NCBI RefSeq assembly: GCF_024346135.1
Contig: NZ_JAGQCJ010000003.1
Location: forward strand, 124,001-188,000
Reading direction: 5' to 3'
Length of the DNA stretch: 64,000 nucleotides
Source of the DNA: Cyanobium sp. CH-040
Lineage (GTDB): Bacteria; Cyanobacteriota; Cyanobacteriia; PCC-6307; Cyanobiaceae
The notes beneath the pieces are model-generated. The model did not search any database. It saw only the letters and a list, made by a program, of their open reading frames with translations, and was not told the DNA's origin. Below are positions 1 to 64,000 of the stretch, piece after piece. Both the position numbers and the translations under genes were made by a program. Within the stretch, counting starts at the first letter, position 1. Every line of letters starts with the position of its first letter.

Positions 1-380
1 AGCTGGCCGGCGGCATCTTCCACACCCACCACCATCTCGCCGACGGCCGGGCCGAGGTGCTCACCGCCCTGGCAGCCCTGGAGGGCCTGGCGGGCGCCGA
101 TCTGGAGCGTCTGCACGGCGCCGCCAGCGTGGAGACGGGGCTCGCCGATCTCGATGAGCGCCAGCCGGCCCTGGCGGAGCGGCTGCGCACCCGCATCGCC
201 GCCGCCATCGAGCAGCGCAGCCGCGCCTACCTGCTCAGCCACGGCCAGCCGGAAGCGATCGCGGTGGGGGCGGTGCTGTTCGACCGCAGCCGCAGGGTCC
301 GGGCCTGCGGTCCCGCAGGCTCCCGGCTGCTCACGGAGCTCGGCAGCCCGGCCCGGGAGGCGCCGGGGGGCGCCCCCTAG
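1..380 (+). CDS. cbiD: Cobalt-precorrin-5B C1-methyltransferase, C-terminal part (gene enters from the left edge)
   Basis: The open frame begins before base 1 and gives about 125 C-terminal residues. The motif [17 protein letters not shown] near the left edge is typical of CbiD, which methylates C1 of cobalt-precorrin-5B in anaerobic cobalamin (or pseudocobalamin) synthesis. The 5' part lies outside the window, so catalytic regions cannot be checked. guaA follows 26 bp downstream on the same strand, an adjacency I recall from other picocyanobacteria. A second B12 gene, cobH, lies far away at 33.7 kb, so the pathway genes are dispersed. The extreme C-terminus is alanine/proline-rich and looks unconserved. 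Confidence 0.72.
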
Positions 381-406
381 GCTTCAGCCCCGGCCCGCCC
401 ATCGCC

Positions 407-1996
407 ATGTCCGTGATCGACGCCGCCTCCCAGTCGTCCCGCCATCCGGCGATCGTGATCCTGGACTTCGGCTCCCAGTACTCCGAGCTGATCGCCCGGC
501 GGGTGCGGGAAACGGAGGTGTTCTCGCTGGTGATCAGCTACACCACCAGTGCCGAGGAGCTCAGGGCCCTCAACCCCCGGGGCATCATTCTCAGCGGCGG
601 CCCCAGCTCGGTGTATGAGCCTGGCGCGCCCGTCTGCGATCCGGGCATCTGGGATCTGGGCATTCCCGTGCTGGGCGTCTGCTACGGCATGCAGCTGATG
701 GTGCAGCAGCTGGGCGGGGCGGTGGTGGCCGCCGGCAAGGCGGAATACGGAAAGGCGCCCCTGCATGTGGACGATCCCACGGATCTGCTCACCAACGTCG
801 AGGACGGCTCGACGATGTGGATGAGCCATGGCGACTCGGTGGAGCGGCTGCCGGAGGGATTCGTGCGCCTCGCCCACACCGAGAACACCCCGGAAGCGGC
901 GGTGGCCCACCACCAGCGCCGGCTCTACGGCGTGCAGTTCCATCCCGAGGTGGTGCACTCCACCTGCGGCATGGCGATGCTGCGCAACTTCGTTTATCAC
1001 ATCTGCGGCTGCGAGGCCGACTGGACCACGGCGGCCTTCATCGATGAGGCCATCGAGGAGGTGCGCCGCCAGGTGGGTGAGCGGCGTGTGCTGCTGGCCC
1101 TGTCCGGCGGCGTGGATTCCTCCACCCTGGCCTTTCTGCTGCACCGGGCGATCGGTGATCAGCTCACCTGCATGTTCATCGACCAGGGCTTCATGCGCAA
1201 AGGTGAGCCCGAATTTCTCACGGAGTTCTTCGACCGGAAGTTCCACATCCGGGTCGAATACATCAACGCCCGTGAGCGCTTCATCAGCAAGCTGGCCGGG
1301 GTCACCGATCCGGAGGAGAAGCGCAAGCTGATCGGCACCGAGTTCATCCGGGTGTTCGAGGAGGAGAGCAAGCGCCTCGGCCCCTTCGACTACCTGGCCC
1401 AGGGCACCCTCTATCCCGATGTGATCGAGAGCGCCGGCACCAACGTGGACCCCAAGACCGGCGAGCGGGTGGCGGTGAAGATCAAGAGCCACCACAACGT
1501 GGGCGGCCTGCCCAAGGATCTGCAGTTCAAGCTGGTGGAACCCCTGCGCAAGCTGTTCAAGGACGAGGTGCGCAAGGTGGGCCGCAGCCTGGGGCTGCCG
1601 GAGGAGATCGTGGGCCGCCACCCCTTCCCGGGCCCCGGCCTGGCGATCCGCATCCTCGGCGAGGTCACCGACGAGAAGCTCAACATCCTCCGCGATGCCG
1701 ACCTGATCGTGCGCGAGGAGATCCGCGATGCCGGCCTCTACAACGAGATCTGGCAGGCCTTCGCCGTGCTGCTGCCGGTGCGCAGCGTGGGGGTGATGGG
1801 CGACAAGCGCACCTATGCCTTCCCGGTGGTGCTGCGCTGCGTGTCCTCTGAGGACGGCATGACCGCCGACTGGTCGCGCCTGCCCTACGACCTGCTGGAG
1901 ACCATCTCCAACCGCATCGTCAACGAGGTGCAGGGGGTGAACCGGGTGGTGCTCGACATCACCAGCAAGCCCCCCGGCACCATCGAGTGGGAATGA
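407..1996 (+). CDS. guaA: GMP synthase (glutamine-hydrolysing)
   Basis: The enzyme converts XMP to GMP using glutamine and ATP in cytosolic purine synthesis. Its 529 residues match the usual length. The N-terminal class I glutamine amidotransferase has its nucleophile in GVCYGMQLM (about residue 92) and the QFHPEVVHS histidine/glutamate. The ATP-pyrophosphatase domain has the PP-loop SGGVDSS near residue 232. The dimerisation domain ends in the conserved [10 protein letters not shown]. The ATG start follows the cbiD-type gene by 26 bp, so the two are probably co-transcribed. No key residue is missing. Confidence 0.98.
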
Positions 1997-2059
1997 GCCC
2001 GGGCCCGTGGCGGCTGCGGGGGGCGTCCGGTACCTTCGGGGTCCCGGTTCCGTCGTGCC

Positions 2060-2683
2060 GTGAGCGCCGCCCCCGCGTCATCCAGCGCCCCTGAGCTGCA
2101 GCGCCGGCTCCAGCAGGACAGCATCCAGCTGGGTGGAAAGACCATCTATCTCAATCCCTTCCTCTACTGGCGACGCTTCGACGCCAACACCGACCGCTGG
2201 CTGCGCGAGCCCGGTCAGCTGCCGGAGGAGCAGATCGCGGCCAACCGTGGTCGCTTCTATCCCGAGCTGGACTGGGATCTGCTGGATGACGAGGAACGCG
2301 CCACCAAGGATGGGGCGGTGGAGATGTTCCTCAAGAGCCTGGAGCTGATCAGCACCTTCAATCCCGACCTCAGCGCCGGCCAGCTGCTGGAGGTGGAGCG
2401 CAAGATGGCGGTCACCAAGAAGGTGGCCTTCGAACGCTGGGTGAGCCGCGCTCTGGCGCGCCGCGAACGGGAACAGGCGAAGGAGCGGCGCCGCTTCGAC
2501 CGCGACCGTGCCCTGCGCGCCTGGGGTGAGTGGTTCGGCCTCGATGTCACCCGGCAGGCGCTGCTGCCGCTGGCCGCTCTGCTGGTGGTGGCGGCGGCCG
2601 CCGGCTGGTGGCTGGGCAGCCGCCAGGCCTGCTCCCCAGCCGCGGCTCCCCCGCCGCTCACCGGCCCGGCTGCGCTGAACTGA
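2060..2683 (+). CDS. Conserved hypothetical protein with a C-terminal membrane anchor
   Basis: The 207-residue protein starts at GTG and I cannot name its family. The first 170 residues are charged, with a tryptophan/tyrosine-rich segment (NPFLYWRRFD) and a basic helix (RALARREREQAKERRR). One hydrophobic segment of about 20 residues follows near 170-190, then a short alanine/proline-rich tail, which suggests a cytosolic domain with a single C-terminal anchor. Codon use is like that of its neighbours. It sits 63 bp after guaA on the same strand and may be in the same transcription unit. Its stop codon lies inside a 16-bp tandem duplication. Confidence 0.7.
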   Translation: MSAAPASSSAPELQRRLQQDSIQLGGKTIYLNPFLYWRRFDANTDRWLREPGQLPEEQIAANRGRFYPELDWDLLDDEERATKDGAVEMFLKSLELISTFNPDLSAGQLLEVERKMAVTKKVAFERWVSRALARREREQAKERRRFDRDRALRAWGEWFGLDVTRQALLPLAALLVVAAAAGWWLGSRQACSPAAAPPPLTGPAALN

Positions 2684-2707
2684 ACCGGGCATGAACTGAA
2701 CCGGGCA
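2676..2707. repeat. Perfect 16-bp tandem duplication over a stop codon
   Basis: The unit TGAACTGAACCGGGCA occurs twice head to tail, at 2676-2691 and 2692-2707. The first copy contains the TGA stop of the upstream gene, so the duplication lengthens only the spacer before the next gene. Confidence 0.95.
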
Positions 2708-2739
2708 GGGCAGACTGGACCTTCCTGCCCCCACCGGCC

Positions 2740-3159
2740 ATGGCCGCCGACCCCCTCGACGCCCTGCGGCTCACCCTGATGCAGGACGTGCTGCCGGTCG
2801 GACTGGCCGTCGTGGATCGTGCCCGCAGGGGCGGCCCCCGCCAGGTGATGGCCGCCTTCGACGGCAGCAGCGCCGACCCCCTCGGGCAGCTGCGCGAGGA
2901 GGGGGAGTCGGCGGCGAGCCGCCTGCGCGCCCGGCTCGATCAGGTGAGCCCCGGTCTGGGCAATCCGGTGATGAAGGTGGAGGTGCACGACGTGCCTGAT
3001 GCCTCCGTCGCGGACGGGGATGGTGGCGAAACCGGGGATCCGCTGGAGCTGCAGCAGCGCCTGGCGGCGATCGCCACCCGCCTGGGCCAGCTCGAGCAGA
3101 TCCTGCTGGCAGAGGCGCCGTCCGGTTCCTCATCCGGGTCCTCCGCTCCACTGCGCTAG
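2740..3159 (+). CDS. Conserved hypothetical protein, 139 residues
   Basis: No family is recognised. The protein has an N-terminal segment with several hydrophobic residues (DVLPVGLAVVDRARRGG), a middle region rich in acidic residues and a predicted C-terminal helix (LQQRLAAIATRLGQLEQIL) that could form a coiled coil, ending in a serine-rich tail. There is no clear signal peptide or membrane segment. It starts at ATG and ends 6 bp before the PBP2 gene, so it is probably co-transcribed with it and may be translationally linked. Codon use is high-GC like the neighbours, which supports a real gene. Confidence 0.65.
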   Translation: MAADPLDALRLTLMQDVLPVGLAVVDRARRGGPRQVMAAFDGSSADPLGQLREEGESAASRLRARLDQVSPGLGNPVMKVEVHDVPDASVADGDGGETGDPLELQQRLAAIATRLGQLEQILLAEAPSGSSSGSSAPLR

Positions 3160-3165
3160 GGCCTG

Positions 3166-4923
3166 ATGGCGTTCGCTCCCGGGGTGCGCCACAGCGGCAT
3201 GGGTCGCCAGCCGGTGTGGCTGCTGGCGGTGGTGCTGCTGCTCAGCGGCGCCATGGTGACGCGCCTGGCCTGGCTGCAGCTCCTGCACGGGGCCGAGAAC
3301 CGCCAGCGGGCCGACGAGAACCGCATCCGCCTGATGCCGCGCAACCCCATCCGCGGCCGGCTGCTGGATCGCCAGGGCCGGGTGCTGGCGACCAGCCGAC
3401 TCACCTACAACCTCTACGTGCAGCCCGGCGAGGTGAGCGACGAGGCCTGGCCGGCCCTGCGCGACCGCCTGTCGGCCCTGCTCGGTCTGCCGCCGGACCA
3501 GCTGGATGGCCAGCGCCGTGCCGGAGCCAACAGCGAGGGCTTCCGCATCCAGCTGGCCGAGGGCCTGCGGCCGGATCAGGTGCTGCGCTTTCGCGAGCAG
3601 TCCAGCAGCCTGCCGGGCGCCGAGGTGGACGTGGATGTGCTGCGCAGCTACCCCCATGGCCGCCTCGGGGCCCATGCCCTGGGCTATACCAGTGGCATCA
3701 CCGAGGAGGAATACGCGCGCCTGCGCGATCAGGGCTACCGCATCCGCGACCGCGTCGGCCGCAGCGGCCTGGAGAAGGTGTACGAGACCCACTTGCGCGG
3801 CGAGTGGGGCGGCCAGCAGGTGGAGGTGAACGCCGCCGGACAGGTGCAGCGGGTGCTGGGCGAGAAGCCGGCCAGGGCCGGCAAGGATCTGCGCCTCACC
3901 CTCGATCTGCCGCTGCAGCAGGCGGCCGAGAAGGCCCTCGACGGCGTGGCCAGGGGGGCGATCGTGGCCATGGATCCGAACACCGGCGCCATCCGGGCGA
4001 TGGCCAGCCGGCCGGCCTTCGATCCCAACATCTTCTCCCCGGCCCCGAGCATCAGCCAGTGGGCGGCGCTCAACAGCCCGGAGGCCCCCCTGCTCAACCG
4101 TGCGCTCCAGGGCTTTCCGCCCGCCAGCACCTTCAAGATCGTCACCAGCCTCGCCGCCCTCGAATCCGACCGTTACGGTCCCACCTCCACCGAACTCACC
4201 ACCGCCTCCTACTGCCGCGCCGGCCTCTGCTACCGCGACCACGTGAGCATGGGCCAGCTTGGCTTCCCGATGGCCCTGGCCCTGAGCAGCAACAGCTTCT
4301 ATTACCGGGCCGGCATCAACATCGGCGCCGATCCGATCTTCAAGACGGCCCGGAAGCTGGGCTTCGGGGCGCGCACCGGCGTGGAGCTGGGCGCAGAGGA
4401 GAGCGAGGGCCTGCTGGGCGACAAGGCCTGGAAGAAGGAGGTGCTGGGGGAGCCCTGGACCGACGTGGACACGATCACCGCCTCCATCGGCCAGGGGGCC
4501 GTGCTGGTGACGCCGCTGCAGATGGCGCGCATGTATGCCGCCGTGGCCAACGGGGGCTGGCTGGTCACCCCCCACCTGGTGGAGCGGAAACCGCAGCGGG
4601 TGTGGATCGGCTTCCAGCCGGATTCCATCCGCACCCTGCGTCAGGGCCTGCGCCTGGCGGTGCAGCAGGGCACGGCCCGGGTCCTGAATCAGCCCGGACT
4701 GCCTCCGGCAGCGGGCAAGACCGGCACCGCCGAGGATCCTCCCAGGCCCGTGCACGCCTGGTTCGGGGGCTACGCGCCGGCCGAGAACGCGGATCTGGTG
4801 GTGGTGGCCTTCGGGGAGAACACCGGCGGCTTCGGCGGCACCGTGGCGGCACCCATGGCCCAGGCCGTCTTCGCCACCTGGTTTCAGGCGGGCAGGACCG
4901 AGGGTTCCCGGCCGAGGAGCTGA
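3166..4923 (+). CDS. mrdA: Penicillin-binding protein 2, peptidoglycan transpeptidase
   Basis: The protein cross-links peptidoglycan in the periplasm, in PBP2 as part of the cell-elongation machinery. A membrane anchor near residues 15-35 (WLLAVVLLLSGAMVTRLAW) is followed by a dimerisation domain with RGRLLDRQGRVLA. The transpeptidase domain has all three active-site motifs: STFK near residue 320, SSN near 374 and KTG near 518. Its 585 residues are typical for the family. The ATG start is 6 bp after the preceding small gene. The convergent sqdX gene ends 1 bp beyond its stop, so the two are packed tail to tail with essentially no spacer. Confidence 0.95.
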   Translation: MAFAPGVRHSGMGRQPVWLLAVVLLLSGAMVTRLAWLQLLHGAENRQRADENRIRLMPRNPIRGRLLDRQGRVLATSRLTYNLYVQPGEVSDEAWPALRDRLSALLGLPPDQLDGQRRAGANSEGFRIQLAEGLRPDQVLRFREQSSSLPGAEVDVDVLRSYPHGRLGAHALGYTSGITEEEYARLRDQGYRIRDRVGRSGLEKVYETHLRGEWGGQQVEVNAAGQVQRVLGEKPARAGKDLRLTLDLPLQQAAEKALDGVARGAIVAMDPNTGAIRAMASRPAFDPNIFSPAPSISQWAALNSPEAPLLNRALQGFPPASTFKIVTSLAALESDRYGPTSTELTTASYCRAGLCYRDHVSMGQLGFPMALALSSNSFYYRAGINIGADPIFKTARKLGFGARTGVELGAEESEGLLGDKAWKKEVLGEPWTDVDTITASIGQGAVLVTPLQMARMYAAVANGGWLVTPHLVERKPQRVWIGFQPDSIRTLRQGLRLAVQQGTARVLNQPGLPPAAGKTGTAEDPPRPVHAWFGGYAPAENADLVVVAFGENTGGFGGTVAAPMAQAVFATWFQAGRTEGSRPRS

Positions 4924-4924
4924 C

Positions 4925-6073
4925 TCAGGCCACCAGCCTGAGCCCTTCGCCCGCCAGCAGCCGGCCGTAGTAATCGCGCAGCTGGTCGGTGGCACCGGCC
5001 CAGCCCCAGCGCTCCGCTTCCGCCCGGGCGGCCTGCCGCAGGGCCTGGCGCTCGGCGGGGTTGCCCAGGAGCCGCTCCACGGCCGCGGAGAGGCTGGCGG
5101 CGCCGCCGTCGGGTCCATCGGGCTCGTAGAGGCAGCCGTTCACGCCGTCGGTGACGATGTCGGGGATGCCGCCGCGGTTGGCGCCCACCACCGGGCAGCC
5201 GGCCGCCATCGCCTCCAGCAGCACCAGGCCCAGGGTCTCGGTGCTGGAGGGGAACACGAAGGCATCGCCGCTGGCATAGGCCGAGGCCAGCTCCTCACCC
5301 GCCAGGTAGCCCACGAAGGTGGCCGGAAGGCCGCTGAAGTGGGCCTCCAGCTGCTGGCGGTGGGGGCCGTCGCCCACCAGGGCCAGGCGGGCATCGGGCA
5401 TGGCCTCCAGCACGGGCCGGATGCGCTCGATCTGCTTCTCGGCCGAGAGGCGCCCGATGTAGAGCAGCAGCTTGCCGGTGTCGCTGTGGTCGCCGAGCAG
5501 CCTGCGGCGCATGGCGTCGCTGCGCAGGGCCGGCCGGAACAGCTCCGTGTCCACCCCCCGCTGCCAGAGGTCGGTGTGCTGGATCCCCTTCTCGCTCAGC
5601 TCCTGCACCATGGCGGTGGAGGTGCAGAGGTTGAGGCGGGCCTGGTTGTGGGCGGCCTTGAGCAGCTCCCAGAGCAGGGGCTCGAGCATGCCCATGCCGT
5701 AGTGCTCCAGGTACTTGGGCAGATGGGTGTGGTAGCTGGCCACCAGGGGATAGCCCTTGGTCCTGGCCAGCCAGATGCCGCCGAGCCCGAGCACGGCCGG
5801 ATTCACGACATGCACCAGATGGGGGTCGAAGTCCTCGAGCGCCTCCGACACCGCCGGCCGCGGCAGGGCCAGCTTCAGCTCGGGATAGAGGGGCAGCGGC
5901 ATCGCCGGCACCCCCACCACCCGGGCACCCATGTAGGAGGCCGGTGCGCCTTCGGGGCAGAAGATCAGCACCTCATCGCCGGCGGCCACCAGGTGCTGCA
6001 CGGTCTTGGTGAGGCGGGTGACGATCCCGTCCACCTTGGGCAGGAAGGTTTCGGTGAAGAAGGCGATCTTCAA
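4925..6073 (-). CDS. sqdX: UDP-sulfoquinovose:diacylglycerol sulfoquinovosyltransferase
   Basis: This GT4-family glycosyltransferase performs the last step of sulfolipid (SQDG) synthesis for thylakoid membranes. The N-terminus MKIAFFTETFLPKVDGIVTRL and the SSTETLGLVLLEAMAAGCPVV donor-binding region are characteristic. Its 382 residues match the family length. It lies 26 bp downstream of sqdB on the same strand, which is the usual cyanobacterial pairing and the main reason for choosing SqdX over other GT4 enzymes. No residue appears to be missing. Confidence 0.93.
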   Translation of the reverse strand: MKIAFFTETFLPKVDGIVTRLTKTVQHLVAAGDEVLIFCPEGAPASYMGARVVGVPAMPLPLYPELKLALPRPAVSEALEDFDPHLVHVVNPAVLGLGGIWLARTKGYPLVASYHTHLPKYLEHYGMGMLEPLLWELLKAAHNQARLNLCTSTAMVQELSEKGIQHTDLWQRGVDTELFRPALRSDAMRRRLLGDHSDTGKLLLYIGRLSAEKQIERIRPVLEAMPDARLALVGDGPHRQQLEAHFSGLPATFVGYLAGEELASAYASGDAFVFPSSTETLGLVLLEAMAAGCPVVGANRGGIPDIVTDGVNGCLYEPDGPDGGAASLSAAVERLLGNPAERQALRQAARAEAERWGWAGATDQLRDYYGRLLAGEGLRLVA

Positions 6074-6099
6074 GGGATGGGGGCCCGTGATGGCGGCGG

Positions 6100-7302
6100 T
6101 CAGACGGTCGGAACGGCCTGGATGGCCTGGGCCTGCTTGCTGGTCCAGGCCGACTGGCAGGGGATGCGGCTGCGGTCGCAGCGGTCGGCCCAGCGGCGGG
6201 CCACATCCACCACCTCCGCCATCAGGCCGTCATCGAGGGTGGTGGGCTTGAGGCCCAGTTCGATGAAGCAGCGGTTGTCGACGATCAGGTCGTTCTCGAT
6301 CGCCTCCTTGCGGGGATTGGGCAGATAGTTGATCGCGGCGCCGGTCAGGTCGGCCACCTTGCGGGCCAGTTCGCCCACCTGGTGGCTCTCGGTCATCTGA
6401 TTGAAGATCTTCACCTTCTCGCCGGCGGTCGGCGGGTGCTCCAGGGCCAGCTGCACGCACTTCACCGAGTCGCGGATGTGGATGAAGGCGCGGGTCTGGC
6501 CGCCGGTGCCGTGCACGGTGAGCGGGTAGCCGATCGCCGCCTGCATCAGGAAGCGGTTGAGCACGGTGCCGTAGTCACCGTCGTAGTCGAAGCGGTTGGT
6601 GAGCCGGGGATCCCTTTCGGTGAGGGCAGTGTTGGTGCCCCAGACGATGCCCTGGTGCAGGTCGGTGACGCGGATGCCGTCGTTCTTGTTGTAGTAATAA
6701 AAGAGCAGCTGATCGAGCGTCTTGGTCATGTGATAGACGCTGCCGGGATCGGCCGGATGCAGGATCTTCTCGGTGAAGCGGCTGCCGTCGGGCTGGGGCA
6801 CCTCCACCGTGAGATAGCCCTCGGGGATGGTGGCGCCGCGGTGGGAGCCGTAGCCGTAGACCCCCATCGTGCCCAGGTGCACGATGTGCACATCCAGGCC
6901 GCTCTCCACGATCGCCGCCAGCAGGTTGTGGGTGCCGTTGACGTTGTTGTCGACCGTGTAGCGCTTGGTGGCGCTGCTCTTCATCGAGTAGGGAGCGGCG
7001 CGCTGCTCGGCGAAGTGCACCACCGCATCGGGCCGCTCGCTGCGCAGCAGTTCCAGCAGCCGCTCGTACTCCCGGGCGATGTCGAGCTGCTCGAAGCGCA
7101 TCGGTTTGCCGCCCACCTGCTCCCAGGCCCGCAGCCGCTCGCTGACGCTGGCGATCGGGGTGAGCGACTCGACCTCCAGGTCGATGTCGATCTTGCGCCG
7201 GCTGAGGTTGTCGGCGATCAGCACGTCATGGCCGGCGTCGGCCAGGTTGACGGCACAGGGCCAGCCGCAGAAACCGTCGCCACCGAGAACGAAGATCTTC
7301 AT
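6100..7302 (-). CDS. sqdB: UDP-sulfoquinovose synthase
   Basis: The enzyme makes UDP-sulfoquinovose from UDP-glucose and sulfite, feeding SqdX. The NAD-binding N-terminus MKIFVLGGDGFCGWP sets the start at 7302, although the frame stays open ten codons further upstream. The short-chain dehydrogenase YxxxK region is seen in SVYHMTKTLDQ, and the length of 400 residues is normal. The gene belongs to a minus-strand run psb34, sqdB, sqdX. The 159 bp upstream contain no gene and probably hold the promoter, with a TCCGGA inverted repeat around 7357-7374. Confidence 0.96.
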   Translation of the reverse strand: MKIFVLGGDGFCGWPCAVNLADAGHDVLIADNLSRRKIDIDLEVESLTPIASVSERLRAWEQVGGKPMRFEQLDIAREYERLLELLRSERPDAVVHFAEQRAAPYSMKSSATKRYTVDNNVNGTHNLLAAIVESGLDVHIVHLGTMGVYGYGSHRGATIPEGYLTVEVPQPDGSRFTEKILHPADPGSVYHMTKTLDQLLFYYYNKNDGIRVTDLHQGIVWGTNTALTERDPRLTNRFDYDGDYGTVLNRFLMQAAIGYPLTVHGTGGQTRAFIHIRDSVKCVQLALEHPPTAGEKVKIFNQMTESHQVGELARKVADLTGAAINYLPNPRKEAIENDLIVDNRCFIELGLKPTTLDDGLMAEVVDVARRWADRCDRSRIPCQSAWTSKQAQAIQAVPTV

Positions 7303-7461
7303 TGCCGAAACCCAGGTCTGACCATCCTGCACTGCGGATCATCCTCCTATGGGACGCTCCGGACGGGTATCCGGACGCCTTCGGAGACCCGTGGGCACCG
7401 GCGCGGGGGCAGGCCAGCCCAGGACTGCGACGCGCAAGCTACTACGGACTCTGGGCGGCTC

Positions 7462-7632
7462 CTAGTGGCTGATCCCCGCTGCGAGGACCACCAGCAGCGG
7501 CACCAGCACGGCCCCGGCGATGAGCAGGCCGCGGTTGCCGGCGGAGCGGGTCTCCCCCTCCTCCATCACCACCATCCGGGGCTCACGGGCGAAGGCGTTG
7601 AGTTTGCCGCCGTCTTCTTCGGTGACCTGCAT
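7462..7632 (-). CDS. psb34: Psb34-type single-helix photosystem II assembly protein (Ssl1498 family)
   Basis: This small gene encodes 56 residues. The N-terminus has the family signature EEDGGKLNAFAREPRM, followed by a basic linker and one membrane helix (GLLIAGAVLVPLLVVLAAGI). Ssl1498/Psb34 is a Hlip-related thylakoid protein found in photosystem II assembly intermediates. The start ATG is at 7632-7630 and the stop TAG at 7464-7462. It lies upstream of sqdB on the same strand with a 159-bp spacer. The assignment rests on the N-terminal motif and topology, and a generic high-light-inducible protein is the alternative. Confidence 0.82.
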   Translation of the reverse strand: MQVTEEDGGKLNAFAREPRMVVMEEGETRSAGNRGLLIAGAVLVPLLVVLAAGISH

Positions 7633-7678
7633 GCCGCGGGCTGAGTACTTCCGCTCACCCTATGGAGGATCGGTGCCG

Positions 7679-7696
7679 GTGCCTGGGTGCAGGCAC
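7679..7696 (-). terminator. Hairpin between thiG and psb34, possible terminator
   Basis: GTGCCTG and CAGGCAC form a perfect 7-bp stem around a GGTG loop, 75 bp beyond the thiG stop on the minus strand. There is no T-run after it, so intrinsic termination is uncertain and the hairpin could instead be part of the psb34 leader. Confidence 0.3.
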
Positions 7697-7770
7697 GCTT
7701 CTTCATGGAGACCCGGTTCATGCAGGCCGGGAGGGCATCGACACCGGCAGGTCCTGCCGCTGTGGTGCCG

Positions 7771-8604
7771 TCAGCTGCCCACGCGGTGGCTCGTGGGTGA
7801 GCTGGGGCTCGCTTCGCCCCGCACCGGCAGCCGCCCGGCCCGGAAGGCGGCCCGGCCGGCCTCGGTGGCCAGCGCCATCGCCCGGGCCATGGCGGGGGGA
7901 TCGCCGGCCAGGGCGATGGCGCTGTTGATCAGCAGGGCGTCGGCGCCCATCTCCATCGCCTGGGCGGCCTCGCTGGGCACGCCCAGCCCGGCGTCCACCA
8001 CCACCGGCACCCCCGCGTTCTCGATGATCAGGGCGATGTTGGCGGCGTTGCGGATGCCCTGGCCCGAGCCGATCGGCGAGCCCAGGGGCATCACCGTGGC
8101 GCAGCCGGCCTCCTCGAGGCGCTTGGCCAGCAGGGGGTCGGCGTTGATGTAGGGCAGCACGGTGAAGCCCTCCTTCACCAGCTGCTCGGCCGCCTCCAGG
8201 GTGCCGATCGGATCGGGCAGCAGGTGCCGGGTGTCCGGGATCACCTCCAGCTTGATGAACGTGTTGTCCTCCTGGCCCGCCAGCCTGGCCAGCTCCCGGC
8301 CCAGCCGCGCCACCCGCACGGCCTCCTCGGCGGTGGCGCAGCCGGCGGTGTTGGGCAGCATCCAGATCCGCGACCAGTCGATCGCCTCCATCAGCCCGAT
8401 GTGACCGTCGGCTCCGCTCTGCACCCGCCGCACCGCCACCGTGACGATGTCGCAGGCGCTGGCAGCCAGGCTGGCCTGCATGGCCTCGATGCTGGGGTAC
8501 TTGCCGGTGCCGGTCATCAGGCGGCTGCGGAAGCGGCGGCCGCCGATGACCAGCTCATCGGCCGCACCGGCGGGGGAGCCGGCGCTGGTGAAGGACGGGA
8601 CCAC
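7771..8604 (-). CDS. thiG: Thiazole synthase
   Basis: ThiG forms the thiazole phosphate of thiamine from 1-deoxyxylulose phosphate, ThiS-thiocarboxylate and an iminoglycine donor. The N-terminal [12 protein letters not shown], the Schiff-base lysine region [17 protein letters not shown] and the phosphate-binding [12 protein letters not shown] are all present. The length of 277 residues is slightly above average because of about 15 extra residues at each end. It stands alone on the minus strand, and no other thi gene or obvious TPP-riboswitch sequence is seen next to it. Confidence 0.96.
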
Positions 8605-8671
8605 GCTGACGGGGGCGATGGGTTGCGGACGGGCTCTAGCCTCCTACCAGATTCCCTGACCGGCCATTCCC

Positions 8672-9301
8672 GTGCCCACCGTTGCGTCCCCCGCCGCCGT
8701 TGCCCGTCGGCTGCTGGCGGTGCTGCCGCCCCTGGGCGCCGCGGCTCTCGTCTGTGCCGGCAGGGTTGCAGCCCAGGTGCCCCTCGGCTCCGATGCCTTC
8801 GGGGGCTTCCTGCCGTTCACGCCGCCGGGGGCCGCTGCTCCCGGCGCCGCCATGCCGCTGCCGGAGTCGGTGGAGACCTTCGATCCGGTGGCCCGGGCCC
8901 AGCTGCTGGCCCGGGATCTGCCACCGCTCTGGGTCGGCACCTACCAGGCCTTCGGAGCGGCCCAGAGCCAGCCCGTGCAGCTGCGGCTCACGGCCACCCG
9001 ATCGATCGGCCAGATGGTCGATCTGCGCGGTGAGATGCGGATCGGGGAGCTGGTGACCGCGGTGCAGGGCAACCTCAATGCCCGCAGCGACCAGCTGGAT
9101 CTGCTGCTGCTCAACCGGCAGAGCGCCGCCGGGCTGGAACCGGGCGGGGTGTTCACCGGACTGCAGGGTCTGTCCCTGTCCGGATGGCAGGCAGCACGGC
9201 TCACCAATCCCGGCGGGCGCCTGGACCTCCAGCCCGTGGAGCGTGCGCAGCCGGGGATGCCTGCCCTGGCTCCGGCGGCCCCGGTGCGCGGCCTCTGGTG
9301 A
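8672..9301 (+). CDS. Exported hypothetical protein
   Basis: The 209-residue protein starts at GTG and has a typical signal peptide: an arginine pair, then a hydrophobic core (LLAVLPPLGAAALVCAG) and a cleavage-like site near RVAAQ. The mature part contains WVGTYQAFG and a repeated pattern of alternating hydrophobic residues (VQLRLTATR, MVDLRGEMRIG, QLDLLLL) that suggests a beta-rich periplasmic domain. I do not recognise the family. It is divergent from thiG with 67 bp between, so the two promoters must share that spacer. Confidence 0.68.
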   Translation: MPTVASPAAVARRLLAVLPPLGAAALVCAGRVAAQVPLGSDAFGGFLPFTPPGAAAPGAAMPLPESVETFDPVARAQLLARDLPPLWVGTYQAFGAAQSQPVQLRLTATRSIGQMVDLRGEMRIGELVTAVQGNLNARSDQLDLLLLNRQSAAGLEPGGVFTGLQGLSLSGWQAARLTNPGGRLDLQPVERAQPGMPALAPAAPVRGLW

Positions 9302-9372
9302 GGCGGCCTCTGGTGAGCTGGAGCAAGCGGTGATCGCACGGATCATCCCGGCGAACCTGTTGATGCGTTTGC

Positions 9373-9936
9373 CTAGTTGGCCCCTGAGGCGGGTGCCGCC
9401 GGGGTGCCGAGGGTGCGTTCCAGGCGCTGCAGTCGCTTGCGGGCGGTCCTGTTGCCGCTGTCCAGTTCCAGCACTCTGAGGTAAGTCTGCCGGGCTTCCT
9501 CGAGGTTGATCTGCTTCTCGAGGGCGTAAGCCAGGTTGTTGAGGGCCACCGGGTAATCCGGCTTGGCCTCCAGGGCGGAGCGGTAGTGGCGGATGGCAGC
9601 CTTGTAATTGTTCTGGGCCGCCAGGGCGAAGCCCAGGGCGTTCTCGATCAGGGCCAGGGCTTCGGCGGGGTCCTGGCCGGCCTGCGCCTGTTTGAGGGCC
9701 AGTTTCAGGTTGTCCGCGGCCTGGCCGTAGAGCCGCTTGCGCAGTTGCACGGAAGCGAGCTGGTACAGGCTGGCAGCGTCGTCGCTCCCGCCGCTGCCGT
9801 CGCCGCCACGCTCCAGGCGCGAGAGCGTGACCTCATCGCGGCGCACGCGCCAGATCTGGCGGCCGACCAGCACTGCCGCCACGCCCAGCAGGAGAACGAG
9901 GCCGATCAGGTAGGCCTGGGGAAGGAGAGTGTCCAA
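9373..9936 (-). CDS. Ycf37-like tetratricopeptide protein
   Basis: The protein has 187 residues, with one N-terminal membrane helix (residues about 6-25, AYLIGLVLLLGVAAVLVG) followed by three TPR-like repeats, seen best in ALGFALAAQNNYKAAIRHY and ALNNLAYALEKQINLEEA. This is the layout of Ycf37, a thylakoid protein implicated in photosystem I assembly. It lies 38 bp downstream of rplT on the same strand. The fold is clear. The Ycf37 assignment is inference from architecture and the photosynthetic host, since anchored TPR proteins have other roles too. Confidence 0.75.
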   Translation of the reverse strand: MDTLLPQAYLIGLVLLLGVAAVLVGRQIWRVRRDEVTLSRLERGGDGSGGSDDAASLYQLASVQLRKRLYGQAADNLKLALKQAQAGQDPAEALALIENALGFALAAQNNYKAAIRHYRSALEAKPDYPVALNNLAYALEKQINLEEARQTYLRVLELDSGNRTARKRLQRLERTLGTPAAPASGAN

Positions 9937-9974
9937 GGACCGGCCGGCGATCTGAGATGGGTTGTCGGCAGCCG

Positions 9975-10322
9975 TCAGCTCTTGGCGGCGCCGGCCACGG
10001 TGCTGAAGCTGCCGGGGTCGACCACGGCCAGCTGGGCCAGCATCTTGCGGTTGAGGCGCACGTCGGCCTTCTTCAGGCCGCCCATCAGCCGGCTGTAGCT
10101 GAGGCCGTTGATGCGGGCGGCGGCGTTGATCCGGGCGATCCAGAGGCGGCGGAAGTCACGCTTGCGGCGGCGCCGGTCGCGGTAGGCGTTGCAGAGCGCC
10201 TTCATCACCCGCTGGTTGGCGGTGCGGAAGAGGCTGCCGTTGCCGCCGCGGAAACCCCGGGCGAGACGCAGGATCTTCTGACGACGCTTGCGGGCAACGT
10301 TGCCCCTCTTGACGCGGGCCAT
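9975..10322 (-). CDS. rplT: 50S ribosomal protein L20
   Basis: L20 binds 23S rRNA early in assembly of the large subunit. The N-terminus [21 protein letters not shown] and the motif [14 protein letters not shown] are diagnostic, and the length of 115 residues is normal. It follows rpmI by 34 bp on the minus strand, the usual L35-L20 pair. infC is not adjacent, so the L20 leader feedback known from some bacteria cannot be inferred here. Confidence 0.98.
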
Positions 10323-10356
10323 GGCAGGGAATCAGGTGATGGGAAAGGGAGGGAAC

Positions 10357-10554
10357 TCAGGCGTAGGGGAGCATGGCGCTCACGTTGTCGGCATCCCGCT
10401 CGTCGACGACGGCCATCGTTCCCAGATAGCGCTTGCGCTTGGCGCTCTTGTGATCGAGCAGGTGATTGCGGAAGGCGTGGCGGCGGGTGAACTTGCCGCT
10501 GCCGGTGACCTTGAACCGCTTGGCGGCAGCCCGGCGGGTCTTGAGCTTCGGCAT
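10357..10554 (-). CDS. rpmI: 50S ribosomal protein L35
   Basis: The 65-residue basic protein begins [20 protein letters not shown] and ends in a short extra tail (NVSAMLPYA). The start at 10554 is chosen because the conserved L35 N-terminus begins exactly there, while upstream in-frame codons are unrelated. It is the first gene of the rpmI-rplT-ycf37-like run. Confidence 0.98.
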
Positions 10555-10691
10555 CTCTCCTGACGCTGGCACAAACGAAAAGCCTACGACGTCACCCGAC
10601 GTCACCCTCGACCCCGTCCAGCCGCTCTCCGCTCTCGCCTGCCTCAGGATTGGGGCGCTTCCCCCCCCGCTCCTCCGCTTCGCCCTCCGCC

Positions 10692-12272
10692 ATGCCCAGG
10701 CCGCGACCCGCCGCATTCGCCATCCCCGAGCGCCTCTCGCCCGTGCTCCTGGGACTGCCGCTGCTGCTGGCCGGAGGCTGCCGGGCCGCGTCGCTGCCGC
10801 CGCAGGCGGAGACGGCCGCCCTGCACTGGCCGGTGCCTGCCCCGCCGGCGCTGGATGCCGCCAATCCGGTGCTGTGGGTGGCCCTCGCCTCCCGACTGCG
10901 CGCCACCCAGCCGGTCGAACTGCGCAGTGCCCAGGGGCTGCTCACCCTCGTGGCCCCGGACGGCGCCCGCTACCAGTCGCCGAGCCTCGTGCTGCACTGG
11001 CGCGAGGAGCCGGTGCAGCCTCCCGTGCGCATCAGCCGCCAGGTGCTGGGTCCCTTCGCCAGCTACGAGAGTGCCGCCGAGGCGGCCGCCCGCTGGCGCC
11101 AGGCCGGCGCGGCGCCCGTGATCGGCTACCCCCGCGACTGGGAGGTGTGGGCGGCGGCCGATGCCCCCGTTCCGCCCGACCTCGGTCCGGCCCGGCAGGT
11201 GGAGCAGCTGATCGAGCGGCGGGCGGTGCTGGAGCTCCGCCGGGAGGCCGGGCCCGTGACGCTCAGCTCAGGGATGACGCTGGAGGCCCCCGGCGGCCTG
11301 CGCTGGCAGGGCGGTGTCTTTGCCGGGCCGTTCCGGCTCCTGCCCGACGCCCATGGCGGCTGGAGTCTTGTGGAGGCCGTGCCCCTGGAGCGCTATCTCC
11401 AGGGTGTGGTGCCCCACGAGATCGGTGCCGGTTCGCCGCCGGTCGCCCTGGCGGCCCAGGCGGTGCTGGCCCGCACCTGGGCCCTGAGCAACCTGCAGCG
11501 CTTCGCGGTGGACGGCTACCACCTCTGCGCTGACGTTCAGTGCCAGGTGTATGCCGACCCCCGCACGGCGGGCGCGGCGGTGCGGCAGGCCATCGACAGC
11601 ACCCGCCACCAGGTGCTCACCTGGCAGGGCCGGCCGATCCATGCCGTGTACCACGCCACCAACGGCGGCGTGTCGGCGGGGTTCGAGGAGGTGTGGAGCG
11701 GTGTGCCGCTGCCCTACCTCAGGCCCCGGGTCGACGCCGGCAGTGCCCTGCAGGAGCGCTTCCCGCTGCCCCTGGCCCCGTCCCAGGTGGCTCCACTGCT
11801 CGGCACGCCGGGCTTCCACGGCGCCGACCACCCCCGGTTCCGCTGGACCCGCACCCTCGATGCGGCGCAGATCCATGAGGCCCTGAAGTCCCGCAATCCC
11901 CAGCTCGGCACGCCCGAGCGGGTGAGCGTGCTGGAACGGGGCCCGAGCGGCCGGGTGCTGGCCCTGGAGATCGCCGGGGCCCCTGTCGGTGGGGACAGCG
12001 GATCCAGCCGCGTGGTGCTGCGGCTCGACGCCATCCGCCGCACCTTCAGGCAGCTGCCGAGCACGCTGTTCCTGGTGGACCCCCAGGGTCCCGGGCGCTG
12101 GCGCTTCGTGGGCGGGGGGTTCGGCCATGGCGCCGGCCTCTCGCAGGCCGGCGCCATCGATCTCGCGCGCCGCGGCTGGGGCCTGCAGCGGATCCTCGAT
12201 CACTACTACCCCGGCACCCAGCTGCTGCCCCTGACGGCCCTGGGCGCCGGCTTCACCGGAGAGGGCCCCTAA
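10692..12272 (+). CDS. SpoIID/LytB-domain lipoprotein
   Basis: The 526-residue protein has an N-terminal signal with a lipobox-like sequence (LLLAGGC near residue 30), which suggests membrane-anchored export. The second half carries the SpoIID domain: the acidic [16 protein letters not shown], then [40 protein letters not shown] and the [17 protein letters not shown] segment near the end. SpoIID enzymes are lytic transglycosylases acting on peptidoglycan lacking stem peptides, and in cyanobacteria the substrate is unknown. The ATG at 10692 directly precedes the signal peptide. The gene is divergent from rpmI. Confidence 0.85.
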
Positions 12273-12297
12273 AGTCCGCATTAATGATGGGTTCGCC

Positions 12298-13764
12298 ATG
12301 ACTGCCGACGCCCATGTCACGGACCCTGCCGCCGCCCCCTCTCATGGCAGTCATGGCAACCATGGCAACTCCCGGCACGGTGACGCCCTGTCCAGTGACC
12401 CTCAGCCCAGTGACGTGCCGGTCATGACCAGTCCGGCCAGCGATCGCCGCCGTGGCAAGTCGGCCCTGCTCGTGCTGATCTGCGGCTGTGCCGGTCTCGG
12501 CCCCCACTGGCTCGAGCCGGGCGTGCGGCTGCTGCCGGCGATCGGCATGGCGCTCTTCCTGGGGGGCTACAGCATCCGCACGGTGCTGGTGCCGGCACTC
12601 TCCGGTACCTGGCCCGCCGTCGGTTCCCAGCGCGGCGCGGCCTCTGCCGCGTCCCTGTCGGCGGGGGAGTCGCTGCCGGCCGTGGATGTGGTGGTCGCCG
12701 CCCGCGACGAGCAGGCCGTGATCGCCCGCCTGGTGGAGCGCATCGCCGCCCTGCGCTACCCCCTGCAGCAGCTGCGCCTCTGGGTGGTGGATGACGGCAG
12801 CGGCGACCGCACGCCCCAGGTGCTCGAGGAGCTGCGCCGCCGGCACCGGTTCCTGCAGGTGCTGAGGCGGGAGCCGGATGCCGGCGGCGGCAAGTCCGGT
12901 GCCCTCAATCTGGCGCTCCAGCAGCTGCGCGCCCCCTGGATGCTCGTGCTCGACGCCGATGCCGATCTCCAGCCCGACACCCTGGAGCGGCTGATCCCGA
13001 TGGCGGAGGCGGGAGGCTGGGGGGCCGTGCAGCTGCGCAAGGCCGTGGCCAATCCCGAGGCGAACTGGCTCACCCGGGCCCAGGCCATGGAGATGGTGCT
13101 CGATGCGGTGGTGCAGGAGGGCCGCCAGATCCATGGCGGCGTGGTGGAGCTGCGCGGCAACGGGCAGTTGCTGCGGCGTGAGGCCCTGTTGGCTGCCGGG
13201 GGCTTCAACGAGGCCACCGTCACCGATGACCTCGACCTCAGCACCCGTCTGCTGCTGCAGGGCCAGCCGATGGCCATCGTCTGGGATCCGCCGGTGGGGG
13301 AGGAGGCCGTGCTCAGCCTGCGGGCCCTGTGGCGGCAGCGGCAGCGCTGGGCCGAAGGCGGGCTGCAGCGTTTCCTCGACTACACCCCCGGTCTGCTCTC
13401 CCCCCGTCTGAGCGCTGCCCTGAAGCTGGATCTCGGCTGCTTCTTCCTGCTGCAGTACGTGCTGCCGATGGTGGCCGCCGCCGATCTGCTCGGGGCCCTC
13501 CTCACCCGCAGCCTGCCCACCATCTGGCCCCTCTCGTTCGTGGCCTTCAGCCTCTCGGGGGTGTCGATCGTGGCGGGCTGCCGGCGCCGGGGCGAGGGCC
13601 CGCCCTTGCCGGCCATCGGGCCCCTCAATCTCGCCCTGGGACTCCTCTATCTGGGGCACTGGTTCCTGGTGATCCCCTGGACAACCCTGCGCATGGCCCT
13701 TCTGCCCAAGCGCCTGGTGTGGGCCAAGACCCTCCACCTCGGGGAGGATCCCGCCGCCGCCTGA
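12298..13764 (+). CDS. Membrane GT2 glycosyltransferase, probably beta-monoglucosyldiacylglycerol synthase
   Basis: The 488-residue protein has two N-terminal hydrophobic segments, a GT-A domain (VDVVVAARDEQAVIARLVER, the DAD site LDADADL, TDDLDLSTRLLLQG), the RQRQRWAEGGLQR processivity-type motif and three to four C-terminal membrane helices. This architecture and the GGGKSGALN and ELRGNGQLLRREAL segments match cyanobacterial MGlcDG synthase, which starts galactolipid synthesis by glucosylating diacylglycerol. A cellulose-synthase-like polysaccharide synthase is the main alternative. The N-terminal 40 residues are Ser/His/Gly-rich and look unconserved. The start ATG is 25 bp after the SpoIID gene. 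Confidence 0.78.
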   Translation: MTADAHVTDPAAAPSHGSHGNHGNSRHGDALSSDPQPSDVPVMTSPASDRRRGKSALLVLICGCAGLGPHWLEPGVRLLPAIGMALFLGGYSIRTVLVPALSGTWPAVGSQRGAASAASLSAGESLPAVDVVVAARDEQAVIARLVERIAALRYPLQQLRLWVVDDGSGDRTPQVLEELRRRHRFLQVLRREPDAGGGKSGALNLALQQLRAPWMLVLDADADLQPDTLERLIPMAEAGGWGAVQLRKAVANPEANWLTRAQAMEMVLDAVVQEGRQIHGGVVELRGNGQLLRREALLAAGGFNEATVTDDLDLSTRLLLQGQPMAIVWDPPVGEEAVLSLRALWRQRQRWAEGGLQRFLDYTPGLLSPRLSAALKLDLGCFFLLQYVLPMVAAADLLGALLTRSLPTIWPLSFVAFSLSGVSIVAGCRRRGEGPPLPAIGPLNLALGLLYLGHWFLVIPWTTLRMALLPKRLVWAKTLHLGEDPAAA

Positions 13765-13774
13765 GGCCATGCCC

Positions 13775-15688
13775 TCAGGCGGCCGTGGGGGTCGTCCGGG
13801 ACGGGCCGTCCCCGTCGCCGCCCACAGGCGGCAGGGCGTCATCGAGGGGGCCGTCGAAATCGATCACCTCTCCGTTGAAGAATTCCGCCAGCCGGCGGGC
13901 CTGCTGATCGAGCGCCGTGGCTGTTGGCGCTGGTGCTGGTGCTGGCGCAGGTGCAGGGGAGGGGGTGGTGGTGGCGGCCGGTGCGGGAGTGGGGGCCGGG
14001 AGCGGTGCGGGTGAAGGCGGCGGCACCGGCGGCGGCGTTGCGCTCGGTTGTCGCTGCCCGGTCGGTTGCTGGCGGGCCGGGCTGGCTTGCGGGGGAGCTG
14101 CGGCAGGGGCTGCGGGGGTGGGCGCGGCCGCCGGCGTCGCGCCGCTGGTGGGCGGGGTGTCCAGGCCGGCCTGGAGCACCAGCTGGCGCGGACTGCCCAG
14201 TGTCCGGGCGATCGCCTGCTCCACCAGCGCCTGGCGGGTCTGCACCATGGCCATCCAGGTGCCGGCCACCTGAACCACTGCCTGGCGCTCGTCCAGCCGC
14301 ACCAGCCGCGCCTGCTGGGTGAGCAGCATGCGCGTGGAGGGCAGCTCCAGGCCGGCCAGGATGCGCTGCCACAGGTCGCTCAGGCTCGGCGTCTCCCCGG
14401 CACCATCGCCATCGCGGCCGGCCCCGGCAACGGACTCACCCGCAACGGGCTGATTCGCAATGGGTTGAGGCGCACCGGACCGGGCCGCTGCAGCCTGAAC
14501 CGGGGGCTCCTCCGCGGATGGAGCGGCGGCAGGGGCCTGGACTGGAGCTGGCCGGGCTGCGGTCGGGACCGGGGCGGCGGCGCCGGCCGCTGCGGTCTCG
14601 GCCAGCAGTCCCAGCAGCAGCACCTCCAGCCAGAGGCGCGGGTTGACGCTGTGGCGCAGCTGCTGTTCGCTGCCGCGCAGCTGGGCCTGCCAGCTCAGCA
14701 GCCGGGCCTTGCCGATGGCGCGGGCGAGCTCCGGCAGCTGCCCGCGCAGCTGGGGCGACACGCCGGTGAGTTCGAGCCGTTCGGGAGCCACCCCCGCCAG
14801 CACCAGATCGCGCAGCAGGCTCACCAGACCCTGCAGCACCGCAGCGGGCTCCCGGCCCCGCTCCAGCAGCGCGCGGGAGGTTTCCAGCACGGCCACCGGT
14901 TCAGCGTCGGCCAGGGCCCGGGCCAGCTCCAGCAGCTCCTGCTCGGGCACGGCTCCCAGCAGATCCCACACCGCCGCGGCTTCGATCGGCGCCGGCAGCA
15001 GGCTGAGCTGATCGAGCAGGCTTTCGGCGTCGCGCAGGCCGCCCTGGGCCCGCTGGGCCACCACCAGCAGAGCCTCGGGGGTGATCGCGATCTGTTCCTG
15101 TTCGGCGATCCAGGCCAGGTGCCGCTCCAGGGGCTCCAGCGGAATGCGGCGGAAATCGAAGCGCTGGCAGCGGCTGAGGATCGTGGGCAGCACCCGCTGC
15201 GGGTCGGTGGTGGCCAGCACGAACACCACCCGCGGCGGCGGTTCCTCCAGGGTCTTGAGCAGGGCGTTGAAGGCGGCGGTGGAGAGCATGTGGCACTCGT
15301 CCACCACGTACACCTTCCAGCGGGCCTGCACGGGCGCGAAGCGCGAGCGTTCGATCAGCTCGCGGATGTTGTCCACGCCGGTGTTGGAGGCGGCGTCGAT
15401 CTCGATCACATCGAGGGCGTTGCCGGCGGCGATGGAGGTGCAGAGCTCGCAGACGCCGCAGGGCTCGAGTGTGGGCCCGTCGGAGCCGATGCAGTTGAGC
15501 GAGCGGGCCAGGATGCGGGCGCTGGAGGTCTTGCCGGTGCCGCGCGGGCCGCTGAACAGATAGGCCGGCGCGATCCGCCCGGTGCGCAGGGCGTTGCCCA
15601 GGGTGGCGCTGATCGCCTCCTGGCCCACCAGCTGGTCGAAGCGCTGGGGCCGGTACTTGTGGTGCAGCGGCTGGTAGGCCTGGGACAT
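13775..15688 (-). CDS. dnaX: DNA polymerase III subunits gamma/tau
   Basis: DnaX is the motor of the sliding-clamp loader. The Walker A site GPRGTGKTSSARI lies near residues 48-60, with a zinc-binding cluster (CGVCELC), Walker B/DEXX (VVDECHMLS) and sensor SRCQRFDFRRIP. The C-terminal third is a low-complexity Ala/Pro tract, expected for a tau linker but long here. The total is 637 residues. No programmed-frameshift slippery A-run is obvious, so one product is assumed. It lies on the same strand as clpX, separated by the LRAT-like gene. Confidence 0.96.
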   Translation of the reverse strand: MSQAYQPLHHKYRPQRFDQLVGQEAISATLGNALRTGRIAPAYLFSGPRGTGKTSSARILARSLNCIGSDGPTLEPCGVCELCTSIAAGNALDVIEIDAASNTGVDNIRELIERSRFAPVQARWKVYVVDECHMLSTAAFNALLKTLEEPPPRVVFVLATTDPQRVLPTILSRCQRFDFRRIPLEPLERHLAWIAEQEQIAITPEALLVVAQRAQGGLRDAESLLDQLSLLPAPIEAAAVWDLLGAVPEQELLELARALADAEPVAVLETSRALLERGREPAAVLQGLVSLLRDLVLAGVAPERLELTGVSPQLRGQLPELARAIGKARLLSWQAQLRGSEQQLRHSVNPRLWLEVLLLGLLAETAAAGAAAPVPTAARPAPVQAPAAAPSAEEPPVQAAAARSGAPQPIANQPVAGESVAGAGRDGDGAGETPSLSDLWQRILAGLELPSTRMLLTQQARLVRLDERQAVVQVAGTWMAMVQTRQALVEQAIARTLGSPRQLVLQAGLDTPPTSGATPAAAPTPAAPAAAPPQASPARQQPTGQRQPSATPPPVPPPSPAPLPAPTPAPAATTTPSPAPAPAPAPAPTATALDQQARRLAEFFNGEVIDFDGPLDDALPPVGGDGDGPSRTTPTAA

Positions 15689-15756
15689 GCGGGGCAGCGG
15701 CGCGCGGTGGCTGCCTCGGGGAGGCGAGGGGTCAGACCAACGAGGCTACCGGGACC

Positions 15757-16503
15757 TCACGGCTCCATCGGCGGGCCGGAGGGCCCGGGCAGACCCGCCG
15801 CCGCCTCGTCCGGCCCCCCACCCCCGCCCGGCTCCAGCAGCCCGTGGGGCGTGTTCTGTCCCTCCAGCAGCCTCTGCAGCCGGCTCTCCAGGGCATCCTC
15901 CAGGTCCTCCACCTCCGCCAGCTGGTCGGCGAGCCTCTGGGCGGCCCGGCGCAGGCTCTCGAACTGGCCCTGTCCCCAGCGGGACTCCGCCCTGGCCAGC
16001 TGTTCATCCAGCCGCGCCTGCAGGGTGCGGTGCAGCTGCTCCAGCTGCCGCAGGCTGCGCCGCACCAGCTCGAGGCCCTCATCCAGCGGCACCCCCTGAC
16101 GCAGCAGCGCGCGGGCTCCGGCCAGCACCGCGGCGGGCAGCCACTGGCCGAGCGCCAGGGCGCCGAGGCTGCCGGTGTGCAGCCAGCCCTCCACCTGGCC
16201 GCTGCGGTGCCGGCCGGTCTTGCACCAGTGGGCGAAGTGCTCGCAGTTGTTGAACAGCAGGTTGTAGTTCTGCTCCCCCAGGCGGCCCATGGCCCGCCTC
16301 AGGGTCACGCCGGTGGGTGAACAGCCGCCCTTGGGATACACCACCACGCTCACCGGTTCGTGGCGGCTGAAGTCGTCCTGGGAACTGCGCAGGATCTCGC
16401 GGCCCTCGAGGTAGTGGGCCACGGTGCCGTCACCCAGGTCGATGCCGTGGTGGTTGAAGAGGCCGTGCTGGCGGGGAACCTGCAGGTGGTCGGCGGCGGC
16501 CAA
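15757..16503 (-). CDS. LRAT/NC-domain (NlpC/P60-superfamily) protein with C-terminal coiled coil
   Basis: The 248-residue protein begins at TTG only 6 bp after the clpX stop, so it is probably translated from the clpX message. Residues 1-100 show the LRAT-type catalytic layout: an N-terminal histidine in NHHGIDLGDGTVAHY and the nucleophile box LLFNNCEHFAHWC. Such thiol enzymes include acyltransferases and phospholipases. A hydrophobic segment near 125-140 is followed by about 90 residues of heptad-like Leu/Glu/Arg sequence (LEQLHRTLQARLDEQLARAE). Its substrate is unknown. The location between clpX and dnaX is the only functional hint. Confidence 0.78.
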   Translation of the reverse strand: MAAADHLQVPRQHGLFNHHGIDLGDGTVAHYLEGREILRSSQDDFSRHEPVSVVVYPKGGCSPTGVTLRRAMGRLGEQNYNLLFNNCEHFAHWCKTGRHRSGQVEGWLHTGSLGALALGQWLPAAVLAGARALLRQGVPLDEGLELVRRSLRQLEQLHRTLQARLDEQLARAESRWGQGQFESLRRAAQRLADQLAEVEDLEDALESRLQRLLEGQNTPHGLLEPGGGGGPDEAAAGLPGPSGPPMEP

Positions 16504-16509
16504 GGAGGA

Positions 16510-17871
<1,362 letters not shown>

Positions 17872-18045
17872 TGGGTGAGGGAGCCGGAGAGGTGAGCCCG
17901 GACGGGCTGGGGCGCTGGGTCGGGCGGTGGAGTGGAGGGGAACTCCGCGGGAGTCCCAAGGACCAGGATTGCCCCGATCGCCGGCTTCGTCAGCCGTCCT
18001 TAAGGATCACCTCCGGGACCAGGCCAGGAAAGGACCGGTCCTGAT

Positions 18046-18669
18046 TCAGGCCGGGGCGGCCAGGGAGGCGGCCGCGGCTCCGGTGTCGGTCACCACCCGG
18101 TCGATGAGGCCGTATTCAACCGCTTCGGCCGGGGAAAGGAAGTAGTCCCGGTCGGTGTCTTCAGCGATCTTCTCCAGCGGCTGGCCGGTGTGCTCCGCCA
18201 GCAGACCGTTGAGGGTGTCCTTGAGGAAGAGGATCTCCCGGGCCTGGATCTCGATGTCCACGGCCTGGCCCTGGGCGCCACCGAGCGGCTGGTGGATCAT
18301 GATCCGCGCGTTGGGCAGGGCGAGGCGCTTGCCCCTGGTGCCGCCGGAGAGCAGGAACGCCCCCATGGAGGCGGCCACGCCGTAGCAGATGGTGACGACA
18401 TCCGGCGCCACCTGCTGCATGGTGTCGTAGATGGCCAGGCCGGCCGTCACCGAACCGCCCGGGGAGTTGAGGTAGATCTGGATGTCCTTCTCCGGGTCCT
18501 CGGCCTCCAGGAACAGGAGCTGGGCCACCACCGCGTCGGCCACGGCGTCGTCGATGCCGGTGCCCAGGAAGATGATCCGCTCGCGCAGCAGGCGGGAATA
18601 GATGTCGAAGGCACGCTCGCCCTTGCCGGACTGCTCGACCACGGTGGGCAGCACGCCGGGGGCGGCCAT
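18046..18669 (-). CDS. clpP: ATP-dependent Clp protease proteolytic subunit
   Basis: The serine protease of the ClpXP complex has 207 residues. The catalytic serine lies in [11 protein letters not shown] and the histidine in IMIHQPLGG. The ATG at 18669 is chosen because the family N-terminus ([20 protein letters not shown]) follows directly; the frame stays open far upstream but that sequence resembles no protease. Order tig-clpP-clpX on one strand is conserved widely in bacteria. The protein ends with an Ala-rich tail. Confidence 0.97.
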
Positions 18670-18815
18670 CGGCCGGCCCGTGATCGCCTGAGGCGGCGCC
18701 CCTGCCCAGCGGCTGTGGACCGGGTGGGGGCACAGGGCGGTGGGCTCGGGGATCAGCGGGTAGGCGTCGATCACGCGCGCGTGGGCTGGGATCGTCAATC
18801 TATGGGGCTCGGCGC

Positions 18816-20207
18816 TCAGGCCGGGGTCTGGGTACCGGCCTCGGGCTCGGGGGCCTTCTCGGCGATCGTGCTGTTCTCCTCCAGCCAGGCCAGCAGCTTC
18901 TCGCGCAGCAGGTCGTCGGCCACCACCCGGCGCAGACGGTCCGGATCGATCCGTCCCTCCTGGCTGATGCCCCGGCTCACATCCTTCACCTTGGCCTCGA
19001 GCTCCTCGGCCGCCACCTCGATGGCCTCGGCCGCGGCCAGGGCCTGCAGGGCGAGGCTGCGGCGCAGACGCTGCTCCGCCTCCGGCCGGGAGGTGTCCAT
19101 CAGCGAGCGCACCAGATCTGGGCTGAACAGCTTCTTCACGTCCATGCCCTGCTGGGCGATCTGGCCGGCGGTCTGCTCGATCAGGTTGCGCACCTCCTGC
19201 TGGATGAGGGTTTCGGGCAGTTCCACCTCCAGCTGTTCCACCAGGGCCTCCAGCAGGGCGTCGTGGCGGGCGGCCCGGGCGCGCCGTTCGGCGTCCTCCT
19301 TCAGCCGGGTCTCGAGGTCGTCCCGCAGCTCGGCCAGGGTCTGCTTGTCGCTGGCCTGCTGGGCGAAGGCGTCGTCGAGGGGGGGCAGCTCGCGGGTCTT
19401 GAGGTCCTTGAGGGTGATCGTGAAGCGGGCGCTGCGGCCGGCGGCATCCTGCTGGGGGTAGTTCTCGGGGAACTGGCACTCCACCGTTTTCGTGTCGCCC
19501 ACGCCCATGCCGATCACGCCCTCCACGAAGCCGGGGATCATGCGGCCCTCCTCCAGCTCCACCTCGCTGGCGTCGCTGCTGCCGCCCTGGATCTCCTCGC
19601 CCGTGTCGACGTAGACCCCCTGGAAACTGAGCACCGCCACATCGCCGCTCGCGGCGGGGCGGTCCTCCACCGGCACCAGGGTGGCCAGCTGCCGGCGCGA
19701 CTGCTCGATCAGCTCATCCACGCGGGCCGGGTCGTAGGCCACCGCCTCGGCTTCGGCCTTGAGGCCCCTGGTCTGCTTCAGCGTCGGGGTGGGCTCCACG
19801 TCGAGCTCCACGGTGATCGTGAGGTCGCTGCCGGGCTCGAAGCGCTCCAGCACCAGCTCGAAGCCCTCGCTCAGCTCGGGCCGGCTGATGGCGGCCACCT
19901 TCTCGAGCTCCAGCGCGTCGCGGCAGGCGGCATCCACCAGATCCTCCAGGGCGGTGGCGCGGATGCGCAGCGGGCCGATCTGCTGCAGCAGCACGGGCCG
20001 GGGAACCTTGCCCTTGCGGAAGCCCGGCAGTCTCACGCTGCGGCTCAGCCGCTCCACGGCCGCCTCGTAGCTGGCCTGGCTGCGGCTGCCGGGGATGGCC
20101 ACCTCCAGCGCCACCCGGCTGCCGGGCCGGGGAGAGGAGGTGACCTTCAGGGCGGACGCCCCGCTGGCGGCCGGATCCGACGAGGAGGCTTGGGCGGCTG
20201 GACTCAT
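18816..20207 (-). CDS. tig: Trigger factor, ribosome-associated chaperone/prolyl isomerase
   Basis: The 463-residue protein carries the ribosome-binding signature in [21 protein letters not shown] (the GFRKGK loop near residue 60), an FKBP-like domain around residues 160-250 and a long helical C-terminal chaperone domain. The N-terminus has about 20 extra Ala/Ser-rich residues, so a start slightly downstream is possible but no better codon is seen. It heads the tig-clpP-clpX set. Confidence 0.97.
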
Positions 20208-20633
20208 GACAGGGCGACGCAGCCCCCGATCCTAAGAAAGCGGTCGCAGCCCCCTCGCCGGGCGGTATTGTGCGTGCATCTGATGACCAGGCCGCGCAAT
20301 CCGGCCCTCGCGACCCGGCCGTCTCGACCTCGCCGTCTCGACGGGTCAGCTGGGCACCTCCGGGCATCGCGCGGTGGCGACGCACCTGAACCGGCCTCCT
20401 ACAGGCCCCAGCTGTCCACCACCCCAGCTGTCCACCACAGCATCCACCCCCACTAACGGACCCGCACCACGGACGGATCCCAGCGCCACCGGTCGTCGCG
20501 CCTCTCCTCACAGCTTTTTCCTTTCGGCCCAGGCAATCCGTTTCGGCCCAGGCAATCCGCACCAGCAGATCCGCACCGGCCACCTTCGCGCTCACCTCCC
20601 AGGCCCAGCTGCCATCCCCACCCTTCCGCTCCC
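20208..20633. other. 426-bp tig-asd intergenic region with three tandem duplications
   Basis: No credible gene is seen in this gap between the divergent genes tig and asd. It holds three head-to-tail duplications: CCGTCTCGAC twice with a 4-nt link at about 20320-20344, CCCCAGCTGTCCACCA exactly twice at 20406-20437, and TTTCGGCCCAGGCAATCCG exactly twice at 20522-20559. The promoters of tig and asd must lie here. No operator or riboswitch is recognised. A short open frame from 20283 has Arg/Pro/His-rich content and is rejected as a gene. Confidence 0.85.
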
Positions 20634-21710
20634 TTGATCACCGCCCGGACCGCCCCTGCTCCAGCTCCCAGCGCTCTTCCCCGCCGTCCCCTGCGGGTGG
20701 CCATCCTCGGCGCCACCGGCGCCGTGGGTCAGGAGCTGCTGCAGCTGCTGGACGAGCGTCGCTTCCCGGTGGCCGAGCTGCGCCCCCTGGCTTCGGCCCG
20801 CTCGGCCGGCCACAGCCTGCGCTGGCAGGACCGGGACCTCACGATCGCCGAGGTGAGCGCCGAGGCCTTCGAGGGCGTGGATCTGGTGCTGGCCTCCGCC
20901 GGTGGTGCCGCCTCCCGGCAGTGGGCCCCGGTGGCGGTGGTGGCCGGTGCGGTGGTGATCGACAACTCCAGCGCCTTCCGGATGGATCCGGCCGTGCCGC
21001 TGGTGGTGCCGGAGGTGAACCCTCAGGCGGCCTTCGGCCATCGGGGAATCATCGCCAACCCCAACTGCACCACGATCCTGCTCACCCTGGCCCTGGCGCC
21101 CCTCCACCACCGGCGACCGATCCGGCGCGTGGTGGTGAGCACCTACCAGAGCGCCAGCGGCGCCGGCGCCCGCGCCATGGAGGAGCTGCGCCAGCTGAGC
21201 CGCACCGTGCTCGACGGCGGTGAGGCGCGCAGCGCGGTGCTGCCCCACTCGCTGGCCTTCAACCTGTTCCTGCACAACTCGCCCCTGCAGCCCAACGGCT
21301 ACTGCGAGGAGGAGTTGAAGATGCTCAACGAGACGCGCAAGATCATGGACGCCCCCGATCTGCGTCTGACGGCCACCTGCGTGCGGGTGCCCGTGCTGCG
21401 GGCCCATTCCGAGGCCGTGAACATCGAGTTCCACGAACCCTTCCCGCTCGACGAGGCCCGCGAACTGCTGGGCCAGGCTCCCGGCCTGGAACTGCTGGAG
21501 AATTTCGAGGACAACCGCTTCCCCATGCCCACCGACGTCACGGGCCGGGATCCGGTGGCCGTGGGCCGGATCCGCCAGGATCTCAGCGACCCCAACGCCC
21601 TGGAGCTCTGGCTCTGCGGCGACCAGATCCGCAAGGGGGCGGCCCTCAATGCCGTGCAGATCGCCGAGCTGCTGCAGCGCGGGGACGGAGCCGGAGGAGG
21701 TGACGGGTGA
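20634..21710 (+). CDS. asd: Aspartate-semialdehyde dehydrogenase
   Basis: The enzyme reduces aspartyl phosphate to the semialdehyde, the branch point to lysine/diaminopimelate, threonine and methionine. The NADP-binding [17 protein letters not shown], the catalytic cysteine in NPNCTTILL and the [13 protein letters not shown] segment are all present. The predicted start is TTG at 20634, which leaves about 20 extra residues before the conserved core. A start nearer the core cannot be excluded. The stop overlaps the dapA start by 4 bases (GTGA), so the two genes are translationally coupled. Confidence 0.96.
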
Positions 21711-22597
21711 GCGCCGCTCCCTTCGGCCGCGTGCTCACCGCCATGGTCACTCCGTTCCGGGGTGACGGTGCGGTGGATCTGGATCTGGCCGCCCGTCTTG
21801 CCGACCATCTGGTGAGCACCGGTTCCGATGGGCTGGTGATCTGCGGCACCACCGGCGAGTCGCCCACCCTCAGCTGGGATGAGCAGCACCAGCTGTTCGC
21901 CGCCGTGCGTGAGGCCGTGGGCGGCCGGGCCAGCCTGCTGGCCGGCAGCGGCAGCAACTGCACCGCCGAGGCGGTCGAGGCCACCCGCGAGGCCGCGGCC
22001 CTCGGCGCCGATGGTGCCCTGGTGGTGGTGCCCTACTACAACAAGCCGCCACAGGACGGTCTGGAGGCCCATTTCCGGGCGGTTGCCGGGGCGGCTCCCG
22101 AATTGCCCCTGATGCTCTACAACATCCCCGGCCGCACGGGCGCCAGCCTGGCGCCCGACACGGTGGCGCGGCTGCTGGATCTGCCCAACGTGGTGAGCTT
22201 CAAGGCGGCCAGCGGCACCAGCGATGAAGTGAGCGCCCTGCGCGCCGTCTGCGGTGACCGCCTGGCCATCTACTCCGGCGACGACGCGCTGACGCTGCCG
22301 ATGCTCGCCGTGGGGGCCGTGGGCGTGGTGAGCGTGGCCAGTCACCTGGTGGGCGAGCGCATCAGCGCCATGGTGCGGGCCTTCTGCGCCGGCGATCAGG
22401 CCACGGCCCTGCAGCTCCACGACCAGCTGCTGCCGCTCTGCCGGGCGCTGTTCTGCACCACCAACCCCATCCCCGTGAAAGCCGCCCTGGAGCTCAGCGG
22501 CTGGCCCGTGGGTGCCCCAAGACTTCCCCTCCTTCCCGCTGACGACGCCGTGAGACAACGCCTCTCCGAAACCCTGGCCGCCCTGCGTCCGACCTGA
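21707..22597 (+). CDS. dapA: 4-hydroxy-tetrahydrodipicolinate synthase
   Basis: DapA condenses pyruvate with aspartate semialdehyde, the product of the overlapping upstream gene. The motifs [25 protein letters not shown] and the Schiff-base lysine in VVSFKAASG are present, and the length of 296 residues is normal. The GTG start is supported by the 4-base overlap with the asd stop. RNase J follows 113 bp downstream on the same strand. Confidence 0.97.
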
Positions 22598-22710
22598 CGC
22601 CAAGGCTGTTGAGCCGAGGGCAACGCCAACGCCCTGGTGCCGTCTTCCGGGTTTCCCCCCGATCGTCTCCGTTCACGTTCATTCATTCCCCTCTTTTCCT
22701 GAAGTCCCAC

Positions 22711-24735
22711 ATGTCCAGTTCCAACGGCAGCAGCAACGGTTCCAGACAGCCCGCTCTGCGGGTGATTCCCCTCGGCGGCCTGCATGAGATCGGCAAGAAC
22801 ACCTGCGTCTTCGAGTACGGCGACGACCTGATGCTGGTGGACGCCGGCCTGGCCTTCCCCAGTGACGGCATGCACGGCGTCAACGTGGTGATGCCCGACA
22901 CGAGCTATCTGAAGGAGAACCAGAAACGCATCCGCGGCATGATCGTGACCCACGGTCACGAAGATCACATCGGTGGCATTGCCCACCATCTCAAGAACTT
23001 CAACATCCCCGTGATCCACGGGCCGCGCCTGGCCCTGGCCCTGCTCACCGGCAAGATGGAGGAGGCGGGCGTGATGGACCGCACCATCCTCAAGACCGTG
23101 GCTCCCCGCGATGTGGTGAAGGTGGGCCAGCACTTCTCGGTGGAGTTCATCCGCAACACCCACTCGATGGCCGACAGCTTCTCGCTGGCCATCACCACGC
23201 CGGTGGGCACGGTGATCTTCACCGGCGACTTCAAGTTCGACCACACGCCGGTGGACGGCGAGCACTTCGACATGGCCCGCCTGGCCCACTACGGCGAGCA
23301 GGGGGTGCTGTGTCTGTTCAGCGACTCCACCAATGCCGAGGTGCCGGGCCACTGCCCGCCCGAGCGCTCGGTGTTCCCCATGCTGGATCACCACATCGCC
23401 CAGGCAGAGGGCCGGGTGATCATCACCACCTTCGCCAGCTCGATTCACCGGGTGGCGATGATCCTGGAGCTGGCGCTCAAGAACGGCCGCAAGGTGGGCC
23501 TGCTGGGCCGCTCGATGCTGAACGTGATCGCCAAGGCACGCGAGCTCGGTTACATGCGCGCCCCCGACGATCTGTTCGTGCCGATCAAGCAGATCCGCGA
23601 TCTGCCCGACCGGGAGACGCTGCTGCTGATGACCGGCAGCCAGGGCGAACCGCTGGCGGCGCTGAGCCGCATCTCCCGCGGTGAACATCCCCAGGTGCAG
23701 GTGAAGAGCACCGACACGATCATCTTCTCCGCCAGCCCGATCCCCGGCAACACCATCTCGGTGGTGAACACCATCGACCGGCTGATGATGCTGGGCGCCA
23801 AGGTGGTCTACGGCAAGGGCGAGGGCATCCACGTGTCCGGCCACGGCTTCCAGGAGGACCAGAAACTGATGCTGGCCCTCACCAGGCCGAAGTTCTTCGT
23901 GCCGGTGCACGGCGAGCACCGCATGCTCGTGTGCCACAGCCGCACGGCCCAGTCGATGGGGGTGCCGGCCGACAACATCCTGATCATCGACAACGGTGAC
24001 GTGGTGGAGCTCACCCCGGAGTCGATCCGCCGGGGCGAACCGGTGAAGGCCGGCATCGAGCTGCTGGACGCCTCCCGCAACGGCATCGTCGATGCCCGCG
24101 TGCTGAAGGAGCGTCAGCAGCTGGCTGAGGACGGTGTGATCACCCTGCTGGCGGCGATCAGCACCGACGGCGCCATGGTGGCTCCACCGCGGGTGAACCT
24201 GCGCGGTGTGGTCACCAGCGCCGATGCCCGCAAGCTCAGCCTCTGGGCCGAGCGGGAGATCACCTGGGTGCTGGAGAACCGCTGGAAGCAGCTGTGCCGC
24301 AACACCGGCGGCCAGGCCCCCGACGTGGACTGGGTGGGCGTGCAGCGCGAGGTGGAACTCGGCCTGCAGCGCCGGCTGCGGCGCGAACTCCAGGTCGAAC
24401 CGCTGATCCTCTGCCTGGTGCAGCCCGCCCCCGCCGGAACCCCGGTCTACAAGGGCCGTGCCGACGTCGAGCCGGACAACCGCCCGGCACCCCGTGGACG
24501 CGGCGGCCGTGATGGGGCCCGCCCGGCGCGCAGCGACCGTCCGGTTGGTGCGCGCACCGAGGCGGCGCCCCGCCAGCAGCGCCAGCTGGCCACCGTGGGC
24601 GCCACCGCCAACGGCGGCAACGGCAGCAACGGTGCCAGCGGCAGCAACGGCTCCAGCGCGCCCGCCGCCGCCGTGCCGGAACGGGAGTTCAGCGGCCGCA
24701 CCCGCCGCCGCCGTTCAGCGGCGGCGGCGGGCTGA
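22711..24735 (+). CDS. rnj: Ribonuclease J
   Basis: This metallo-beta-lactamase/beta-CASP nuclease degrades and processes RNA. The zinc site HGHEDHIGG lies near residue 82, with TGDFKFDHTPVDG and the C-terminal HVSGHGFQED and PVHGEHRMLV motifs. The ATG at 22711 is preferred over more upstream codons because it precedes the conserved ALRVIPLGGLHEIGKN. The length of 674 residues exceeds the usual 550-610 because of a Gly/Asn/Ser-rich and basic C-terminal tail (about residues 590-674, with repeated NGGNGSNG-like units) ending in RRRRSAAAAG. Such tails are seen in cyanobacterial enzymes, and their role is not clear. Confidence 0.95.
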   Translation: MSSSNGSSNGSRQPALRVIPLGGLHEIGKNTCVFEYGDDLMLVDAGLAFPSDGMHGVNVVMPDTSYLKENQKRIRGMIVTHGHEDHIGGIAHHLKNFNIPVIHGPRLALALLTGKMEEAGVMDRTILKTVAPRDVVKVGQHFSVEFIRNTHSMADSFSLAITTPVGTVIFTGDFKFDHTPVDGEHFDMARLAHYGEQGVLCLFSDSTNAEVPGHCPPERSVFPMLDHHIAQAEGRVIITTFASSIHRVAMILELALKNGRKVGLLGRSMLNVIAKARELGYMRAPDDLFVPIKQIRDLPDRETLLLMTGSQGEPLAALSRISRGEHPQVQVKSTDTIIFSASPIPGNTISVVNTIDRLMMLGAKVVYGKGEGIHVSGHGFQEDQKLMLALTRPKFFVPVHGEHRMLVCHSRTAQSMGVPADNILIIDNGDVVELTPESIRRGEPVKAGIELLDASRNGIVDARVLKERQQLAEDGVITLLAAISTDGAMVAPPRVNLRGVVTSADARKLSLWAEREITWVLENRWKQLCRNTGGQAPDVDWVGVQREVELGLQRRLRRELQVEPLILCLVQPAPAGTPVYKGRADVEPDNRPAPRGRGGRDGARPARSDRPVGARTEAAPRQQRQLATVGATANGGNGSNGASGSNGSSAPAAAVPEREFSGRTRRRRSAAAAG

Positions 24736-24748
24736 GGGAGCTCGCGGT

Positions 24749-25336
24749 TCAGGTCAGGCTCACCCGCAACAGCCCCCGGCTGAGTTCCTCCATCTCCCGG
24801 GCGCTGAGGCGGGTGGGATCAAAGGCCAGCGGGTCCACCGCCCGTGGCGTCCGCCCGGCGGCACCCAGGGAGCCCACCTCCTGCAGCTCCAGTTCCTGCC
24901 GGCGGCCCGGGTCGGCCTGGGCCACATCGAGCTGTTCCGGTTCCTCCACCACCTCCACCGCCAGCTCCTCCATCCAGGGCATGGCCGCGGTGCTGGGCTG
25001 GCCGGGGGCGGCTCCGGCCATGTCCGGATTGTTGCCCTGCTCCACCTGCAGGCACTGCTGCAGGCCCTGCTCGGCGATGTCGCGCAGGGTCACCTCGCTG
25101 CAGTTCTCCAGCACGGTCTGGTAGTGGGTGCGGGCATCGCCCACCGCTCCCATCCCATAGAGCCGGGTGTGCCCGAGCAGCAGCTCCACCCGCAGCCGCA
25201 CCGGGTCGGCCGGATCGGCCGGCAGGTCCCTCAGCAGCGCCTCGCCGAGGGCCTCCACCTGGGGCCACTCGCGCTCGCTGTAGAGCCGTTCGATCGTGGC
25301 GTAGCGCTGTTGCAGGATCTCGGGACTGAGGCTCAT
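24749..25336 (-). CDS. Conserved hypothetical protein with a TPR-like helical region
   Basis: The 195-residue protein has an alpha-helical N-terminal half with a TPR-like look (QQRYATIERLYSEREWPQVEALGEALLRDLP). A Pro/Glu-rich linker follows, then a short C-terminal segment FDPTRLSAREMEELSRGLLRV. Its ATG overlaps the tilS stop by 4 bases (ATGA), so it is the second gene of a tilS operon and is translationally coupled. No catalytic motif is visible and I cannot name the family. Confidence 0.75.
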   Translation of the reverse strand: MSLSPEILQQRYATIERLYSEREWPQVEALGEALLRDLPADPADPVRLRVELLLGHTRLYGMGAVGDARTHYQTVLENCSEVTLRDIAEQGLQQCLQVEQGNNPDMAGAAPGQPSTAAMPWMEELAVEVVEEPEQLDVAQADPGRRQELELQEVGSLGAAGRTPRAVDPLAFDPTRLSAREMEELSRGLLRVSLT

Positions 25337-26373
25337 GGGGCTGAGGGGTCGCGGTCACGGCACAGCCACAGTGTGGTGCCCTGCCAGTGCAGGTGCCAGC
25401 CGTGGCCCAGATCGGCCCCTCCGGGGCCGCGCTCGGGAGGCAGGCGATCGAGCACGGCCTCGAGGCTGCGGGCCGGCCAGCGCCGGCCACTGGCCTGCTC
25501 GAGCCAGCTCTGCAGCAGCTGGCTCTGATTGCCGCGCCCCAGGCCGGCCAGGCGTCCGCGCCGCAGGCCGGCGCCGACGGCCCCCGGCGGGGCCGGCGCC
25601 TGCAGGGGCTCCAGGGCCAGCCGCAGCAGCTCGGCCGCGGCATCCTCCGCCTCTGCCAGCTGTTCCGCAGCCCTGGCGATGCGGCGGTCCGCACCGGGGT
25701 GCAGGCTGTTCAGCACCGGCCCCACCTCCAGCCGCAGGCGGTTGCGGCTGAAGCGCGGATCGCTGTTGCTGGCGTCGCTCCACACCGGCAGCGCCAGGCT
25801 GCGGCAGAGGCGCGCCGTGTCAGCGCGGTCGAAGTCCAGCAGCGGCCGCACCAGCTCGACCGGCGGCTCGAGCGTGCGCCGGCGGCGCAGGCTGCCCAGA
25901 CCCCGGCGGTGACTGCCCCGCGCCAGGTTGAGCAGCAGCGTCTCGGCCCGGTCGGTGGCGGTGTGGCCGGTGACCACCCGGGTGCAGCCCAGCTCCCGGG
26001 CCCGCCGGGCCAGCCGGTCGTAGCGCCAGCGCCGCGCCGCGGCCTCGCTGGGGACCTCCTCCGCGCTGCGCTGCCAGCCCTCCACCAGGATCGGCAGGTC
26101 GCGGTCTGCGGCCCAGCGGCTCAGCGCCGCAGCCTGCTCCGCCGACTCCGGCCGCCAGCGGTGATCGCCGTGCCAGAGGCTGAGCCGCCAGCCGTGCCGC
26201 GCGCGCAGATCCAGCAGCAGCCCCAGCAGGGCCATGGAGTCCTGCCCGCCGGACACCGCCAGCAGCAGCGGCGCGCCGGCCGGCAGCAGCTGCGGATGGC
26301 GCTGCAGCAGGCGGTGCAGGCGGTGGTGGTCGCCGCTCCAGGAGGCCGTTGGCTTGGGGTGGGAGAATCCCAT
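25333..26373 (-). CDS. tilS: tRNA(Ile)-lysidine synthase
   Basis: TilS attaches lysine to C34 of the tRNA that reads AUA. The PP-loop LLLAVSGGQDSMALLGLLL lies near residues 35-52, and GHTATDRAETLLLNLARGS is the second conserved block. The start at 26373 is an ATG directly before the N-terminal helix; an open frame continues upstream but antisense to the DUF561 gene. The length of 346 residues is short because the C-terminal domain of the E. coli type is absent, as in many cyanobacteria. It is divergent from the DUF561 gene with 19 bp between starts. Confidence 0.95.
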   Translation of the reverse strand: MGFSHPKPTASWSGDHHRLHRLLQRHPQLLPAGAPLLLAVSGGQDSMALLGLLLDLRARHGWRLSLWHGDHRWRPESAEQAAALSRWAADRDLPILVEGWQRSAEEVPSEAAARRWRYDRLARRARELGCTRVVTGHTATDRAETLLLNLARGSHRRGLGSLRRRRTLEPPVELVRPLLDFDRADTARLCRSLALPVWSDASNSDPRFSRNRLRLEVGPVLNSLHPGADRRIARAAEQLAEAEDAAAELLRLALEPLQAPAPPGAVGAGLRRGRLAGLGRGNQSQLLQSWLEQASGRRWPARSLEAVLDRLPPERGPGGADLGHGWHLHWQGTTLWLCRDRDPSAP

Positions 26374-26392
26374 CCACTGTGCTTCCCCCGGC

Positions 26393-27169
26393 ATGTCGCG
26401 TCTCGATCGCCTGCCTGCCCCGCTGCGCTCCGCCCTCGCCCAGGGCCGCCTGCTGAAGGTGATCGCCGGCCTCACCAACCACGACGCCGCTGCAGTCGAG
26501 CGCATCAGCCGCGCCGCCGGCCGCGGTGGCGCCGACCTGATCGACGTGGCCTGTGATCCGGAGCTGGTGCGGCTGGCTGCCCGGGTGAGCGGCCTGCCGA
26601 TCTGCGTCAGCGCCGTGGATCCCGAGCTGTTCCCCGCCGCCGTGGAGGCCGGCGCTGCCCTGGTGGAGATCGGCAACTACGACGCCTTCTACCCCCTGGG
26701 CCGCATCTTCGACGCCGCCGAGGTGCTGGAGCTCACCCGCCGCACCCGCTCGCTGCTGCCCGAGGTGGTGCTGAGCGTCACCGTGCCCCACGTGCTGCCC
26801 CTGGATCAGCAGGAGCAGCTGGCCATCGATCTGGTGGCCGCCGGCGCCGACCTGATCCAGACCGAGGGCGGTACCAGCGCCCGCCCCTTCAGCGCCGGCA
26901 GCCTCGGCCTGATCGAGAAGGCCGCCCCCACCCTGGCCGCCGCCCACGGCATCAGCCGGGCCCTGGCCGCCGCTGCGGTTCCGGCTCCGGTGCTCTGCGC
27001 TTCCGGTCTCTCGGCCGTCACCGTGCCGATGGCGATCGCCGCCGGCGCCGCCGGCGTGGGCGTGGGCTCGGCCATCAACCGGCTGACCGACGAGCTTGCC
27101 ATGGTGGCCGTGGTGCGCGGCCTGCGTGAGGCGCTCGGTGAGCTCGTCTCGGTCCCGTCGCGTCCGTAA
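26393..27169 (+). CDS. DUF561 protein, predicted TIM-barrel FMN-dependent enzyme
   Basis: The 258-residue protein has the pattern of a (beta/alpha)8 barrel: GRLLKVIAGLTNHD, ADLIDVACDPELV, ALVEIGNYDAFYP, GADLIQTEGGTSA and the phosphate-binding-like AAGAAGVGVGSAINRL near the end. DUF561 proteins are widespread in cyanobacteria and plastids, and their reaction is not established to my knowledge. The ATG at 26393 is supported by the conserved LRSALAQGRLLKVI soon after. It shares a very short divergent spacer with tilS. Confidence 0.85.
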   Translation: MSRLDRLPAPLRSALAQGRLLKVIAGLTNHDAAAVERISRAAGRGGADLIDVACDPELVRLAARVSGLPICVSAVDPELFPAAVEAGAALVEIGNYDAFYPLGRIFDAAEVLELTRRTRSLLPEVVLSVTVPHVLPLDQQEQLAIDLVAAGADLIQTEGGTSARPFSAGSLGLIEKAAPTLAAAHGISRALAAAAVPAPVLCASGLSAVTVPMAIAAGAAGVGVGSAINRLTDELAMVAVVRGLREALGELVSVPSRP

Positions 27170-27257
27170 CGACAGGCCTCTGTAACGACGCCCCGCCGTG
27201 GGGTTGCGGGTGCGGCAACTGTGCCTAGCTTGACTGCGCCTGCCCCCTATTGAGGTC

Positions 27258-27686
27258 ATGGGTTCTCTCGTCTGGCTGCTGCAGTGGCCGATTCGCGCGA
27301 TTGTGCTGCTGATCGTGGCCTGGCTTCCCCTCGGCGTGGAGCTGGACAGCTTCCCCATCGCCCTGCTGGCTGCCGTGGTGATCGGCCTGCTGGGCACCCT
27401 GCTGCTCTGGCCCCTCAGAGCCCTGATGGCTGTGCCCTGGGCGATCACCAGCCTCGGCGGAATCATCACGCCGATCAGCTGGCTCTACAACTGGCTGATC
27501 ACCGTGATCCTGTTCGGCCTGGCGGCCTGGCTGATTCAGGGCTTCCGGCTGCGGCGGGGCCTGCTCAGCGCCGCCCTGGGTGCCGTGGTGTATGCCGTGC
27601 TCTCCACGGTGCTCCTGCGCCTGCTGGGGCTGGACGTGGACTTCACCCGCGCCTCGGCGCTGATGGCCGGATCGCTGGTGGGCTGA
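27258..27686 (+). CDS. Small four-helix membrane protein (phage-holin superfamily IV-like)
   Basis: The 142-residue protein consists of four hydrophobic segments, near residues 10-25, 32-60, 66-95 and 100-125, joined by short loops. The signature is WLPLGVELDSFPIALLAAVV and IITPISWLYNWLITVI, and the layout matches the 4-TMS "phage holin family" proteins of cyanobacteria, which are chromosomal and not evidence of a prophage. Its function is unknown. It lies 54 bp upstream of uvrB on the same strand. Confidence 0.75.
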   Translation: MGSLVWLLQWPIRAIVLLIVAWLPLGVELDSFPIALLAAVVIGLLGTLLLWPLRALMAVPWAITSLGGIITPISWLYNWLITVILFGLAAWLIQGFRLRRGLLSAALGAVVYAVLSTVLLRLLGLDVDFTRASALMAGSLVG

Positions 27687-27740
27687 GTCCCGGGGCCGTG
27701 CGGCTCGCGGCCGCTGGCCGGACTGGCCGACAATGGCCCT

Positions 27741-29750
27741 ATGGCCAGTCCCTTTCAGCTCCACGCCCCCTATGAGCCCAAGGGCGACCAGCCCGAGGCG
27801 ATCGACGGGCTGGTGGCGGGTGTCGAGGGCGGCGAGCGCTACCAGACCCTGCTGGGGGCCACGGGTACCGGCAAGACGTTCACGATCGCCAATGTGATCG
27901 CCCGCACCGGCCGGCCCACGCTGGTGCTGGCCCACAACAAGACGCTGGCGGCCCAGCTCTGCAACGAGCTGAGGGAGTTCTTCCCCAACAACGCCGTCGA
28001 ATATTTCATCTCCTACTACGACTACTACCAGCCGGAGGCGTACGTGCCCGTCTCCGACACCTACATCGCCAAGACGGCGTCGATCAATGAGGAGATCGAC
28101 ATGCTGCGCCACTCGGCCACCCGGTCGCTGTTTGAGCGGCGCGATGTGATCGTGGTGGCCTCGATCAGCTGCATCTACGGCCTGGGGATTCCCAGCGAAT
28201 ACCTCAAGGCCGCCGTGAAGTTCCAGGTGGGCGAGACGCTCAACCTGCGGGGCTCCCTGCGGGAGCTGGTGAACAATCAGTATTCCCGCAACGACGTGGA
28301 GATCTCCCGCGGCCGCTTCCGGGTGCGCGGCGACGTGCTGGAGATCGGCCCGGCCTATGAGGACCGGCTGGTGCGGATCGAGCTGTTCGGCGACGAGGTG
28401 GAGGCGATCCGCTACGTGGATCCCACCACCGGCGAGATCCTGCAGAGCCTCGACACCATCAACATCTACCCGGCCAAGCACTTCGTCACACCCAAGGAGC
28501 GGCTGCAGGAGGCGATCAAGGCGATCCGGCTCGAGCTGCGCGAGCGGCTGGATGTGCTCAACGCCCAGGGCCGGCTGCTGGAGGCCCAGCGGCTGGAGCA
28601 GCGCACCACCTACGACCTGGAGATGCTGGAGCAGGTGGGCTACTGCAACGGCGTGGAGAACTACGCCCGCCACCTGGCTGGCCGCGAGGCGGGCACGCCG
28701 CCCGAGTGCCTGATCGACTACTTCCCCGACGACTGGCTGCTGGTGGTGGATGAGAGCCACGTCACGTGCTCGCAGCTGCAGGCGATGTACAACGGCGACC
28801 AATCGCGCAAGCAGGTGCTGATCGAGCACGGCTTCCGCCTGCCCAGCGCCGCCGACAACCGGCCGCTCAAGGGGGAAGAGTTCTGGCAGAAGGCACGCCA
28901 GACGATCTTCGTGAGCGCCACCCCGGGGACCTGGGAGCTGGCCGAGAGCAAGGGACAGGTGGTGGAGCAGGTGATCCGCCCCACCGGCGTGCTCGATCCG
29001 GTGGTGGAGGTGCGCCCCACCGACGGCCAGGTGGACGACCTGCTGGGGGAGATCCGGGTGCGGGCCGAGAAGCAGGAGCGGGTGCTGGTGACCACCCTCA
29101 CCAAGCGCATGGCCGAAGACCTCACCGACTACCTGGCCGAGAACGGCGTGCGGGTGCGCTACCTGCACTCGGAGATCCACTCGATCGAGCGCATCGAGAT
29201 CATCCAGGACCTCAGGAACGGCGAATACGACGTGCTGGTGGGCGTGAACCTGCTGCGGGAGGGCCTGGATCTACCGGAGGTGTCGCTGGTGGCGATCCTC
29301 GATGCCGACAAGGAGGGCTTCCTGCGGGCGGAGCGCTCCCTGATCCAGACCATCGGGCGGGCCGCCCGCCACGTGGAGGGGGTGGCCCTGCTCTATGCCG
29401 ACAACCTCACCGATTCGATGGCCAAGGCGATTTCCGAAACCGAACGCCGCCGGGCCATCCAGCAGACCTACAACGAGAAGCACGGCATCACCCCCACCCC
29501 GGCGGGCAAGCGGGCCGGCAATTCGATCCTCGCCTTCCTGGAGGTGTCGCGCCGGCTCAACGACGAGCAGCTGGAGCAGGCCACCGAGCAGGCTGAGCAC
29601 AACGCGGTGCCCCTCGATTCCCTGCCCGAGCTGATCCAGCAGCTCGAAGACAAGATGAAGGCCGCCGCCAAGAATCTGGAGTTCGAGGAGGCCGCCAACC
29701 TGCGCGACCGCATCAAGGGGTTGCGCCAGAAGCTGGTGGGCAGGGCCTGA
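27741..29750 (+). CDS. uvrB: Excinuclease ABC subunit B
   Basis: UvrB is the damage-verification helicase of nucleotide excision repair. The Walker [14 protein letters not shown] is near residue 39, the beta-hairpin region [12 protein letters not shown] follows, and the DEAD-like VVDESHVT, helicase motifs [12 protein letters not shown] and QTIGRAARH, and a C-terminal UVR domain ([23 protein letters not shown]) are all intact. The length of 669 residues is standard. No cyanobacterial LexA-type box is seen in the 54 bp upstream. Confidence 0.98.
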
Positions 29751-29790
29751 GCGACCAGGACCAGGCCTGAGCGCCAAGACCTGAGCGACC
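29746..29790. repeat. Short direct repeats after uvrB
   Basis: CCTGAGCGACC at 29746-29756, CCTGAGCGCCA at 29766-29776 and CCTGAGCGACC at 29780-29790 fill the spacer between the convergent uvrB and lysC genes. The first copy includes the uvrB stop codon. Confidence 0.8.
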
Positions 29791-29794
29791 GGGT

Positions 29795-31663
29795 TCAGAC
29801 CGGGGCTTCCGTGCCTTCGGCCCTGTGGGTGATGGCGCCACCCAGCGCGAAGGCGGCGTGCACCGCCTGCAGGGCGCGCACGCCGTCGCCTTCGGCCAGC
29901 ACGCAGCTGGTGCGGATCTCGCTGGTGGCGATCATCTCGATGTTGATCCCCGCTTCCGCCAGGCAGCGGAACATGCGCGCCGCCGTGCCCGGGGTGCAGG
30001 GCATGCCGGCGCCGACGGCGCTGACGCGGGCGATGGCCGGACCCTCCTCGAAGCGCGAGCCCGGCCACTGGCGCAGCACCGGTGCCAGGGCCCGCTCGGC
30101 CCGGGTGCGCTCGTCACGCTTGAGGGTGAAGCTGATGTCGCGGCTGAGCTGGCTTCCCTCGCCGTGGGTGCGCTCCGACTGCACGATCGCATCGAGGCTG
30201 ATGCCCGCATCGGCCAGGGCGCGGCAGACGGCGGCGGCGGTGCCGGGACGATCGGGCACCCGGCGCACGGCCACCTGGGCCTGGTCGCGGTCCAGGGCCA
30301 CGCCGCGCACCGGCGGGGCCTCCAGCCGGCAGAGCTCGGGGTTGTGCTGCAGCTGGCTCTCGTGCAGCTCGAAGGCCTCGGCGGCGGCCCGCAGGGCCCG
30401 CTGGCCCTGCTCGCCGGCCACCAGGCAGCTCACCTTCACCTCGCTGGTGGCGATCAGGCGCACGTTGATGCCGCAGCGGGCCAGGGTGTCGAACAGGCGG
30501 GCGGCCACCCCCGGACGGCCCATGATGCCGGCGCCGGAGATGCTCAGCTTGGCCAGGCCGCCCTCCCCCCGCAGGCAGGCCCCGCCGTCGACGCCATCCG
30601 CCAGCTGCTCCACCGGCTCGGCGCCCATGCCGATCAGCACCTCCCGGCTCACCAGCAGGGCCTGGTCGAGGTCCGTTTCCGGCAGGGTGAAGGCGATGTC
30701 GTTGGTGTAGCCGTCCCCGCCGCGGCCGCTGCCCTCGTGGGTGGCCTGCACGATCAGGTCCACGTTCAGGCCGGCGGCGCCCAGCGCCTCGAACAGCTGG
30801 GCGGCCACTCCGGGCCGGTCGGGCACGTGGGAGAGGGCCACCACGGCCTGGTGGGTCTCGAGCTGGGCGCCGTCCACGGGCTTGCCCAGCTCCAGGCCGC
30901 CGCTGCCGATCGCCTGGGGCGCGCCGCTGGTGAGCCGGGTGCCCGGGGCCTCGCTCCAGCTGGAGCGCACCACCAGGGGCACGCCGTAGTTGCGGGCGAT
31001 CTCCACCGCCCGCGGATGCAGCACGGCGGCCCCGAGGCTGGCCAGCTCCAGCATCTCGTCGCAGGTCACCGTCTCCAGGAACTGGGCATCGGCCACCTTG
31101 CGCGGGTCGGTGGTGAGCACCCCGGGCACATCGGTGTAGATCTCGCAGGCCTCGGCGCCGAGGGCCGCCGCCAGGGCCACGGCCGAGGTGTCGGAGCCGC
31201 CGCGGCCCAGGGTGGTGATCTCCGGGGTGCCGGCGGCGCCGCTGCTGGTGCCCTGGAAGCCGGCCACCACCACCACCTGGCCGTCGTCGAGCAGGCGCCG
31301 CAGCCGTTCGGTGCGGATCTCCAGGATGCGGGCCCGGCCGTGGGCCGACTCGGTGACGATGCCCGCCTGGGTGCCGGTCATCGACACGGCCGGCACCCCC
31401 AGGGCGTGCAGGGCCATGGACAGCAGCGCGATCGACACCTGCTCACCGGTGGAGAGGAGCATGTCCATCTCGCGCTGGGGCGGGTCGCTGCAGATCGCCC
31501 GCGCCAGGCCGGTGAGCTCGTCGGTGGTGTGGCCCATGGCCGACACCACGATCACCAGTTCGTGGCCCTCTTCCCGGCAGTGGGCGATGCGCCGGGCCAC
31601 CGCCTGGATGCGCTCCACGTCGGCCACCGAGGTGCCCCCGAACTTCTGAACCAGCAGGGCCAT
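29795..31663 (-). CDS. lysC: Aspartate kinase with duplicated ACT domain pairs
   Basis: The enzyme phosphorylates aspartate, the step before asd. The N-terminus MALLVQKFGGTSVADVERI fixes the start at 31663. The kinase domain has TLGRGGSDTSAVALAAALGA. The C-terminal half contains four ACT units in two pairs (VALSHVPDRPGVAAQLFEAL, ISGAGIMGRPGVAARLF, AVRRVPDRPGTAAAVCRAL and ISAVGAGMPCTPGTAARMF-like), giving 622 residues. This duplication is characteristic of cyanobacterial aspartate kinases and implies end-product feedback control. Confidence 0.95.
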   Translation of the reverse strand: MALLVQKFGGTSVADVERIQAVARRIAHCREEGHELVIVVSAMGHTTDELTGLARAICSDPPQREMDMLLSTGEQVSIALLSMALHALGVPAVSMTGTQAGIVTESAHGRARILEIRTERLRRLLDDGQVVVVAGFQGTSSGAAGTPEITTLGRGGSDTSAVALAAALGAEACEIYTDVPGVLTTDPRKVADAQFLETVTCDEMLELASLGAAVLHPRAVEIARNYGVPLVVRSSWSEAPGTRLTSGAPQAIGSGGLELGKPVDGAQLETHQAVVALSHVPDRPGVAAQLFEALGAAGLNVDLIVQATHEGSGRGGDGYTNDIAFTLPETDLDQALLVSREVLIGMGAEPVEQLADGVDGGACLRGEGGLAKLSISGAGIMGRPGVAARLFDTLARCGINVRLIATSEVKVSCLVAGEQGQRALRAAAEAFELHESQLQHNPELCRLEAPPVRGVALDRDQAQVAVRRVPDRPGTAAAVCRALADAGISLDAIVQSERTHGEGSQLSRDISFTLKRDERTRAERALAPVLRQWPGSRFEEGPAIARVSAVGAGMPCTPGTAARMFRCLAEAGINIEMIATSEIRTSCVLAEGDGVRALQAVHAAFALGGAITHRAEGTEAPV

Positions 31664-31718
31664 GGCACCGGGACCGCGCCCCCGCGGTCTGCACATCGAT
31701 CGCAGCGATTATCTGCCC

Positions 31719-32735
31719 TCACCCCGCGCCGGCGGTGCCCAGCAGGAAGCCGTCGCGGAAGGCGGCGCCGGGATCGGCGCCGCGCTTGAGCTGGACCTCC
31801 ACCTCCAACAGCTGGCCCAGCAGTCCCAGGAACCGCTCCGGCTGGCGGCCGCGGATCTGGCGGCGCAGCACGTAGACGCGCTTGGGGTTGCCGATGCCGG
31901 CGGCCTGGGCGATGGCAGTCACGTCCTGCTCCCCCTGGCGATCGAGCAGGGCCACCCACAGCCAGCCGCGGATCTGGCCGCTGAGGGTGGCGACGATGCG
32001 CAGCGCCGGCTCCCCGGACGCCAGCAGTGCGTCGAGCAGGGCGATGGCCTCGGCCGGCCGCCCCGCCAGCAGGGCATCCCCCACCGCCAGGGCGGTGGTG
32101 CTGTGGCCGCCCACCAGGGCCTGCACCGCCGCCGCGGTGATCGCCGGTGCTGTGCCCGCCGGGGGGGCGGCCTCGGCGGCGGCGAACAGGCTGAGTTTCT
32201 CCAGCTCGCTGGCCAGGCGGGCGCTGTCGCTGCCGATCGCCTCGGCCAGGGCCTCGGCGGCGGCCGGCTCCAGCGCCAGCCCCAGCTCGCGGGCGGTGCG
32301 GGCCACCAGGTCCACCTGTCCGGCCTCGTCCCACACCGCCGGCAGCGGGAAGCTGCGCTCGCTGGCCTGGCCCGCCTTGACCAGCTTCTGCAGGGCCTTG
32401 GTGGTGCGCAGGCGGCCGTCCGGCTTGGCCGGGTTGACCAGCAGCAGATGGCAGCTCTCGGGGATCAGCTCCAGCGCCGCCTCCAGCTGGTCGGCCAGCT
32501 CCGCCGGGCACTGGTTGCAGAAGGGACTGCGCTGCAGCGCCACCACCCGGGCGCCGGCCCCGAAGGGCGGCGTGCGCGCCTCCTCCAGGGCCCGGGCCGC
32601 CTGGTCGGGGTCGTTGCCGTCCAGGCGGCTGAGGTTGATGGCGGCCCAGGCCGGATCCACCAGCTCAGCGATCAGGGCCTCCACCGCCCGGCCGCGGGCC
32701 GCTTCGTCGTCGCCCCAGAGCAGGTGGATGGGCAT
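31719..32735 (-). CDS. holA: DNA polymerase III delta subunit (clamp-loader wrench)
   Basis: The 338-residue protein starts MPIHLLWGDDEAARGRAVE and has the degenerate AAA+ fold of HolA, with NPAKPDGRLRTTKALQKLV and AIGSDSARLASELEKLSLFA as conserved blocks and a C-terminal collar region (VYVLRRQIRGRQPERFLGLL). Its ATG shares one base with the stop of the upstream Phd-PIN fusion (TGATG), so it is translationally coupled to that accessory gene. Its partner gamma/tau is dnaX at 13.8 kb. Confidence 0.9.
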   Translation of the reverse strand: MPIHLLWGDDEAARGRAVEALIAELVDPAWAAINLSRLDGNDPDQAARALEEARTPPFGAGARVVALQRSPFCNQCPAELADQLEAALELIPESCHLLLVNPAKPDGRLRTTKALQKLVKAGQASERSFPLPAVWDEAGQVDLVARTARELGLALEPAAAEALAEAIGSDSARLASELEKLSLFAAAEAAPPAGTAPAITAAAVQALVGGHSTTALAVGDALLAGRPAEAIALLDALLASGEPALRIVATLSGQIRGWLWVALLDRQGEQDVTAIAQAAGIGNPKRVYVLRRQIRGRQPERFLGLLGQLLEVEVQLKRGADPGAAFRDGFLLGTAGAG

Positions 32736-33472
32736 CAGACGCTGGGCACCACGGGCAGGTCGAGGGCGGGCAGCAGGGCCCGGCCGTGCAGCAGCTCCGC
32801 ATCGTCGCTCACCAGCACCGCCGCTCCGGCCTGGATGGCCGCGGCCAGTTCCAGGGCGGCCCCGGCGCTGAGGTGGCCCCCGCATGGCTGGGTTCCGGAT
32901 GGCTGGGTCGCCCATGGCTGGGTCGCCCGTAGACGGGGCCGGCGCAGGCGGGCGGCGGCCTCGGCGACGGCCCCATCCACCGCCATCACCTGCCAGGCCT
33001 GGCCGTCGGCGAACACCTGGCGGTAGCTCTGGGCCCGGCCCTCGTGGCCCCGGCTGAGGGGCCCCTCCAGCAGCCGCATCAGGCAGAGGCTGCTGATCTG
33101 CCCGCGCCAGATTCCCCGGCCGATGCCCTCCAGCAGCTGGGTGAGCAGCCCGCCCTTGTCGGCTGCACCGCTGAGAAAGGCGATCAGCGCCGAGGCCTCG
33201 AAGCCGATCAGGGCCCCATGGGCCAGCTGGTGAGGGTCAAACGGGCTCCCGGAGGCCGAAGGGACTGCTGCCGAATCCGGCCAGTATCCGCGGCCACTGC
33301 CGCGCAGCTCCAGCAGCCGCCGGCGCTGGGGCACCTGCCGCTGGTAGAGCGGGACCAGGGCCGCCACAGGCTGGCCGTGACGGTTGATCACCAGCTGCTC
33401 GCCGGCCTCGGCCCGGCTGAGCAGCTCGGGCAGGCGCCGCCTGGCCTCCTGCACCCCCAGGGACTCGGTCAT
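32735..33472 (-). CDS. Phd/YefM antitoxin-PIN domain fusion protein
   Basis: The 245-residue protein joins an antitoxin and a toxin domain that are normally separate. Residues 1-50 are Phd/YefM-like (VQEARRRLPELLSRAEAGEQ, then LVINRHGQPVAALVPL). A linker of about 35 residues follows, then a PIN-like domain (ALIGFEASALIAFLSG, SSLCLMRLLEGPL, LSAGAALELAAAI, VLVSDDAELL). The usual first aspartate of PIN is Glu (FEAS in place of LDTS) and the usual aspartate of the DALHLA-type box is Ala, so nuclease activity is doubtful. A 5-residue repeat (ATQPW/ATQPS/GTQPC) interrupts the PIN part. The gene overlaps the holA start by one base. The start at 33472 directly precedes the Phd fold. Confidence 0.75.
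   Translation of the reverse strand: MTESLGVQEARRRLPELLSRAEAGEQLVINRHGQPVAALVPLYQRQVPQRRRLLELRGSGRGYWPDSAAVPSASGSPFDPHQLAHGALIGFEASALIAFLSGAADKGGLLTQLLEGIGRGIWRGQISSLCLMRLLEGPLSRGHEGRAQSYRQVFADGQAWQVMAVDGAVAEAAARLRRPRLRATQPWATQPSGTQPCGGHLSAGAALELAAAIQAGAAVLVSDDAELLHGRALLPALDLPVVPSV
32884..32928. repeat. 15-bp tandem repeat inside the Phd-PIN gene
   Basis: ATGGCTGGGTCGCCC occurs exactly twice, at 32899-32913 and 32914-32928, and a degenerate third copy (ATGGCTGGGTTCCGG) precedes them at 32884-32898. In the protein this adds 5-residue units without breaking the frame. Confidence 0.9.
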
Positions 33473-33506
33473 CGGCGCAGCGGTGAGGGTGGTGCGGGCT
33501 GTTCCA

Positions 33507-33529
33507 ATTCTGTACACGCTGTACAGAAT
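33507..33529. promoter_or_regulatory. Perfect 23-bp palindrome upstream of the Phd-PIN gene
   Basis: The arms ATTCTGTACA and TGTACAGAAT are exact inverted copies around CGC. The site ends 35 bp upstream of the Phd-PIN start codon, a position fitting autoregulation by a Phd-type repressor, and it lies in the divergent spacer before cobH. A closely related palindrome occurs at 37430-37460. The spacing does not fit the cyanobacterial LexA box (one base too long) or NtcA (one base too short). Confidence 0.7.
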
Positions 33530-33684
33530 CAGGATCCGGCTTCAACGCGATTCGGCCGGAGCGCGATCCGGTCGTCACAGGGTCGGGCTGAAACCTGAGC
33601 TGCAACCGGGCCGAAACTGGTGCTGAAACAGGGCGTCGGTTGCCCGGATCCGCCAGGCGACGCCACTGCCACCCCCCTTTCCGC

Positions 33685-34413
33685 TTGGACCCACTGCCTG
33701 ACCACCGGTTCGACCATCCGATCTTCAGCGAGAGCATCGTTCTGATCCGGCAGCTGCTGGCGGATCAGGCCCGCGGCGATGCCCACCTGGCGCGGACGCT
33801 GGCGGGGCTGGATGGCCAGGAGCGCGATGTGCTGGAGCGCTGCGTGCACAGCAGCGGCGATCCGGCGATCGCGGCCGATCTCGGCTTCACCCCGCAGGCC
33901 TGCGCGGCCGGGGTGGCGGCGCTGCGGGCCGGGGCGCCGATCCTCACCGACACGGCCATGGCCGCGGCGGCGGTGGCGCCGATGGCGGGGCGCACCTTCG
34001 CCAACCGGGTGGCGTGCGCCCTGGCCTGGGCCCCGGCGCAGGCGCCCGCGGGCTCCACGCGCGCGGCGGCCGGCATGGCGGCGGCCCTCGCGGAGCTGGG
34101 TGCCGGCGGCAGAGGTGCCGGGACGCCGGCCGTCGCGCCGGTGGTGCTGATCGGCAGCGCCCCCACCGCCCTGGAGGTGCTGCTGGAGCGGGTGGCGGCC
34201 GGCGCGGTGGAGGCCCCGGCCCTGGTGATCGGCATGCCGGTGGGATTCGTGGGGGTGGAGCAGAGCAAGCGCCGCCTGGCGGCGAGTGGCCTGGCCCACA
34301 TCCGGCTCGAGGGCTCCAAGGGCGGAGCCGGTCTGGTGGCCGCGGCCTGCAACGCCCTGCTGCGGGCCGGCTGGCTTCAGGCGGCGAGCGCCCCGTCCCC
34401 CTTCTCCGGCTGA
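33685..34413 (+). CDS. cobH: Precorrin-8X methylmutase (cobalt-precorrin-8 methylmutase)
   Basis: The enzyme moves a methyl group from C11 to C12 to give (cobalt-)hydrogenobyrinate in B12 synthesis. [18 protein letters not shown] opens the conserved domain, the catalytic histidine is in [11 protein letters not shown] near residue 55, and [15 protein letters not shown]-like and [19 protein letters not shown] close it. There is no ATG near the start: TTG at 33685 is the closest to the domain, and TTG at 33640 is an alternative. Its 3' end overlaps the convergent mutS by 37 bp. Confidence 0.92.
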
Positions 34414-37283
34414 CCGAGGCTGATCTGGCTGTTGGCCTCGATGCGGCCCAGCACCTGGCGGGCGCGCAGCACCACCGGCGCCGGCACGCCGGCCAGGCGG
34501 GCTGCCTCGATGCCGTAGCTGCGGCTGGCGCCGCCGGGCACCACGCGGTGCAGGAAGCGCAGGTCGTGGCCGGTCTCCTCCACCAGCACCCGGGCGTTGG
34601 CGACGTTGGGCAGCACGGCGGCCAGTTCGTTGAGCTCGTGGTAGTGGGTGGCGAACACGCAGCGGGCGCCGATGGCGGTGGCCAGGTGCTCGGCCACCGC
34701 CCAGGCGATCGAGAGGCCGTCGAAGGTGGCGGTGCCGCGGCCGATCTCGTCGAGCAGCACCAGGGAGCGGGCCGTGGCGTGGTGAAGGATGTTGGCCGTC
34801 TCGGCCATCTCCACCATGAAGGTGGACTGGCCGGCGGCCAGGTCGTCGCCGGCGCCGACGCGGGTGAAGATGCGGTCGGCGATGCCGAGGCGGGCGGACG
34901 CCGCCGGGATCCAGCTGCCCATCTGGGCCAGCAGCTGCAGCAGGCCGTTCTGGCGCAGGTAGCAGCTCTTGCCGCTGGCGTTGGGGCCGGTGAGGATCAG
35001 CAGGTCGGGGGCCCCCCCGGTGTCACTGCTGCTTCCCAGGGCGATGCCGTTGGCGGTGAAGCCCTCCTCCACCAGCAGCTGCTCCACCACCGGGTGGCGG
35101 CCGGCCTCGATCTGCAGCACGCGGGCGTCGGCGCCGCCGGGGTCGGTGATCTCCGGGCAGCAGTAGCCGCCGGTGGCGGCCACCTCGGCCAGGCCGGCGA
35201 GGGCATCGAGTTCGGCCACCAGCCGGGCCGCCGTGCGGATCGCCGCGGCCTGCTCGCCGACGCGGCCGCGCAGGGCGCAGAACAGCTCGTATTCGCGCTG
35301 GGCGGCGCGGGCCCGCAGCTGCTGGATGCGGCCCTCGCGGGCCTTGAGCTCGGGGGTGACGAAGCGCTCCTCGTTGGCCAGGGTCTGGCGGCGGATCCAG
35401 TGCTCAGGCACGGCGCCGGCCTTGGCCCGGCTCACCGCCAGGAAGTAGCCGAAGGTGCGGTGGTACTGCAGCCGCAGGGTGCTGATGCCGCTGAGCCGGC
35501 GCTCGTCGGCCTCCTGGCCGGCCAGCCAGGCGTCCTGGTCGTCGAGCTGGTTGCGCAGGCCGTCGAGCTGGGCGTCGACGCCGTCGTGGATCAGGCCGCC
35601 CTCGCTCAGGGCCAGGGGCGGACTCTCCACCAGGGTGTGGCGCAGGTGTGCGGCCAGCGCCTCGAGCTCCGGCCAGGGGCGGGCCAGGGCCTGCAGCGGT
35701 GCGCTGGTGGCGCCGGCCAGCAGGGCGGCCAGCTGGGGGAGGCGCTCGAGGCCGTCGGCCAGGGCCACCAGGTCGCGGGCCGAAGCGCTGCCGGCGCCGG
35801 CCCGGCCGGCGAGACGCTCCAGGTCGCCCATCGGCCGCAGCAGCCGGCGCACCGCCAGGCGCAGGGGACGGGCCGCCACCAGCTCGCTCACACTGCCCTG
35901 GCGCTCGAGGATGGCGGCGCGTTCCACCAGCGGCGCCTCCAGCCAGCGCCGCAGGCAGCGGCCGCCCATGGCCGTGTGGGTGCGGTCGATCGCCCACAGC
36001 AGCGAGCCGTGCAGGCTGCCGCCCAGCTGGGTGCGGGTGAGTTCGAGGTTGCGGCGGGTGGCGGCGTCGAGCACCAGGGCGTCGCCGGCGTGCCAGGTGG
36101 TGGGCAGGTCGAGGGGCACCCGGGGCGGGTCGCCGCTGCCGCCGCCTGCGGAGCTGTTCTGGCTGCCGTACTGGCTGCCGTTCTGGGTACCGTCCAGGTA
36201 GTGCACCAGGCCGCCGGCGGCGCGCAGGGCCAGGGGCACCTCCCCCAGCCCGAGGCCATCGAGGCTGGCCAGGCCGAAGCGCTCCTTGAGGGTGGCGCTG
36301 GCCTCCGGCAGCTCGAAGGGGGTGCGGGGCAGCCGCGTGAGCCGCAGGCCGGCGGGACACCAGGCCGGCGCCGCGGCGGTGTCATGGGGCGCGCCGTCAG
36401 CGCCGCCGCCGGGCCAGAGCACCTCGGCGGCCTCCAGCTGCAGCAGCTCCTGGTGCAGGGCGTCGCTGCCGCGGCGCTCGCTCACCCGGAACTCGCCGGT
36501 GCTCACGTCGGCCACGGCCAGACCCCAGCGGGCCGCCGAGCCCTGGGCGGGGCCGTCCAGCACCACGGCACAGAGCCAGTTGTTGCGGCGGGCGGCGAGC
36601 ATGCCCTCCTCCAGCACCGTGCCGGGGGTGAGCACGCGGGTGATGTCGCGGCGCAGCAGCTCGCCCCGGGCGGGGGTGGTTTCCAGCTGATCGCAGAGGG
36701 CCACGCTGAGGCCGCGGCGCACCAGCTCGCCGCAGTAGCGCTCGGCGGCATGGTGGGGGATGCCGGCCATGGGCACCCGGCCGATCGCCTTGCCGCCCTC
36801 CTTGCCGGTGAGGGTGAGCTCCAGCAGGCGCGAGACGGCGATCGCGTCCTCGAAGAAGCACTCGAAGAAATCCCCCAGCCGGTAGAGCAGCAGCCGCTCG
36901 GGATGCGCCCGTTTGAGCTCCACGTAGTGGCGCAGCATCGGCGTGAGCTGATCCGGCTCCACCAGGCGGTGGTGGTGCCAGGGGGGGAGGTCGGAGTCGG
37001 GGCTGCCGGGGCCGTTGGCGGCGGTTTCGCCGGAGGCTGCGGACGGCGCACCGGACTGGGAGGACGGGCCGGCGGCGGCAGGGCTGGCCTGGCGGCGCCG
37101 GCGGGGGCGGGCGGCGGCATCGGCCGCCAGGGCCTCGGCATCGAGGCCATCGCTGGTGGCGGCTGGTTTTGCCGCGGCTTGCGGGGCGGCGCGGCGCGCC
37201 GGTCCGGGGATGTCGCCGAAGAGGCTGCCCTGCACGGCGGCTTCGGACACGAGCGAAAGCTGCTGCTCGGCTTCCGCGGCCAC
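34377..37283 (-). CDS. mutS: DNA mismatch repair protein MutS
   Basis: MutS binds mismatches and starts repair. After a low-complexity Ala/Pro/Arg-rich leader of about 100 residues comes the mismatch-recognition domain. [16 protein letters not shown] occupies the position of the Phe-x-Glu wedge region. Lever, clamp and ATPase domains follow, with Walker [16 protein letters not shown] near residue 765 and signature [18 protein letters not shown]. The length of 968 residues is above the usual 850-880 because of the leader. The start is GTG at 37283, and a later start inside the leader is possible. A palindrome and tandem arrays lie upstream. Confidence 0.96.
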
Positions 37284-37337
37284 GGGCGCTCACAGGACTC
37301 TCAGGCTGGGATCGTAGGCGCAGTCGGCAGCCTGGCC

Positions 37338-37397
37338 GAGCGTCTGGCTGAGCGCCGGGCTGAGCGTCTGGTCGCGTGCACGGCTGAGCGCTGCGGG
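37338..37397. repeat. Degenerate 12-bp tandem array, five copies
   Basis: The units are GAGCGTCTGGCT, GAGCGCCGGGCT, GAGCGTCTGGTC, GCGTGCACGGCT and GAGCGCTGCGGG, end to end, 55 bp upstream of the mutS start. Confidence 0.75.
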
Positions 37398-37429
37398 CTC
37401 CCGGGAGCGAAGGGGGTGTGCGGGTGTTT

Positions 37430-37460
37430 TCGAGTTGTGTACAGGCTGTACAGAACTCGA
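37430..37460. promoter_or_regulatory. 31-bp near-perfect palindrome upstream of mutS
   Basis: The arms TCGAGTTGTGTACA and TGTACAGAACTCGA are inverted copies with one mismatch in 14, around GGC. The core TGTACA-xGC-TGTACAGAA is shared in the same orientation with the site at 33507-33529. It lies 147 bp upstream of the mutS start and 230 bp upstream of psbZ. It could be an operator, or a hairpin in a long mutS leader. Confidence 0.65.
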
Positions 37461-37477
37461 TCCTCTCCGCTCACGGT

Positions 37478-37566
37478 CCATCGCCATCGCCATCGCCATC
37501 GCCATCGCCACCGCCACCGCCACCGCCACCGCCACCGCCACCGCCACCGCCACCGCCACCGCCACC
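37478..37566. repeat. Hexanucleotide array (CCATCG)5 (CCACCG)9 plus a partial unit
   Basis: Five CCATCG units (37478-37507) pass directly into nine CCACCG units (37508-37561) and a final CCACC. The two homogeneous blocks differ by one base, which is typical of expansion by slippage. It is the longest simple repeat in the window. Confidence 0.97.
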
Positions 37567-37689
37567 TGGCCACGGCTGGTCGGGGGCGGCTGCCCGACAA
37601 CTTGTGAAGGAACGTCCCGGGGTGCGCCGGGGAGCCGGGAGCCACGTGTGAGAATCCCGAAACTGACCGGCCGGCCTGCCCGCTGATCC

Positions 37690-37878
37690 ATGCAGATCCT
37701 CAACACCCTCACCGTTCTGGCCCTGGTGGTGATGTCGTTCGCCCTGATCGTGGCGGTGCCGGTGCTGTACGCCAGCAGCGAGGACAGCGGCCGTTCCAAC
37801 CGCCTGATCCTGCTGGGCGGCATCGCCTGGCTGGCCCTGGTGCTGGTGAACTGGGGCATGAGCCTGTTCGTGGTCTGA
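37690..37878 (+). CDS. psbZ: Photosystem II protein PsbZ (Ycf9)
   Basis: The 62-residue protein has two membrane helices (TVLALVVMSFALIVAVPVLY and LILLGGIAWLALVLVNWGM) with the loop ASSEDSGRSNR, a typical PsbZ sequence. It is a peripheral core subunit of photosystem II that stabilises antenna contacts. It follows the repeat-rich gap and precedes ribH by 76 bp on the same strand. A mutS-psbZ-ribH neighbourhood is, as I recall, common in picocyanobacteria. Confidence 0.97.
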   Translation: MQILNTLTVLALVVMSFALIVAVPVLYASSEDSGRSNRLILLGGIAWLALVLVNWGMSLFVV

Positions 37879-37954
37879 AGCGCAGCCCCGAGGGATGGTC
37901 CCGGAGGGCGGCTTCTAGGCTCGGGCCATCCGATCAGCGCCACGGCAGTGGCGG

Positions 37955-38440
37955 GTGCCCGTGGCCACATTCGAGGGAACGTTCAGCGGCGCGGCCGGTC
38001 TGCGACTGGCGATCGTGGTGGCCCGTTTCAACGATCTGGTGACCGGCAAGCTGCTGAGCGGCTGCCTCGACTGCCTGCACCGCCACGGCATCGACACCTC
38101 CGCTGCCAGCACCCAGCTGGATCTGGCATGGGTGCCGGGCAGCTTCGAGATCCCGCTGGTGGCCCAGAAGCTGGCGGCCAGCGGCCGGTACCAGGTGGTG
38201 ATCACCCTGGGGGCCGTGATCCGCGGCGACACCCCCCACTTCGATGTGGTGGTGGCTGAGGTGAGCAAGGGCGTGGCGGCGGTGAGCCGATCCACCGGCG
38301 TGCCGGTGATCTTCGGGGTGCTCACCACCGACACCATGCAGCAGGCCCTGGAGCGGGCCGGGATCAAGAGCAACCTGGGCTGGAGCTACGCCCTGCAGGC
38401 GATCGAGATGGGCTCGCTCATGGCCGCTCTGCCTGCCTGA
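37955..38440 (+). CDS. ribH: 6,7-dimethyl-8-ribityllumazine synthase
   Basis: The penultimate riboflavin enzyme condenses the ribityl-pyrimidine with dihydroxybutanone phosphate. The motifs [47 protein letters not shown] (with the catalytic histidine) and [17 protein letters not shown] are complete in 161 residues. The start is GTG at 37955. The 3' end overlaps the convergent GNAT gene by 23 bp. Confidence 0.97.
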
Positions 38441-38882
38441 CCAGCAGCACCTGGCTGTCCGCCCGGCGGAAGCCGAGCTGTTCGTAGAAGCCGGCGCTGT
38501 TGGTGGTCATCAGATACACCCGCTCCACCTGGCGCACGCGCGGGTGGCTGAGCAGGCCCTCCACCACCCGGCGGCCGAGGCCGCGGCCCTGGAGGTCGCC
38601 GGCCACCACCACATCCCAGAGCACGGCGCGGCATTCACCATCGGTGCTGGCCCGCCCGAAGCCCACCAGCCGCTTGCCCCGCCACAGGCTCACCACCACC
38701 GGGCTGCCGCCCAACAGGCGGCGCAGCTGGGAGTAACTGCGCTGCCGGGCCCAGAAAGCGTGGTGGTTGAACAGCCGCTGCAGCTTCAACAGCCCCCGGG
38801 TGGGCCGCAGGCCGGGGCCGAGGCCGAGCCAGCGCAGGCCGGGGGCGCCGGGGGCGTGACGCAGGAGTCGGATCGCGGCCAT
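38418..38882 (-). CDS. GNAT family N-acetyltransferase
   Basis: The 154-residue protein has the GNAT acetyl-CoA-binding core ([20 protein letters not shown], matching the R/QxxGxG/A signature) and the C-terminal [19 protein letters not shown]. Its substrate is unknown. The ATG at 38882 is favoured; an upstream in-frame start at 38918 is possible. It is convergent with ribH (23-bp overlap) and divergent from rfbA, with only about 43 bp between starts. Confidence 0.88.
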
Positions 38883-38925
38883 CAGACGCGGCTCATGGCA
38901 GCATCCTCCCAGCCACACCGGCGCC

Positions 38926-39858
38926 TTGGCTCAGCAACGCAGGGGAATCATCCTGGCCGGCGGCAGCGGCACCCGGCTGCACCCGATCACGGTGGGCGTG
39001 AGCAAGCAGCTCCTGCCCGTGTATGACAAGCCGATGATCTATTACCCGCTGAGCACGCTGATGCTGGCGGGCATCCGCGAGGTGCTGATCATCACCACCC
39101 CCCACGACCAGCCGGCCTTCGAGCGGCTGCTGGGTGACGGCGGCGCCTGGGGGATGACCATCCGCTACGCGGTGCAGCCCAGCCCGGACGGGCTGGCCCA
39201 GGCGTTCCTGATCGGCGCCGAGTTTCTCGCCGGCGCGCCGGCGGCGCTGGTGCTGGGCGACAACCTCTTCCACGGCCACGACCTCGTGCCCCAGCTGCAG
39301 GGCAGCAACGGCTGCGGCGACGCCGCCACGGTGTTCGCCTATCCGGTGCGTGACCCGGAGCGCTACGGGGTGGTGGAGTTCGCCGCCGACGGCCGCGTGC
39401 TGAGCATCGAGGAGAAACCGGCCCGGCCCAAGTCGCGCTATGCGGTGACGGGGCTCTACTTCTATGACGCCTCGGTGGTGGAGCGGGCGCGGCGGGTGCG
39501 GCCCTCGGCGCGGGGGGAGCTGGAGATCACCGACCTCAACCGCCAGTACCTGGAGGAGGGGCTGCTGCGGGTGGAGCTGATGGGCCGGGGCATGGCCTGG
39601 CTCGACACCGGCACCTGCGACTCCCTGCACGAGGCAGCCAGTTACATCCGCACCCTGGAGCACCGCCAGGGCCTGAAGGTGGGCTGCCCGGAGGAGGTGG
39701 CCTGGCGGATGGGCTGGATCGACGGCGTCCAGCTGGAGCGGCTGGCCGAGCCGCTGCGCAAGAGCGGCTACGGCGACTACCTGTTGCGCTGCCTGAACGA
39801 GTGCGGCAGCGACCACCGCGCCCTGCAGGCGAGTCTGGAGGTGGGTCATGGAGGCTGA
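38926..39858 (+). CDS. rfbA: Glucose-1-phosphate thymidylyltransferase
   Basis: This makes dTDP-glucose, the first step to dTDP-L-rhamnose. The nucleotide-binding [18 protein letters not shown] and the [18 protein letters not shown] segment are diagnostic, and the length of 310 residues is normal with all conserved blocks ([37 protein letters not shown]) visible. The start is TTG at 38926. rfbC begins 11 bp before its end, so the two are coupled. Confidence 0.97.
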
Positions 39859-40450
39859 ACGGCTGAGGACGGCGGCCGGGGTGGAGCTGGAGGGGCCGCT
39901 GCTGCTCACGCCGCAGGTGTTCGGCGACGCGCGCGGCTTCTTCTACGAGAGCTGGAACCAGCGGGCCTTCGCCGCCGCCGCGGGCCCCACCGAGTTCGTG
40001 CAGGACAACCACTCGCGCTCGGCGGCGGGCGTGCTGCGGGGCCTGCACTACCAGCTGCCGCCCCATCCCCAGGGCAAGCTGGTGCGCTGCGTGCTGGGCG
40101 CGATCTTCGATGTGGCGGTGGACATCCGCCGCGCCTCGCCCACCTTCGGCCAGTGGGTGGGGGCCGAGCTGAGCGCCGGGAACCGGGCCCAGCTGTGGGT
40201 GCCGGCGGGCTTCGCCCACGGTTTCCTCACCCTCAGCGAGCACGCCGAGGTGCTCTACAAGACCACCGACTTCTGGAGCCGCGACTGCGAGCGCTCGCTG
40301 CGCTGGGACGACCCGCAGCTGGCGATCGCCTGGCCCCTGGAGCGCCTGGCCGGCACCTCCGCCCAGTCCATTGGCCCCCAGCTGAGCGCCAAGGACGCCG
40401 AGGCGCCAAGTTTCGCCGAGGTGGTGGCGGCCGGGGAGGTGTTCGCGTGA
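39848..40450 (+). CDS. rfbC: dTDP-4-dehydrorhamnose 3,5-epimerase
   Basis: This cupin epimerase has [32 protein letters not shown] (with the catalytic histidine) and [20 protein letters not shown] in 200 residues. It starts 11 bp inside the rfbA 3' end. Downstream, the expected partner rfbD is separated by a reverse-oriented hicAB pair. rfbC ends 6 bp before the end of hicB. Confidence 0.97.
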
Positions 40451-40456
40451 GCTCGT

Positions 40457-40669
40457 CTACACCGTCACGGTGGTCACGCTGGTGCGCTGCACCGGCGTCG
40501 GTTGGGCATCGTCTTCGAGGCCTTCGAGGTGGAACGCAATCGCGGCGCGGATCTGGTCCAGCACCTGCTCCTGGCTTTCTCCAGTGGCCACACATCCAGG
40601 CAAATCCGGCACATAGGCCGAAAAGTTGCCCTCAGCCCGCTCGATCACAACGGCAAAGGATTGGCTCAT
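40457..40669 (-). CDS. hicB: HicB-family antitoxin
   Basis: The 70-residue protein has the HicB partial RNase-H-like fold: FAVVIERAEGNFSAYVPDLPG, then CVATGESQEQVLDQIRAAIAFHLEGL. No DNA-binding C-terminal domain is present, so it is the short HicB form. It overlaps the upstream hicA stop by 4 bases (ATGA). It would neutralise HicA by direct binding. Confidence 0.9.
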   Translation of the reverse strand: MSQSFAVVIERAEGNFSAYVPDLPGCVATGESQEQVLDQIRAAIAFHLEGLEDDAQPTPVQRTSVTTVTV

Positions 40670-40857
40670 GGCAGAGACAGACCAGATTGTTTCGCGATGC
40701 TTTTCAGAGTGCCGAGTGCCAGCTCATCGCTGAGCTTCCCCGCAACCGTAACGCGACCTGGGCGCTGGGGATGCTTGAACTGCCGATGACTGCCTCGCGT
40801 GCCCACCACAAACCAGCCCTCGCGTTCCAGCCGCCGGATGACCTCCCCGACCTTCAT
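40666..40857 (-). CDS. hicA: HicA-family mRNA interferase toxin
   Basis: The 63-residue protein has the dsRNA-binding-like HicA fold with the catalytic histidine in GSHRQFKHP and the C-terminal KLSDELALGTLKSIAKQSGL. HicA toxins cut mRNA and tmRNA. The hicA-hicB order is typical. The pair lies between rfbC and rfbD in the opposite orientation, an insertion into a normally contiguous operon. A weak inverted repeat TCAC-AACC-GTGA (about 40902-40913) lies upstream of the start. Confidence 0.9.
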   Translation of the reverse strand: MKVGEVIRRLEREGWFVVGTRGSHRQFKHPQRPGRVTVAGKLSDELALGTLKSIAKQSGLSLP

Positions 40858-40946
40858 CCCGGTCTGCCCAGACCCCGTCAGCTTCCCTGTGGCCAGGTGG
40901 CAGTCACAACCGTGAAATCACCGAGGCTTCGCTGGGGGAACCAGCG

Positions 40947-41939
40947 ATGAGAGTCCTGCTCACCGGCGCCGCCGGCCAGCTCGGCCAGGCCCTGCGCCAG
41001 CGGGTTCCGGAGGGGGTGGAGCTGATCGCCACCAGCCGGAATGGCGGGGCTGACGGCACGGGCGGCGGGACTGCACTCGGGAATGAACTGCTGCCGCTGG
41101 ATCTGGCCGATGCCGACGCCTGCCGGGCGGCGGTGCGGAAGCACCGCCCCGACTGGGTGCTCAACGCCGGCGCCTACACGGCGGTGGACCGGGCCGAGAG
41201 CGAACCGGAGCTGGCCCGGGCGGTGAACGCCGGCGCGCCGCGGGCCTTCGCCGAAGCCCTGGCGGAGACGGGCGGCCGGCTGCTGCAGGTGAGCACCGAC
41301 TTCGTGTTCGACGGCCGCCAGGGCAGCCCCTACCGGCCGGAGCAGCCGCGCCGGCCCCTGGGGGTGTACGGCGCCAGCAAGGCGGCCGGCGAGGAGGCGG
41401 TGGAGCAGGTGCTGGGGGGGAGTGCCGATGCCGGTGGTGGAGTCCGGGGCGTGATCCTGCGCACCAGCTGGGTGATGGGTCCGGTGGGGAAGAACTTCGC
41501 GCGCACGCTGCTGCGGCTGCACCGCGAGCGGGGTGCCGGTGGCCCGCCGATCGGCGTGGTGGCCGACCAGGTGGGCTGTCCCACCAGCACCCTCACCCTG
41601 GCTGAGGCCTGCTGGCGGCTGATCACGCGTGCCGAGTCGCTTGCCGCCACCCAGGCTGGCGCGACCCTGCCGCCGGTGCTGCACTGGAGCGACGCCGGTG
41701 CCGCCAGCTGGTATGACGTGGCCGTGGCGGTGGGCGACCTGGGGCTGGAGCTGGGGCTGCTGGAGCAGGCCGCGCCGGTGAAGCCGATCACGACCGCCGA
41801 GTATCCGCTGCCGGCACCGCGCCCCAGCTACTCCTTGCTGGACTGCAGCGGCACGCGGCAACTGCTGGAGCTGGATCCCCTGCACTGGCGTGTCGCCCTG
41901 CGGGAGGTGCTGCGGCAGGTGCTGGGGGCGTTGCCATGA
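40947..41939 (+). CDS. rfbD: dTDP-4-dehydrorhamnose reductase
   Basis: The last step to dTDP-L-rhamnose. MRVLLTGAAGQLGQALRQR is the NADP site; STDFVFDGRQGSPYRPEQ and the YGASKAAGEEAV (YxxxK) motif are present. The length of 330 residues is slightly above the family average because of small Gly-rich insertions (around residues 32-45 and 155-165). hicAB separates it from rfbC, so it needs its own promoter or read-through. Confidence 0.96.
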   Translation: MRVLLTGAAGQLGQALRQRVPEGVELIATSRNGGADGTGGGTALGNELLPLDLADADACRAAVRKHRPDWVLNAGAYTAVDRAESEPELARAVNAGAPRAFAEALAETGGRLLQVSTDFVFDGRQGSPYRPEQPRRPLGVYGASKAAGEEAVEQVLGGSADAGGGVRGVILRTSWVMGPVGKNFARTLLRLHRERGAGGPPIGVVADQVGCPTSTLTLAEACWRLITRAESLAATQAGATLPPVLHWSDAGAASWYDVAVAVGDLGLELGLLEQAAPVKPITTAEYPLPAPRPSYSLLDCSGTRQLLELDPLHWRVALREVLRQVLGALP

Positions 41940-42044
41940 ACGCGGTGGGATGATCAGCGCTGTGTCGAGATCCAGGTTGCTGCCAGGTGCATCACAGGCC
42001 TGGCTGGCGGTAGAGATCAGCCAACTCCGGGCTGTTGAGCAGGT

Positions 42045-42326
42045 TCAGCAGTCGTTGGAGCTTGCGTCGGTTGTTGGGGCTGGGGTCGAGCTCGAAGGCA
42101 AGCCGGCCTCGATCAAGTCGAGCTCGGATTCGATCCAGGCGAGAATTGCGTTGTCTTTCCTCAGCTGCTCGGCTTGCTTCCTGGCTTCGGCAAGCCTCAT
42201 CTCGACGTCGGGATCGCGACGCCAGTTGAGCGTCGACAAGAACGAGCGGAAGCGAGAGCGCGATGAGCCAGACGCCCCATTGCTGGGGCAGGACGATTCG
42301 GCGGTGGGGGACGTTGATGTGGTCAA
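42045..42326 (-). CDS. Hypothetical coiled-coil protein (reading frame uncertain)
   Basis: This 93-residue frame starts at TTG overlapping the stop of the small upstream gene (TTGA). Its middle part is a charged helix (EMRLAEARKQAEQLRKDNAI) with high-GC third codon positions, which supports this frame there. A second frame on the same strand (41992-42345, 117 residues) also stays open. It has a hydrophobic N-terminal stretch (WGVWLIALSLPLVLVDAQL) and a plausible Leu/Asn-rich C-terminus. Either could be real, or one gene may have suffered two compensating frameshifts. Function unknown. Confidence 0.4.
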   Translation of the reverse strand: MTTSTSPTAESSCPSNGASGSSRSRFRSFLSTLNWRRDPDVEMRLAEARKQAEQLRKDNAILAWIESELDLIEAGLPSSSTPAPTTDASSNDC

Positions 42327-42475
42327 TAGGAGGAGAACAGGGCAATCAGGCCAACGACGGCGCCAAACAGGGTTTCCACGACGGCCTGGATGTCGAAGCC
42401 CAGCCAGCGCCAGGCCTTGGGAACCGCCCCATGGGCAGCTGTTGCCGAATCCACACCACCAGATGATCCATCCAC
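42323..42475 (-). CDS. Small membrane-anchored hypothetical protein, 50 residues
   Basis: A GTG-started frame of 50 codons gives a Gly/Ser/Ala-rich start, the segment VPKAWRWLGFDIQAVVETL and a C-terminal membrane helix (LFGAVVGLIALFSSY). Third positions are GC-rich in the second half. Its TGA stop overlaps the next start on the same strand, suggesting a two-gene unit. There is no known family. Confidence 0.4.
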   Translation of the reverse strand: MDGSSGGVDSATAAHGAVPKAWRWLGFDIQAVVETLFGAVVGLIALFSSY

Positions 42476-42513
42476 CCTAAGAAGTCCAGGCCCCCAGGAA
42501 GCAACGCCCCTCT

Positions 42514-42527
42514 AGTACATGTGTACC
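42514..42527. promoter_or_regulatory. LexA/SOS-box-like site upstream of rfbB
   Basis: AGTACATGTGTACC fits the cyanobacterial LexA consensus RGTACNNNDGTWCB at every position. It lies 47 bp before the chosen rfbB ATG. A chance match is possible, and rfbB is not a known SOS gene. Confidence 0.4.
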
Positions 42528-42574
42528 GCTGTGCGCAGCCTGTCCTCCTGTCTGTGACCCGCTCAACGCCCTCC

Positions 42575-43756
42575 ATGGCCGCCGCTCCCGTACCGATGTC
42601 CGTCTCGCCAGCTCCATCCCCCACCCCCGCCGCCCTGCTGGCCGGCCGCCGCCGCGTGCTGGTGACCGGCGGCGCCGGCTTCATCGGCGGGGCGCTCGTG
42701 CGGCGGTTGCTGGCCGAGAGCGAGGCGCTGGTGTTCAACCTCGACAAGTGCGGCTACGCCAGCGACCTCACCAGCATCGAGGCGCTGTTGGCGGATCTGG
42801 GGCCACGCGGCGTGACCGCCCAGGGGGAACCGCGCCACCAGCTGCTGCGGGTGGACCTCACCGATGGCGAGGCCACGGCGGCGGCGGTGCGCCAGGCCGA
42901 TCCGGATCTGGTGCTGCACCTGGCGGCCGAGAGCCATGTGGACCGCTCGATCGAGGGACCGGGGGCGTTCATCGAGAGCAACGTGAGCGGCACCTTCCAC
43001 CTGCTGCAGGCGGTGCGGGCCCACTGGGAGGGTCTGGACGAGGAACGCCGCGCCGGCTTCCGCTTCCACCACATCAGCACCGATGAGGTGTTCGGCTCGC
43101 TGGGGGACACGGGCCGCTTCTCGGAAACCACCGCCTACGACCCGCGCAGTCCGTATTCGGCCAGCAAGGCGGCCAGCGACCATCTGGTGAACGCCTGGCA
43201 CCACACCTACGGCCTGCCGGTGGTGCTCACCAACTGCAGCAACAACTACGGCCCCTGGCAGTTCCCCGAGAAGCTGATCCCGGTGGTGATCCTCAAGGCG
43301 GCGGCGGGCGAGCCGATCCCCCTCTACGGCGACGGCGCCAACGTGCGCGACTGGCTCTACGTGGACGACCACGTGGACGCCCTGCTGCTGGCAGCCTGCC
43401 GCGGCCGGCTCGGCCAGAGCTACTGCGTGGGCGGGCATGGCGAGCGCACCAACAAGCAGGTGGTGACGGCGATCTGCGCCCTGCTCGATGAGCTGCGCCC
43501 CGCCGGCGCCCCCCACGCGCGCCTGATCACGCCGGTGACGGACCGTCCGGGCCACGACCGCCGCTACGCCATCGATCCGGCCCGCATCAGCGGCGAGCTG
43601 GGCTGGCAGCCGCGCCACAGCTTCGAGCAGGGGCTAGAGGCCACGGTGCGCTGGACCCTGGAGCACCAGGACTGGTGCGCGCAGGTGCGCGAGCGGGGCG
43701 GCTACACCGGCGGGCGGCTGGGGCTGGTGGAGTCAAGAAACTCGGCGACGGTCTGA
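42575..43756 (+). CDS. rfbB: dTDP-glucose 4,6-dehydratase
   Basis: The second step to dTDP-rhamnose. RRVLVTGGAGFIGGALVRRLL binds NAD, HISTDEVFGSLGD carries the catalytic TDE, and SPYSASKAASDHLV has YxxxK. The Ala/Pro-rich N-terminus is loose: ATG at 42575 is chosen, and 42596 or an upstream GTG at 42521 is possible. The C-terminal tail (SRNSATV) overlaps a convergent toxin remnant and may be a new end. It is separated from rfbD by an unrelated two-gene unit on the other strand. Confidence 0.96.
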   Translation: MAAAPVPMSVSPAPSPTPAALLAGRRRVLVTGGAGFIGGALVRRLLAESEALVFNLDKCGYASDLTSIEALLADLGPRGVTAQGEPRHQLLRVDLTDGEATAAAVRQADPDLVLHLAAESHVDRSIEGPGAFIESNVSGTFHLLQAVRAHWEGLDEERRAGFRFHHISTDEVFGSLGDTGRFSETTAYDPRSPYSASKAASDHLVNAWHHTYGLPVVLTNCSNNYGPWQFPEKLIPVVILKAAAGEPIPLYGDGANVRDWLYVDDHVDALLLAACRGRLGQSYCVGGHGERTNKQVVTAICALLDELRPAGAPHARLITPVTDRPGHDRRYAIDPARISGELGWQPRHSFEQGLEATVRWTLEHQDWCAQVRERGGYTGGRLGLVESRNSATV

Positions 43757-43998
43757 ATCACAAGGCCTTGCGCCATCTCCGGGGCGTTCATGAGAAAGCC
43801 GACGTCACGAATGTCGCCGGTGAGCAACACATCGGCTTTGCATGCATGGGCACCTCGATAGATGGGCCAATCTTTCTCTGGCAGGCCTGATGGGCACGGC
43901 ACAGAGGTGTCGTCTCCCACCAGGCGGATGGTCTGCATCTGGCGGCTGAATTCGACCAGTTGGTGTGGAGCTTTCCATTCCAGATTGCGCCGTGCCTA
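43702..43998 (-). pseudogene. PIN-domain toxin remnant lacking its N-terminal half
   Basis: The frame directly after the antitoxin stop (TGA TAG) reads ARRNLEWKAPHQLVEF, then LPEKDWPIYRGAHACKADVLLTGD and a C-terminal EFLDS, which is the second half of a PIN nuclease. The first conserved aspartate (MxxxLDTN-type start) and about 50 N-terminal residues are missing. A later ATG at 43938 would give only 78 residues. The end overlaps the 3' end of rfbB by 55 bp. Inactive toxin is inferred. Confidence 0.65.
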
Positions 43999-44271
43999 TC
44001 AGGCCTGTTGGAGGCGCTGAAGGATCCGTTGCCGTTCTTCAGGCGTGAGCGCATCGGCCTGGTCCCAGGCGGCGATCTGATCGTCGCTGTAGTGCTCCAC
44101 CTCAAGCACTGCCGCAGGCTTGAGGCGCAGCTCTCCTTCGCACTCCTCCAGGATCACAGCACCGCCCGGTTGGATGCCGAGATGCTTGCGCATGCTGGCC
44201 GGGAGGGTGATCTGCCCTCGGCTCGACACCGTGAGCACCTCACGCTGGGAAGGCCTGGGTGCGGATGGCAT
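43999..44271 (-). CDS. AbrB/MazE-like antitoxin
   Basis: The 90-residue protein has the SpoVT-AbrB swapped-hairpin fold: VLTVSSRGQITLPASMRKHLGIQPGGAVILEE. The C-terminal half (HYSDDQIAAWDQADALTPEERQ) is the acidic toxin-binding type. It lies immediately upstream of the PIN remnant on the same strand, so it is an antitoxin whose toxin has been lost. An imperfect inverted repeat with two AATT blocks lies just upstream of its start (44277-44291). Confidence 0.82.
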   Translation of the reverse strand: MPSAPRPSQREVLTVSSRGQITLPASMRKHLGIQPGGAVILEECEGELRLKPAAVLEVEHYSDDQIAAWDQADALTPEERQRILQRLQQA

Positions 44272-44378
44272 GACTCTGAATTGCGGAATTTCAGCCTAGC
44301 CGCAGCAGCGGCGGGGTGTTCAAGATCACACCAGCCAGCCGATCAGGCGCGAGCGAAGGGCCATCAGGCGAGTGCTGA

Positions 44379-44816
44379 TCACTCCGGCGTGCCGCGACCG
44401 GAGTCCGACCCGGTGAGGCGAGGGGTTTGCAGCGGAGAGCGATTCAGGGCCAACTCCAGCACGGTTTCCAGCCGTATCACCCGACTGTTGAGCTCATCGA
44501 TGCGGCGCTGCTGCTCCTTCATCAGGCCGGCCATGGAAGCCGCACGGACTTCGGCCAGGGCGTCATCGAGCGCCGCTTCGGTGCGAGCGGTGCTGAGCTC
44601 CAGTTGCTTCAAGGCCGCCTCCAGAGCATCGGACTCTGCCTGCCGCTCCGAACCAGCGCTGGAGGCGTAGGCGGCACCCGCTTCCCGGAAAAACTGACCG
44701 AGCGAGAGGCCCAGGCCGCTGGCGCGATCGGTGTAGGTGGCTTTCTCCGTGGGCGTCATCAGGATGGCAACACGCTCCGTTGCGCGCTCACCACCGGTTT
44801 TCGGGGCCGTCGCCAT
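44379..44816 (-). CDS. Ribbon-helix-helix-like DNA-binding protein with coiled coil
   Basis: The 145-residue protein begins with a short beta-like strand and two helices (ERVAILMTPTEKATYTDRAS, LGLSLGQFFREAGAAYA), resembling RHH proteins such as plasmid MobC/ParG-type regulators. A long acidic coiled coil follows (ESDALEAALKQLELSTARTE, QQRRIDELNSRVIRLETVLE). The ATG at 44816 is preferred over a TTG at 44825. A 13-bp palindrome 19 bp upstream suggests autoregulation. No relaxase or toxin is adjacent. Function is inferred only from fold. Confidence 0.6.
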   Translation of the reverse strand: MATAPKTGGERATERVAILMTPTEKATYTDRASGLGLSLGQFFREAGAAYASSAGSERQAESDALEAALKQLELSTARTEAALDDALAEVRAASMAGLMKEQQRRIDELNSRVIRLETVLELALNRSPLQTPRLTGSDSGRGTPE

Positions 44817-44834
44817 CGGTTTCAAGCACTGTGC

Positions 44835-44847
44835 ATGTGCTGCACAT
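44835..44847. promoter_or_regulatory. 13-bp palindrome upstream of the RHH-like gene
   Basis: ATGTGC and GCACAT are perfect inverted arms around T. The site lies 19 bp upstream of the RHH-like ATG and within the divergent spacer shared with vapBC, so it is a plausible autoregulatory operator. Confidence 0.5.
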
Positions 44848-44909
44848 ACTAAGCCAGGTCAGTCACGCCAGCCAGCCGATCGCACACCGGGGCGGACAGC
44901 GCTGGCGCC

Positions 44910-44924
44910 GGTAAGATTCTTACC
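44910..44924. promoter_or_regulatory. 15-bp palindrome upstream of vapBC
   Basis: GGTAAGA and TCTTACC are perfect inverted arms around T. The site ends 18 bp before the vapB ATG. AbrB-type VapB proteins usually bind such palindromes to repress their own operon. Confidence 0.6.
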
Positions 44925-44942
44925 ACGCCAAATCGGTTCAGC

Positions 44943-45179
44943 ATGCGGATCACCAGCAAGGGGCAGGTCACGATTCCCCAGGCCATCCGCGAGGAGGCCG
45001 GGTTGCACCCCAACTGTGAGGTGCAGTTTCGGCTGGTGGATGGGCAGGTGGTGCTGGAGAAGGCCACTGGCCAGGCCGAGCAGCGGGGAGAGGAGGCCTT
45101 GAGGAGGCTGCGGGCCCACCGGCCCCGCCCGGGCCTGAGCACGGAGGCCATCCTGGCGCTCTGCCGCGGTGAGGTCTGA
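44943..45179 (+). CDS. vapB: VapB-type (AbrB-fold) antitoxin
   Basis: The 78-residue protein begins MRITSKGQVTIPQAIREEAG, the AbrB swapped-hairpin DNA-binding fold, and ends with a basic then amphipathic tail (LSTEAILALCRGEV) that would wrap the toxin. Its TGA shares one base with the vapC ATG (TGATG). A palindrome lies directly upstream. Confidence 0.88.
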   Translation: MRITSKGQVTIPQAIREEAGLHPNCEVQFRLVDGQVVLEKATGQAEQRGEEALRRLRAHRPRPGLSTEAILALCRGEV

Positions 45180-45610
45180 TGGCCATGGCCGCTTCGGGCG
45201 CGGTGATGGTGGATTCCTGTGTGCTGCTTGATGTGATCACCGCCGATCACCGGTGGGAATCCTGGAGCGCTGAGCAGCTGAAGCGCTCCCTGATCGCCGG
45301 CCCCGTTGCGATCAATCCGCTCATCTATGCCGAAGTGGCGTTCGCCTATGAGCGGATCGAGGCGGTGGAGGAGGTGCTGCCTCGCCACCTGTACGCCTAC
45401 TGGCCCATCCCCCGGGAAGCCGCCTTTCTGGCGGCCCGTGCCCATGCCGGTTACCGCGCCAGAGGGGGAAGCCGCCAGACGATCCTCCCCGATTTTCTGA
45501 TCGGCGCCCATGCCCTGATCGCACGCTGCCCGCTGCTGACGCGCGACGCCCGCCGCTACCGGCAGGCGATGCCCGGGCTGCGGTTGATCACGCCTGAGGG
45601 CTCCAGCTGA
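45179..45610 (+). CDS. vapC: VapC-type PIN-domain ribonuclease toxin
   Basis: The 143-residue PIN protein has all four acidic positions: VDSCVLLDV (Asp), INPLIYAEVAFAYE (Glu), ILPDFLIGAHA (Asp) and LLTRDARRYRQ (Asp). VapC toxins cleave tRNA or rRNA. The gene overlaps vapB by one base and is complete, unlike the two other PIN genes in this locus. A start two codons downstream is equally possible. Confidence 0.9.
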   Translation: MAMAASGAVMVDSCVLLDVITADHRWESWSAEQLKRSLIAGPVAINPLIYAEVAFAYERIEAVEEVLPRHLYAYWPIPREAAFLAARAHAGYRARGGSRQTILPDFLIGAHALIARCPLLTRDARRYRQAMPGLRLITPEGSS

Positions 45611-45730
45611 GTGATGCGCTCATCAGCCGAAGGCAGGGTGGGGAGCTGCTTGAATCCACTGATCTGCGGCAGCCGCTCAAGACGCTGTTTCCCGTGGTGA
45701 TCCCCAGAACGGCGACTGGTGAGGTGAGGG

Positions 45731-46552
45731 ATGGCTGCAGCAGCTGGTGAAGCCCATCGCCGAGAACGAACTGCGATCCTGATCCTGGTGGCGTTCCATC
45801 CCGCTGCCCATGAGGTGGCGCGGCTGCAAGCCTGTCTGGACCAGCTGGCTGAAGGCATCGGTTATGCCGTTGTGGTGAATGACCACCATCCGGGCGAGGC
45901 AGTCGATGCCCTGCGAGATCGGGCGGATTGCTTTCTCGCTAATCGCCAGAACCCTGGCTATGGCTGTGCTGTGAATCAGGCCATCAGGTATCTTTCCACA
46001 AAAGGATCGCTGCCTCGCTATGCGGCTGCACTGAATACGGATCTGAGCTGGCAGCCGGGCACCATCGAGCGCTTGTTCGACTGGCTCCAGCGGCACCCGG
46101 AGGTGAGCCTGGCTGTGCCCCGAATCGTGAACGAGGAAGGCATCCTGCAGCACCTGTGCAAGCGCGATCCCACGGTGCTGGCGATGTTGAGCCGTAGGTT
46201 CCTGCCGGACTGGGTGAAGCCGCGCGAATTGCGGCGTTACGACGCCTGGTATGTGATGGCTGACCACGACTACGACACCGTCTTTGATGTGCCCTACCTG
46301 AGCGGCTGCTGCATGCTGATGCGCAGTGACGCTTTTCTGAAGGTTGGGGGCTTTGACGAGAGGTTCTTCCTCTATCTCGAGGATGCGGACCTCACAAGGC
46401 GGATGGCACGAGAGGGATGCTGCGTGCACCTACCGGTGGCGGAGGTGGTGCATGGGTGGGGGCGAGGCAATTACTCCAGTCTGCGGCTGATGCTGGTGAA
46501 CCTGTTGAGTGCGTGGCGGTACTTTCGTGTCTGGGGGCTCAAGGTCTGGTGA
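45731..46552 (+). CDS. GT2-family glycosyltransferase, rhamnosyltransferase-like
   Basis: The 273-residue protein is a GT-A enzyme: ILILVAFHPAAHEVARLQAC, NQNPGYGCAVNQAI-type N-terminus, the NTD site (AALNTDLSWQPGTIERL) and SGCCMLMRSDAFLKVGGFDE followed by FFLYLEDADLTRRMAREG. These blocks resemble WbbL-like rhamnosyltransferases, fitting the rfb genes nearby. It is the only glycosyltransferase of the locus on the plus strand and faces the rest of the cluster tail to tail. Confidence 0.85.
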   Translation: MAAAAGEAHRRERTAILILVAFHPAAHEVARLQACLDQLAEGIGYAVVVNDHHPGEAVDALRDRADCFLANRQNPGYGCAVNQAIRYLSTKGSLPRYAAALNTDLSWQPGTIERLFDWLQRHPEVSLAVPRIVNEEGILQHLCKRDPTVLAMLSRRFLPDWVKPRELRRYDAWYVMADHDYDTVFDVPYLSGCCMLMRSDAFLKVGGFDERFFLYLEDADLTRRMAREGCCVHLPVAEVVHGWGRGNYSSLRLMLVNLLSAWRYFRVWGLKVW

Positions 46553-46584
46553 GTGTCTGATCCCTACCTTGGATGGTGGGAATC

Positions 46585-47457
46585 TCACGATCGTGAGCGT
46601 CCGAGAGGCTGAGGTTTCAGCCCTGGCACTGCCCTGATGAGCCTCCACTGGAGGAGCCTCCTGATGGCATCCACGACCGAGATCCACCATGCCAGAGGTC
46701 TGATCAAGCGGTAGAAGATCTTTCCTGCCAGCGGTGTGGCGGCGTAGTGATCCGAAGAGAGCCAGGCGCCGTTAAGTGCGAAGCATACCGCCTTGCTCAT
46801 CAAGTAGTGCCGGTCCTGGTAGTGCCCCCCTTCGTTCTCGTTGGAGAGGCTTCTGGATGAAATGGTCAAAAGCGTGCAGCTGAGCAGATTGTCGCGTAGG
46901 AGCTTGTTGTGTCTTGGGCTGAACATGTTGTTGCCTGGAACGTAGAGTCCAGACCGATAGATCGCTGCTGTGGTGTCGACAGGTTGGCATGAAATGAATT
47001 CTGAATGCAGGCGAGCGCTCGGGTTGTTGCGCTGCCTGTACTCCCGGCTGTGCCTCACGGCCTCCTGTTCTGAGATGACTTTGATGCCCAGCTTGCCAAT
47101 ATTGGGATGCTGGTTGATGGTGTCGAGTAATTCCGAGGCCCAGCATGGGTAGATGGAATGCCGAAATCTGATGTGGGCAAAATCCATGTCTTCGTCGGTG
47201 ATGATGAAGAAGTCATGGCGGTTGAGCAGGGTCTGGATGTCAGGCCGATTCAGGCTCATCAGCCAACGGTTTCTGCACTGAAACAGCTGTGCTCCATGTT
47301 GGCGGCAGGCAGCAGCGTAGATAGGCTCTAGCTGTGGAGTGGTTCCTGAGTTGTTGACAACGTGAAGGCTGAAACTGTCTGAAACGCTATGACGAAGTGC
47401 CTGGAGAGTTGTCCCAATCTGGGGATTGCGAAAACTTATCACCAGGATTGGAATCAC
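46585..47457 (-). CDS. GT2-like glycosyltransferase
   Basis: The 290-residue protein starts at GTG overlapping the upstream stop (GTGA), which puts the first beta strand IPILVISFRNPQIGTTLQAL right at the N-terminus, as usual for GT2. An upstream ATG at 47526 would overlap the previous gene by 73 bp. The acidic site is FFIITDEDMDF. The rest is only loosely GT2-like, and the acceptor is unknown. Base composition is AT-richer than in the backbone. Confidence 0.72.
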   Translation of the reverse strand: MIPILVISFRNPQIGTTLQALRHSVSDSFSLHVVNNSGTTPQLEPIYAAACRQHGAQLFQCRNRWLMSLNRPDIQTLLNRHDFFIITDEDMDFAHIRFRHSIYPCWASELLDTINQHPNIGKLGIKVISEQEAVRHSREYRQRNNPSARLHSEFISCQPVDTTAAIYRSGLYVPGNNMFSPRHNKLLRDNLLSCTLLTISSRSLSNENEGGHYQDRHYLMSKAVCFALNGAWLSSDHYAATPLAGKIFYRLIRPLAWWISVVDAIRRLLQWRLIRAVPGLKPQPLGRSRS

Positions 47458-48296
47458 AGCGCCTCTTCCTTGCTGCAGAGTGTCTTCGACTTGGTTGTGA
47501 GAAGTGTTGTGGTCTGCAGCCTCCACAGGAGACTACGGCCGCGGCTCAGCCAGAGGAGTGCAAGCCATCGCGAGATGCCGTTGCCAAAACTGTAGGTGCA
47601 TGCAGCTGAATAGGCTTCTTCCAGGCGTCTCCTGTTCGATGACGAGATGCCTCCAGCCGAAAAGGCGGTGACGGCAATGGGAAAGTGGATGATCGAGTAT
47701 CCAGCTTGGATCAGCAGCTTCAGCTGGACATAATCGGCAATAATCGTGTAGCGAGAATCAAATGGAAATCTGATCAATGCGGATTTCCAGTAGATCAGGG
47801 CTGGTTGAAATGCCGGCATGGATAAAGGGGACCGACCACGAGGTCTTGGCAGTGTTCTGTAGGTTGAACCGGCGTAGAACACGATGGATCCGCTGACAAG
47901 ACTGCGTTCATGGCAAGGTGGCAATCCGTGGTCTTCAGATCCTTGGAGGTGGTTGGCCCCGGCAGATAGCAGTTGTTCGAGACCTCCGGGTAAGAAGTAG
48001 TCTCCAGAGTTGAGAAAGATCACGAGATCTCCGGATGCACACTGAACCCCGTGGTTCATGGCTTCGTACAGGCTGCTGCCAGGGAGGCTCACGATCTGCT
48101 CGTAGGCGCCTGATCCTTCGGCAAGCTGCAAGGTGTGATCGTTGGAGCCACCATCAACGAGGACAGCCTCGATGGAGATCCACCGCGGAAGCAGCGTGCT
48201 GATCTTCAGAGCCTGTATCGACTGGGCTGTGCGTTGAATGCCTGCCTCGGCATTGAGAGTGACCGTGATGATGGAAAGCCTGATCTGCCTTGGCAT
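47454..48296 (-). CDS. GT2-family glycosyltransferase (WcaA/SpsA type)
   Basis: The 280-residue protein has LSIITVTLNAEAGIQRTAQS, the IEAVLVDGGSNDHTLQL donor site, SLYEAMNHGVQCASGDLVIFLNSGD and a C-terminal membrane-proximal hydrophobic stretch. The ATG at 48296 directly precedes the first strand. It ends by overlapping the next gene (GTGA) and begins 70 bp after the GT4 gene. Confidence 0.85.
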   Translation of the reverse strand: MPRQIRLSIITVTLNAEAGIQRTAQSIQALKISTLLPRWISIEAVLVDGGSNDHTLQLAEGSGAYEQIVSLPGSSLYEAMNHGVQCASGDLVIFLNSGDYFLPGGLEQLLSAGANHLQGSEDHGLPPCHERSLVSGSIVFYAGSTYRTLPRPRGRSPLSMPAFQPALIYWKSALIRFPFDSRYTIIADYVQLKLLIQAGYSIIHFPIAVTAFSAGGISSSNRRRLEEAYSAACTYSFGNGISRWLALLWLSRGRSLLWRLQTTTLLTTKSKTLCSKEEAL

Positions 48297-48366
48297 GGAT
48301 GCCGTGTATTCCAGGGTCTTGGTGGAAGGGCTGCCGGGGAGGAGGGCACCTTGCCGATCTGATCGA

Positions 48367-49638
48367 TCACCCATCCACCCTTGCACCAGTTTGTTGGAGC
48401 ACCTCTTGGTAACAACGCAAGTATTGGCTGGCGATGCGTGATGGCTGCCACAGCTCCTCGGCCCGCACCCGCGCCATCGCCCCGAGCTTTAGGCGGCGCT
48501 CATCCTCCGCCAGCACCCAGAGGATGCCTTGGGCGAGGTCTGCGGGGTCGTAAGGGCTGGCGAGGTAGCCGGTGCGCTGGTGCTCCACGGCATCAGGGAG
48601 GCCGGTGGCGTTGAAGGCCACCACGGGCACGCCGCAGCTCTGGGCTTCGGTGGCGGTCTGGGGCAGGTTGTCCATGCGGGAGGGCACCACCATCACATCG
48701 GCGGCGGAGTAGAGCAGCGCCAGGGACTGGTCGTCGTGCAGGGCGCCCACGTAGTGAACCGGCAGGCCGAGCCGTGGCGGATCGGGCGGCTCGGACTGAC
48801 CGAACACCACGGCCTGGAGGCCAGGCAGGGTGGGGGCGAGCTGGCGCAAGGCGGCTTCGAGCAGATCCCAGCCCTTGCGCGGGTCACGGCTGCCGCCGAT
48901 GGCTCCGAAGAGCAGCAGGGGCCCTTCTTCCGGCAGCCCAAACAGCTTGCGCGCCAGGGCCTGGGGCCAGGGCCGGTAGACGTTCGTGGGCAGGGGGTAG
49001 GGAATCAACCGCAGCGGCCAGTGGGCCAACAGCGCTGAGCGCTGCACGCAACCGGCCAACCAGTGGCTGGGGCACACGAGCTGGATGGGTCGGTGCCAGT
49101 GCCGGCGTTTGCGTTGCCAGCACCAGCGGTCGATGTCCAGGCCACCATGGCCGGGCGGGCGGTTGTGGCGGTGGTAGCCCTGCTGGTAGCGCAGATCATC
49201 GGGGCCATTGGGGTAGTGCTCACTGCCACTGAAGGCCCAGCTGTCGTGCAGGGTCCATACCAGGGGCTTACGCAGCCGGCCGATGGCCTCGATGGAGAGC
49301 ATCTCCCCCTGCACCCAGTGCAGGTGCAGCAGGTCTTCGTCGCTGGCGTTGAGTTCGCGGTCGAGGCGGCAGGGGAGCCAGGAAGGGGAATGGAGCACCG
49401 GGTTGGGGGTGCGCTGCAGGGCTTGGATCAGGCCGCCGAGCGCGTTGCGGGCCAGGGGGAGCGCTGCCTGTTTTCCTTTCGGGCCGTGAATGCTCGGCTG
49501 GTCACTCAGCTTGCGGCTGACCCGCATGGAGCTGGTCACGTGAATCACGCTCCCTCCCTGTAGCGAGGCATGGATTCGAAAGGCAGCGCGGGCAGCGCCA
49601 CCCTTTTGATCAGAGAAGGAGACGTGGCAGATGTTCAA
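48367..49638 (-). CDS. GT4-family glycosyltransferase
   Basis: The 423-residue GT-B protein has an N-terminal MNICHVSFSDQKGGAARAAF (acceptor-domain loop) and LLHLHWVQGEM, then PLVWTLHDSWAFSGSEHYPN, and in the C-terminal domain LLLFGAIGGSRDPRKGWDLL and the donor site DVMVVPSRMDNLPQTATEAQ. This form is common in WcaC-like colanic/capsule enzymes. Its ATG overlaps the upstream methyltransferase stop by 4 bases (ATGA). Confidence 0.9.
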   Translation of the reverse strand: MNICHVSFSDQKGGAARAAFRIHASLQGGSVIHVTSSMRVSRKLSDQPSIHGPKGKQAALPLARNALGGLIQALQRTPNPVLHSPSWLPCRLDRELNASDEDLLHLHWVQGEMLSIEAIGRLRKPLVWTLHDSWAFSGSEHYPNGPDDLRYQQGYHRHNRPPGHGGLDIDRWCWQRKRRHWHRPIQLVCPSHWLAGCVQRSALLAHWPLRLIPYPLPTNVYRPWPQALARKLFGLPEEGPLLLFGAIGGSRDPRKGWDLLEAALRQLAPTLPGLQAVVFGQSEPPDPPRLGLPVHYVGALHDDQSLALLYSAADVMVVPSRMDNLPQTATEAQSCGVPVVAFNATGLPDAVEHQRTGYLASPYDPADLAQGILWVLAEDERRLKLGAMARVRAEELWQPSRIASQYLRCYQEVLQQTGARVDG

Positions 49639-50483
49639 CTCACTGCACCGATCCTGAGCAGGGCTCTGATCCCTCGAAGTAGTGGACGAGCCGGTATCGC
49701 AAGGCCGTTGAGGAGCGGATGCAGGGCTTTTGCCACGGTCTCTCGGAACCGTGCTTTTCGTCGGTTGATGGCTCCGTCAGAGCGTCGTTGATAGATCCAT
49801 GCGTGGCTGCCTTGGCATCGCCCGATCTTTTGCAGGCCCAGTGGTTCGGCGCACCAGCTGAAGAAATAGCGTAGGTGAAACGCGCAGGGGAGATGGCAGA
49901 GAATCACAGGTTGAAAGCAGTTGGCAATGAAGAGATGCCCACCTGGTTTCACCGCTGCAATCATCTCTTCCAGTAGACCCAAGGGATCGTGCACATGCTC
50001 GAGTACGTCGGTGCAGACCAAGGCGTCGAATCTGTGAGGCGTGAGCGCGACGACGTAGGTAATGTTTGCATACGCTTTGCAGGCTTCCAACCCATGCGCT
50101 GGAGGGAACGGATCGTAGATGGAGATGTGCGAGCAAGGAAGGCGATCCGCCATCAGCCTGGCCAGTGTGCCAAAGCCACCACCGAAATCAAGGATCTGCT
50201 TTGCGTCAAGCGATGCCACCCCGTTGGTGATCGCCTGGCGATGGCCCATCGATACGGGATCCTGCTCGATGTAAATCCCATTTAGAAGCCATACAGGATC
50301 GGCGTAGAATGATTCGTATCGGTGCGCCTCAAAATTTTTTTGACTACAGCCTGCCTCTCGCCATGCGATGTCCATTAGGCCCCAAATCTGCTTGAGGCTG
50401 GGTTGTGTTCCGATTTGCCGGAGATGCTTTTCAATGTCAGTCCTCTCGAGGCGGGACAATGTGTATTTGCTCAAATCAATCAT
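49635..50483 (-). CDS. Class I SAM-dependent methyltransferase
   Basis: The 282-residue protein has the SAM-binding motif ILDFGGGFGTLARLMADRLP, acidic strand HISIYDPFPP and LVCTDVLEHVHDPLGLLEEM with a KPGGHLFI segment, the Methyltransf_11/23 type. In a polysaccharide locus it most likely methylates a sugar, which is inference. It overlaps the next GT4 gene (ATGA) and lies 13 bp after the GT gene upstream. Confidence 0.85.
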   Translation of the reverse strand: MIDLSKYTLSRLERTDIEKHLRQIGTQPSLKQIWGLMDIAWREAGCSQKNFEAHRYESFYADPVWLLNGIYIEQDPVSMGHRQAITNGVASLDAKQILDFGGGFGTLARLMADRLPCSHISIYDPFPPAHGLEACKAYANITYVVALTPHRFDALVCTDVLEHVHDPLGLLEEMIAAVKPGGHLFIANCFQPVILCHLPCAFHLRYFFSWCAEPLGLQKIGRCQGSHAWIYQRRSDGAINRRKARFRETVAKALHPLLNGLAIPARPLLRGIRALLRIGAVS

Positions 50484-50496
50484 ATGCCCGTCCTGT

Positions 50497-51429
50497 CTAT
50501 GGCCATCTGGGGATTTTCAAAAGCTTTAGTCTGCGCGCAACGCGAGATCGGAAAGGTCTGGCAAAGTGGTGGTGATAGGTATGGGCATCGGCAACGAGAT
50601 TCCGCACCGTGAATTTGGGGTGCTGTAATGGTAGTAATCCAGATGGATGCTCTGCTCGACGGCTGAGGGGGCTACCTGTTGAGTCCTCCGATATAGTGTG
50701 GCAGGCATCCTCACCAAAGCCGACGTTTTTCACGAGATTTAAGTTAGGCAGTGCTGTTAGCCCTCCATTTGCAAAGCAGGTGAAGGTCCATCGGTATGCC
50801 CATGAATCCGGCTTGCCTTCCCGGAGCAGCCGGTCCCAGATGCGTGCCCAGTAGCGGGCTTCCCGTGGGTTCTCAAAGATGGATCCGAGTAGGCCGGATG
50901 CCTTCAGAGCTGGCCATTGGCGCAGATCGGCGTCGTAGTGGACCCAGCAGCGGCGCCAGGTGGCCCAGCCCCAGCAGTGGTTGTAGCGGCTGAAGTAGTA
51001 GCTGCCATCGCCACGCCAGTGGCCTTTCTGAAAGTTGTTCCCGCTGACGCACCACACCCGGGTGTCGTGGCGGTAGCGCTCCAGCAGTTCTGTGCAGTAG
51101 GGGAAAAAGTCGGGATGGGGTACGCAGTCGTCCTCCAGAATGATGCCCTCCTCAACCTGCTCGAAGAACCAGCTGATGGCGCGGCTCACGCCCTGGCGGC
51201 AACCCCGGTTGGTGTCGGAATAGAGGCGCTCGATCTGGCAGGGCCAGTCGATCTCGTTTTCGATTACGGCTCTGGTGGCTGATACCTTCTCCACTTCGCC
51301 AGGTCGAACGGGGTTGGGGCCGTCGCAGGCGACGTACAGACGGGTCGGGGCGACTGGGCGGATGGCGTCGATCACCTGGCGCAGGGTGTGGGGGCGCCGC
51401 CAGGCGATCAGGAGAAGGGGGGTGTTCAT
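50497..51429 (-). CDS. GT-A fold glycosyltransferase (GNT-I-like/sugar transferase)
   Basis: The 310-residue protein starts [20 protein letters not shown], has [16 protein letters not shown], the acidic donor site [20 protein letters not shown] and [27 protein letters not shown], features of hemolytic-protein-HlpA-like/GNT-I bacterial glycosyltransferases. The start at 51429 overlaps the upstream GT8 stop by 4 bases (ATGA). The 3' third is AT-richer than the 5' part. Confidence 0.8.
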   Translation of the reverse strand: [310 protein letters not shown]

Positions 51430-52295
51430 CCGCAGCTCTTGCGTTGACCGATCAAGCGGGATCGAGCTGCCGATCTCAGCCATGGCCACCACAGCGCCCT
51501 GCGGTTAAACGGGCGGTGAAACACTGCCTCATAACCACAGTCCCAGTGGGCTGTGAACCAGGATGCCCTCGGAGCGTTCCAAGGCTTGCTGCTTCCGCTG
51601 TAGTGAACCAGGGCAGCATGCCTTTTCACCTGTGCAATGGGTAAAGCACGATGCGTTGCCTCGCAGACGTTGAACCAGACCGGCAGGCGTTGCCAATGGT
51701 TGCATAAGGCGATGTTGAGAACGTCTTGATCCCACCATTGAATTCGCTCTCGTTGTGTGGCCATCACTTCTAGAAAGCGCTCTGCCATCCGTTGATGACG
51801 CCATCTTTGAACAGGAATGGCCAGCACACCTGCCTGGAAGTAGCTGCCACCTCGTTCGCCCCAGAGCCGTATCTCATTTGCTGGGCTGCAGTGATCTGCT
51901 GCTGCCACCAGCTCTGTTAGAGGCTCATTGAATAGAGTTGCGACGCTACGCAGTGCAAGCATGTCGGCATCGAGATATACCGCCAATCCTATATCTGACG
52001 GCAGAATCTCGGCAATGAAAAGCCTGTAGAACGTGGCTGGCGACACATGATCCCCCTCTCTGATGGGAAGATCTTCGGGAATCAGAGGGCTGGCGTCGAG
52101 AAAACTGGCCTTGCGGCCGTAGCCGGCAAAAAACGTCTGAAGCCCGTTGATGGATTGCCCGCTGAGTGATTTGTCGTGCAGGATATACAGCTGCGTTGCG
52201 CTTGGTATGCTCTTGGTGGCTTCCAGTGAATGGAAGAACACCTGAAAGGGCATCAGGTAGGCGTCATCAATCGAAAAGACGCAGGCGGTTTTCAT
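51426..52295 (-). CDS. GT8-family glycosyltransferase (LgtC-like)
   Basis: The 289-residue protein has the GT8 N-terminus (ACVFSIDDAYLMPFQVFFHS), the DxD site IGLAVYLDADMLAL, SYFQAGVLAIPVQRWR and the C-terminal HYSGSSKPWNAP, all standard for LgtC/RfaJ-like retaining galactosyl- or glucosyltransferases. The ATG at 52295 is preferred because it starts the first beta strand; 52346 is an alternative. Confidence 0.9.
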   Translation of the reverse strand: MKTACVFSIDDAYLMPFQVFFHSLEATKSIPSATQLYILHDKSLSGQSINGLQTFFAGYGRKASFLDASPLIPEDLPIREGDHVSPATFYRLFIAEILPSDIGLAVYLDADMLALRSVATLFNEPLTELVAAADHCSPANEIRLWGERGGSYFQAGVLAIPVQRWRHQRMAERFLEVMATQRERIQWWDQDVLNIALCNHWQRLPVWFNVCEATHRALPIAQVKRHAALVHYSGSSKPWNAPRASWFTAHWDCGYEAVFHRPFNRRALWWPWLRSAARSRLIGQRKSCG

Positions 52296-52367
52296 GAGCG
52301 TAGAGCGCCAGGGCTGGAGCGACTGGTATGAGGCCTGTATCTCCATGCATCCATGAGTAAGCCCGCT

Positions 52368-53633
52368 CTATCCTCTGGGGAGCAGGATCTGGCCTGTCCT
52401 GTTGATCAGTTGCTGTAGCCGCGATGCAGTTCGCCTTGGCTGAAACTGGCGCATGGCTGATCGAATGACAGCACAGCGAGTCTGAAAGCGTGGATCCCGA
52501 AACGGCAACTCCTCCCTAAGATCAGCACAGAAGAGGGGATAACTCACCGAGGAGGCCTCTATGCATTGATTGATCAGTTCAAGCCATTTGCCGAATGCGT
52601 CTTCAACTGAGTAGCTTTCCGCGATCAAGAACCTGGCGTTTTTCGAGCAGTGCTCCCAGAGAGCTTGGTCTTCCGCCAGGCGCACCAACGCGGCAGCGGC
52701 CTCTTGCGGATCATTGGAGACGAGCAGGCCTGTGTGCTCATGCTCAATCAGCTCCGGGATGCCGCTCGGGATTGCGCGAACCACGGGAACGACCCCCGAG
52801 GCCATGGCTTCGAGCAACGCCACAGGCAGCCCCTCGAAGTCGGACATGAGCAGGATGGCCTGCGAGCCCTGGAGTACGGCACCAACCTGGCTCGCATCCA
52901 GCCGGCCCAGGAAGCGAATGCGTCTGGTCAGCCCAGTCCGTGCAACCATCCGCTCACAGGCTCTCCGTTCTGGCCCGTCGCCAAGCAGATCAGCGTGAAT
53001 GCAAGAGCTGGCTCGGCAGGCAGCGATCAACGCTTCAACGACCTGGCGGATGCATTTCTGGCGGTTCACCATCCTGCCGCTGTACACCACTCGGAATGGA
53101 TCGGTGGAATAGTGTGAGCGATGACCCGAGATCGAGATGCCATAGGGGATCACGTGTGGCTGCGCGATGGCACACTTCTTTTGCAGATGCATTGCCAGGT
53201 ATTGGGACACACAGACAGTCGTGCCACCGTTTTTCTCTGGATTCAAAGCCTCAGCGATGCACCAGTAGGCCGGGTCATCTGAATGCATCGTGAAGATCCA
53301 TGGAAGCCCTTGGCGGCCTGCGTGAGTTGCAGCGAAATAGTGTGCATTCAGGCACTGTGGAAGAAAAAGATCAGGGTTGAAGTGATTCAGGAATTGGATG
53401 GTTTTTCGCGTGTCGTGGGCTAGCAACCCGCTGCGGATCACCGGGAAGATCTCAATGTCATGCACTCGGAGGCTGCCGAGAATTGAGGCATGGCTGGGGT
53501 CGGCCCCGAAATGGTGGAGATGGAGGCCAACCACATGGCCGGAGACTGCCAGGCGTTTGCAGAAGTCGATCAGCCAGGTGGTGACGCCGCTGATATCGGA
53601 GGGGGCACTGTAATGGGCGATTCCGATCCTCAT
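52368..53633 (-). CDS. GT4-family glycosyltransferase
   Basis: The 421-residue GT-B enzyme begins MRIGIAHYSAPSDISGVTTW, has PFRVVYSGRMVNRQKCIRQV, RIRFLGRLDASQVGAVLQGS and the donor site LLMSDFEGLPVALLEAMASG. The start at 53633 is chosen because its ATGA overlaps the stop of the upstream (frameshifted) methyltransferase; an ATG two codons upstream also exists. Confidence 0.9.
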   Translation of the reverse strand: MRIGIAHYSAPSDISGVTTWLIDFCKRLAVSGHVVGLHLHHFGADPSHASILGSLRVHDIEIFPVIRSGLLAHDTRKTIQFLNHFNPDLFLPQCLNAHYFAATHAGRQGLPWIFTMHSDDPAYWCIAEALNPEKNGGTTVCVSQYLAMHLQKKCAIAQPHVIPYGISISGHRSHYSTDPFRVVYSGRMVNRQKCIRQVVEALIAACRASSCIHADLLGDGPERRACERMVARTGLTRRIRFLGRLDASQVGAVLQGSQAILLMSDFEGLPVALLEAMASGVVPVVRAIPSGIPELIEHEHTGLLVSNDPQEAAAALVRLAEDQALWEHCSKNARFLIAESYSVEDAFGKWLELINQCIEASSVSYPLFCADLREELPFRDPRFQTRCAVIRSAMRQFQPRRTASRLQQLINRTGQILLPRG

Positions 53634-54386
53634 CTCCAAGCTCTAGCCATGGCTGATCTCAGCCGGCCTTTGAATCTGCGGAGCAGGGCGTGAGGGCTGT
53701 GTGTGTGACTGGACACCTTGTAGACAGCTTCAAACAGCCCTCTCTGGCGTTCGCTGATCATGAGAGGGCCCGGCCTGGCTTCTGGTTTGAGCAACGCCAA
53801 TGCAAACCCGCCCCACATGGTGCGCGGTGCAGCGGTGTCGTACGCGTGTTCGTGATACACACCAGGTATCCAGTCCACCTCCAGCTCATGAACGAATGGA
53901 CATTCCTTCCATGCAGCAGTGAGGATTCCCTGCCGGCATCCCGGGTTGAATGCATCATGCATCAACACAAGCAGTGGTTTGCGGCTTCACACTGAGGATT
54001 GCGTTTATGTCACGTCGTACCCCTTCAGTACTGTGATCGCCATCGATGAGCACGAAGCCGACGGGCTTTCCTTTGGCAGTGTGGTCTTCCAGCAATTCAG
54101 GCAACAACTCAGAAGAATTGCCAGTATGAAAATTGACATTGCTGAACTGGCCTGCAAGTGACTTGCTGACAGTCGGGTCGATATCAATCGAATCGACCTC
54201 TGCGCATAGTGCCGACAACACCTGGAGGGAGCCGCCCTTGTACGTTCCAACTTCGATGGCGTTGGCTGGTTTCAGGGTGCCAAGAAGCTGCTGGAGGGCA
54301 AATTGTTCGCAGCTTGTCATCTGCCAGTGGAAGCGGCTATCCCATGCGATGCTGATAATCTTGTTAATGGCTGTATCGTCGGCCAT
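53630..54386 (-). pseudogene. Frameshifted class I SAM methyltransferase (Methyltransf_24/CmcI-like)
   Basis: The first 143 codons read MADDTAINKIISIAWDSRFH, ANAIEVGTYKGGSLQVLSAL, SIDIDPTVSKSL and FVLIDGDHSTEGVRRDINAI, then end at a stop at 53955. The +1 frame continues the same fold without a gap: PLLVLMHDAFNPGCRQGILT, then GVYHEHAYDTAAPRTMWGGF. Removing one A from the three-A run at 53978-53980 joins them into one protein of about 251 residues. The case is either a real inactivating mutation or a sequencing error. Downstream coupling to the GT4 gene (ATGA) argues that it was recently functional. Confidence 0.8.
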
Positions 54387-54603
54387 GCTTCTAGGAGGAT
54401 TGGCCCATCTTAAGGGTCTGAGACAGGTCGCGTGGTCTCCACTGTACGAACACTGCACTAAACTGTCCAATCCGCTTTCGGCCCAAGACTCACTTCCTAA
54501 TGCTGGAAGAGTGGCCGATCTAGGTCGTCTTTCGGTCTGCTTGCCGTTGCCTTGGGGTTCATGCTCCGCTTTGTGCTTGAGCTTGCAACTCGCATGTGCA
54601 CGT

Positions 54604-55653
54604 CTACTTGTCTGTTCTGCCAAGGGCATGGCTGTGAGCTCTTGCTACACGGCTAGCTATCCTTTGCCTTGCAAAAGTATAAAAGCTCAAGCATGTAATG
54701 ATCTTCCATGTCTGGCCAGATATTGTTGGCACTCTGTCAAGCTGTTGATAATAGTGTCTTGTGCGTGAAACGGAGCCCCAGTTCACGGATCGGAATGCAG
54801 ACAGTGGCTTCTGCAGCTCATCTCTGCCGAATCTATGCCGTTCAGAAGCTCTTTCTTTGTCCTTGGTTTTTTGCGCCTTGGCAATACAGCACCTAGTATC
54901 TTGTGATGTTGCAAGCAAGCGACAGGCCAGAAACTCAGCTGCTTTTTGTGCTGAATATCTTTTGGCTCGAGTAGTTTCGTGATGCCACCGAAAAAAGTTT
55001 AGCTCCTCTGCTACAAACCCAATCCTGCCCTGCTCGCACATTCGAATCCAGCAGTCCCAGTCTCCGCAGTAGATCATCGACTCATTTGCCATGCCTGCCT
55101 TGAGATAGGCATGTCGGCTGAAGAGCACGCTACTGGCATTGGGAATGGCATTGATGAGCCACATATAGGTTGTGTTGAACTGGTGGCCTTCTGTGCAGAA
55201 GTCTTTTCCGAAGACCCCAGGCCACCTCCAGTCTGTATAGGCAAGTAGCGAGCCTAGATCTTTGCCCGCGTCGTCAATGTAACGACTCTGCGCAAAGCTC
55301 AATACAGTTTGATTCGATATGATGTTTTCATGCAGTCTCTCGAGTAGGCGAGCGTCGCAGCTGTCGTCAGTCTCGGCGATCCATATATACGGATGCTTTG
55401 CCAATGAAACTCCATTGTTCCACTGCTTGCTGGGCGAACCGGAGTTAACGCTATTAGAATGGATTGATATCTCAGTCTTTGTATTCTGTAAGAGCTCTTT
55501 TGCTAGCTCTAGCGAGCCATCGGTTGATGCGTCGTCTAGAAAGATAATCTGAGAAACTGGGAGCGTCTGGTTGAGTATTGATCTAATTCGCTCGGCAAGA
55601 TACTTTTTGTGATTGTAGCACGGAAGCACTGCGCTTATTTTGGGGCTTTCCAT
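54604..55653 (-). CDS. GT2-family glycosyltransferase
   Basis: The 349-residue protein starts KISAVLPCYNHKKYLAERIR, with QIIFLDDASTDGSLELAKEL, NNGVSLAKHPYIWIAETDD (donor acidic site) and YCGDWDCWIRMCEQG. The last 60 residues are basic and unconserved. The gene is clearly AT-richer than the backbone and uses rarer codons. About 217 bp without a gene separate it from the frameshifted methyltransferase downstream, and 190 bp from the gene upstream. Confidence 0.85.
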   Translation of the reverse strand: MESPKISAVLPCYNHKKYLAERIRSILNQTLPVSQIIFLDDASTDGSLELAKELLQNTKTEISIHSNSVNSGSPSKQWNNGVSLAKHPYIWIAETDDSCDARLLERLHENIISNQTVLSFAQSRYIDDAGKDLGSLLAYTDWRWPGVFGKDFCTEGHQFNTTYMWLINAIPNASSVLFSRHAYLKAGMANESMIYCGDWDCWIRMCEQGRIGFVAEELNFFRWHHETTRAKRYSAQKAAEFLACRLLATSQDTRCCIAKAQKTKDKERASERHRFGRDELQKPLSAFRSVNWGSVSRTRHYYQQLDRVPTISGQTWKIITCLSFYTFARQRIASRVARAHSHALGRTDK

Positions 55654-55843
55654 GGCCTATCCGACTTGCTTTTGGTTGAGATGAGCGGGGTGCAGACCTT
55701 TGGCTCTGCTGGATCCGTAGATCCTCGAAGCCTATCCATGGCCCAACCATGTGGATCTTCCTGACCTCGAAGGACGGCCGTTGGCCGCCATCGGCGTAGA
55801 TAAAAAGAGTGTAAGCCCCTTCATCATTCCTTTCGTGCCTGTT

Positions 55844-56710
55844 TCAGGCATGGCTGGCCTGAAGAGGCTTCCGAGTCACCAGCACTTCAATGTACTTGGC
55901 GCGAATACCCATAGAAAGGTCGTCGATCGTATGGATCTCAGTGTGCAGGCCGCAGGCGTTGGCGATGGCTGTGCAGATGTCGTAACCCCAGTCCATCGTG
56001 ACGAGTGAGCCGCGTTCGTCCACTGGGTTGCCGTGGTATTGGGCGGCCAGCAGATGCGTGATGGTGCCGTCGGGATTCTGGAGTGCACGCCGGCGCGAGG
56101 GCTCAGCCCCTCTCACCAAGGGCACCGTGAACACGTGTGCGCCGCCTGGACGCAGGGTGCGGGCGATCTCGCGGAACACCGCTTCGGGGTTGAAGACGTG
56201 CTCGAGCACGTCCTGGGTGATGTGCAGGTCGATGCTGGCGTCTGCGAAGCTCAGCGCTTCGAGGTTCTCGTTGCGGAATCCCTGCACCAGAGAGCCTGGC
56301 GCTTCGCCGGGGAAATGCTGCGAAGCCAGGTAGCTGCTGGCTTCTTTTGCCAGGCGCACACTCGCTCCGCGTCCACAGGGCGAGGATTCGTGCACGCTCA
56401 TCGAGCGCCAGCCAGGAATGCAGCGCTCGATGACGGTCATCAGCGCGCGCTCCCGGGGAATGCTGCGACAGCGAGGGCAGATGAAGTGATCGCGTAGCCA
56501 GGGGTCATGAGCGACAAACCGCACCTGCCGGCAGCAGATCGGGCATTGCCCCCTGCTTGAGAGGACCACAGGACGCGTAAGGTTTCGGGCAGAGCGCAGG
56601 GCTCTGTACCCAGCTGATCTGCCGATCCGGTAGCAGTTTGTGAACAGATCGGAGAGATTCAAGCCAACGACCTCACCCAAGAGCCTCCCGGGTGGCCTCA
56701 AGATAGGCAT
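55844..56710 (-). CDS. SAM-dependent methyltransferase with N-terminal zinc ribbon
   Basis: The 288-residue protein has two CxxC pairs (GQCPICCRQVRF and HFICPRCRSIPRER, about residues 55-90), then a Methyltransf_11 core (ASIDLHITQDVLEHVFNPEA and RTLRPGGAHVFTVPL). The glycine-rich SAM loop is weakly conserved (SVHESSPCGRGASVRL), as in related proteins of sugar clusters. The start at 56710 overlaps the upstream WbsX-like gene by 38 bp, and a TTG start at 56681 is an alternative. Confidence 0.8.
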   Translation of the reverse strand: MPILRPPGRLLGEVVGLNLSDLFTNCYRIGRSAGYRALRSARNLTRPVVLSSRGQCPICCRQVRFVAHDPWLRDHFICPRCRSIPRERALMTVIERCIPGWRSMSVHESSPCGRGASVRLAKEASSYLASQHFPGEAPGSLVQGFRNENLEALSFADASIDLHITQDVLEHVFNPEAVFREIARTLRPGGAHVFTVPLVRGAEPSRRRALQNPDGTITHLLAAQYHGNPVDERGSLVTMDWGYDICTAIANACGLHTEIHTIDDLSMGIRAKYIEVLVTRKPLQASHA

Positions 56711-57758
56711 GGCCCCACCTGAGATCTGGTTCGAGATGGTTGCCTTCGGCCCATTCATTCCAGGCGTTGATGAACACAATCGGCTCGGGGAGCTGGTCAA
56801 TGGCTCGCTGATCGGCCAGCACTGAGCGGAGCCAGTGACCGTATGCCTCGGGGGTGGAGTTGTGCAGCACGGTGCCGCCACCCTGGCGGCGCCGGGCCGT
56901 GTTGTCCCAGCCGGGTGTGACGCACGGGAAGCGCGGGTAGGCCACCGGTGGACGGGCCAGCATGGCGGCTACGACGTGAGGGTAGGAGAACACGCACGTG
57001 CTGCGGAACGCGTGGGTGGGGCCCAGGCCGATTTTGTTGAGCAGCTTCCAGTGCGTGGGGGCCTGGAGGCGTGGGGGAAGCGATCCCCAGTCGGGCTGAA
57101 AGTCGAGCGCTGCATCGAAGCCATCCTGCTCAGGGCAGCGGAGCCTTTCGCTGGGGAAGCTTTCCACCTTCACCAGGTACAGACCATCAAGCCCGTGGTG
57201 TTGTGCCAATCGGCGCCAGAGCGTGGTGGTGGCGCGGGGATCGGGTAGCTGGGAGGTGCGGTAGACGAGGAAGAGGGGCTTGTTGTGGACGCGGATGTAG
57301 CGCGGATCCAGAAATGCTGGGAGGAGCGCCAGGAGATGGGCCTCGTCATCGCTGAGGGAGTATTCCTGGGCGATGAGCACATCCTGATCCTGGCCGTCCC
57401 AGCGGCGCGTCCAATTCTCGTTGGCCCAGCAGAGGCAGAATGGGAAATCGGGTTCGCCTGAGCTGAGGATCTCGGCAACGGGCCTCTCCAGTAGTTGCTT
57501 ACCGCTGAACCAGTAGTGGTAGTAGCAGAACCCGCTGATCCCGAACTGACGGGCGAGGTCGGCTTGCTGCCGGCGTACCACCGGCAGGCGCAGGTCATAG
57601 AAGCCAAGGTCTGCCGGCAGATGCGGCTGGTAGTGGCCGGGGAAGCGTGGAGCGCCCTGGACAACGTTGCGCCACTCGGTGAAGCCTTCTCCCCACCAGG
57701 AGTTATTTTCGGGGATAGGGTGGTACTGGGGTAGGTATAGGGAGATTAACCTGGGCAC
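56673..57758 (-). CDS. WbsX-like protein (GH99-like domain)
   Basis: The 361-residue protein has LISLYLPQYHPIPENNSWWG, EGFTEWRNVVQGAPRFPGHY, ISGFCYYHYWFSGKQLLERP, CLCWANENWTRRWDG and the C-terminal FINAWNEWAEGNHLEPDLRW. These are the hallmarks of WbsX proteins of O-antigen and rhamnan clusters, which have a GH99-like barrel; the exact reaction is not established. It starts 7 bp after the upstream methyltransferase stop. Confidence 0.92.
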   Translation of the reverse strand: MPRLISLYLPQYHPIPENNSWWGEGFTEWRNVVQGAPRFPGHYQPHLPADLGFYDLRLPVVRRQQADLARQFGISGFCYYHYWFSGKQLLERPVAEILSSGEPDFPFCLCWANENWTRRWDGQDQDVLIAQEYSLSDDEAHLLALLPAFLDPRYIRVHNKPLFLVYRTSQLPDPRATTTLWRRLAQHHGLDGLYLVKVESFPSERLRCPEQDGFDAALDFQPDWGSLPPRLQAPTHWKLLNKIGLGPTHAFRSTCVFSYPHVVAAMLARPPVAYPRFPCVTPGWDNTARRRQGGGTVLHNSTPEAYGHWLRSVLADQRAIDQLPEPIVFINAWNEWAEGNHLEPDLRWGHAYLEATREALG

Positions 57759-57765
57759 TGCTACT

Positions 57766-58533
57766 TTAGACCGAACTAAATCTTTTTCTTTTGGGATCGA
57801 TGGAGCAGGAGCATACTATCTGGCAAGCAAACAGCCCAGGCAAGGCATTGACTATATAGTCTAGAATGACTCGCTGCTTTCTTTCGCAAAGGAAGGGCGC
57901 CAAAGCTCTTCGTGCCCAAGAGTAAGCGCCAAGCAGATATCCTGAAGTGTATTTGATTTCCTGAATTCTAAATCCGCAACGCTGCAGGTATGTTGATAGA
58001 GTGGATCTCGTGAACCAGCGCAAGTGAGTGGCATCAAGTATTCCACTTTCTTGGTAGTCAAACTTGCCCATCAAAAGCGATAGCCTTATGCTCCAATGGG
58101 CAATGTTTGGAACGGAGACCACCAGTATGCTAGTCGTTTTCATCACGACCTTGGCCGAGTTGAGTAATATCGCTGGATTGGCCAAGTGTTCAATTACATC
58201 AGCCAGTACTACAACATCAAAGCTGCCTAGCCGCTCTGCAAGATCAGAAGTGAAGAACCCCACGTGAATGGTTAGCCCTTTTGCCTTCGCCTCTTGGGCG
58301 CGGGTGAGCGAAGGTTCTACTCCTTCGAACTCTATGTCCGTTCTTGCAGACAAAATTTTGCCAAGGACACCTGTGCCACACCCAATTTCAAGCACACTAG
58401 AGTTTTGTTGAATTAAACTTGTGATTAACTTGTGAACTTCAAATTTGGATTCGTCACTTGCGTTATACCTTAATGGATTTGGCGCGTAGCCAAGAAACGC
58501 TTCGGCAATATCATCCGGATCAGGGGTGTTCAT
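57766..58533 (-). CDS. Class I SAM-dependent methyltransferase
   Basis: The 255-residue protein shows SVLEIGCGTGVLGKILSART (SAM loop), FEGVEPSLTRAQEAKAKGL, FDVVVLADVIEHLANPAILL and VSVPNIAHWSIRLSLLMG, the Methyltransf_23 layout. The ATG at 58533 is chosen because upstream residues look unrelated. Base composition is AT-rich, like the adjoining 3' part of wzt, so these two belong to one imported block. Confidence 0.87.
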   Translation of the reverse strand: MNTPDPDDIAEAFLGYAPNPLRYNASDESKFEVHKLITSLIQQNSSVLEIGCGTGVLGKILSARTDIEFEGVEPSLTRAQEAKAKGLTIHVGFFTSDLAERLGSFDVVVLADVIEHLANPAILLNSAKVVMKTTSILVVSVPNIAHWSIRLSLLMGKFDYQESGILDATHLRWFTRSTLSTYLQRCGFRIQEIKYTSGYLLGAYSWARRALAPFLCERKQRVILDYIVNALPGLFACQIVCSCSIDPKRKRFSSV

Positions 58534-58558
58534 ATTGAGAGTCGGCAAGTTGTCTTCT

Positions 58559-59836
58559 CTAGCAGAGTGAACTGGCGTTGAGGTGCTTGTCTTGCGCGCT
58601 GACAATATCTATGGATTTGGCATCAATGATGTGCGATGAATAGGTATAAGACGGACCCTCGGAAATATTGATGTGACAGGCGCGAAGCGAACTTACCACA
58701 AGGCCACTATTCATGGTGTCAAAATAGACATGCAGGAAATAGGTTCCTGCAGACAGCATTAAGGAGCTGGTTTTAATTAAGATTGACGATTTGCCGAGTG
58801 GCAGGGCCTTTATCTGATCAAGAAGCAGGGTCGCGTGAACCTCTTCAAACTCGTCGATAAAGTTGATGAGAGTGGTTCCCAGTTCGACCCTTGTAGGCAT
58901 TGTAAAGTTAAGAAGGATCTCGATGCGATCGCTTGTGGCAAGGGATTTGCAGCATGAAACCGAAGCTGAGAAGACGAGGGCTGGGAATGAGGAAATATAC
59001 TGTTTAGATGGCGGCAATCGCTCTTTCAATAGATCACTTCTAGCGCATTTCTTGTCGAGTGACCGGTAGATTCTGTACGTTTCATCAATTCTCTTCTTGC
59101 CGTTTGAGGTGCCGTTCGTGAGGAGGAGGCCGCTTTGGCATGCGCGGATAAGTTCGGCATGATGATGAGACACAACAATAGTTGCGCAACTTGTCCTCAA
59201 CTCGGACATCTTCTGATTGCATTTTGCGCGAAATCTTGCATCTCCAACTGACAGCACTTCGTCAAGTAGCAAGATGTCTGGCTGAAATGCGGTAGCAATC
59301 GCGAAGCCCAGTCTTACCTGCATCCCTGAGCTATAGGTCTGAACTGGAGAGTCAATAACGGACTCTAATTCGGAAAAACCTATAATCTCGTCAATCTTGT
59401 CTCGAATAATCTCTGGCCTGAAGCCATGTACTGATGCATTCACAAAGATGTTTTCGCGGCCAGAGAGAATTGGATTAAAGCCGGTGCCCAGTGCAATAAG
59501 GGCTTCAACCTTGCCCCGCATCTGAATCCTCCCCGTATCCGGCTTGATCAAACCATTCAGCATCCGCAGCAGCGTCGTTTTCCCTGCGCCATTGCGACCG
59601 ATCAGCCCTAGGCATTCCCCGCGCCGCAACTCGAAGCTCACATCCTTCACAGCCCAGAACTCATCCGGCCGCAGCTGCACATCGGCACTGCTCTGTGGGA
59701 GTCCGCGCCCGCCGCCATGGCGGCGGCCACCCAGCTCGCTGCCCAGGTCCTGCAGGCCATACCAGAGCGAACGCTTGAGGCTGCGGCAGAACCGCTTGCT
59801 CACGTTCTCCACCCGCACCAGCACGTCGTCGTCCAT
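58559..59836 (-). CDS. wzt: Polysaccharide ABC exporter ATP-binding protein
   Basis: This is the ATPase of the Wzm/Wzt O-antigen exporter at the inner membrane. Walker A LIGRNGAGKTTLLRMLNGL lies near residues 78-96, signature TYSSGMQVRLGFAIATAF, Walker B ILLLDEVLSVGD. The last 180 residues form a Wzt_C-like beta domain that would read the glycan end cap. The first 100 codons are GC-rich like the backbone, and from about 59540 downward the gene turns AT-rich, indicating a recombinant junction inside the ATPase domain. Wzm is not adjacent but lies beyond a TA pair. Confidence 0.93.
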   Translation of the reverse strand: MDDDVLVRVENVSKRFCRSLKRSLWYGLQDLGSELGGRRHGGGRGLPQSSADVQLRPDEFWAVKDVSFELRRGECLGLIGRNGAGKTTLLRMLNGLIKPDTGRIQMRGKVEALIALGTGFNPILSGRENIFVNASVHGFRPEIIRDKIDEIIGFSELESVIDSPVQTYSSGMQVRLGFAIATAFQPDILLLDEVLSVGDARFRAKCNQKMSELRTSCATIVVSHHHAELIRACQSGLLLTNGTSNGKKRIDETYRIYRSLDKKCARSDLLKERLPPSKQYISSFPALVFSASVSCCKSLATSDRIEILLNFTMPTRVELGTTLINFIDEFEEVHATLLLDQIKALPLGKSSILIKTSSLMLSAGTYFLHVYFDTMNSGLVVSSLRACHINISEGPSYTYSSHIIDAKSIDIVSAQDKHLNASSLC

Positions 59837-59946
59837 CAGGCCCCCAACAACTCCGTGGGCATCCCGGGGATGGCGATACAGACCAGGAACAGGGCGATGG
59901 TCACGGAGTTGCGGGGTGTGCGAAAGCTGGTGGCGGGGATGCTTGT
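59836..59946 (-). pseudogene. Short remnant resembling part of wzm, coupled to wzt
   Basis: An open frame of 36 codons ends GMPTELLGA and its TGA shares one base with the wzt ATG (TGATG). The intact wzm at 60609 contains the near-identical GMPTELPGA, and the two DNA stretches (59840-59870 and 60708-60738) match at 26 of 31 bases. The preceding VTIALFLVCIAI is hydrophobic. It looks like the leftover 3' end of a wzm allele that once abutted wzt; chance similarity remains possible. Confidence 0.45.
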
Positions 59947-59981
59947 TCAGGCAGGAGGCTAAGTGGTTCGTTCGGGCTTGC

Positions 59982-60305
59982 TCAGATCAGGAGATGCTGG
60001 TGGGCCACCTGATGATGGGCGGCGGCCTTGCACAGCTCGCGGTCAAAGCTGGCCAGTTGCAGGGGGTGCAGGCGATTGGCACGCAAGACCCCAAACTGCT
60101 GCCAGGCTTCCTGGGATTCCTTCAGAGTGATCGCGCCACGGCGCACCTGCAAAGCCAAGGCAGAGGCCAGTTCCGTGGTCACCCAGGGCGAGATCAGCCA
60201 GGGCTGTTGCGCCTGGGCTTGCAGACAACGCCCGGCCGCGGCCGTGCCTGCTTCGTGCACCAGAGCCGCCACCAGCAGGGAGGTGTCCAGGTAGAGGCGC
60301 CTCAA
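59982..60305 (-). CDS. PIN-domain toxin, probably internally deleted
   Basis: The 107-residue protein begins RRLYLDTSLLVAALVHEAGT and has the glutamate block ISPWVTTELASALALQV, but passes from FGVLRANRLHPLQLASFDREL straight to the C-terminal helix. The stretch with the DALHLA-type third aspartate is missing or unrecognisable, which is consistent with an in-frame loss of roughly 25-35 residues. It is therefore probably a weak or dead toxin. It overlaps the antitoxin stop by 4 bases (ATGA). Confidence 0.75.
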   Translation of the reverse strand: MRRLYLDTSLLVAALVHEAGTAAAGRCLQAQAQQPWLISPWVTTELASALALQVRRGAITLKESQEAWQQFGVLRANRLHPLQLASFDRELCKAAAHHQVAHQHLLI

Positions 60306-60550
60306 TAGCGAGCCCCATCACGCAGCTCCTGCAGCAGAGCCGCCGCATCACGCTCTGTGTGCAGGGGTTGCTCATTTGTGGCGGCCAGAAACGATTCGAG
60401 ATCAAAGCCCGCCGCAGGCCGCTCAGCCGCCCGGGTGAGCCGGGCCACAGGCACCCCGCGTCGGGTGATCTCCACGTCTTCGCCTGATTCCACGGCATCC
60501 AGGAGGGCCGAAAGCTGCGCCTTGGCCTGAGCCACGCTGAGACTGCGCAT
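60302..60550 (-). CDS. Phd/YefM-family antitoxin
   Basis: The 82-residue protein begins MRSLSVAQAKAQLSALLDAV and has ESGEDVEITRRGVPVARLTR, the Phd DNA-binding fold, followed by an acidic C-terminal toxin-binding tail. The pair lies between wzm and wzt on the same strand, so both could be read from the exporter promoter. Confidence 0.88.
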   Translation of the reverse strand: MRSLSVAQAKAQLSALLDAVESGEDVEITRRGVPVARLTRAAERPAAGFDLESFLAATNEQPLHTERDAAALLQELRDGARY

Positions 60551-60608
60551 CCTCAGGAGGGTTGCTCAGATGACCAACATAGACGTGTTCACCGCGGCTG
60601 TCTTGTGC

Positions 60609-61490
60609 TCAGGCACTGATCCGTTCGATCACGATCGGGATCGCCAGCCGGTACACCACCCACACGCCCGCCAGCAGCACCAGGGAGCCCACCACGCTCA
60701 GCAGCCAGGCTCCCGGCAATTCCGTGGGCATCCCGGTGAACCAGTTGCGGGCGTTGAGGATCAGCGGCGTGAGCGGGTTGAGCCCCATCAGCCGGCCGGT
60801 CCAGCCCTCGGTGGCCAGGGGGAACACCACCGGGCTCAGATACATCAGAAACTGCGTCACCAGCGGCATCCCCCGGCCCACATCGCCGTAGAGCGCCCCG
60901 AACGGGGCCACCAGCAGGCCCAGGGCCGTGCCCATCAGCACCAGCGCCAGCAGGCCCACCGGGATCAGCAGCCCGCCCCAGCCGGGATGCACCCCCAGCA
61001 GCGGCAGCACCACCAGCAGGATGCCCACCTTGATGGCGCCGTTGAAGAGCGTCTGCAGCACGCCGCTCACGATCAGCGCCTCCCGGGGGAAGTTGATCTT
61101 GGCCAGCAGCATCTTGTTGGCCAGCACCTGCTGCAGTGGCTGGTTCAGCGCCTCGATCAGGATCGACCACAACAGGCTGCCGCTGAACACGAACAGCGGA
61201 TAGGGCAGCGCCGTGCCCTCCACCCGCACCACCTGGCTGGCGCTCAGGAACAGCCACACCGCCGTGTTCGCCAGCGGCACGATCAGCGCCCAAAGCACGC
61301 CCAGCAGGCTCTGGCGGTACTGGGCGCTGATGTCGCGCACCGCCAGGCGCCAGGCCAGCTCCCGTCCGGCCCACAGGTCGGCCGCCATCTCCCGCACCAG
61401 CACGCCCGGCTGGGCCAGCGGGCTGGCCGGGGTGTACACGCGCACCGGCAGGGTGCCGTTGTCCATGGCGGCTGTCACCAGCGGTGGCAC
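60609..61490 (-). CDS. wzm: Polysaccharide ABC exporter permease
   Basis: The 293-residue protein has the ABC2 fold with six hydrophobic segments. RELAWRLAVRDISAQYRQSLLG precedes the first helix, as is typical for Wzm/TagG, and the LNPLTPLILNARNWFTGMPTE segment near the C-terminus is characteristic. It would form the channel for the glycan with Wzt. An ATG eight codons downstream (61466) is an alternative start. The Phd/PIN genes lie between it and wzt. Confidence 0.93.
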   Translation of the reverse strand: MPPLVTAAMDNGTLPVRVYTPASPLAQPGVLVREMAADLWAGRELAWRLAVRDISAQYRQSLLGVLWALIVPLANTAVWLFLSASQVVRVEGTALPYPLFVFSGSLLWSILIEALNQPLQQVLANKMLLAKINFPREALIVSGVLQTLFNGAIKVGILLVVLPLLGVHPGWGGLLIPVGLLALVLMGTALGLLVAPFGALYGDVGRGMPLVTQFLMYLSPVVFPLATEGWTGRLMGLNPLTPLILNARNWFTGMPTELPGAWLLSVVGSLVLLAGVWVVYRLAIPIVIERISA

Positions 61491-61535
61491 GGGCGGGCTC
61501 GGGGCTTGAGGGTAGGGCGTGTTGGGGGTGGCGGC

Positions 61536-62279
61536 TCAGGCTGGATCGGGCCCTGGCCAGCGGCCATCCACCAGAAACTGCTCCCTCTTCAGGGTGATCA
61601 CCTGGCTCAGGCCGAAGGATGCGAAGGTCACGCCGTCCGGCCGGATTTCCAGCGTCCAGTCCTGGAAATCGAAGGGAGTGCTGCTGAACGCCGTCACAGA
61701 CAGAACGCCCACGCAGGGCGCCTCCTGGGGGGCACGGGCCGAGGGCACTTCGAAGGCCTCGATCCCCAGCTGCCGCATCACCCGGCCCAACCGCTGACTG
61801 GCGGCATAGCTGCAGGGGTCAGTCACCGCCTGCAACGCGCTCTCCTTCAGACAGTGCTGCAGCTGCAGACCCCGCTGCACCTGGATGTCCACGTGAAACG
61901 AGGTCTGCTGCCGGTGGATCGCCTTGCCCGGCGGCAGCGGAGCGCCCTCCAGCAGTCGCAAGGCATGGAAGGCTCGTTCGGCCAGCACCGTGGTGAGTGC
62001 CCGCGCCCCGTAGAACATCTCCCGCTGATCCGGTGGCGTGAAACGCGAGCCGCTGCGCAGCGGTGGATAGCGGAACGGGGTGATGAGCAGCCGGTGCTGG
62101 GCCACCCCCGCCGGCAGCGGCGGTTTCACGGTTTCGATCAGGGCCTCAAGCCTGGCCTGCTCGGCCAGGGTTTTTGTCCAGCGCTCGCTGGCCTGATAGC
62201 CCTGGCGGTCGGTGATGCGCACCACCCCGCCAGCCATCGGCTGGATGTGGGGCAGCAGGAACGTCTCCGGATCAGGCAC
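61536..62279 (-). CDS. RES-domain toxin (predicted NAD+ phosphorylase)
   Basis: The 247-residue protein has the RES-type arginine/tyrosine/serine layout: VVRITDRQGY, PPLRSGSRFTPPDQREMFYG and TVLAERAFHALRLLEG. RES toxins such as MbcT degrade NAD+. It overlaps the 3' end of the antitoxin gene by 8 bp, in the usual antitoxin-first order. It is somewhat longer than typical RES proteins because of a C-terminal extension. Confidence 0.82.
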   Translation of the reverse strand: MPDPETFLLPHIQPMAGGVVRITDRQGYQASERWTKTLAEQARLEALIETVKPPLPAGVAQHRLLITPFRYPPLRSGSRFTPPDQREMFYGARALTTVLAERAFHALRLLEGAPLPPGKAIHRQQTSFHVDIQVQRGLQLQHCLKESALQAVTDPCSYAASQRLGRVMRQLGIEAFEVPSARAPQEAPCVGVLSVTAFSSTPFDFQDWTLEIRPDGVTFASFGLSQVITLKREQFLVDGRWPGPDPA

Positions 62280-62637
62280 GCAGGGCGTCCAGGTAGGCGG
62301 CCACCCGCGCCAGCCCCTCCACTGAGGCCAGCAGCTGGCGCGGCGCCTGCTGCGCCAGGTGTCGGTTCGGCTGCGCCAGCCAGTGCTGCATCAGCTCGGT
62401 ATCCGATCCCATCAGCGCATCCAGGCTGCGCGCCACCCGTAGAAACAACAGACCGAGCTCTCCCTCCTTGCTGGCGGGATCCAGGCCGCTGCGCTCCAGG
62501 CTGGTGCGGTGCCGCCCCACGATCACCCCAAGCTCATCCTTGGAGATGCCCAGTTCGGCGGCTGCCTTGATGCAGGCATCGGCCACCAGCCGGGCATCGC
62601 CAGCCGAGGTTTCAGCACCGTGCTCCAGAACTGCCAT
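62272..62637 (-). CDS. MbcA/ParS/Xre-type antitoxin (DUF2384)
   Basis: The 121-residue protein has an N-terminal Xre-like helical domain (AAAELGISKDELGVIVGRHR) and a C-terminal DUF2384-like part (LGLLFLRVARSLDALMGSDT, QAPRQLLASVEGLARVAAYL). This is the standard partner of RES toxins. A near-perfect 12-bp palindrome lies 15 bp upstream of its start. Confidence 0.85.
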   Translation of the reverse strand: MAVLEHGAETSAGDARLVADACIKAAAELGISKDELGVIVGRHRTSLERSGLDPASKEGELGLLFLRVARSLDALMGSDTELMQHWLAQPNRHLAQQAPRQLLASVEGLARVAAYLDALRA

Positions 62638-62652
62638 TCAGCCTCTGCATTT

Positions 62653-62664
62653 GTGCGATTGCAC
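62653..62664. promoter_or_regulatory. Inverted repeat upstream of the RES/Xre pair
   Basis: GTGCGATTGCAC is a palindrome with one mismatch, 15 bp upstream of the antitoxin start, a position that fits autorepression by the Xre protein. Confidence 0.4.
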
Positions 62665-62802
62665 GCAGGCTAGGTGCATCTGAGCGTTTGCGCAGTGCCC
62701 ATAGCCGTTCCTTTTCGGCCTTGCCCGCAGGCGTTGCCGCGAAACTGCGGCATCCTGCCTGGCATTGCCCGTCACCAGCCCGCAACCACCCGCGCTCCGA
62801 CG

Positions 62803-63744
62803 ATGCCGGCCACCATCTACCTGCACTGGGCCGCCACCCCCTACAGCTGGGTGCGCTCCGGGCTGTATCACACGATCATCGGTGGCGACGGCACGCTGCA
62901 CCGCCTGCACGCCTACAGCATCGACCTGCCGGCCCACACCTGGCGGCGCAACAGCAACGCCGTGGCCCTCTCCTGCGCCTGCATGGGCGGCCGCCCCGAT
63001 CCCTGGACCCTGCCGCCCACCGAGGTCCAGCTCGATGCGATGTGCCGCGAGGCCGCCGAGATCGCCCGCAGCTGGGGCTGGCGTGAGGCCGACATCACCA
63101 TTCAGCGCGTGCTGACCCACGCCGAGGCAGCCTCCAACCGCGACGGCCGCTGGATGCACGACAACTACGGCCCGGTGATCTGGGGCGGCACCGGCGAGCG
63201 CTGGGATTTCCTTCAGCTGAGCAGGAACGGCCCGCCCACCGGCGGTGAGGAGCTGCGCGCGCGGATCCGGCGGTTTCTGGCGGAGCTGGATCGGCCGGCC
63301 ACTGCGGCTGGCGCCAAGCCCACGGCCAAGCCGGAAGAGCCCGCCGCCGCAGCCGCGCCAGAGCGCCTCGCCTTCCGCCGCGCCACCACCATGACCGCCC
63401 GCGGCCAGGAGCTGGCGGTGGAACTCGACGCCAACGGCAGCTCCTGGGCCCTGGCCGCCGACCTGCTCAGCCTCTACGAGATCCCCTACGAGTGGGACGC
63501 CAGCCGCCGCCGCATCCTCATCGGCAGCCTCGATGTGGTGCCCAGCTTCCGCGCCGACCAGGTGCAGCCCAGCGTCGGCTGGCCCCTGTTCGAGATGACG
63601 CTCCAGCACGGCAATGCGCCGGTGGTCCTGCGGGGCATCCTGCGCGACAACCGTGCCTGGTGCCGGGTGCTCGAATTCGCCGAAGAGTTCGGCATCAGCA
63701 CCAGCTTCGAGCCCTTCACCCTGCAGGAGCGGCGGGGGGGATAG
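62803..63744 (+). CDS. PGRP/amidase-like protein with a C-terminal extension
   Basis: The 313-residue protein begins MPATIYLHWAATPYSWVRSG. The N-terminal 160 residues resemble the amidase_2/PGRP fold: a histidine in the first strand, NAVALSCACMGG, TEVQLDAMCREAAEIARSWG, RVLTHAEAASN and GPVIWGGTGERWDFLQL, a possible zinc-site set. No signal peptide is seen, so export is unclear. An Ala/Pro linker leads to a C-terminal domain of about 100 residues of unknown type. An enzyme cutting muramyl-alanine bonds is inferred, not shown. Confidence 0.65.
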   Translation: MPATIYLHWAATPYSWVRSGLYHTIIGGDGTLHRLHAYSIDLPAHTWRRNSNAVALSCACMGGRPDPWTLPPTEVQLDAMCREAAEIARSWGWREADITIQRVLTHAEAASNRDGRWMHDNYGPVIWGGTGERWDFLQLSRNGPPTGGEELRARIRRFLAELDRPATAAGAKPTAKPEEPAAAAAPERLAFRRATTMTARGQELAVELDANGSSWALAADLLSLYEIPYEWDASRRRILIGSLDVVPSFRADQVQPSVGWPLFEMTLQHGNAPVVLRGILRDNRAWCRVLEFAEEFGISTSFEPFTLQERRGG

Positions 63745-63758
63745 GCCGCCCATCCGCC

Positions 63759-64000
63759 ATGGCCGCCCGCATCGCCATCACCGGGGCCTCCGGTTTTGTG
63801 GGCCGGGACCTGGTGGCCGCCCTGGCGCCCCACCACGCCGTGTTCCCGGTGCCCCGTGCTCTGCTGGCCGCCGAGGAGTCGCCAGCCGCCCTGGAGCGCT
63901 TCGCGCCCACCCACCTGGTGCACGCCGCCGCCATCGCCCATCGCCGGCCACCGCGCAGCGCCGCCGAGCGCCGGGAGCTGCATGACGTGAACGTGCAGCT
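63759..64000 (+). CDS. NAD-dependent sugar epimerase/dehydratase, N-terminal part (runs off the right edge)
   Basis: The first 80 residues are visible: RIAITGASGFVGRDLVAAL is the extended-SDR Rossmann loop and HLVHAAAIAHRRPP resembles the LAA motif that follows. The gene continues beyond base 64000, so the substrate and catalytic YxxxK cannot be seen. It is 14 bp after the amidase-like gene. WbpP/GalE-type nucleotide-sugar enzymes are likely, given the glycan locus. Confidence 0.8.
   Translation, partial: MAARIAITGASGFVGRDLVAALAPHHAVFPVPRALLAAEESPAALERFAPTHLVHAAAIAHRRPPRSAAERRELHDVNVQ

Follow-up and report, generated by a model that had tools for sequence, protein, structure and literature searches.

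A fused Phd-PIN gene next to holA in Cyanobium: a probably domesticated toxin-antitoxin operon with operator-like palindromes elsewhere in the genome

What becomes of a toxin-antitoxin pair when its two genes, normally separate, are joined into one? The question is raised by a locus of Cyanobium sp. CH-040, lying within a window of 64,000 nucleotides (the whole stretch of DNA that was analysed), in which a Phd/YefM antitoxin domain and a PIN toxin domain are encoded as one polypeptide directly ahead of holA. The original prediction had recognised this fusion and its altered catalytic residues, and proposed that it was either a self-neutralised regulator or a domesticated protein setting the translation of a clamp-loader subunit. 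The fusion of normally separate genes, the altered catalysis and a likely domestication all held up, whereas self-neutralisation was not supported and the control of holA translation is weak. On support that is entirely computational, the locus is probably a domesticated type II toxin-antitoxin operon, now acting as a DNA-binding regulator. Its features are listed here by position in the window and strand.

31719..32735, minus strand: holA, DNA polymerase III delta (Pfam PF06144), downstream of the fusion and in the same presumed operon
32735..33472, minus strand: the fused Phd-PIN gene, 245 amino acids, with a TGATG overlap with holA
32738..33223, minus strand: PIN-like domain, residues 84-245, with altered catalytic positions (fold match to VapC15; Pfam PIN matches in homologues)
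32876..32929, minus strand: repeat-like insert ATQPW/ATQPS/GTQPC, residues 182-199, within the PIN-like domain (alignment by eye)
33293..33472, minus strand: Phd/YefM DNA-binding domain, residues 1-60 (Pfam PF02604 and fold match to VapB46)
33640..34413, plus strand: cobH/cbiC, precorrin-8X methylmutase, a conserved divergent neighbour (Pfam PF02570)

The window sequence contains the fusion as a single open reading frame of 245 codons, from an ATG at 33472 to a stop at 32735-32737, with the T at 32735 serving both as the last base of this stop and as part of the holA ATG; the one-base overlap originally described is therefore present. The antitoxin part is directly recognisable, with PF02604 matching residues 4-42 (E=3.9e-8, above the curated cut-off) and the NCBIfam model phd_fam matching residues 5-42 (E=1.1e-8), and PF02604 is found at E<=1 in all 39 aligned fusions. 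The toxin part is more diverged: the window protein alone has no Pfam PIN match at a limit of E=10, at which HMMER's filters discard most weak hits, but 31 of the 39 aligned homologues match PF01850 at E<=1 (best 9.8e-7). An AlphaFold2 model of the window protein, built on the homologue alignment (pLDDT 86.1, pTM 0.75), points the same way, as its residues 88-245 superpose on VapC15 (4chg; Z=13.7, 2.5 Å over 130 residues), the best among the matches to VapC toxins, and its residues 1-43 on the N-terminus of VapB46 (6jqy; Z=7.8, 1.2 Å over 43 residues). The toxin part is hence predicted to have a PIN fold. The repeat-like insert within it was seen by eye in a shorter version in the closest relative, L002, and in none of the other 37 aligned rows. 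PADLOC returned no match for the fusion or for the separate pair at L007. The Pfam-named neighbours also include ribH and an amino-acid kinase with ACT domains.

The fusion is not peculiar to this genome. Among 400 genomes of the family, 51 by hand count had a match better than E=1e-11, three of them with a broken gene (G004, G017 and G173), and in every one of the 52 loci read from these 51 genomes (G291 has two) the gene was flanked by cobH and holA. There are 46 unbroken fused frames in 45 genomes of six genera, the window genome included, all at the cobH-holA position; this set leaves out the broken L004, L008 and L070, the duplicate L073 (of L005), and L007, L061 and L071, which are separate. 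So many unbroken frames in 45 assemblies rule out a sequencing error or frameshift as the source of the fusion. Named relatives with the gene include Cyanobium, Vulcanococcus, Synechococcus lacustris and Aphanothece. The cobH/cbiC gene marks the insertion site of the fusion, and its real start may lie further in.

Homologues in two pieces, which the original prediction had named as a sign that the fusion was an error, do exist, but they are a different and apparently armed form. At the same chromosomal position, G011 and G158 have two genes, one for a Phd antitoxin and the other for a PIN toxin that retains its complete set of four acids, while G208 has one frame split by a stop into the same two products, again with all four acids in the toxin. 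Comparable separate pairs were found in Zeimonas arvi and in assemblies of Myxococcales, Gammaproteobacteria and Alphaproteobacteria, giving seven separate pairs for comparison, four of them from outside the cyanobacteria. In a tree of 53 rows, a single branch divided the 46 fused from the seven separate sequences, with support of 100/99 and in 100% of 200 bootstrap trees; the tree is unrooted, and there was probably one fusion event. Rows did not always group by genus, the copy of G006 being placed among those of genus g68 with modest support, and the locus has therefore probably moved by homologous exchange. Neither the antitoxin nor the toxin of L071 had a match among plasmids, and searches of viral contigs turned up neither a relative of the fusion nor the 19-bp core of the site described below.

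The locus also seems to have been lost in places. Of 30 further genomes searched, 26 yielded holA; four of these had remnants of the pair (G138, G216, G230 and G242), whereas in the other 22 the cobH match and holA were 12 to 284 bp apart, without trace of the pair. Broken genes and remnants together account for seven genomes, hence the fusion gene is dispensable. Such losses are what would be expected of a chance fusion decaying towards disappearance, as is the faster change of the PIN-like part in the window's own clade, where dN/dS reached 0.39-0.64 in three pairs, although the highest value came from very few changes. However, across 27 hand-picked close pairs the median dN/dS was 0.14 for the Phd domain and 0.19 for the PIN-like domain (26 pairs), close to the 0.12 of holA, with 0.33 for the linker. 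Both domains of the fusion are under purifying selection, and with frames unbroken across six genera and an upstream dyad kept with no more than one mismatch at most loci, simple decay is unlikely.

If the protein is maintained, it might be maintained as a weapon: a covalently linked toxin-antitoxin protein, still armed, in which the Phd half restrains an active PIN ribonuclease until it is cut or degraded. It would resemble EzeT in being a single chain with the antitoxin first (as portrayed in the available portion of PMC4803016), and its PIN fold is predicted to be intact. The catalytic positions bear on this possibility, and three of them are altered in the window protein.

33197..33199, minus strand: residue 92, Glu replacing the first catalytic Asp (alignment)
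33074..33076, minus strand: residue 133, Arg replacing the second catalytic Glu (alignment)
32858..32860, minus strand: residue 205, Ala replacing the third catalytic Asp (alignment)

The first and last of these changes had been correctly identified from the sequence, and the one at residue 133 had been missed; the catalytic labels are placed by alignment, following the general anatomy of PIN domains. The first Asp is the residue most consistent with an armed protein, being present in 43 of the 46 fusions as well as in all seven separate toxins, with Glu in the remaining three fusions, which constitute the window's clade. By contrast, the second Glu persists in only three of the 46 fusions, with Asp in one further fusion, and the third Asp in none, whereas the separate toxins retain both in 7/7. 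The fourth Asp is retained in 23 fusions, and a Gln three residues past the third Asp is replaced in all 46 (by Glu in 44 and Asp in two). No fusion therefore has an intact PIN acidic quartet, and the toxin's cutting site seems to have been lost, leaving a PIN part that is presumably inactive. The antitoxin half has changed as well: a VDALRxEW-like tail motif, likely the part that binds the toxin, ends each of the seven separate antitoxins, and occurs in none of the 46 fusions when residues 50-130 are searched. Hence a protein that is still armed is very improbable. For the same two reasons, there is probably no toxin remaining to neutralise, and a self-neutralised regulator is not supported. 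Rather, the pattern suggests that catalytic function was lost while the folded protein remained useful.

The use to which it is put may be indicated by the DNA upstream of the gene, which contains a perfect inverted repeat.

33507..33529, unstranded: presumed operator, ATTCTGTACA-CGC-TGTACAGAAT, with its core at 33511-33525, 38 nt ahead of the start codon

Within 130 nt upstream of 41 of the 46 fused loci, the 15-bp consensus, TGTACA-N3-TGTACA, occurs with no more than one mismatch (the other five had two to six mismatches), and the best dyad had a spacer of three bases at 41/46. When each fused upstream region was shuffled 20 times, one mismatch was reached in only 3/920 cases. The same spacer characterised the best dyad of all seven separate pairs, with 0-3 mismatches, including the four from outside the cyanobacteria, and the pair of Zeimonas has TGTACA-ATA-TGTACA. 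Fifteen other Phd-like matches from the same and related genomes, most of which precede other PIN-like genes and one of which (L022) did not translate as Phd, had at least three mismatches (3-5) and mixed spacers. The mismatch ranges of the separate pairs and of these controls touch at three. The dyad is hence the putative cognate operator of this family of fusions and pairs, and as judged from sequence the locus has a candidate for the upstream autoregulatory operator of a type II system. A promoter scan recognised no sigma-70-like promoter near the operator, and a scan for intrinsic terminators found no such site at 33300-33800.

A cyanobacterial LexA box was also considered as the identity of this palindrome. 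The LexA consensus has a four-base gap between its GTAC cores. The gap here is five, and the exact motif is absent in the gene-less sister genomes G002, G003, G005, G007, G009 and G010; LexA was set aside. A search of the literature library used found no paper on a cyanobacterial TGTACAG palindrome, the one paper that contained the terms having an unrelated title.

The position of the fusion immediately ahead of holA offers two means of influencing that gene. The first is the translational coupling originally suggested, evolved such that HolA synthesis depends on translation of the fusion through their overlap, which is present as the one-base form in 23 of the 46 fusions. In the remaining 23 the gap ranges from -16 to +52, the identical overlap occurs at the separate toxin genes of L007 and L071, and TGATG was already at the start of holA in three gene-less genomes (L186, L190 and L193). 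An evolved coupler is thus rather improbable, and the proposal that the protein sets the translation of a clamp-loader subunit is weak. The second is transcriptional: as in 46/46 the stop of the fusion lies at -16 to +52 nt relative to the start of holA, there is little room for holA to have its own promoter, and it is probably read from that of the fusion. Control of holA through a common promoter and operator is therefore more plausible than translational coupling.

The operator motif is not limited to the operon, as a second exact copy lies within the window.

37438..37452, unstranded: second exact TGTACA-N3-TGTACA site, between mutS and psbZ
34377..37283, minus strand: mutS (Pfam MutS domains I-V), its frame start about 154 bp from the second dyad
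37690..37878, plus strand: psbZ (Ycf9; Pfam PF01737), on the opposite side of the second dyad from mutS

At up to two mismatches the window has three matches, against 0.23 in shuffles, and the whole 2.9-Mb genome has four dyads at up to one mismatch, all of them exact, and none of the reversed pattern. Across the family, the exact dyad is present in 46 of the 400 genomes at 1-11 copies each, whereas the reversed control occurs in 13 at one copy each; these counts are of exact cores and miss drifted sites. The dyad's distribution largely follows that of the gene. By hand counts, it is found in 37/51 gene-bearing genomes and 9/349 others (Fisher p=4e-32, which overstates the link, as the genomes are related and kinship was not corrected for), and 35 gene-bearing genomes have an exact copy additional to the operator. 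Hand-counted by genus, the comparison of gene-bearing with other genomes was 6/6 against 1/7 in g1, 15/16 against 1/26 in g6, and 9/9 against 2/7 in g68, but the link was not significant in g10 (7/16 against 2/9, p=0.40); stratified over these four genera, the Mantel-Haenszel odds ratio was 22. Of the nine gene-less genomes with a site, G138, G230 and G242 have remnants of the gene, G188, G280 and G332 are assemblies without holA, and G008, G115 and G253 have one exact dyad each without trace of the gene. A profile, R1, matched 43/51 gene-bearing genomes and 14/349 others (E<=0.01, strict filters), although this contingency is partly by construction, since R1 came from sites in the very genomes that it then found, and five of the 14 (G075, G099, G117, G216 and G276) are marginal, with E above 0.001. 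The separate pair is accompanied by such copies too, with G011 having two dispersed sites, at mutS and near serS, as in sister genomes.

Sites also recur at the same positions, with 18 neighbourhoods shared by at least two genomes (121 sites, 37 genomes, spacers 2 and 3), of which nusB-ftsY, mutS-psbZ and ribH span genera. The recurrent intergenic places, often near 3' ends, include mutS-psbZ, nusB-ftsY, ribH, infC-GntR, mazG and thiC. Intergenic regions at mutS-psbZ or infC-GntR are longer when they contain the site, but no common mobile element was found there.

These dispersed dyads may constitute a regulon, roadblocks or REP-like palindromes. Their placement, relative to genes called by a codon-score script rather than annotation, is mostly intergenic: only four of 64 non-redundant non-operator sites lie inside called genes, as do 71% of random positions, and five are at locus edges. 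Convergent gaps hold 23 of the 64, tandem gaps 25 and divergent gaps seven, and 19 of the 25 tandem sites are closer to the upstream gene's 3' end, against an expectation of 49%. This 3'-end lean weakens the case for a plain promoter regulon. The inactivated fusion may bind TGTACA dyads genome-wide, where it would insulate neighbouring genes from one another, serve as a roadblock between them, or act as partner to a population of REP-like palindromes, a tentative proposal that we rate well below the domestication itself.

Of similar standing, and likewise possible rather than probable, is the alternative that the dispersed palindromes are REP-like extragenic repeats, or RNA or DNA hairpins, sharing ancestry or hosts with a protein that is inactive on them. 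The 3'-end lean and the many convergent sites would suit this alternative, as would the pairing of the arms beyond the consensus: outside the core there were 380 complementary matches, against 296 +/- 13 in within-genus shuffles, none of 2000 being as high (85 non-redundant sites, of which alignment A1 omits nine; offsets 3-11). The site before a GntR-family gene, presumably plmA, behaves similarly. Both of its flanks could be located in ten g68 genomes, and all of these but G114 have a TGTACA-like dyad there, with a spacer of three in five and of two in four, varying by species, and with arms re-made as new complementary pairs. There are 15 spacer-2 copies in G230, which has a remnant, and 11 in G173, which has a fusion without its Phd part; among the matches listed for 15 gene-less or remnant control genomes there was no spacer-2 or spacer-3 dyad (G216 has one match). 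Some of the G230 copies belong to a region in which genes are duplicated, and in G279 the sites have similar surroundings of up to 79 nt (62-87% alike). Hence these dyads may be shaped by hairpin formation, by mutation that perfects palindromes or by a REP-like spread. Nevertheless, their core is the upstream dyad of the gene family, found also in the assemblies of Proteobacteria and Myxococcota; exact sites hardly occur outside genomes that have the gene or a remnant, the exceptions being six already named (G008, G115 and G253, and the assemblies without holA, G188, G280 and G332); and none of 265 within-genome pairs of spacer-3 sites had flanks alike at 65% identity (offset 15-60, ungapped). 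Inspection by eye, without a count, showed T or A runs next to dispersed sites only in L108 and L112.

The following history would accommodate these observations under the favoured reading of domestication. Genes for a Phd-type antitoxin and a VapC/PIN toxin, situated between cobH and holA, would have fused, probably once; the toxin part would then have shed its catalytic residues, the third acid always and the second nearly always, and the toxin-binding tail of the antitoxin would have been replaced by a linker. What appears to have been retained is the Phd DNA-binding domain, the folded PIN-like domain and the presumed 15-bp operator upstream. The PIN-like domain might now only aid assembly on DNA, and the fusion protein most likely represses its own promoter, which would set the transcription of holA. 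Most gene-bearing genomes also have a small number of further operator copies, largely intergenic, such as that between mutS and psbZ. Support is good for the fusion, for the lost catalytic residues and for the dyad upstream, while the binding of DNA, repression, inactivity of the PIN part and effects on holA, mutS or further genes are inferred.

Separate pairs, disarmed fusions, remnants and empty sites can thus be compared at one chromosomal position, where they outline how a selfish toxin-antitoxin pair may become a DNA-binding protein resident in the genome. Of greatest interest is the role played by the scattered palindromes. As a small protein is tied to defined extragenic palindromes that are present or absent in sister species, this role is directly testable in cultured Cyanobium and Synechococcus. 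Were the roadblock or palindrome reading true, a retired toxin-antitoxin module would have turned its own operator into a genome-wide system of extragenic palindromes, with arms kept complementary, and with gene and palindromes gained and lost together.

Several known systems share parts of this arrangement, although a literature search noticed no Phd-PIN fusion. Phd-VapC pairs, counted among the common toxin-antitoxin pairs (as PHD-PIN) in the accessible text of Makarova et al. 2009 (PMC2701414), are alike in domain families, gene order, short overlap and upstream dyad. However, type II systems encode separate antitoxin and toxin proteins, whereas here there is a single polypeptide that has lost catalytic residues and the antitoxin tail, with extra operator copies in the genome. 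The YefM and Axe antitoxins, of the same Phd/YefM fold, bind paired palindromes with TGTACA cores at YefM-YoeB and Axe-Txe operators, going by excerpts of PMC7730913 and PMC4803016, but these are 12 bp apart from centre to centre, rather than the 9 bp seen here, and the partner YoeB belongs to the ParE/RelE superfamily, unlike the PIN domain of this fusion. EzeT does combine antitoxin and toxin domains in one chain (sections of PMC4803016 and PMC4826407), yet it is a zeta-toxin homologue that becomes harmful once its first 83 residues are removed (PMC4803016, in part). The present fusion consists of Phd and PIN domains and, with its catalytic positions lost, would not have the active toxin domain that EzeT has in the same chain.

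MqsA, a global regulator, differs in being a separate antitoxin whose partner is active and whose DNA-binding fold is another. It nevertheless offers a precedent for dispersed operators, binding copies of its operator palindrome elsewhere in the genome according to the available part of PMC4894380. REP and REPIN palindromes, which depend on a single-copy gene (RAYT), are alike in being short and extragenic, as far as the partial sources extend. Those described here are also mostly extragenic, but they are few, each of the 46 genomes with exact spacer-3 sites having 1-11 of them, they have no long common flanks, and the gene associated with them is a toxin-antitoxin fusion.

In the window's own genus, one genome (G011, locus L007) carries, at the same position between cobH and holA, an apparently armed pair in which the Phd antitoxin and PIN toxin are encoded by separate genes. 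This genome shares the mutS and serS-region palindromes with its sister genomes, and the replacement of the locus by exchange is possible. Two differing fused copies (L036 and L058) occur in a single assembly, G291, each on its own contig and flanked by both cobH and holA, likely representing a mixture of strains. At locus L008, in G017, the broken toxin part runs open in frame into holA, generating a 478-codon PIN-HolA frame. Downstream of holA in the window, Pfam identified the following feature:

29795-31696, amino-acid kinase, aspartate-kinase-like, with several ACT domains

Between the window's mutS-psbZ palindrome and psbZ lies a CCATCG/CCACCG tandem run (37485-37565), none being seen in the nine relatives aligned across the mutS-psbZ region. 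Another of this genome's four dyads (G000:C1, ~70486; L078) adjoins a DUF433/DUF5615-like gene pair beside serS, these names having been assigned by eye.

The form of the dyad with a spacer of two nucleotides, TGTACA-N2-TGTACA, recurs as near-identical palindromes within a stretch of duplicated genes in G230 (L257, C1:1517000-1532000), some of which resemble the DUF2887 gene of another locus, L119. In G173 (L260, C40:4000-15000), a further Phd-like match (C40:6787-6888) lies ~60 bp from a spacer-2 dyad at C40:6949, and therefore this form of the dyad may be used by a second Phd protein.
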